From Diplocarpon mali (lineage: Eukaryota; Ascomycota; Leotiomycetes; Helotiales; Drepanopezizaceae), in NCBI GenBank assembly GCA_024741835.1, contig JAENRP010000488.1, positions 1 through 19,324 of the forward strand: a stretch of 19,324 nucleotides of DNA, given 5' to 3'. The position numbers and the translations under genes are program-made. The notes below the pieces were generated by a model. That model did no database searches. It had not been told where the DNA came from and worked only from the letters and a program-made list of their open reading frames with translations. Shown here piece after piece: positions 1-19,324 of this stretch (the stretch's first letter is position 1; the number at the start of each line of letters is the position of its first letter).

Positions 1-1455
1 TAGTAGAAACCTTAATATAAAAATAAGGCGATTCTAAAACTACTATAAGCTATATAAAATCTAGCTTATAGAAAAATATTAAGGGTTTTTAAAATAGCCC
101 CTTTTATCCTAATGGAACTAGAATCGGCCCTATTACTACTATAGATAAGGCTGAACTATAGTGCTAGACGCTACGCACTCCGTTCTTTGAAATTAAGCTT
201 AAAACACCTTATTAGGGTAGAAGTTTAAAAAACAATTCAAATAATTAAAGAAGAGGAAATTATTGCAAATGAAAATTTTTATATAAAATCTTCTTCTTAA
301 ATTGAGAGCTTAGTTAAATCGATATACTTCTTAATCGATTTAGATTTATTAGAGATAATAAGGCACTTTTATTTTGCCCTATAGGAAAAGGAAGTGCCTT
401 ATAATATCGAAATATCTAAACTACTAAAAAAAGAAGAAGTAGTATAATACCTATAGTATTTATAAAATATCTATAGTACTAATAATTTATCGATTTATAC
501 TAATGGCTCTTAAATAGCCGGAGGGAATAGAGTTGGTTATAGCTATGCTTTATATTTATATAAAGACCTATATATTCTAAAATTACTAAAATACTTTAAT
601 AGAGTAAATATTGGAAATTCAGAATTAGTCTATAATAGAGAGCTTGAAGCTATAGCTAAGGCAATCTTAAAAGTAAGCTTAATAGTAAAAGAAGGGGATA
701 TTTTTATAATTTTTTCAAATAATCAAGCGGCTGTTTAGAGATTAAAAACTCCCTTAGATAGCCTAGGATAAAACTATTAAATTACTGCAATTACTACTTC
801 TAAGACTTTAATTAGTAAAGGAGCTAGTATTGCAATTAAGTAGGTACTAGGGCATATTAATATAATTGGAAATGAAGAAGTAGATAAACTAGCTAAATAA
901 GCTACGAAAACTACTCCTTCTTTTAATTATACTTCTTTTGCCTTTTTAGAGGTAAAAATAAGTGAAATTAAAAAGCAGGAAATATCTCTATTTATTTAGA
1001 ATAACCTTGATTCTACTTTTTTAAAAAGTTATAAAACCTAATATTCTTATAGAATTTTAAAACAGATCTTTCTATTTATAGGTACTTTAAGAGAAATTGC
1101 TAGCGCCTTCTTTCAATTGAAACTAGGCTATAGGTATATTAAGTCTTACTTAGAAAGAATAGGTATAACTTAAAACCCCTATTATATTTATAGTAATAGA
1201 GAAACTCTAATCTATTTAATTCTTTCTTATAAAGAGTACTGTAATTAAAGACGTACTCTTATATAGAAAATAAAAGAAGAATATAAGGGATTTAGAGAGC
1301 TATCTTTACCCTTACTATTTAAAATAAAAACTGGAATTAAACACTTCTTAGTATTCTTAAAAGAAATTAAGATTTGTATACGTTAATAGTACTTGGATAA
1401 AGAAATAAGGGCTATTATAGCTCCTGATTTGCAATACTATTCTGATAAAGAATCC
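1..1455 (+). pseudogene. C-terminal part of a Tad1-like LINE ORF2 (end of RT region, RNase H, Cys/His tail), RIP-inactivated
   Basis: One frame, starting at base 1, reads through the whole stretch, broken by about 30 TAA/TAG codons at likely Gln/Trp positions. Residues before the RNase H (SARRYALRSLKLS at about 148-186) fit the RT-RNase H linker of Tad1/I-type non-LTR elements. RNase H runs from about 493 to 900: IYTNGS (catalytic Asp changed to Asn), ELEAIAKAI (Glu kept), FSNNQAAV (Asp changed to Asn), then VLGHINIIGNEEVDKLAK (His and last Asp kept). After it comes the family's C-terminal tail (LKLGYRYIKSYLERIGI, then NPYYIYSNRETLIYLILSYKEY near 1165-1240), where the usual C-x-C...H...C residues are mostly Tyr, as C-to-T mutation would give. 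The 5' part lies outside the window. Two of four catalytic acids are lost, so it is inactive. Identification is strong; the clade name is less sure. Confidence 0.88.
493..900 (+). other. RNase H domain of the LINE
   Basis: Sub-domain of the LINE pseudogene. The order YTNGS, ELEAI, SNNQ, GHINIIGNEEVDKLAK is the type I RNase H signature (D-E-D-H-D). The first and third acidic residues are Asn (AAT), each one G-to-A change from Asp. In-frame stops lie at expected Gln/Trp positions. Confidence 0.85.
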
Positions 1456-1481
1456 TAATAGGTAGTTTAAACTACCTATTA
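1456..1481. repeat. Perfect 26-bp palindrome at the end of the LINE ORF
   Basis: The arms TAATAGGTAGTTT and AAACTACCTATTA are exact reverse complements with no spacer. It lies at the end of the recognisable LINE protein, at the start of the 3' UTR, and contains in-frame stops on the plus strand. It could fold as a hairpin in the LINE 3' RNA. Confidence 0.8.
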
Positions 1482-1685
1482 ATCTCTTTTAAAAACCTTT
1501 CTTTTATTTAAGCGTTATAATTTGTTTTTGTTTTTATTTTCTTTTAAGCGAATTTTGCGCTAAGGAGCCTATTCCCAAATGAATATTGGCAGTTATAGTA
1601 GAAAGGATACTATATATATACAATTAGATACGCTAATAGACTAGCCGTGCTATATAGTTTAGAACTAATAAAGCACGTTAAAAGG
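1482..1685 (+). other. LINE 3' untranslated region
   Basis: AT-rich sequence between the last recognisable LINE codons and the poly(A) run, starting with a T-rich stretch near 1496-1540. No reading frame or repeat is seen. Assigned to the LINE by position only. Confidence 0.6.
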
Positions 1686-1699
1686 AAAAAAAAAAAAAA
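1686..1699 (+). other. LINE poly(A) tail
   Basis: Fourteen consecutive A residues end the plus-strand LINE. Directly after it the minus-strand frame of gene X begins, so this is the 3' junction of a LINE inserted into gene X. The target-site duplication cannot be checked because the LINE 5' end is outside the window. Confidence 0.75.
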
Positions 1700-3529
1700 T
1701 TTCTTCAAATAAGTTATCAACTGCGTAATATCCTTTGAGAATAAGTCTTTTACTATTATTATAACTAATAGATCGTTCTATAGTCTTCTTCCTATGAGCG
1801 CCTTTAATAATAGACCACCTTTCGTTATTTTAAGTATTATATAGAACTTTGCAAATGATTCGCCTATAATACTCCATCTCGCAGTCTAGGGTCGCTTTAT
1901 ATTAATAGCTTCGATCAAAAAGTCCTCTAGGTCCACTCCGTTCTTAAGGGCTTTATTCCCGACAACTTTAGTGTAGTTGTTGCTAACTATAAGGAAGCCG
2001 CCTTTGCCAGGTTCCTATTCCGAATCTAAGTTAATAAATATTCCTTATCTTATAAACACTAAGAATAGGACGGTCTTATTAAAAATATATTCTTTTAAGA
2101 ACGTCCTTTATTTAGTATTTAGTTCTTTTTATTAAGCAGCGCTTTGTACTAAGTTTATCGAAATCCATTAAGCATTCTTAGGTCTAGTTAGTATAAGGAT
2201 TGATAATTCGTAAGACTTCTCTTATATAGCAAATTAGCCGGTCGATTATTTGGCTATTAGAATGATATAATAGTCAATAGTTCTATTATTGGAAGGACTG
2301 ACCTGCGAGCCAGGCCTAGGAGTCAATCTTACAAATCTTGTATTAGTATCAATTCTAGTTGCGACGATTTTCAAGTAGTAGTCAACCCTAATAAACTTTA
2401 TAGGCTTAAGGTACGTTACTAGCTTGTATAAAGAATTATAATAAGTAAGCAAAGCGCTTAGATACAATCTATAGTATATTCTCAAAGTCTATTATATCAA
2501 ACTGTAAGTTATATTATAAAAGAACGCAGATAGAGGAGCTGGCTTCTTATTAGAGACTCGGAAATGATATCTATATATTTCCAGTTCTTCTTATACTAAT
2601 ATCAAAAATGAAGTCTTTGCGCAAGAACTATAACCATATATACATATAGCACTTAGGAAAGCATAACTAAATAGCTTAAGTATATTTAAAAAACCTTTGC
2701 TTTAAAATAATATTAATTTGTTATTAGTTAATATAGCATCGTATTAGGCGGGAGTCCAGGCGATATTATAGAATAATTTCAAAGCTTTAGGCGCTACTTT
2801 AAACTTAGCGAATCCTAATGATATATCTTTCTTAACCTAGCTTGCTATTCTATTGCTAGTGGCCATAATTGCATAATTCCTTAGGTATAGTAAAAACAAC
2901 TTTAGGTTAGGAGCAGTGCAAAATTTGTAGATATTAGACGATATATCTTTATTATTAAGGCCTATTATCGCCAGCCTATAGTACTGCGCGTATTATTGTT
3001 TATAGAGGGCATAGAATTTATCAAAATTAAAGTCCTTAAATATTCCTACCACAAATTTAGAGAGTCTTATTTTCATTTCTAGTATTATTACAATCTTGAA
3101 TCTATCGCTATACTATAGTATTATCTTAATATTAAAGGGAACTTGATAGCATTCTATAGAGACGATAGTCGTACTATCTTCTGACTTTTCTTCGAGAATA
3201 TAGTAGTTACTATTCAATTTCTTATAGTCGATAAAGAACTGCATAATATTATCTATAGAGAATTCGTCTTATTGCAGTTTTATGATTTATTTAACAGCTC
3301 TTACTATTCCTTCTTATGCTAATAAAACTTCTTCCTAACCTTCCTTTCTCAAACGCTTTATTATCGACTTATAGAATTTGAGAATAAACTTTTACAAGTC
3401 CTTAAGGAAGGATTAAATGATATTAGAGATATCTTTCTTAATATTATTAAAAATTTCTAGCACATTAGTAATAGCGCTATTCTCTTCTTCTAGTGAATCT
3501 TCTTCTAAGTCTATATTATTACGTATATT
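1700..3529 (-). pseudogene. Gene X, downstream half: large unrecognised protein, decayed and interrupted
   Basis: A single minus-strand frame runs from 3529 to the LINE junction at 1700 (about 610 codons), interrupted only by TAA/TAG. I do not recognise the family. Visible parts: an acidic start (DLEEDSLEEENSA), a helical Lys-rich part (KFILKFYKSIIKRLRK), a mixed central part (VPFNIKIIL, RFKIVIILEMKIRLSKFVVG, NLKLFLLYLRNYAIMATSN), a hydrophobic piece near 2640-2690 (LFSYAFLSAICIYGYSS), and a late part with EPGKGGFLIVSNNYTKVVG. One copy of the 23-bp palindrome at 2301-2323 is read in frame as LTPRPGSQV. The C-terminus is missing because the LINE is inserted at about 1700. The other half is at 9712-10817, across the copia element. 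The stops indicate RIP, either by leakage from neighbours or because gene X is itself repeated. Confidence 0.6.
2301..2323. repeat. 23-bp palindromic element in gene X
   Basis: Copy reading ACCTGCGAGCC, A, GGCCTAGGAGT. Exactly 23 bp, same orientation as all other copies, right flank CAAT. In the minus-strand gene X frame it encodes TPRPGSQV with no stop. Confidence 0.85.
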
Positions 3530-3721
3530 TATTAAGCTTAAGTGAGTCGGCGCAGTAGGTAAAGGAGGCTTCTAGAGGTCGATAGTCGATATATTAGTAA
3601 GAGTTAAGGAAGGAAGGTTACCCCTTTCTTCCTTATAGCTATATATATATCAATATCCTACTGATTAAGTAGTAGGGTTATATGATAATATATTAAAGTG
3701 ATAGCTATATTACCTATCTTA
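3530..3721 (-). repeat. Copia 3' LTR
   Basis: 192 bp, aligned without gaps to 9520-9711. I count about 18 differences, all C/T or G/A transitions. Read on the minus strand it starts TAAGATAGG and ends AGCTTAATA, i.e. TG...CA ends changed by RIP. This copy is more mutated than the 5' LTR. Confidence 0.9.
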
Positions 3722-3733
3722 ATACCCCTACTT
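3722..3733 (-). other. Possible copia polypurine tract
   Basis: On the minus strand AAGTAGGGGTAT lies directly against the start of the 3' LTR, where plus-strand DNA synthesis is primed. Short and partly degraded, so position is the main support. Confidence 0.45.
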
Positions 3734-3862
3734 AAACCTTACTCCAATTGACCTATAGTTAGGAAAACAACAACTATCCTTTTATGCTAATCCAACTCTT
3801 AAGTATCTTTCTAAATTAAAAATAATCAATTAATAGCAACTTCTATTAAAATCACCAACCCT

Positions 3863-4013
3863 ACTTATAAGGCGGGACCAGGAGTCAAATTCCTAAAAGC
3901 GTTCCTTTATAAGACTACGTAACTTAACTCGCGGTCCAGGCCTAGGAGTCGATTTAAAAAAAACTTTCCTTTATAAGACTATATAACCTGACTTGTAGGG
4001 TAGGCCTAGGAGT
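3863..4013. repeat. Three 23-bp palindromes in tandem, 64-bp period, after the copia stop
   Basis: Copies at 3863-3885, 3927-3949 and 3991-4013. The 41-nt spacers are related to each other (both contain TTTCCTTTATAAGACTA or a close form), so this is a 64-bp tandem repeat with the palindrome as one part. It lies between the copia stop cluster (4025-4030) and the 3' LTR, in apparently untranslated sequence. Its period is not a multiple of three, unlike all arrays inside reading frames. Confidence 0.85.
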
Positions 4014-7000
4014 CGTCCTTAAGCCTACTAAGCCCCTATTGTCTTCTGCAAACCTAGCATATCTTTAAACGCTTTAAACTTTATAACCGTCTTTAATAGC
4101 TTTATAAATCCATCTGCTACTATTCGATCAATTGGGATATAGGTAATTAATAACTTATTCTTTATAATAAGGTCGCAGATAAAGTAGTAGGCAATATCGA
4201 TATATTTCGATCGCTTATATAAGTGTAGATTCTTTATAAGTATAATCGCCTTTATATTATCTACTTAAAGATTAATATAGTTTCTATCTTATCTAATATA
4301 CTTAGCGAAACTTATATCTTTTAAAACTTAAGCGATTTATAATCCTTGCTTATAATTTGATAATATTAATATATATTTAGCCTTAGTGCTTGCAATAGCT
4401 ATTGATTTCTACTTCCTACTTCCTTATAATATAAGTCTACTATATAATACTGCTATACTTTTAGATATACTTTTCCGACCTTTTATATTTACCTAGTCGG
4501 AATCGGTATATACCTTAAGCTTTATACTTATATATTTTATTAGTCTGTATCTTACCTTCTATATGATTATCAATTGAAGGTACCTTCTAAGTCGCTTAAT
4601 TACATTCTTATATCAAATCGTTAGATCCTTTAAGTTCTGATTAAGTTACTTAATAATAAAGGTAATATCTGATCTTATATATATTATAGTATATATAATT
4701 ACTCTAATATCCTATTAGTACTTCTTTAGATCTCCTTTCTACTCATTTTCATTAATAGGCTCTAACTTATTATACTTTGCTTTAATTGAAGTACTCTTTA
4801 GCTTAAAGTTAGGAGTATAAGTAAAGAGTCCTATTTAGTCTAGGATCTTCTTAATATACTGCTCTTAGTCTAACTAGAGTTCTTAAGTAGAATAGTTCCT
4901 TATAACGCAAATGCTAAGGATCTTATAAATTCCTTTTAGATCCTTAGTATTAAAATGTTTTTAAATTATTATAAAGAACCAATCTAATTAAGTAATTGTT
5001 TTCGCAGCTATAGTAATATCGTTAATATATAGTAGCAACTTAATTCTATACTTAATATAAGTAAATAGATAAAGGTTAGCTAGGCTCTAAACGAATCCTA
5101 TTTCTATTAAAGTAGAGCTATATAAAAGGTTCTAATCATAGGCTAATTGTTTAAGCCTATAGATATTGCAGAGTATATAAAGAGAGTAGCCAGCGCGTAT
5201 AGGAATACCATTAGGTTGGGAAAGAAAAATCCGTTCCTTTATAATCGCTTTAGTAAATGCATTTTTAATATTATACTATTTATATTTAAGGTCTTTAGCA
5301 GCTACTATTGCTATAAATATACAAAGGGTATCTATGCGAACTATTAGCGCAAATATATCGAAGTAGTCTTCTCCATACTATTAGGAGAAGCCCTTAGCTA
5401 TAAGCCTTGCCTTATAACGTTTTAAGGTCCTATCTGTATATATCTTAATTATAAAGACCCACTTTATTAAAACTAGGTTCATATCCTTTAGCGTTAGTTC
5501 CTCTATTTATATACTATTTGTAGTAAGAGAACTTATCTCCTCTTAGATTGCCTTACTTTATACTGCTCTATTCTTTAAATTATTAATAGCTTTATTATAT
5601 ATCTTTAGAAGAGAGATTTTTATTATTCCCTTAGCGGCTAAGAACGCATTATCTTTATCAAAGCTCTATTAAAGTTCGAGCTCGTAGATCCTATGCGCTA
5701 TTATAGCCTAGATACGCTTAGACTTGCGTTTATTTAAAGTATCTTCCAGTTCTAAATCTCTATTCCTCTTTAAAGGAGTAGGTTTAGCTATAGGTTCTAT
5801 AGGCTTATTATCTAAGGAACCGCTTTCTAATAGTAGAGGCTTATCGTTACTTATACCTATTTTAAGAATATCCTTTATTATAAGTACTTTAACTAAAGGG
5901 ATAATAATATTAAAGTTATTCTATACTTTAAGTAGTTTATAGACGATAGGAATAGTCTATTCGGCCTTTAGGCGACTAATAGGTCGTTAATTAGTAGGTG
6001 CGCTTAATATGCTTAAGCTAAGAGAGAGGGGTTATTAGTTCGGCTTAATAGTATTACCGTCGACTAGTATACCTTGCGAATCTTTAAGTATATAGAGCTT
6101 TAAGGATAGCTCCCTCTTATTTTGAGATTTATTAAACTCAACTATTAAAGATGTAATTACTTGCTTTAGATCTAGCGTATATACTATCTATTGCTTTATT
6201 ATCTATTTAATATACTTAATAAATATATACTCTTTACTTTAGTCTATTAGCTTCTTGCTCTTTATACCTATAGGCTAGGACTTCAGGCTAATATAAGAGT
6301 AGTAGACGCTTTTAAAGACGCAGATATAGTCTAGGCTTAGTTTCTATTCGAAATATACCTTATATAGTAATATTTAAGTACTATTAACTATTAATCTATT
6401 ACTTATTCTATTTCGCAAGTATATATCTGCCTTAACCGCAAAGTCCTAGAATTCTAATAGAAGGTCAGTATCTTATAATAGAGCGCAATAGTTAATCTCT
6501 ACTTACTAAATGCTTCGCTTAGTAATACTATTTTAATAGGAACCTTTATATATTATAATTAGTTTATAACAAACTCCTTATTTTACTTATTTATTAAGCT
6601 TTACCTTAATCTCTAATATATTATTAGACCTAATAACTATTAGCTTTAACTAAGTCCAGCATTCCTTTATCACTTTTTAAGTTTCTAGCTTTTTTATAAG
6701 CTTAGATTTAGTTCTAGCGCAAATAGTCCATATCTACTAAATAGAGTTATCTACTATTTAAAAAACCAATTATTTCCTTTAATTAAGGTTATAAATAGTC
6801 TAGTAATATTAATAGATATTAGTGCTAGTATTAAATCTTTCTATAAATTAAGCTTAGTTTGCGTTTGATTTTAAAGTTTTATTAACTTACAAATTCGGTA
6901 TACTAAGCGATCCTTTAGTACTTAGATCTTCTATTTTAGGGTTAAGACCTTATATAAGCCCTTTAATTTCTTTAGCTTTAAATATGTAAATCTTCTATAT

Positions 7001-7123
7001 ATTAGCTAATACCTTAATAGGCTTTTAGCTTCTAATAGCTTTAATAGCCTATTATTAGTTAATACTTTATTATTAATAGCTAAAAAGGACTAGTGATAGC
7101 AGTTTAAGGTTTTGCTATTTTCC

Positions 7124-7593
7124 AATTGTAAGCCTAGCTTTAGAGTCATTTTTAATAAAACCGCGAGATCTACTCGCAGTCTTAGCTTAAGAGTCGATTT
7201 CCCAGAAATAGCGAGATCTACTTGCAGTCCTAGCTTAAGAGTCGTTTTTAATAAATTCGCAAATTTTACTCGCAGTCCTAGCCTAAGAGTTATTTTTATA
7301 AATTTCACTCGCAATCCTAACTTAAGAGTTATTATTAGTAAATCTATAGAATTTACTCGCAGTCTTAGCCTAGGAGTCATTTCTATTAAATTCACTTATA
7401 ATCCTAGTTTAAGAGTCATCTTTAAAGATATATTGCATTCTACTTATAGTCCTAGCTTAAGAGTCATTTTTACGAATTTCACTTATAATCCTAATTTAAA
7501 AGTCTATCCATTCTCCTTATCCTTACTTAATTATATTAAGGCAAAGAGTGCACTTTCCTTAAAGGAATCCACTTATAAGTCTAGCTTAAGAGT
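7124..7593. repeat. Array of ten 23-bp palindromes inside the copia ORF
   Basis: Copies start at 7124, 7172, 7220, 7268, 7307, 7355, 7394, 7442, 7481 and 7571; each is 23 bp. Steps are 48, 48, 48, 39, 48, 39, 48, 39 and 90 bp, all multiples of three, leaving spacers of 25, 25, 25, 16, 25, 16, 25, 16 and 67 nt. On the minus strand the copia frame passes through all ten in the same phase, giving repeats such as TLKLGLRVKFIKI and TLKLRLRVDLAVLLKM. The 25-nt spacers resemble each other in part (TTTTTAATAAA recurs), so the array grew partly by duplication of larger units. It sits between protease and the GAG-pre-integrase domain. The plus-strand open frame over it is only the antisense reading of the same repeats. 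Confidence 0.9.
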
Positions 7594-8229
7594 CAATTTC
7601 TATAATATTACCTTTAAGATAATATAAAGTCTATCTTTAATTTTAGCTTTAAAGATCACTTTATAATTATTATTTATAAATTATATAAATTGATTATTAA
7701 AAACTCTTATATAATTCAACTTTATATAGATCTTATAGTTAAATAAAAGATTAATACTTAAGGTAGGTATAAAGAGAACATTTTATAAAAGAAAAGAAAC
7801 GCTAGTAATATTCATCTCTACTATACCTATTTAGTCTATATACAACCTTCTACTACTAACCTTAATAAAGCGCCTTTTTATTTTAATAAGCAGGCCTTTA
7901 AATAGGTAGGGTTTATTAATTATATATACTATATAACTAGTATTACTATACTAATCGGATTCAAAGATCTTATAAAGATCGGCTTTTAAGATATAAGCAT
8001 CTTTATTATAATTATCATTTGAATTATCAAAAGTAGATTTAAGTTTAAATAACCTATTATTATTATTAGAAGTATCTGCTAAAGTTTTAATTAAATAGCC
8101 TTTTCCTTTGCCTTTCCTTAATAGTTGCAGCCTTTAATAGGATAAGGGCAGTTTACTTCTTAACTTCTGCTTCGATTGCTTTTTAATATTAAAGCTAGCA
8201 ACTATATTAATTAATTGCCTTCTAACTTT

Positions 8230-8268
8230 ACAATTAGTAATATTATAAGTACTATTATAGAAGTAGCA
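8230..8268 (-). other. Copia Gag zinc knuckle (degraded)
   Basis: Reads CYFYNSTYNITNC. With Tyr for Cys and Tyr for His this fits a CCHC knuckle, although the spacing before the His would be three rather than four residues. It marks the nucleocapsid end of Gag. Confidence 0.55.
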
Positions 8269-9120
8269 TCCCCGATAAGCTCAAGGGCTCGTCCTACGCT
8301 CCTTCCTCTTTTTAAGCTTATTATTGCCTTATAATATAGCATTTACCAATTCAAAGCGTCCTTTAAGGTCTTACTTAATAGTTTAAAAGAGGTTGATCTT
8401 CTTATAGATCTTAAGGTTAGGTTAAATAAGAAGAGATTATTTCGCAATAGTAAACTTAAAAGGAAGGCTATTAAGTAGGAAACTAAAAAGCTAAGTTTCC
8501 TTAAAAATCATAGCTATCTTAAGATCTATAGCTCTTACTTTCCTTCTCGCTTTATATAGTATAAATTAAGTAAAGTTTATATTTATATTTATATCCTTAC
8601 TATCTTTATCTTTTCTATATTAAAATAAAGTGATCTACTATAGTAGATATTAAGTATTAAGGGCAATTGTTTAAAAGTATTTTACCTTTAAAGTATCCTA
8701 TCTTATCTTTATATTATTATAAATTTAAATAAAATCTTAATCTTTATTGCTTAAACCTCTATTAATCTTAAGCTTATATTTAGCTAAAGCTAGCCTATAC
8801 TCCTTCTCCTTTTTTATATTTAAAATCTGCCTTTAGGATTCTTAATTATTATCTACTAAAGCTCTTAAGCTAAGCTTATTTAATATATCTGGCAAATCCT
8901 TAGTAGTTATATTAGCTATTAAAGTAGAAGTAAATAAATCGGTAAAGGGAGTATAGGAGGCTATTCTCGCGTATTTAATAAGTGTCTTTTAAATCGCTAT
9001 TTCAATGCCTTTGCTTTTAAAGTAAAGCTCTAAATCGTCGAACTATTATTGCCAGTTCTTTCGAGAGAGTTAGAGGTCTCTAAGTCTAGTGTTTCGATCG
9101 GAATCGGAAGCTATTGCCAT

Positions 9121-9503
9121 TTCGAATAGAATTGTATTAAAATCAAATAAATTAAATAGCTAAAGGCATTCCTCCTATCGAAAAGTCGAAATGATTAAAT
9201 AATAGGTATTATAAAAGTATTAAATAGGGAGGAAGTCCTCTTATCGAAAAGGGTTTTTAGGCTATAACGCAGGGAATCACACCTCTTATAAAATATAGTA
9301 AAGCAAGGAATCATACCTCTTGCAGTACCAAAGGGGTTATAAAGCAAGGAATCACACCTTTTGCAATATAGGTTAGCTAAATAGGGAATCACACCTCCTA
9401 TTCGCCGATTGCTTACCTCTTACTATAAGTCTTATTCAACTTCCTACTAATAGTTATAGCGCAAGTGCTTTTTAAGGGAAGTTAATAATCTATTATCAGT
9501 TTA
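9121..9503 (-). other. Copia leader (5' UTR)
   Basis: About 380 bases between the primer-binding site and the Gag ATG. It contains four hairpin repeats (9269-9401) and a 15-nt direct repeat (CCTCCTATCGAAAAG at 9171, CCTCTTATCGAAAAG at 9237). The short minus-strand open frame 9195-9392 is made of these repeats and I do not regard it as a gene. Confidence 0.7.
9269..9401. repeat. Four hairpin repeats with constant loop and changing stems in the copia leader
   Basis: Each unit is a 5-nt arm, the 11-nt block GAATCAYACCT, and a complementary 5-nt arm. Loops lie at 9274-9284, 9308-9318, 9349-9359 and 9386-9396. Arms are GCAGG/CTTAT (CCTGC before RIP transitions), GCAAG/CTTGC, GCAAG/TTTGC and ATAGG/CCTAT. 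The last stem may extend, since TAAATAGG faces CCTATTCG with two RIP-type changes. The loop stays constant while both arms change together, suggesting selection for RNA structure in the leader. Confidence 0.7.
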
Positions 9504-9519
9504 GCTAAGGCTTATAACC
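9504..9519 (-). other. Copia primer-binding site (half-tRNA type)
   Basis: Directly after the 5' LTR the minus strand reads GGTTATAAGCCTTAGC. Allowing G-to-A changes, this fits GGTTATGRGCCC, the complement of the anticodon stem-loop of initiator tRNA-Met. Drosophila copia uses the same kind of internal half-tRNA primer (PBS GGTTATGGGCCC). Confidence 0.65.
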
Positions 9520-9711
9520 TATCAAGCTTAAGTGAGTCGGCGCAGTAGGTAAAGGAGGCTTCTAAAGGTCGATAGTCAATATATTAGTAAGAGTTAAGGA
9601 AGGAAGGTTACCCCTTTCTTCCCTACAGCTATATACGTATCAATATCCTACTAACTAAGCAGTAGGGTCATATGATAATATATCGGAGTAATAGCTGTAT
9701 CACCTATCTCA
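9520..9711 (-). repeat. Copia 5' LTR
   Basis: 192 bp. On the minus strand it starts TGAGATAGGTG and ends AAGCTTGATA, where the final TA stands for CA. It is the less mutated of the two LTRs and is followed directly by the primer-binding site. Confidence 0.9.
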
Positions 9712-9720
9712 AAAATATTA

Positions 9721-9743
9721 ACCTATAGGCCAGGCCTACAAGT
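9721..9743. repeat. 23-bp palindromic element in gene X, next to the copia insertion
   Basis: ACCTATAGGCC, A, GGCCTACAAGT; right flank CAATTT. In frame on the minus strand (TCRPGL*V, the stop coming from CGA or CAG). The copia 5' LTR lies only nine bases away. Confidence 0.85.
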
Positions 9744-9906
9744 CAATTTCTTTACCACCGATGTTTAAGGTATTCTAAGCTTTTCTAAGGATAGTGACTC
9801 AAATTCGTTTAAGTTAAAGGATTAGTAGTCGAGCAGGTCAGCTGCTTAAGTTCCAGGTGTTATAAAAACCTCTGGCTTAAGGACATCTTCCTTAAGTGCT
9901 GATTCC

Positions 9907-9929
9907 ACTTATAGGCCGGGCCTACGAGT
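9907..9929. repeat. 23-bp palindromic element in gene X, nearly symmetric
   Basis: ACTTATAGGCC, G, GGCCTACGAGT. The two arms match at every position if TTA is read as RIP-altered TCG, so this copy best shows the original symmetry of 11+1+11. In gene X it is read as TRRPGL*V. Confidence 0.88.
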
Positions 9930-10817
9930 CAAATTCTCCTCGTCAGTTATTCCTACCAAGGGTAGCAGCATTTTTAAAGTAATAGGGATAACAAACTCCT
10001 ATCTCTCTATCTTATTATCGAAGTAATTTATAGTATACTCGGCGAGATAAGTCATCTTTTCTTTTATAATAAGTAGACTATATTACAACTATTAAAGGCC
10101 AAGTGTATTTAAAACAGTTTGATCGGGAAGTGCAAAATTATCATACTATAAGGGTTCGTCTTTTATAATCTAAATAGTAGAGTGCATAATAGTACTTAAG
10201 AACCTAACAAATTTTCTACCTCTAATGCTATTTTCCTATAGCTTTTTTATACCCTTTTAAATAGTGAAATGATTTAACACCTATATGGCCTTTGCTATAA
10301 GTTGGTATATCTTAAAGATTTTGCCAAGCCCTTATAGGGCGTTATTAGCAGTAATATCTATTATAAAGTAGGTCTGGAACAATATGCTATAAGTGCCGCT
10401 AGTAAACTGCAATAGTCTTTTAATATACTTCTCCTTTTTATTTCTATTCTTCTAAAACAAGTCCATAGAGTTGGCATAACCCTAATATTCTTATAAAAAC
10501 TTCTCCTAATCAATACCCTTAGTTTTCAATTCATTTTCAAAGAAGTCATTAAATCCTAAAAATCCTTCTTCTATAGTAGAAATTCTATAGTTCAACACCT
10601 CTATAGATGAGTTTAGGAATACTTGCTATTCTATTTCACCTAATGTTCTATAAGTGCTTATAATATCTTCCAATGATCTTAAAGTTTTACTATCCTAAGA
10701 GAATCCTCCCTTTAATATTAGTTCTTTGCTAAGGGCGGCCAAGGTCTTGCTACCTAATGCAACAATAGCTATGCTCTTTTGAGGTATAGCCTTTTTGCTT
10801 ATGCTTTGTAGTATCAT

Positions 10818-11095
10818 AATAAATTATTTGACAAAAGTAATAGGGTTCAATTGGTAGAAGAATAAATCCTCTAGAAAGAATTTATGAAGACTAAAAGCTT
10901 TAATTAGAAAAGATTGATAATAGAAAGATAATACTAGTAGTATTATTAGTGCTAGTGCTAGGGTTTAGTGGGATTGTAGAAAAGGTAAAAAAAAGTAAGA
11001 TCGTAGTATAGGGAGAGGTTTATTTATAGAGATGGGAATCGCATTAGCGCGCAAAGGAAAAGTAGGCATAAAGAGGCCGAAAGTAGGAACAAAAG
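10818..11095 (-). promoter_or_regulatory. Gene X promoter and 5' UTR
   Basis: Between the gene X ATG and the gypsy 3' LTR. On the minus strand a TATAAATA box lies at 11028-11021, about 200 bases before the ATG, in pyrimidine-rich sequence. Base composition is less AT-rich and keeps CpG (GCATTAGCGCGC near 11041), so RIP is light here. The gypsy insertion at 11095/11096 separates this core promoter from its upstream sequence, now at 18280 onward. Confidence 0.5.
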
Positions 11096-11346
11096 TATTA
11101 CGACTTGCTCTGGAGCGTACAGAGGGGCGATAATCGAGTAACGCTGATTGTATTACCTCAAGAGGTATGCTATATAATAGAAAAGAAAAGATAAAGAAGA
11201 GAGAGTCTCTAGTAGAGCTCCTCTAGAATAAGTACAGGTGCTTTACTAGCGTGTATATGATCTAGCCACCTTGCTACCTTAGCGTGCACTTGACTTTGAT
11301 ATATGATATGACTATGTATAACCGTACCTATGATACGGTTATAATA
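11096..11346 (-). repeat. Gypsy 3' LTR
   Basis: 251 bp; differs from the 5' LTR by transitions in the parts I aligned. Its outer part (11096-11160) keeps CpG and TpG, while its inner end (11310-11346) is heavily changed (CGGTTATAATA against CGGCCGTAACA in the other copy). Confidence 0.92.
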
Positions 11347-11361
11347 CTACCCTTCCCCTTT
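11347..11361 (-). other. Gypsy polypurine tract
   Basis: The minus strand reads AAAGGGGAAGGGTAG, 15 purines apart from one T, directly against the 3' LTR. Its last three bases are also the pol stop codon TAG. Confidence 0.8.
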
Positions 11362-11365
11362 GAAA

Positions 11366-11383
11366 AACTGCGCTTGCGCAGTT
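11366..11383. repeat. Perfect GC-rich hairpin at the end of gypsy pol
   Basis: AACTGCGC, TT, GCGCAGTT: an 8-bp perfect stem with a 2-nt loop, inside the last pol codons (TTAQAQF on the minus strand) and just before the polypurine tract. Its CpG sites are intact although nearby sequence is mutated. Confidence 0.75.
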
Positions 11384-13003
11384 GTATCTATAGGCGTATT
11401 ATCCTTTAGGTCCTTATAATCGTCAACTCTATTGTTATATGACCTAAGCTAGCTTAATAGCGCCCTTAGTAGCCCTTTAGCTTAAGGGTTCTTTAAATGG
11501 AAATCTCGAATAGCATACGGCGCTGTTATAGCATTAGAGCATAAGTACTATTTGAGGTCTTTATTAGCTCCTTTCTACTTAATCTGATATTCGAGCTTCT
11601 TAGCTTAAATATAAGATCCAATTATTTCTTCTATCTCCTACTCCTCTTGTTTTAATAGTACTTTAATTAAGGCAAGAGGTTCCTAAGCTTGGCCTAGCAA
11701 AGGGTTAGGAATGTATTTCTATAGTAAGTAGGAGTAGAATATAAAGTAGATCGAATAGAGCGAATTAGGCAATTGTAGCTTCTAGCTTTCTCTTAGCTTT
11801 TCTAGTACTTTTACTAGGCTGTACTACTTGTCGGAGAGCTTTCGGCTCGGCCGGTTAAGCTTTTAGTTTTTAGTACTAATTAGTATATTATCTCCTATAG
11901 TCTAATTAACTAGCTAGCGGTAGAGGTCTATAAGCCGTTTTATTTTAGCCTATTATACTTAAAGAGATAATTGAGCGAATTAGACTACTTTTTAAGCTCT
12001 AGTAGCTATATAGAGCGCTGTTTTACAATTTAATTTCTTAGTTGCTATTTATAAAGGCTTAAGGTTAATTAAATTCTAAGATAAGCGAGCTTTATAGCTG
12101 TTTAGCACTTAAAAAGGGGAAATTTGCCCTAGGGATTTGTAAAGCAAGGTTAATTAGGTAATATCTATTAAAGGTAAGAGACGATTCTAATTATCTTAGT
12201 AATATAAGTAGAACGGTCTAAGGCGTTATTTTAAGTATTGGTTTATAATCTTAGTTTAGCTATCGATATTAGGATTATAAGCTATAGTTAGCTTAACCTT
12301 TATACTTAGTATCTAATAGAGCTCTTTTTAAAAGGAAGAGATAAATTAGGCGCCTTTATCTAATAGAATTGAGTTAGGTATACTGAAATGGCATATCTAA
12401 TGAATTAAAAACAATTCTGCAAGGCCTTTTGCATCAACTGTCTTATAGCATAGGATCGAGACTGCTTTCTTTAATAATCGATCTATTATTACTAGTATAA
12501 AGTCGTAGCTGAGTTTGTTAAGCGGGAGCTTTATAAAATCCATTATTAAGTACTAATATACTTGTTCGGGGATTGGCAAGGGTTATAGGAAACCTAGTGC
12601 TTTATTATATTAAGCTTTTATCCTTAAATAATAATAGTTCTGGATATATATACTAATGTTGCTGCTAAGGCTTTTCTAATAGTATTTTCTTCTTATTAGA
12701 AGTCTAGTCTTTCCAATTCCTGCGTATATAACGCAGGGTTACTTATATATATAATAAATCAGGGCTATTCGCAGTTTAGGAGGTTAGGATAGTATAATAA
12801 GTCTACCTTAAAAGAAGAGTTTACCTTAGCTAAGTTTATAGTTGAAGCTATAGCTTTGCGCCTTATCTCGGAACTTCTATAGCTTAAGGGAGGTCTTATT
12901 AGCTTAAATGACCTTATTAATAATATAGTAGTTCGCCATATTGTACTTAACCTTAGACGTTAGGTCGGTAGGTGCCTCTATTAGCGCAATTAGTATAATT
13001 GTT

Positions 13004-13071
13004 ACTTATAGGCCAGGCTTAGGAGTGGAATTGATCTGCGCTAAAGTCACTTATAGGCTGGGCCTAAGAGT
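13004..13071. repeat. Two 23-bp palindromes, 45-bp period, in the gypsy RNase H-integrase linker
   Basis: Copies at 13004-13026 and 13049-13071. On the minus strand they are read in the pol frame as TLRPSL*V and TPKPGL*V. The right flank is GGAAT in both, as in other gypsy copies. The short plus-strand open frame here is their antisense reading. Confidence 0.88.
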
Positions 13072-14935
13072 GGAATCGCCTTTAGTGGTAAGTACTTCTA
13101 TAGAGAGCTTATTATTAGGTAAGAGCTGCTAGTGGCGTAAAGCTCGTTTCTTAGCCTTAAGAGAGGTCAGCTCCTAGTCTTAATATAAGAGTGTATTAGC
13201 TAGCGTATTCGTTATGCCTATTTAGTATATGATAAGGAAGTTGAAGTTAGCGAAGAACTCCGCTTAGCGAGCCTGCTAGGCTATTAAGTCCTTAGTTATT
13301 ATAAAGTACTTAAGGGCTTTATGATCTATATATATATATATTGTTTTCTAAGCCTTAAGTAGCTCTGCCTTATATTAGTAGAATAATTTAAAAATCGCTA
13401 AGAGCTCCTTATTATAAATAGGGTAATTTAGCTTAGCGTCATTTATAGTTTTCGAAAAGTACCTAATTAGGTAGTAGTTATTATCTTCCTAAAGTTAGAG
13501 GAGTACGCTAGCGATTACGCCATTAGAGGCGTCGGTCTTAAGCCTTATCTACTTCTATAGGTAATAGTAGTATAAAATTGAGGTCATTTAAAGGCTTAAG
13601 CGCAAAGCTTCCTAAGCTTTTTTATAAGTGTTATTAAAGTTAAAAGAAACGTTTCTTATAAAAGCTATTAAAGGTCGGCAGATACAACTATAGCTTTAAA
13701 TAAACCTTTAGTAGAAGTTATAGAACCTTAGGAAGCTTTATATACTATATACATTCTTAGTATATTTCCACTTTTAAATAACTAAGACCTTATTAAGGTT
13801 TACTTTAATTTTATAAACTCTAATAATAAATCCTAGGAACCTAATCTTAGTAACCCTTAACTCGCTTTTCTTAATATCTACTTAAAGGCTATAGCATTAA
13901 AGAATTCCTTAGATCTTCTTAATATAAATCTTATAATTAAGGGAGTTTTCTAAGTAAATTAGAATATCATTTAGGTAAGTAGAGTAGAAATTGTTAAGGT
14001 AGTTAAGGAGAATATTATTAATAAACCTTTAAAAGGTAATAGGCCTATTTATCAGCTCGAATAGTAAAACCTTATATTTATAGGTCCTATAACGCGTGCG
14101 AAAGGTAGTTAGGTCCTTAGCGTTAGCTAATATATAGATATAGTAGAAGGCTTATTATATATCGATTTTTATAAAAACATAAGCTTTCGATATATGTGCT
14201 ATTATCTTATCGATAAATAGAATTAGGTAGGGGTCTTTCTTTATTAAAGCGTTTAATTTCTAATAATCGATATATAAATATAAGGAGCTATTAGCTTTTC
14301 TAATAAAGAGGATTAAGGCTGCCTAAAGGGAATATAAAGCTTTAATAAATCCTTTATATAAGTTCTTAAGAATATAGCTCTTGACCTTTAAGAGCTATTT
14401 ATTAGTAAGGCGGTAGAAGGGTTTAATAGTTAAGTTATTCTTACCTATTAGCTCGATTTTATAATCTACCCTTAGCCTAGGTTCTAGCAGCTAATCTAAG
14501 GCCTAGCGATTAAAAACGTTCTTAAATTTAGTATACTAAGGCAGGAGCTTCTAGTCTATTAGCTTATTATTACTCTTATACTTAGCTTATAGTGCCGAAC
14601 TAAGGCTAAGGGAGCTAATTTCAACTTGCCTAGCCGATTCTCGGTAATTAATCTCTTAGTCTAAATTATAAATAGAGCTTATAAATATAAACTCTTTAAG
14701 CGCTAGTTCTTGAGTTTATATAGCTCGTTTTACCTTAGTTATAAAGCAGTAGTAAAGGGTGCCGATTGCTAAGGCTAAGATTAAGCTGATTTAATAAGCC
14801 GTCTTTAAAGGAGCGTTTCTCTTTATTAAAAGAAGGAGCAAAAGGTCTAATACTCTTAGTAAGGCCTACTTTATATAGTTCAAATCACTTTTCAAATCTT
14901 TAAAGAAACTGCTATCCCTAGGTCTATAAAAGGCT

Positions 14936-15048
14936 ACTCGCGGGCTAGGCCTAGGAGTAGAATTCGAGTTTGCAGTTTTTACTTATAGGCCAGGCTTAGA
15001 AGTGGAATTCGAGTTTGCAGATTTCACTTATAGGCTAGGCCTAGGAGT
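14936..15048. repeat. Three 23-bp palindromes, 45-bp period, in the gypsy protease-RT linker
   Basis: Copies at 14936-14958, 14981-15003 and 15026-15048. The two 22-nt spacers are nearly identical (both contain GAATTCGAGTTTGCAG). Read in the pol frame as TPRPSL*V, TSKPGL*V and TPRPSPRV. Tandem growth of a 45-bp unit keeps the frame. Confidence 0.9.
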
Positions 15049-16814
15049 GGAATTCGAGGCGTTATTACTTACTAGTACTAAGAGCTAGGCTTAGGCTATT
15101 CTAAGGTCTTTGTCCTTAGCGTCTATTATAGCTGCTTAACGATCGACGTTTTACTAGGCTATTAAGGGTTTTATTAGCTATAAGAGATCGATTAGTATAC
15201 ATTAATTAAAGTAAAGGATAATAGGCATATCCTTAGGCTAAGAGATACTGTTTTTCTCCCTTCTATAGGACTATTTAAGGTTATAGTGCTTTAAGAACTT
15301 CCTACTAATTAAAATATCAGTTGCTTTTAAGCTTTTAATTAAAAAAGGGAAGTTTATTTATCGCCTATTAATTATAAGGGTAAGTAAAATAGCAAATCGA
15401 ATAGTTTCTCCCTTAAGGCTATTATAGCTAATAGGGATAATCGGTTTAAGCAGTTTAATAAACTTTATCCTAAGTCTTTAAGAGAGCTAATATACTAAAG
15501 ACGTCTTAATAATACCGAAAATATTAGCTCTACTATTAATATAAGCAACTATTTTATAAATGATCTATTTTAAGCTAGTTCTATAAGAATTAAGAATTAG
15601 CGGCTGCCTATTAATAGGTAGGAATTAAAATCTAAGTCTTTTTATAAATTATAACTTATACTATAGTAAGAGTCTTTGCTATAGCTTAGCAATTTCTTAA
15701 TAGTAAGTCGTTTTCTATCTTAACTTTAGCTACTATAAACTTGCCCTACTTCTTTAGCTTAGGGTAGTCTATTATATAATAACTAAGGGCTCTACAGTTA
15801 TAGTAGAGATTAGACGACAGCTTTAGGCTAGCAAACCTTTCTTAATAGGCCGCTGGCAAGGGGGAATAAGTGTAAAGAGCTAAGGAGGTAGCTATAGCTA
15901 TAGGTCTTTATAACTCCCTTTTCAATATGCTAAGGACGCGGTCCTTTAAAGGGGAGAACGCAATAGTAAAGGCGACTTATCAAGCGTTATAAGCTTCTTC
16001 TTACTTGATATTATAAGCCTTGCAGTCCGCAATAGCTAAGAACTCATCTAAAGTAGTATAATTATTATTTATTTTATACTTCTCTATTTAAAGGTTATTC
16101 TTTAAAGCTAAGGAGACCTTTTTATAAATATCATTAAATTAATAAGACTAATTGATCTTGCTAGCTATAGCAAGGGTAATAAACTTAAATTAGAACTTAT
16201 TATATAATATTAAACCTATAGTTAGCCTATTATATTTAAGCTTAGCGGACTAAATGTAATTATAGTTAAAGAACCTTTAATCTAAGACCTTAAGGATATT
16301 AGTAATATATATAAACTTATTAGTAAAAATAAGATTTATATATTATAAGATTAGGTTCTAAGCTTTACTTATTATATACTTAAAGTAAGTAGTAATCTAA
16401 TCCTCTCTTAAAGTGAAGTTGCTTAAGTACTTTTAAATAAATACCTTTATAGCTATCTTTTAAGTATTATAGGTAATTTTGCCTTAGTAGTTGCTAAAAT
16501 AAGTTTAAGGGTACTTAATCTAATAAAGGTCGATAGCTAAGATTAAAGGTCGGATAATTAAAAGGTAGTAGTCTAAAGGAGGCAATAAGTTAGCGGTAAA
16601 GGACTGAGTATTCTAAGGGCTAGCACTTAAGGAAGAAGGGGTAGTAGTATTATTTTAAAGAGCGGCAGCTATAGTAGCGCTAATAAGGTTTGCGATTTCG
16701 GCCTATTAGGCAATTGAGAAAAGAGGGGCCGATATAGTAAAGGTAGATATTATTAAAAAGAGTATATCTTCTTCCTTAACCTTAATTAATAGAAAAGGAG
16801 TATTTTAAAAATCC

Positions 16815-16837
16815 ACTTATAGGCTAGGCCTAAGAGT
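16815..16837. repeat. 23-bp palindromic element in gypsy gag
   Basis: ACTTATAGGCT, A, GGCCTAAGAGT; right flank AGAAT, the gypsy type. Read in the Gag frame, not the pol frame, as TLRPSL*V. Confidence 0.86.
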
Positions 16838-16907
16838 AGAATCTGTATTAAAGGAGGTAACTTCCTAAGTAGGCTTAAGAAGGGGAATATCTCTAGGACT
16901 AAGGTTG

Positions 16908-16996
16908 GCAGTAAGGCCTATAGAACTAGTGGCAATAAGGCCTGTAGAACTAATGGCAATAAGGCCTATAGAACTAGTAGTAATAAGGCCTAATAG
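16908..16996 (-). repeat. 24-bp tandem repeat in gypsy gag, about 3.7 units
   Basis: Units at 16908-16931, 16932-16955, 16956-16979 and a partial one from 16980. Each has the block AAGGCCTRTAGAACTA. The 24-bp period keeps the frame and encodes a Ser/Gly-rich repeat of the kind SSTGLIAT on the minus strand. Confidence 0.85.
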
Positions 16997-17446
16997 TAGA
17001 GGTGCGGTTAACCTTTTACTCCTTTTAAGTGGTATAAGATTAAAGGTTATAAGTACTAACTCTTCTTATATTATCTAATTTAGTTTAAAGGGACCTAATG
17101 CTAAATAGTAACCTATTTAAAAGGGAGAAGATTAGTATAAGCAAAGCTATATATATTTTTAAAGCCTTTTAATAGAGTATATATTAAGGTATTATATATT
17201 TATAGATCTTAAGAAAGAAGGTTTTACTTTAAGATTACGTCTCTTCGCTAATTAAGAGTTGCAATAAGATTATCTAAGGATATAATATAAGTTTAAGGAA
17301 GTAGGGTTTAAGGATCTAAAGCTTATTACTCTACTAAAGTTGACCTAATCTCTAATAGTATAGTATAACCTACTAAGGCTAACTAAGTCTCTATATATAT
17401 ATATAGGTATAGATCCTTTAGTTTTATACTTAAATATTTAAAGGAA

Positions 17447-17632
17447 GGAGTAAGAAGCTTTAAAGAGTATAAGGAGAATTATCGATAAGTATAGGTCGAT
17501 AAGGAGTATAAAGAAGGTCGATGACTTATTCGCAAAGAGGGTTCTTTAAAGAGTTGAGTTATATTTAAGGGTTTTAAAGGAGTAAGGAGCTTTAAAGAGT
17601 ATAAGAAGAGTTATTAATAAGTATAAGTCGAT
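17447..17632. repeat. Two copies of a 54-bp block, 132 bp apart, in the gypsy leader
   Basis: 17447-17500 and 17579-17632 match except for A/G and C/T differences; both contain GCTTTAAAGAGTATAAG. The distance of 132 bp is 44 codons, which hints at coding origin, but no clean frame is seen. Confidence 0.75.
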
Positions 17633-17890
17633 ATAGTATAAAGTGTTTATAAGAGAGGGAGAGAGTTAAGAAGAGAAAAGTTATTATACTACTTTAAGTA
17701 GCAGCCTACGCTAGCGAAGCAAGGGTATAGTAAATAAAAAAAAAATTTCTTTTCGAATTGAAATTAAAGGTGAATTTCCATTTGCAAAATAGAGTAGGTA
17801 AGAGGTCGAAAAAACGAGCTAATCTTATATTCAAAGGTTATTATTCAGCTTTCTTTAAAAATTAGATTAATAAGATCTAGGCGCTATATA

Positions 17891-17956
17891 CGAGTTGCTT
17901 AAGGCAGTTTATAGTAGAAGAGTTAAGATTAAGAGATCGAGTTGCTTAAGGCAGTT
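17891..17956. repeat. 19-bp direct repeat in the gypsy leader
   Basis: CGAGTTGCTTAAGGCAGTT occurs exactly at 17891-17909 and 17938-17956, 47 bases apart. The repeat has escaped divergence by RIP, unlike most of the leader. Confidence 0.8.
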
Positions 17957-18023
17957 CAAAGTGATAATTCTAAAAGGGGTAGATATTAAGCTTCTTAGCA
18001 AAGGTTAAGTGGATCTTTTCTTA

Positions 18024-18274
18024 TATTATAACTTACTTTAAAGTATATAAAAGGGCGATAATTAAATAACGCTAACTATATTACTTCAAAAGGTATACTA
18101 TATAATAAAAAAGAAAAGATAAAGAAGAGAAAGTCTTTAATAGAGCTCCTTTAGAATAAGTATAAGTGCTTTACTAGTATATATATAATCTAGCCACCTT
18201 ACTACCTTAGCGTACACCTGACTTCGATATATGATATGACCGTGCACAACCGTACCCGTGATGCGGCCGTAACA
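18024..18274 (-). repeat. Gypsy 5' LTR
   Basis: 251 bp, minus strand starting TGTTACGGCCGC. Its outer end (about 18225-18274) keeps CpG, while its inner end (18024-18130) is strongly AT-shifted, the mirror image of the 3' LTR. Confidence 0.92.
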
Positions 18275-18279
18275 AAAAG

Positions 18280-18490
18280 TGGGGTATGACGCATATAAAG
18301 ACCCACAATTGGTAAATGATAATTATCAAAGGTAAGGATGACATTTCAAAGGTAAGCGTTAAAAAGTTGCATATAAAGGAAATAATCAAGGGATAGATTA
18401 TATAAAGAACGAAGAAGAGTAAAGAGCATATATAAAATAGGATAATAAATGGAGAATAAAGAGGTGCTAGTATATAAGAAGTAGATAATT
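18280..18490. other. Intergenic stretch between the gypsy element and gene Y
   Basis: About 210 bases without a supported gene. It holds a 12-bp palindrome TGATAATTATCA (18317-18328, two GATA motifs facing each other) and several TATA-like strings. Before the gypsy insertion it was the upstream region of gene X. A minus-strand open frame starting here runs across the LTR border and is not a gene. Confidence 0.5.
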
Positions 18491-19324
18491 CTAAAAAAAA
18501 AGATTCAACTCGAATTCGTAAGTTCTTCAAATGGTTTTTTCTAAAGGTAATAGGCTAGATTCTTTAGATTGCTCGACTCAAGTGTCGGTTCTATTATCAC
18601 TTTAGAGTCTTCTTCTCTTATATTAGTTCTTACCTTTTAGCGATTTCTCTAATTCAAGTGCCTTTACTAAAGGAACCTCTATTTATACCCCTAGGTTTAG
18701 TAGCCGAAGTTCATCCGAACTATCTTATAGGCTAAAGCTAGCCGAGTCCAACCTTACTCGCGGGCTAGGCTCGCGAGTCAGTCTTAGCGTTTCTAAGCTT
18801 AAGGGTAAAAATAGGGAATTGGTTTCCAAATCAGGGTCTAATACTATGCTAGCGTTTTAGTTCGTCTCTTTTCCGAACTTTCTTATAATAATGCCTTTAT
18901 TAATTAGTGCATTAGGCTCTTAGATAGCATTTACTTTATTGCATTATCCTTAAGGCTTGAGTTTATAAAGAAGCGACTTAGTATTTATAATATTCGTCTA
19001 GGCCTTAATAAGGGCGTTGAAGAGTTTTTGATTATATTTTATAAGGTGGATTTTCAATTTATCCTTATTAAGAAGGAATAACTCCTATACTTCGATTATA
19101 ATAAAGGGATCTGTCTAAGAGCGCCGACTAATAATGGCTTTAGAAAGGCTGCTGCAATTCTTAAGACAAAAAGCTACTTTAAAAGGTATAGTAGTTCTAC
19201 TTATATTAATCTATTAAGGTACTGGAGGTTACTTTAGAGCAAAGACTGAAAAGATAAGATCGGAGATTCGAGTCTCATTTTCTAAGGTATTCTTATTGCG
19301 AATGGCCGTATAGTTGTTTTTTTT
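18491..19324 (-). pseudogene. Gene Y, 3' part: unrecognised decayed reading frame
   Basis: One minus-strand frame runs from the window edge to a TAG at 18493-18491 (277 codons plus the stop), broken by TAA/TAG at Gln/Trp-like positions and a few TGA. I do not recognise it. Visible parts: NKNTLENETRISDLIFSVFA, a Cys-containing piece (FKVAFCLKNCSSLSKAII), a helical Lys-rich part (LFLLNKDKLKIHLIKYNQK, then NALIKA), and a Leu/Ser-rich C-terminal region with a basic cluster (YKRRRL). The layout recalls the C-terminal tails of fungal pogo-type transposases, but no catalytic domain is in view, so that is only a guess. One palindrome (18756-18778) lies in frame. The N-terminal part is outside the window. 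Confidence 0.45.
18756..18778. repeat. 23-bp palindromic element in gene Y, least mutated copy
   Basis: ACTCGCG, GGCTAGGCT, CGCGAGT: the outer seven bases on each side are exact complements and all CpGs are intact. Read on the minus strand in the gene Y frame as TREPSPRV with no stop. Confidence 0.88.

Follow-up and report, generated by a model that had tools for sequence, protein, structure and literature searches.

A near-palindromic unit of about 35 bp recurs in genes of Copia and Gypsy retrotransposons of Diplocarpon, the genus causing apple blotch, and is predicted to add eight residues to the linkers of their proteins. We lean, tentatively, towards reading it as a retrotransposon parasite that spread by template switching as its carriers were reverse-transcribed. 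Short palindromes that move have been described in bacteria and organelles; the present one occurs in thousands of copies within elements that have a well-understood life cycle, which makes a role for reverse transcription in the spread of palindromes testable (in yeast, with Ty1). Non-homologous retrotransposon superfamilies have a coding segment in common, one that keeps its identity under RIP thanks to an almost complete lack of RIP targets. Our literature search found no description of such mobile DNA for a cell nucleus, and a word count in two genome papers on D. coronariae gave no "palindrome" in either main text.

Distribution in the window and the genome

The window (the whole 19,324-nucleotide stretch of DNA analysed) carries 23 copies of a 23-bp sequence, every one in + orientation at the sites given in a preliminary description of this DNA (Table 1). 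With up to 3 mismatches allowed there are 22 strand-hits, where 200 shuffles averaged 0.01. The number and single orientation reported earlier are borne out, as is the statement that a putative LINE holds no copy: positions 1-1500 never exceed 17/23. A pattern search of the whole genome had also been proposed. In the 49.4-Mb assembly, whose proteins are closest to those of Diplocarpon coronariae, at least 7,187 places fit a RIP-tolerant pattern (7,187/7,132; control 1/0), other patterns gave 634/631 (control 0) and 671/671 (control 1/1), and the exact unmutated core, ACTCSCGGKCCNGGMCCGSGAGT, occurs 62 times (control 0). This survey consists of pattern counts and contig positions. Counting only exact matches to the tolerant pattern, the large contigs C2 and C5 are empty and C3 contains two; kinase genes are found on all three.

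Each of the 50 unmutated places listed matches a repeat family (45 Copia/Gypsy, 5 Y). They represent 53 rows minus three duplicates from overlapping loci, nine being reference loci matched to themselves and 41 having matched another locus. Within a family the same sites recur, and the repeats that hold most fetched copies are AT-rich and RIP-like. Outside the fungus, searches for exact matches to the unmutated core returned none in prokaryotes and none in viruses. Relatives of the copia element showed no motif match in Rhynchosporium graminicola P0127 or the 35 others found, nor did relatives of gypsy-1 in Drepanopeziza brunnea P0020 or 10 of the 13 others listed. Similar peptides occur in three proteins outside Diplocarpon (3 matches against 0.005 in shuffles), to which we give little weight because the peptide pattern was drawn up after those proteins had been seen.

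Table 1. Element copies and the repeats that carry them in the window.
Feature	Position	Strand	Remark
Element copy, repeat ORF X site X1, TPRPGSQV	2301..2323	-	Matches site Y1 of homologous ORF Y; X1 also in L033, L035, L039
Three copies (3863, 3927, 3991), 64-bp spacing, downstream of copia-1 RT	3863..4013	-	Three phases; taken as noncoding
Ten-copy array in copia-1 (7124, 7172, 7220, 7268, 7307, 7355, 7394, 7442, 7481, 7571)	7124..7593	-	Protease (Pol_BBD)-SH3 interval, by comparison with L034
Element copy, repeat X site X4	9721..9743	-	
Element copy, repeat X site X5	9907..9929	-	
Two copies (13004, 13049), 45-bp spacing, gypsy-1 RNase H-integrase linker	13004..13071	-	Homologues found
Three copies (14936, 14981, 15026), 45-bp spacing, gypsy-1 protease-RT linker	14936..15048	-	
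Element copy in gypsy-1 gag, TLRPSL*V	16815..16837	-	TPGPGPRV in less mutated L044
Element copy, repeat ORF Y site Y2, TREPSPRV	18756..18778	-	
copia-1 retrotransposon, RVT_2; LTR-like direct repeats 3530-3722 and 9520-9712	3530..9712	-	Interrupts repeat X
gypsy-1 retrotransposon, RVT_1, RNase H, SH3_Tf2-1; LTR-like direct repeats 11096-11338 and 18024-18266	11096..18266	-	

Structure of the repeat unit

The preliminary description treated the repeat as exactly 23 bp long, with two 11-nt arms around one base. Near-palindromic it is, but imperfectly so, with G-G or C-C at pair 5/19 in 40 of the 50 unmutated copies, and its length was underestimated: AT-rich flanks are conserved for about 6 bp on either side of the 23-bp core, making the whole unit about 35 bp. 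Conservation of these flanks reaches 3.2 bits per side, where the maxima of 500 null draws are 1.12 and 1.23, in an alignment of 28 hand-picked rows that include some tandem neighbours or homologous sites. The predicted hairpins of two 35-mers have energies of -17.2 and -17.7 kcal/mol (z -3.93 and -3.40), with 0/200 and 1/200 shuffles folding as well. Stem covariation is absent at positions 9/15 (18 G-C, 10 T-A and 22 mismatched among the 50 unmutated copies); because these positions do not covary, the hairpin stem is not under pairing selection. Rfam gave no match in the window or in loci L044 and L065.

With C or G at its centre the core contains no CpA/TpG and should therefore be nearly immune to RIP, a property that would account for its prominence in this AT-rich DNA. 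In 26 site rows (the flank set minus two) we found neither a site-specific direct repeat of the kind left by target-site duplication nor site-specific outer-arm pairing. The gypsy-1 gag site gave no empty counterpart: 30 of 41 matches to the joined flanks span the junction, each with 19-38 extra bases, and the remaining 11 cover one side only, so the insertion event itself was not observed.

Reading phase and carriers

No frame of the unmutated core contains a stop, and in intact D. coronariae proteins the element encodes T-R/P-G/E-P-G-P-G/R-V within linkers, with TRGPGPGV, TPGPGPRV or TREPGPGV carried by P0001, P0006, P0007, P0019 and P0126. Both orientations are in use and give nearly identical peptides. 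All 254 peptide matches encode their threonine by ACT; the set holds many copies of the same sites, counts both strands of the near-palindrome and has one shuffle as its control. Such uniformity means that the DNA was copied and the peptide not reinvented. Ten of 11 coding sites lie in one common phase (binomial 1.3e-4). The earlier statement that the phase is always the same had come with a proposal to check it in intact genes, and what the coding sites show is a bias, not an absolute rule: genome-wide, 9 of 9 copies of a site in gypsy pol are out of phase and read LASPARE, the N-terminal stretch of P0001 would be a second such site (LPGRARE) if that stretch is genuine protein, and in the window the copies at 3863, 3927 and 3991 occupy three phases. 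Gypsy pol copies at 13004, 13049, 14936, 14981 and 15026 are in frame with RVT_1 and RNase H. For the copia array the claim held in part, in that all ten copies share one frame, but this is not the RT frame in the window; in L034, a better copia copy, three array copies are in frame with Pol_BBD, SH3 and RVT_2. In coding arrays 109 of 111 spacings are divisible by three, against 6 of 19 in a noncoding array (Fisher p 1e-11) that we identified by a spacer string of our own choosing. Copies for which we found no coding frame lie in the copia-1 3' array and at the copia-2 G site.

The carriers are at least two Copia and two Gypsy families (assigned by Pfam domains), an LTR-flanked element without pol (L040, with direct repeats of 248 bp around it) and a repeated protein family, X/Y. 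Domain boundaries occupied include gag-protease, protease-RT, protease-SH3, integrase-RT and RNase H-integrase. Copia and Gypsy element sites are non-homologous and have only about 6 bp per side in common beyond the 23 bp, a result at odds with descent of all copies from one ancestral transposon sequence, the outcome that the preliminary description had set against its own claim. Its count of four unrelated carrier sequences was too high, since the X and Y proteins are homologous (27% identity over 410 positions, E 6e-25). They carry elements at two matching places (X1/Y1 and X2/Y2), the persistence of which may reflect a function. Pfam had no match for ORF X, ORF Y or the L040 ORF, so these three carriers are only putative retrotransposon proteins. 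Y sits downstream of gypsy-2 pol on the same strand (L015/L016, L042), not upstream; given this position, the missing Pfam match and the X/Y homology, we dropped the idea that ORF Y and the L040 ORF are gag. The inverted arms of L037 were considered as a DNA transposon and also discarded, as L037 matches L065, which contains a copia by Pfam, over 4.9 kb and again reversed. In D. coronariae LTR elements account for about 30% and LINEs and DNA transposons for less than 1% (PMC11527701), so confinement to LTR elements as opposed to other transposons is weakly tested.

Origin of the repeat and comparison with known elements

If the unit is a retrotransposon parasite, copies would have moved between element families as DNA or RNA, with template switching in reverse transcription as the presumed vehicle and the hairpin as a candidate jump point. 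The X/Y family would then belong to gypsy-2 or a similar element. Linkers would tolerate the Pro/Gly-rich insert, and selection for a working polyprotein would have purged most insertions in other phases. A bolder version, which we advance with more hesitation, makes the unit a hitherto unknown class of selfish DNA in the nucleus: a coding palindrome, about 35 bp long, that lives as a parasite of retrotransposons and not of host genes and jumps between Copia and Gypsy during reverse transcription. It would survive in polyproteins by reading as a harmless Pro/Gly linker whichever way round it lies, and would survive the RIP defence by offering next to no RIP targets.

It is also conceivable, though we think it rather unlikely, that the peptide is what matters, T-x-G-P-G-P-x-V being a spacer, protease site or host-factor site that was gained once and passed on by recombination as something useful, with the palindrome as a by-product. 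The sites do fall at boundaries where polyproteins must part or stay flexible, the phase is biased, two sites are kept in X and Y at 27% identity, and the variable core positions 9, 12 and 15 fall on third codon positions when read in the ACT phase. However, the third positions 3, 6, 18 and 21 show zero transversions across 300 copies (a set with many copies of the same sites, seen through a 20/23 threshold that restricts visible changes), and neither this nor the invariant ACT codon would be required by constraint on a peptide; the copies without a recognised coding frame and the LASPARE site likewise count against it. Movement of a true mobile DNA by a transposase or endonuclease, MITE-like or RPE-like, into RAWTTS/SRAWTY targets, with the distribution set by insertion tolerance, would account for the conservation of both flanks and the use of both orientations, but it appears unlikely, as target-site duplications are lacking in the 26 site rows and neither the 50 unmutated copies nor the contig positions of the pattern revealed a copy in a host gene.

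The dyad symmetry, the several spaced copies and the CGG...CCG half-sites of the unmutated core recall a protein-binding site, for instance that of a zinc-cluster factor (CGG-N7-CCG), that LTR elements would retain for use in transcription or silencing. We consider this improbable, with many copies deep in coding linkers at spacings in multiples of three and with positions 9 and 15 varying independently. Least credible is an ordinary repeat, with the copies belonging to a single transposon family that was duplicated through the genome and mutated by RIP: the AT-rich, RIP-like setting of most fetched copies, the recurrence of sites within families and the unity of X and Y are what it would predict, but for Copia and Gypsy this view is already contradicted by their non-homologous positions and the mere 6 bp or so per side that they have in common.

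The preliminary description likened the repeat to Rickettsia palindromic elements (RPEs), which are units of about 150 bp inserted in frame in bacterial host (metabolic) genes and encoding a conserved peptide (PMC10969869). The working principle is indeed alike, namely a short hairpin-capable palindrome (two 35-mers) in tolerant places of unrelated ORFs, with a conserved peptide and 10 of 11 sites in phase; by membership, however, it is not an RPE. Our unit measures 23-35 bp, is fungal, forms tandem arrays, has a core with 0 exact matches in prokaryotes, and lies in repeats in 50 of 50 unmutated copies, whereas RPEs lie in cellular host genes. With yeast mitochondrial GC clusters, double-hairpin elements and Volvox repeats it has in common that all are short, proliferating, hairpin-forming selfish repeats, but those are organellar and the 50 unmutated copies here are in transposons and repeats. 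Volvox organelle repeats are noncoding, with nuclear copies described as inert, and reverse transcription is one vehicle discussed for mobile organelle palindromes (PMC2670323). Like MITEs, the unit is small, non-autonomous, multi-copy and built of inverted repeats; unlike them, it is much shorter and comes without a target-site duplication in the 26 site rows. PARCEL (palindromic amphipathic repeat coding elements) are coding dyad-symmetric repeats in tandem arrays, partly tied to mobile elements (PMC2996958), features that the present repeat resembles. PARCEL is a 25-residue amphipathic domain, often of membrane-targeted proteins, whereas the insert described here has eight residues (about 12 with flanks), is Pro/Gly-rich and sits in linkers.

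Abundance of the element and copying of its DNA

Base composition in the window, 19,324 bases of contig C488 (30.5% G+C, TA/AT 1.52, (CA+TG)/(AC+GT) 0.54), carries the well-known signature of RIP. We confirmed the 23 copies of the preliminary description, each 23 bp and all in + orientation; a degenerate pattern allowing up to three mismatches gave 22 strand-hits there against a shuffle mean of 0.01. Across the whole genome (49.4 Mb, 676 contigs), the sequence form of the window itself, at up to three mismatches, matched 634 and 631 times per strand (control, 0) and a G+C-rich form 671 times on each (control, 1 and 1). Tolerating C-to-T and G-to-A changes, as the preliminary description had proposed, and one mismatch raised this to 7,187 and 7,132 matches (control, 1 and 0); because many copies of a near-palindrome score on both strands, about 7,187 is a lower bound on the genome's copies. 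RIP-free copies fitting ACTCNSGGKCCNGGMCCSNGAGT exactly occupy 62 places (control, 0).

A six-frame search of all fetched loci for the peptide motif returned 254 matches, every one the DNA element itself (score at least 21 of 23) and every one with ACT as its threonine codon; one shuffled set gave zero. Among 300 copies, transversions fell chiefly at positions 9 (116) and 15 (63), followed by positions 10 (23) and 2 (12), with none at third positions 3, 6, 18 and 21. Synonymous codons should vary if the peptide alone were conserved, and the lack of transversions at these third positions thus indicates that the DNA was copied. The two halves are not maintained by pairing, since positions 9 and 15 do not covary and positions 5 and 19 are mismatched (G-G or C-C) in 40 of 50 copies. 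This mismatch therefore marks orientation; coding sites use both orientations, reading TRGPGPGV or TPGPGPRV.

Carrier elements and the repeat ORFs X and Y

The copia-1 retrotransposon in the window has an RVT_2 domain and gypsy-1 has RVT_1, RNase H and SH3_Tf2-1 domains (Pfam). Two families elsewhere in the genome are also carriers: gypsy-2, whose pol includes RNase H and H2C2 domains, and copia-2, whose domains are gag, Pol_BBD, GAG-pre-integrase, SH3 and RVT_2. For the gypsy and copia polyproteins, the best matches (87-89%) are in Diplocarpon coronariae, the apple blotch fungus. A further LTR-flanked carrier, at locus L040, yielded no Pfam domain, pol included, and is likely a non-autonomous LTR element; its ORF adjoining the element copies is 70-78% identical (stops masked) to five proteins, all from D. 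coronariae. These protein matches place the genome in Diplocarpon or in a very close relative.

Coordinates of carriers and of other repeats and gaps near them
Feature	Location	Description
X	window 2301-3529 and 9713-10817	repeat ORF; repeated in genome, downstream of a gypsy pol
Y	window 18756 on	repeat ORF; repeated in genome, downstream of a gypsy pol
copia-1	window 3530-9712	nested insertion; LTR-like direct repeats at both ends
gypsy-1	window 11096-18266	nested insertion; LTR-like direct repeats at both ends
L040 element	L040:3589-6539	248-bp direct repeats, 94% identity, 2.7 kb apart; ORF (P0001)
Inverted arms	L037:300-1323 and 5769-6790	~1 kb, 90-94% complementary; copia-2 sequence, once in each direction
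Tandem repeat	window 16906-16991	distinct 24-bp repeat, three copies; gypsy-1 gag region
Short repeat	window 9265-9368	around GGAATCACACCTCTT; three copies among those listed
Runs of N	L039:2010-2076 and L035 near 5840	close beside element copies

Although the preliminary description counted four unrelated carriers, X and Y are homologous. Neither has a Pfam match of its own, and their alignment (27% identity across 410 positions, E 6e-25) identifies them as divergent copies from a single unnamed protein family. The element occupies two corresponding places in both (X1/Y1 and X2/Y2); as these sites are common to proteins just 27% identical, it is either old there or maintained by selection. 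On contig C175 (loci L015 and L016), about 5 kb separate Y from the gypsy-2 RNase H-H2C2 site upstream of it, and in L033 and L042 X comes after Y with both on one strand; X/Y may thus belong to gypsy-2 or be its neighbour. The X-Y stretch is uninterrupted in L033 and L042; in the window it seems to be older sequence into which copia-1 and gypsy-1 inserted.

At the 50 unmutated places listed of the 62, all flanks match one of these carrier families (45 Copia or Gypsy, 5 Y). Exact matches to the tolerant pattern were absent from large contigs C2 and C5 and numbered two on C3, near its end; all three contigs have protein-kinase genes. Five GC-normal stretches in the fetched loci have no mapped element copy; of the four scanned with Pfam, three matched cellular enzymes and one, scanned in a single frame, had no match. 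The runs of N look as if the palindrome had hampered sequencing or assembly.

Reading phase and arrays

The element was said to lie always in one phase, and 10 of 11 coding sites agree (binomial probability under equal phases, 1.3e-4). The exception is the gypsy-2 RNase H-H2C2 site, which reads LASPARE with the same element-flank relation in 9 of 9 copies. Stop codons do not force this bias, because the unmutated core is free of them in all three frames. X1 and X2 are equivalent by descent to Y1 and Y2 and were left out of the tally; the fewest-stops criterion puts X1-X3 in phase.

A gypsy-1 copy of 49% G+C (L044) reads STDF-TPGPGPRV-DSRN in gag, DSNL-TPGPGPRV-KSANSNL-TPGPGPRV-KSANS ahead of RT; its RNase H-integrase linker reads GDS-TRGPGPQV-TSV, where D. 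coronariae protein P0006 has TPGPGPRVTLAQIDSTRGPGPRV. The copia-2 copy L065 (a 5-kb frame with 22 stops) and the 1,491-residue D. coronariae protein P0126 each have the element twice between gag and protease; between integrase and RT, L065 has two copies and P0126 three. By coordinate arithmetic, the copia-1 array of L034 is read in one frame with Pol_BBD, SH3 and RVT_2. The L040 site has the phase of the P0001 ORF, both Y sites lie in the fewest-stop frame (26 vs 53 and 53), and a degenerate site near the gypsy-2 pol end, TYKPVLQV, shares its frame with RNase H and completes the ten. A possible further exception is LPGRARE, part of an N-terminal segment of P0001 missing from the other four gene models. 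Those D. coronariae models (P0002-P0005) depart from P0001 either at the element or beyond it, two of them directly after GPGPG, as if the predictor had set splice sites there.

Spacings between neighbouring copies, mostly 39, 45, 48 and 54, are multiples of three in 109 of 111 cases, whereas at the copia-1 3' site, downstream of RT and excluded from that count, only 6 of 19 are. This difference gives the strongest support for translation of the coding arrays, present or past.

Extent of the unit, its spread and its relatives

Conservation extends beyond the core: seven positions on each side sum to 3.2 bits, whereas the null averaged 0.56 and peaked at 1.12 and 1.23 (500 draws). The flank consensus, RAWTTS before and SRAWTY after, is itself near-palindromic, and the pattern plus SRAWTY on one side matched 648 and 612 times with up to three mismatches (control, 0). 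The flanks proved not to be a site-specific duplication; the data are compatible both with a unit of about 35 bp and with an insert of 23 bp that favours a particular target.

The LTR-retrotransposon life cycle is what unites the Copia, Gypsy and LTR-flanked carriers identified here, and folding predicts the element to be a strong hairpin. In packaged RNA, such a hairpin could make reverse transcriptase switch templates; the jump would copy the short palindrome from one co-packaged RNA to another, in either orientation, and would also generate tandem arrays. Below template switching we rank a useful peptide, raised in rank by the element's persistence in X and Y, then DNA-level transposition and a role as a binding site.

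The likeness to Rickettsia palindromic elements drawn in the preliminary description holds for the working principle but fails for length, host-gene location and bacterial occurrence (PMC10969869); organellar mobile palindromes (PMC2670323) and PARCELs (PMC2996958) are the next nearest systems. A paper tabulating D. coronariae repeats does not use the word palindrome in its main text (PMC11527701).

Among the relatives found, the motif had no match in Rhynchosporium graminicola P0127 and 35 other copia proteins, or in Drepanopeziza brunnea P0020 and 10 of 13 other listed gypsy-1 relatives. Three metagenome or unnamed proteins outside Diplocarpon have look-alikes at the peptide level in gypsy linkers, namely P0008 (TREPGARV), P0009 (TPEPSPQV) and P0017 (TREPGPRV); these peptides are possibly older relatives of the element.
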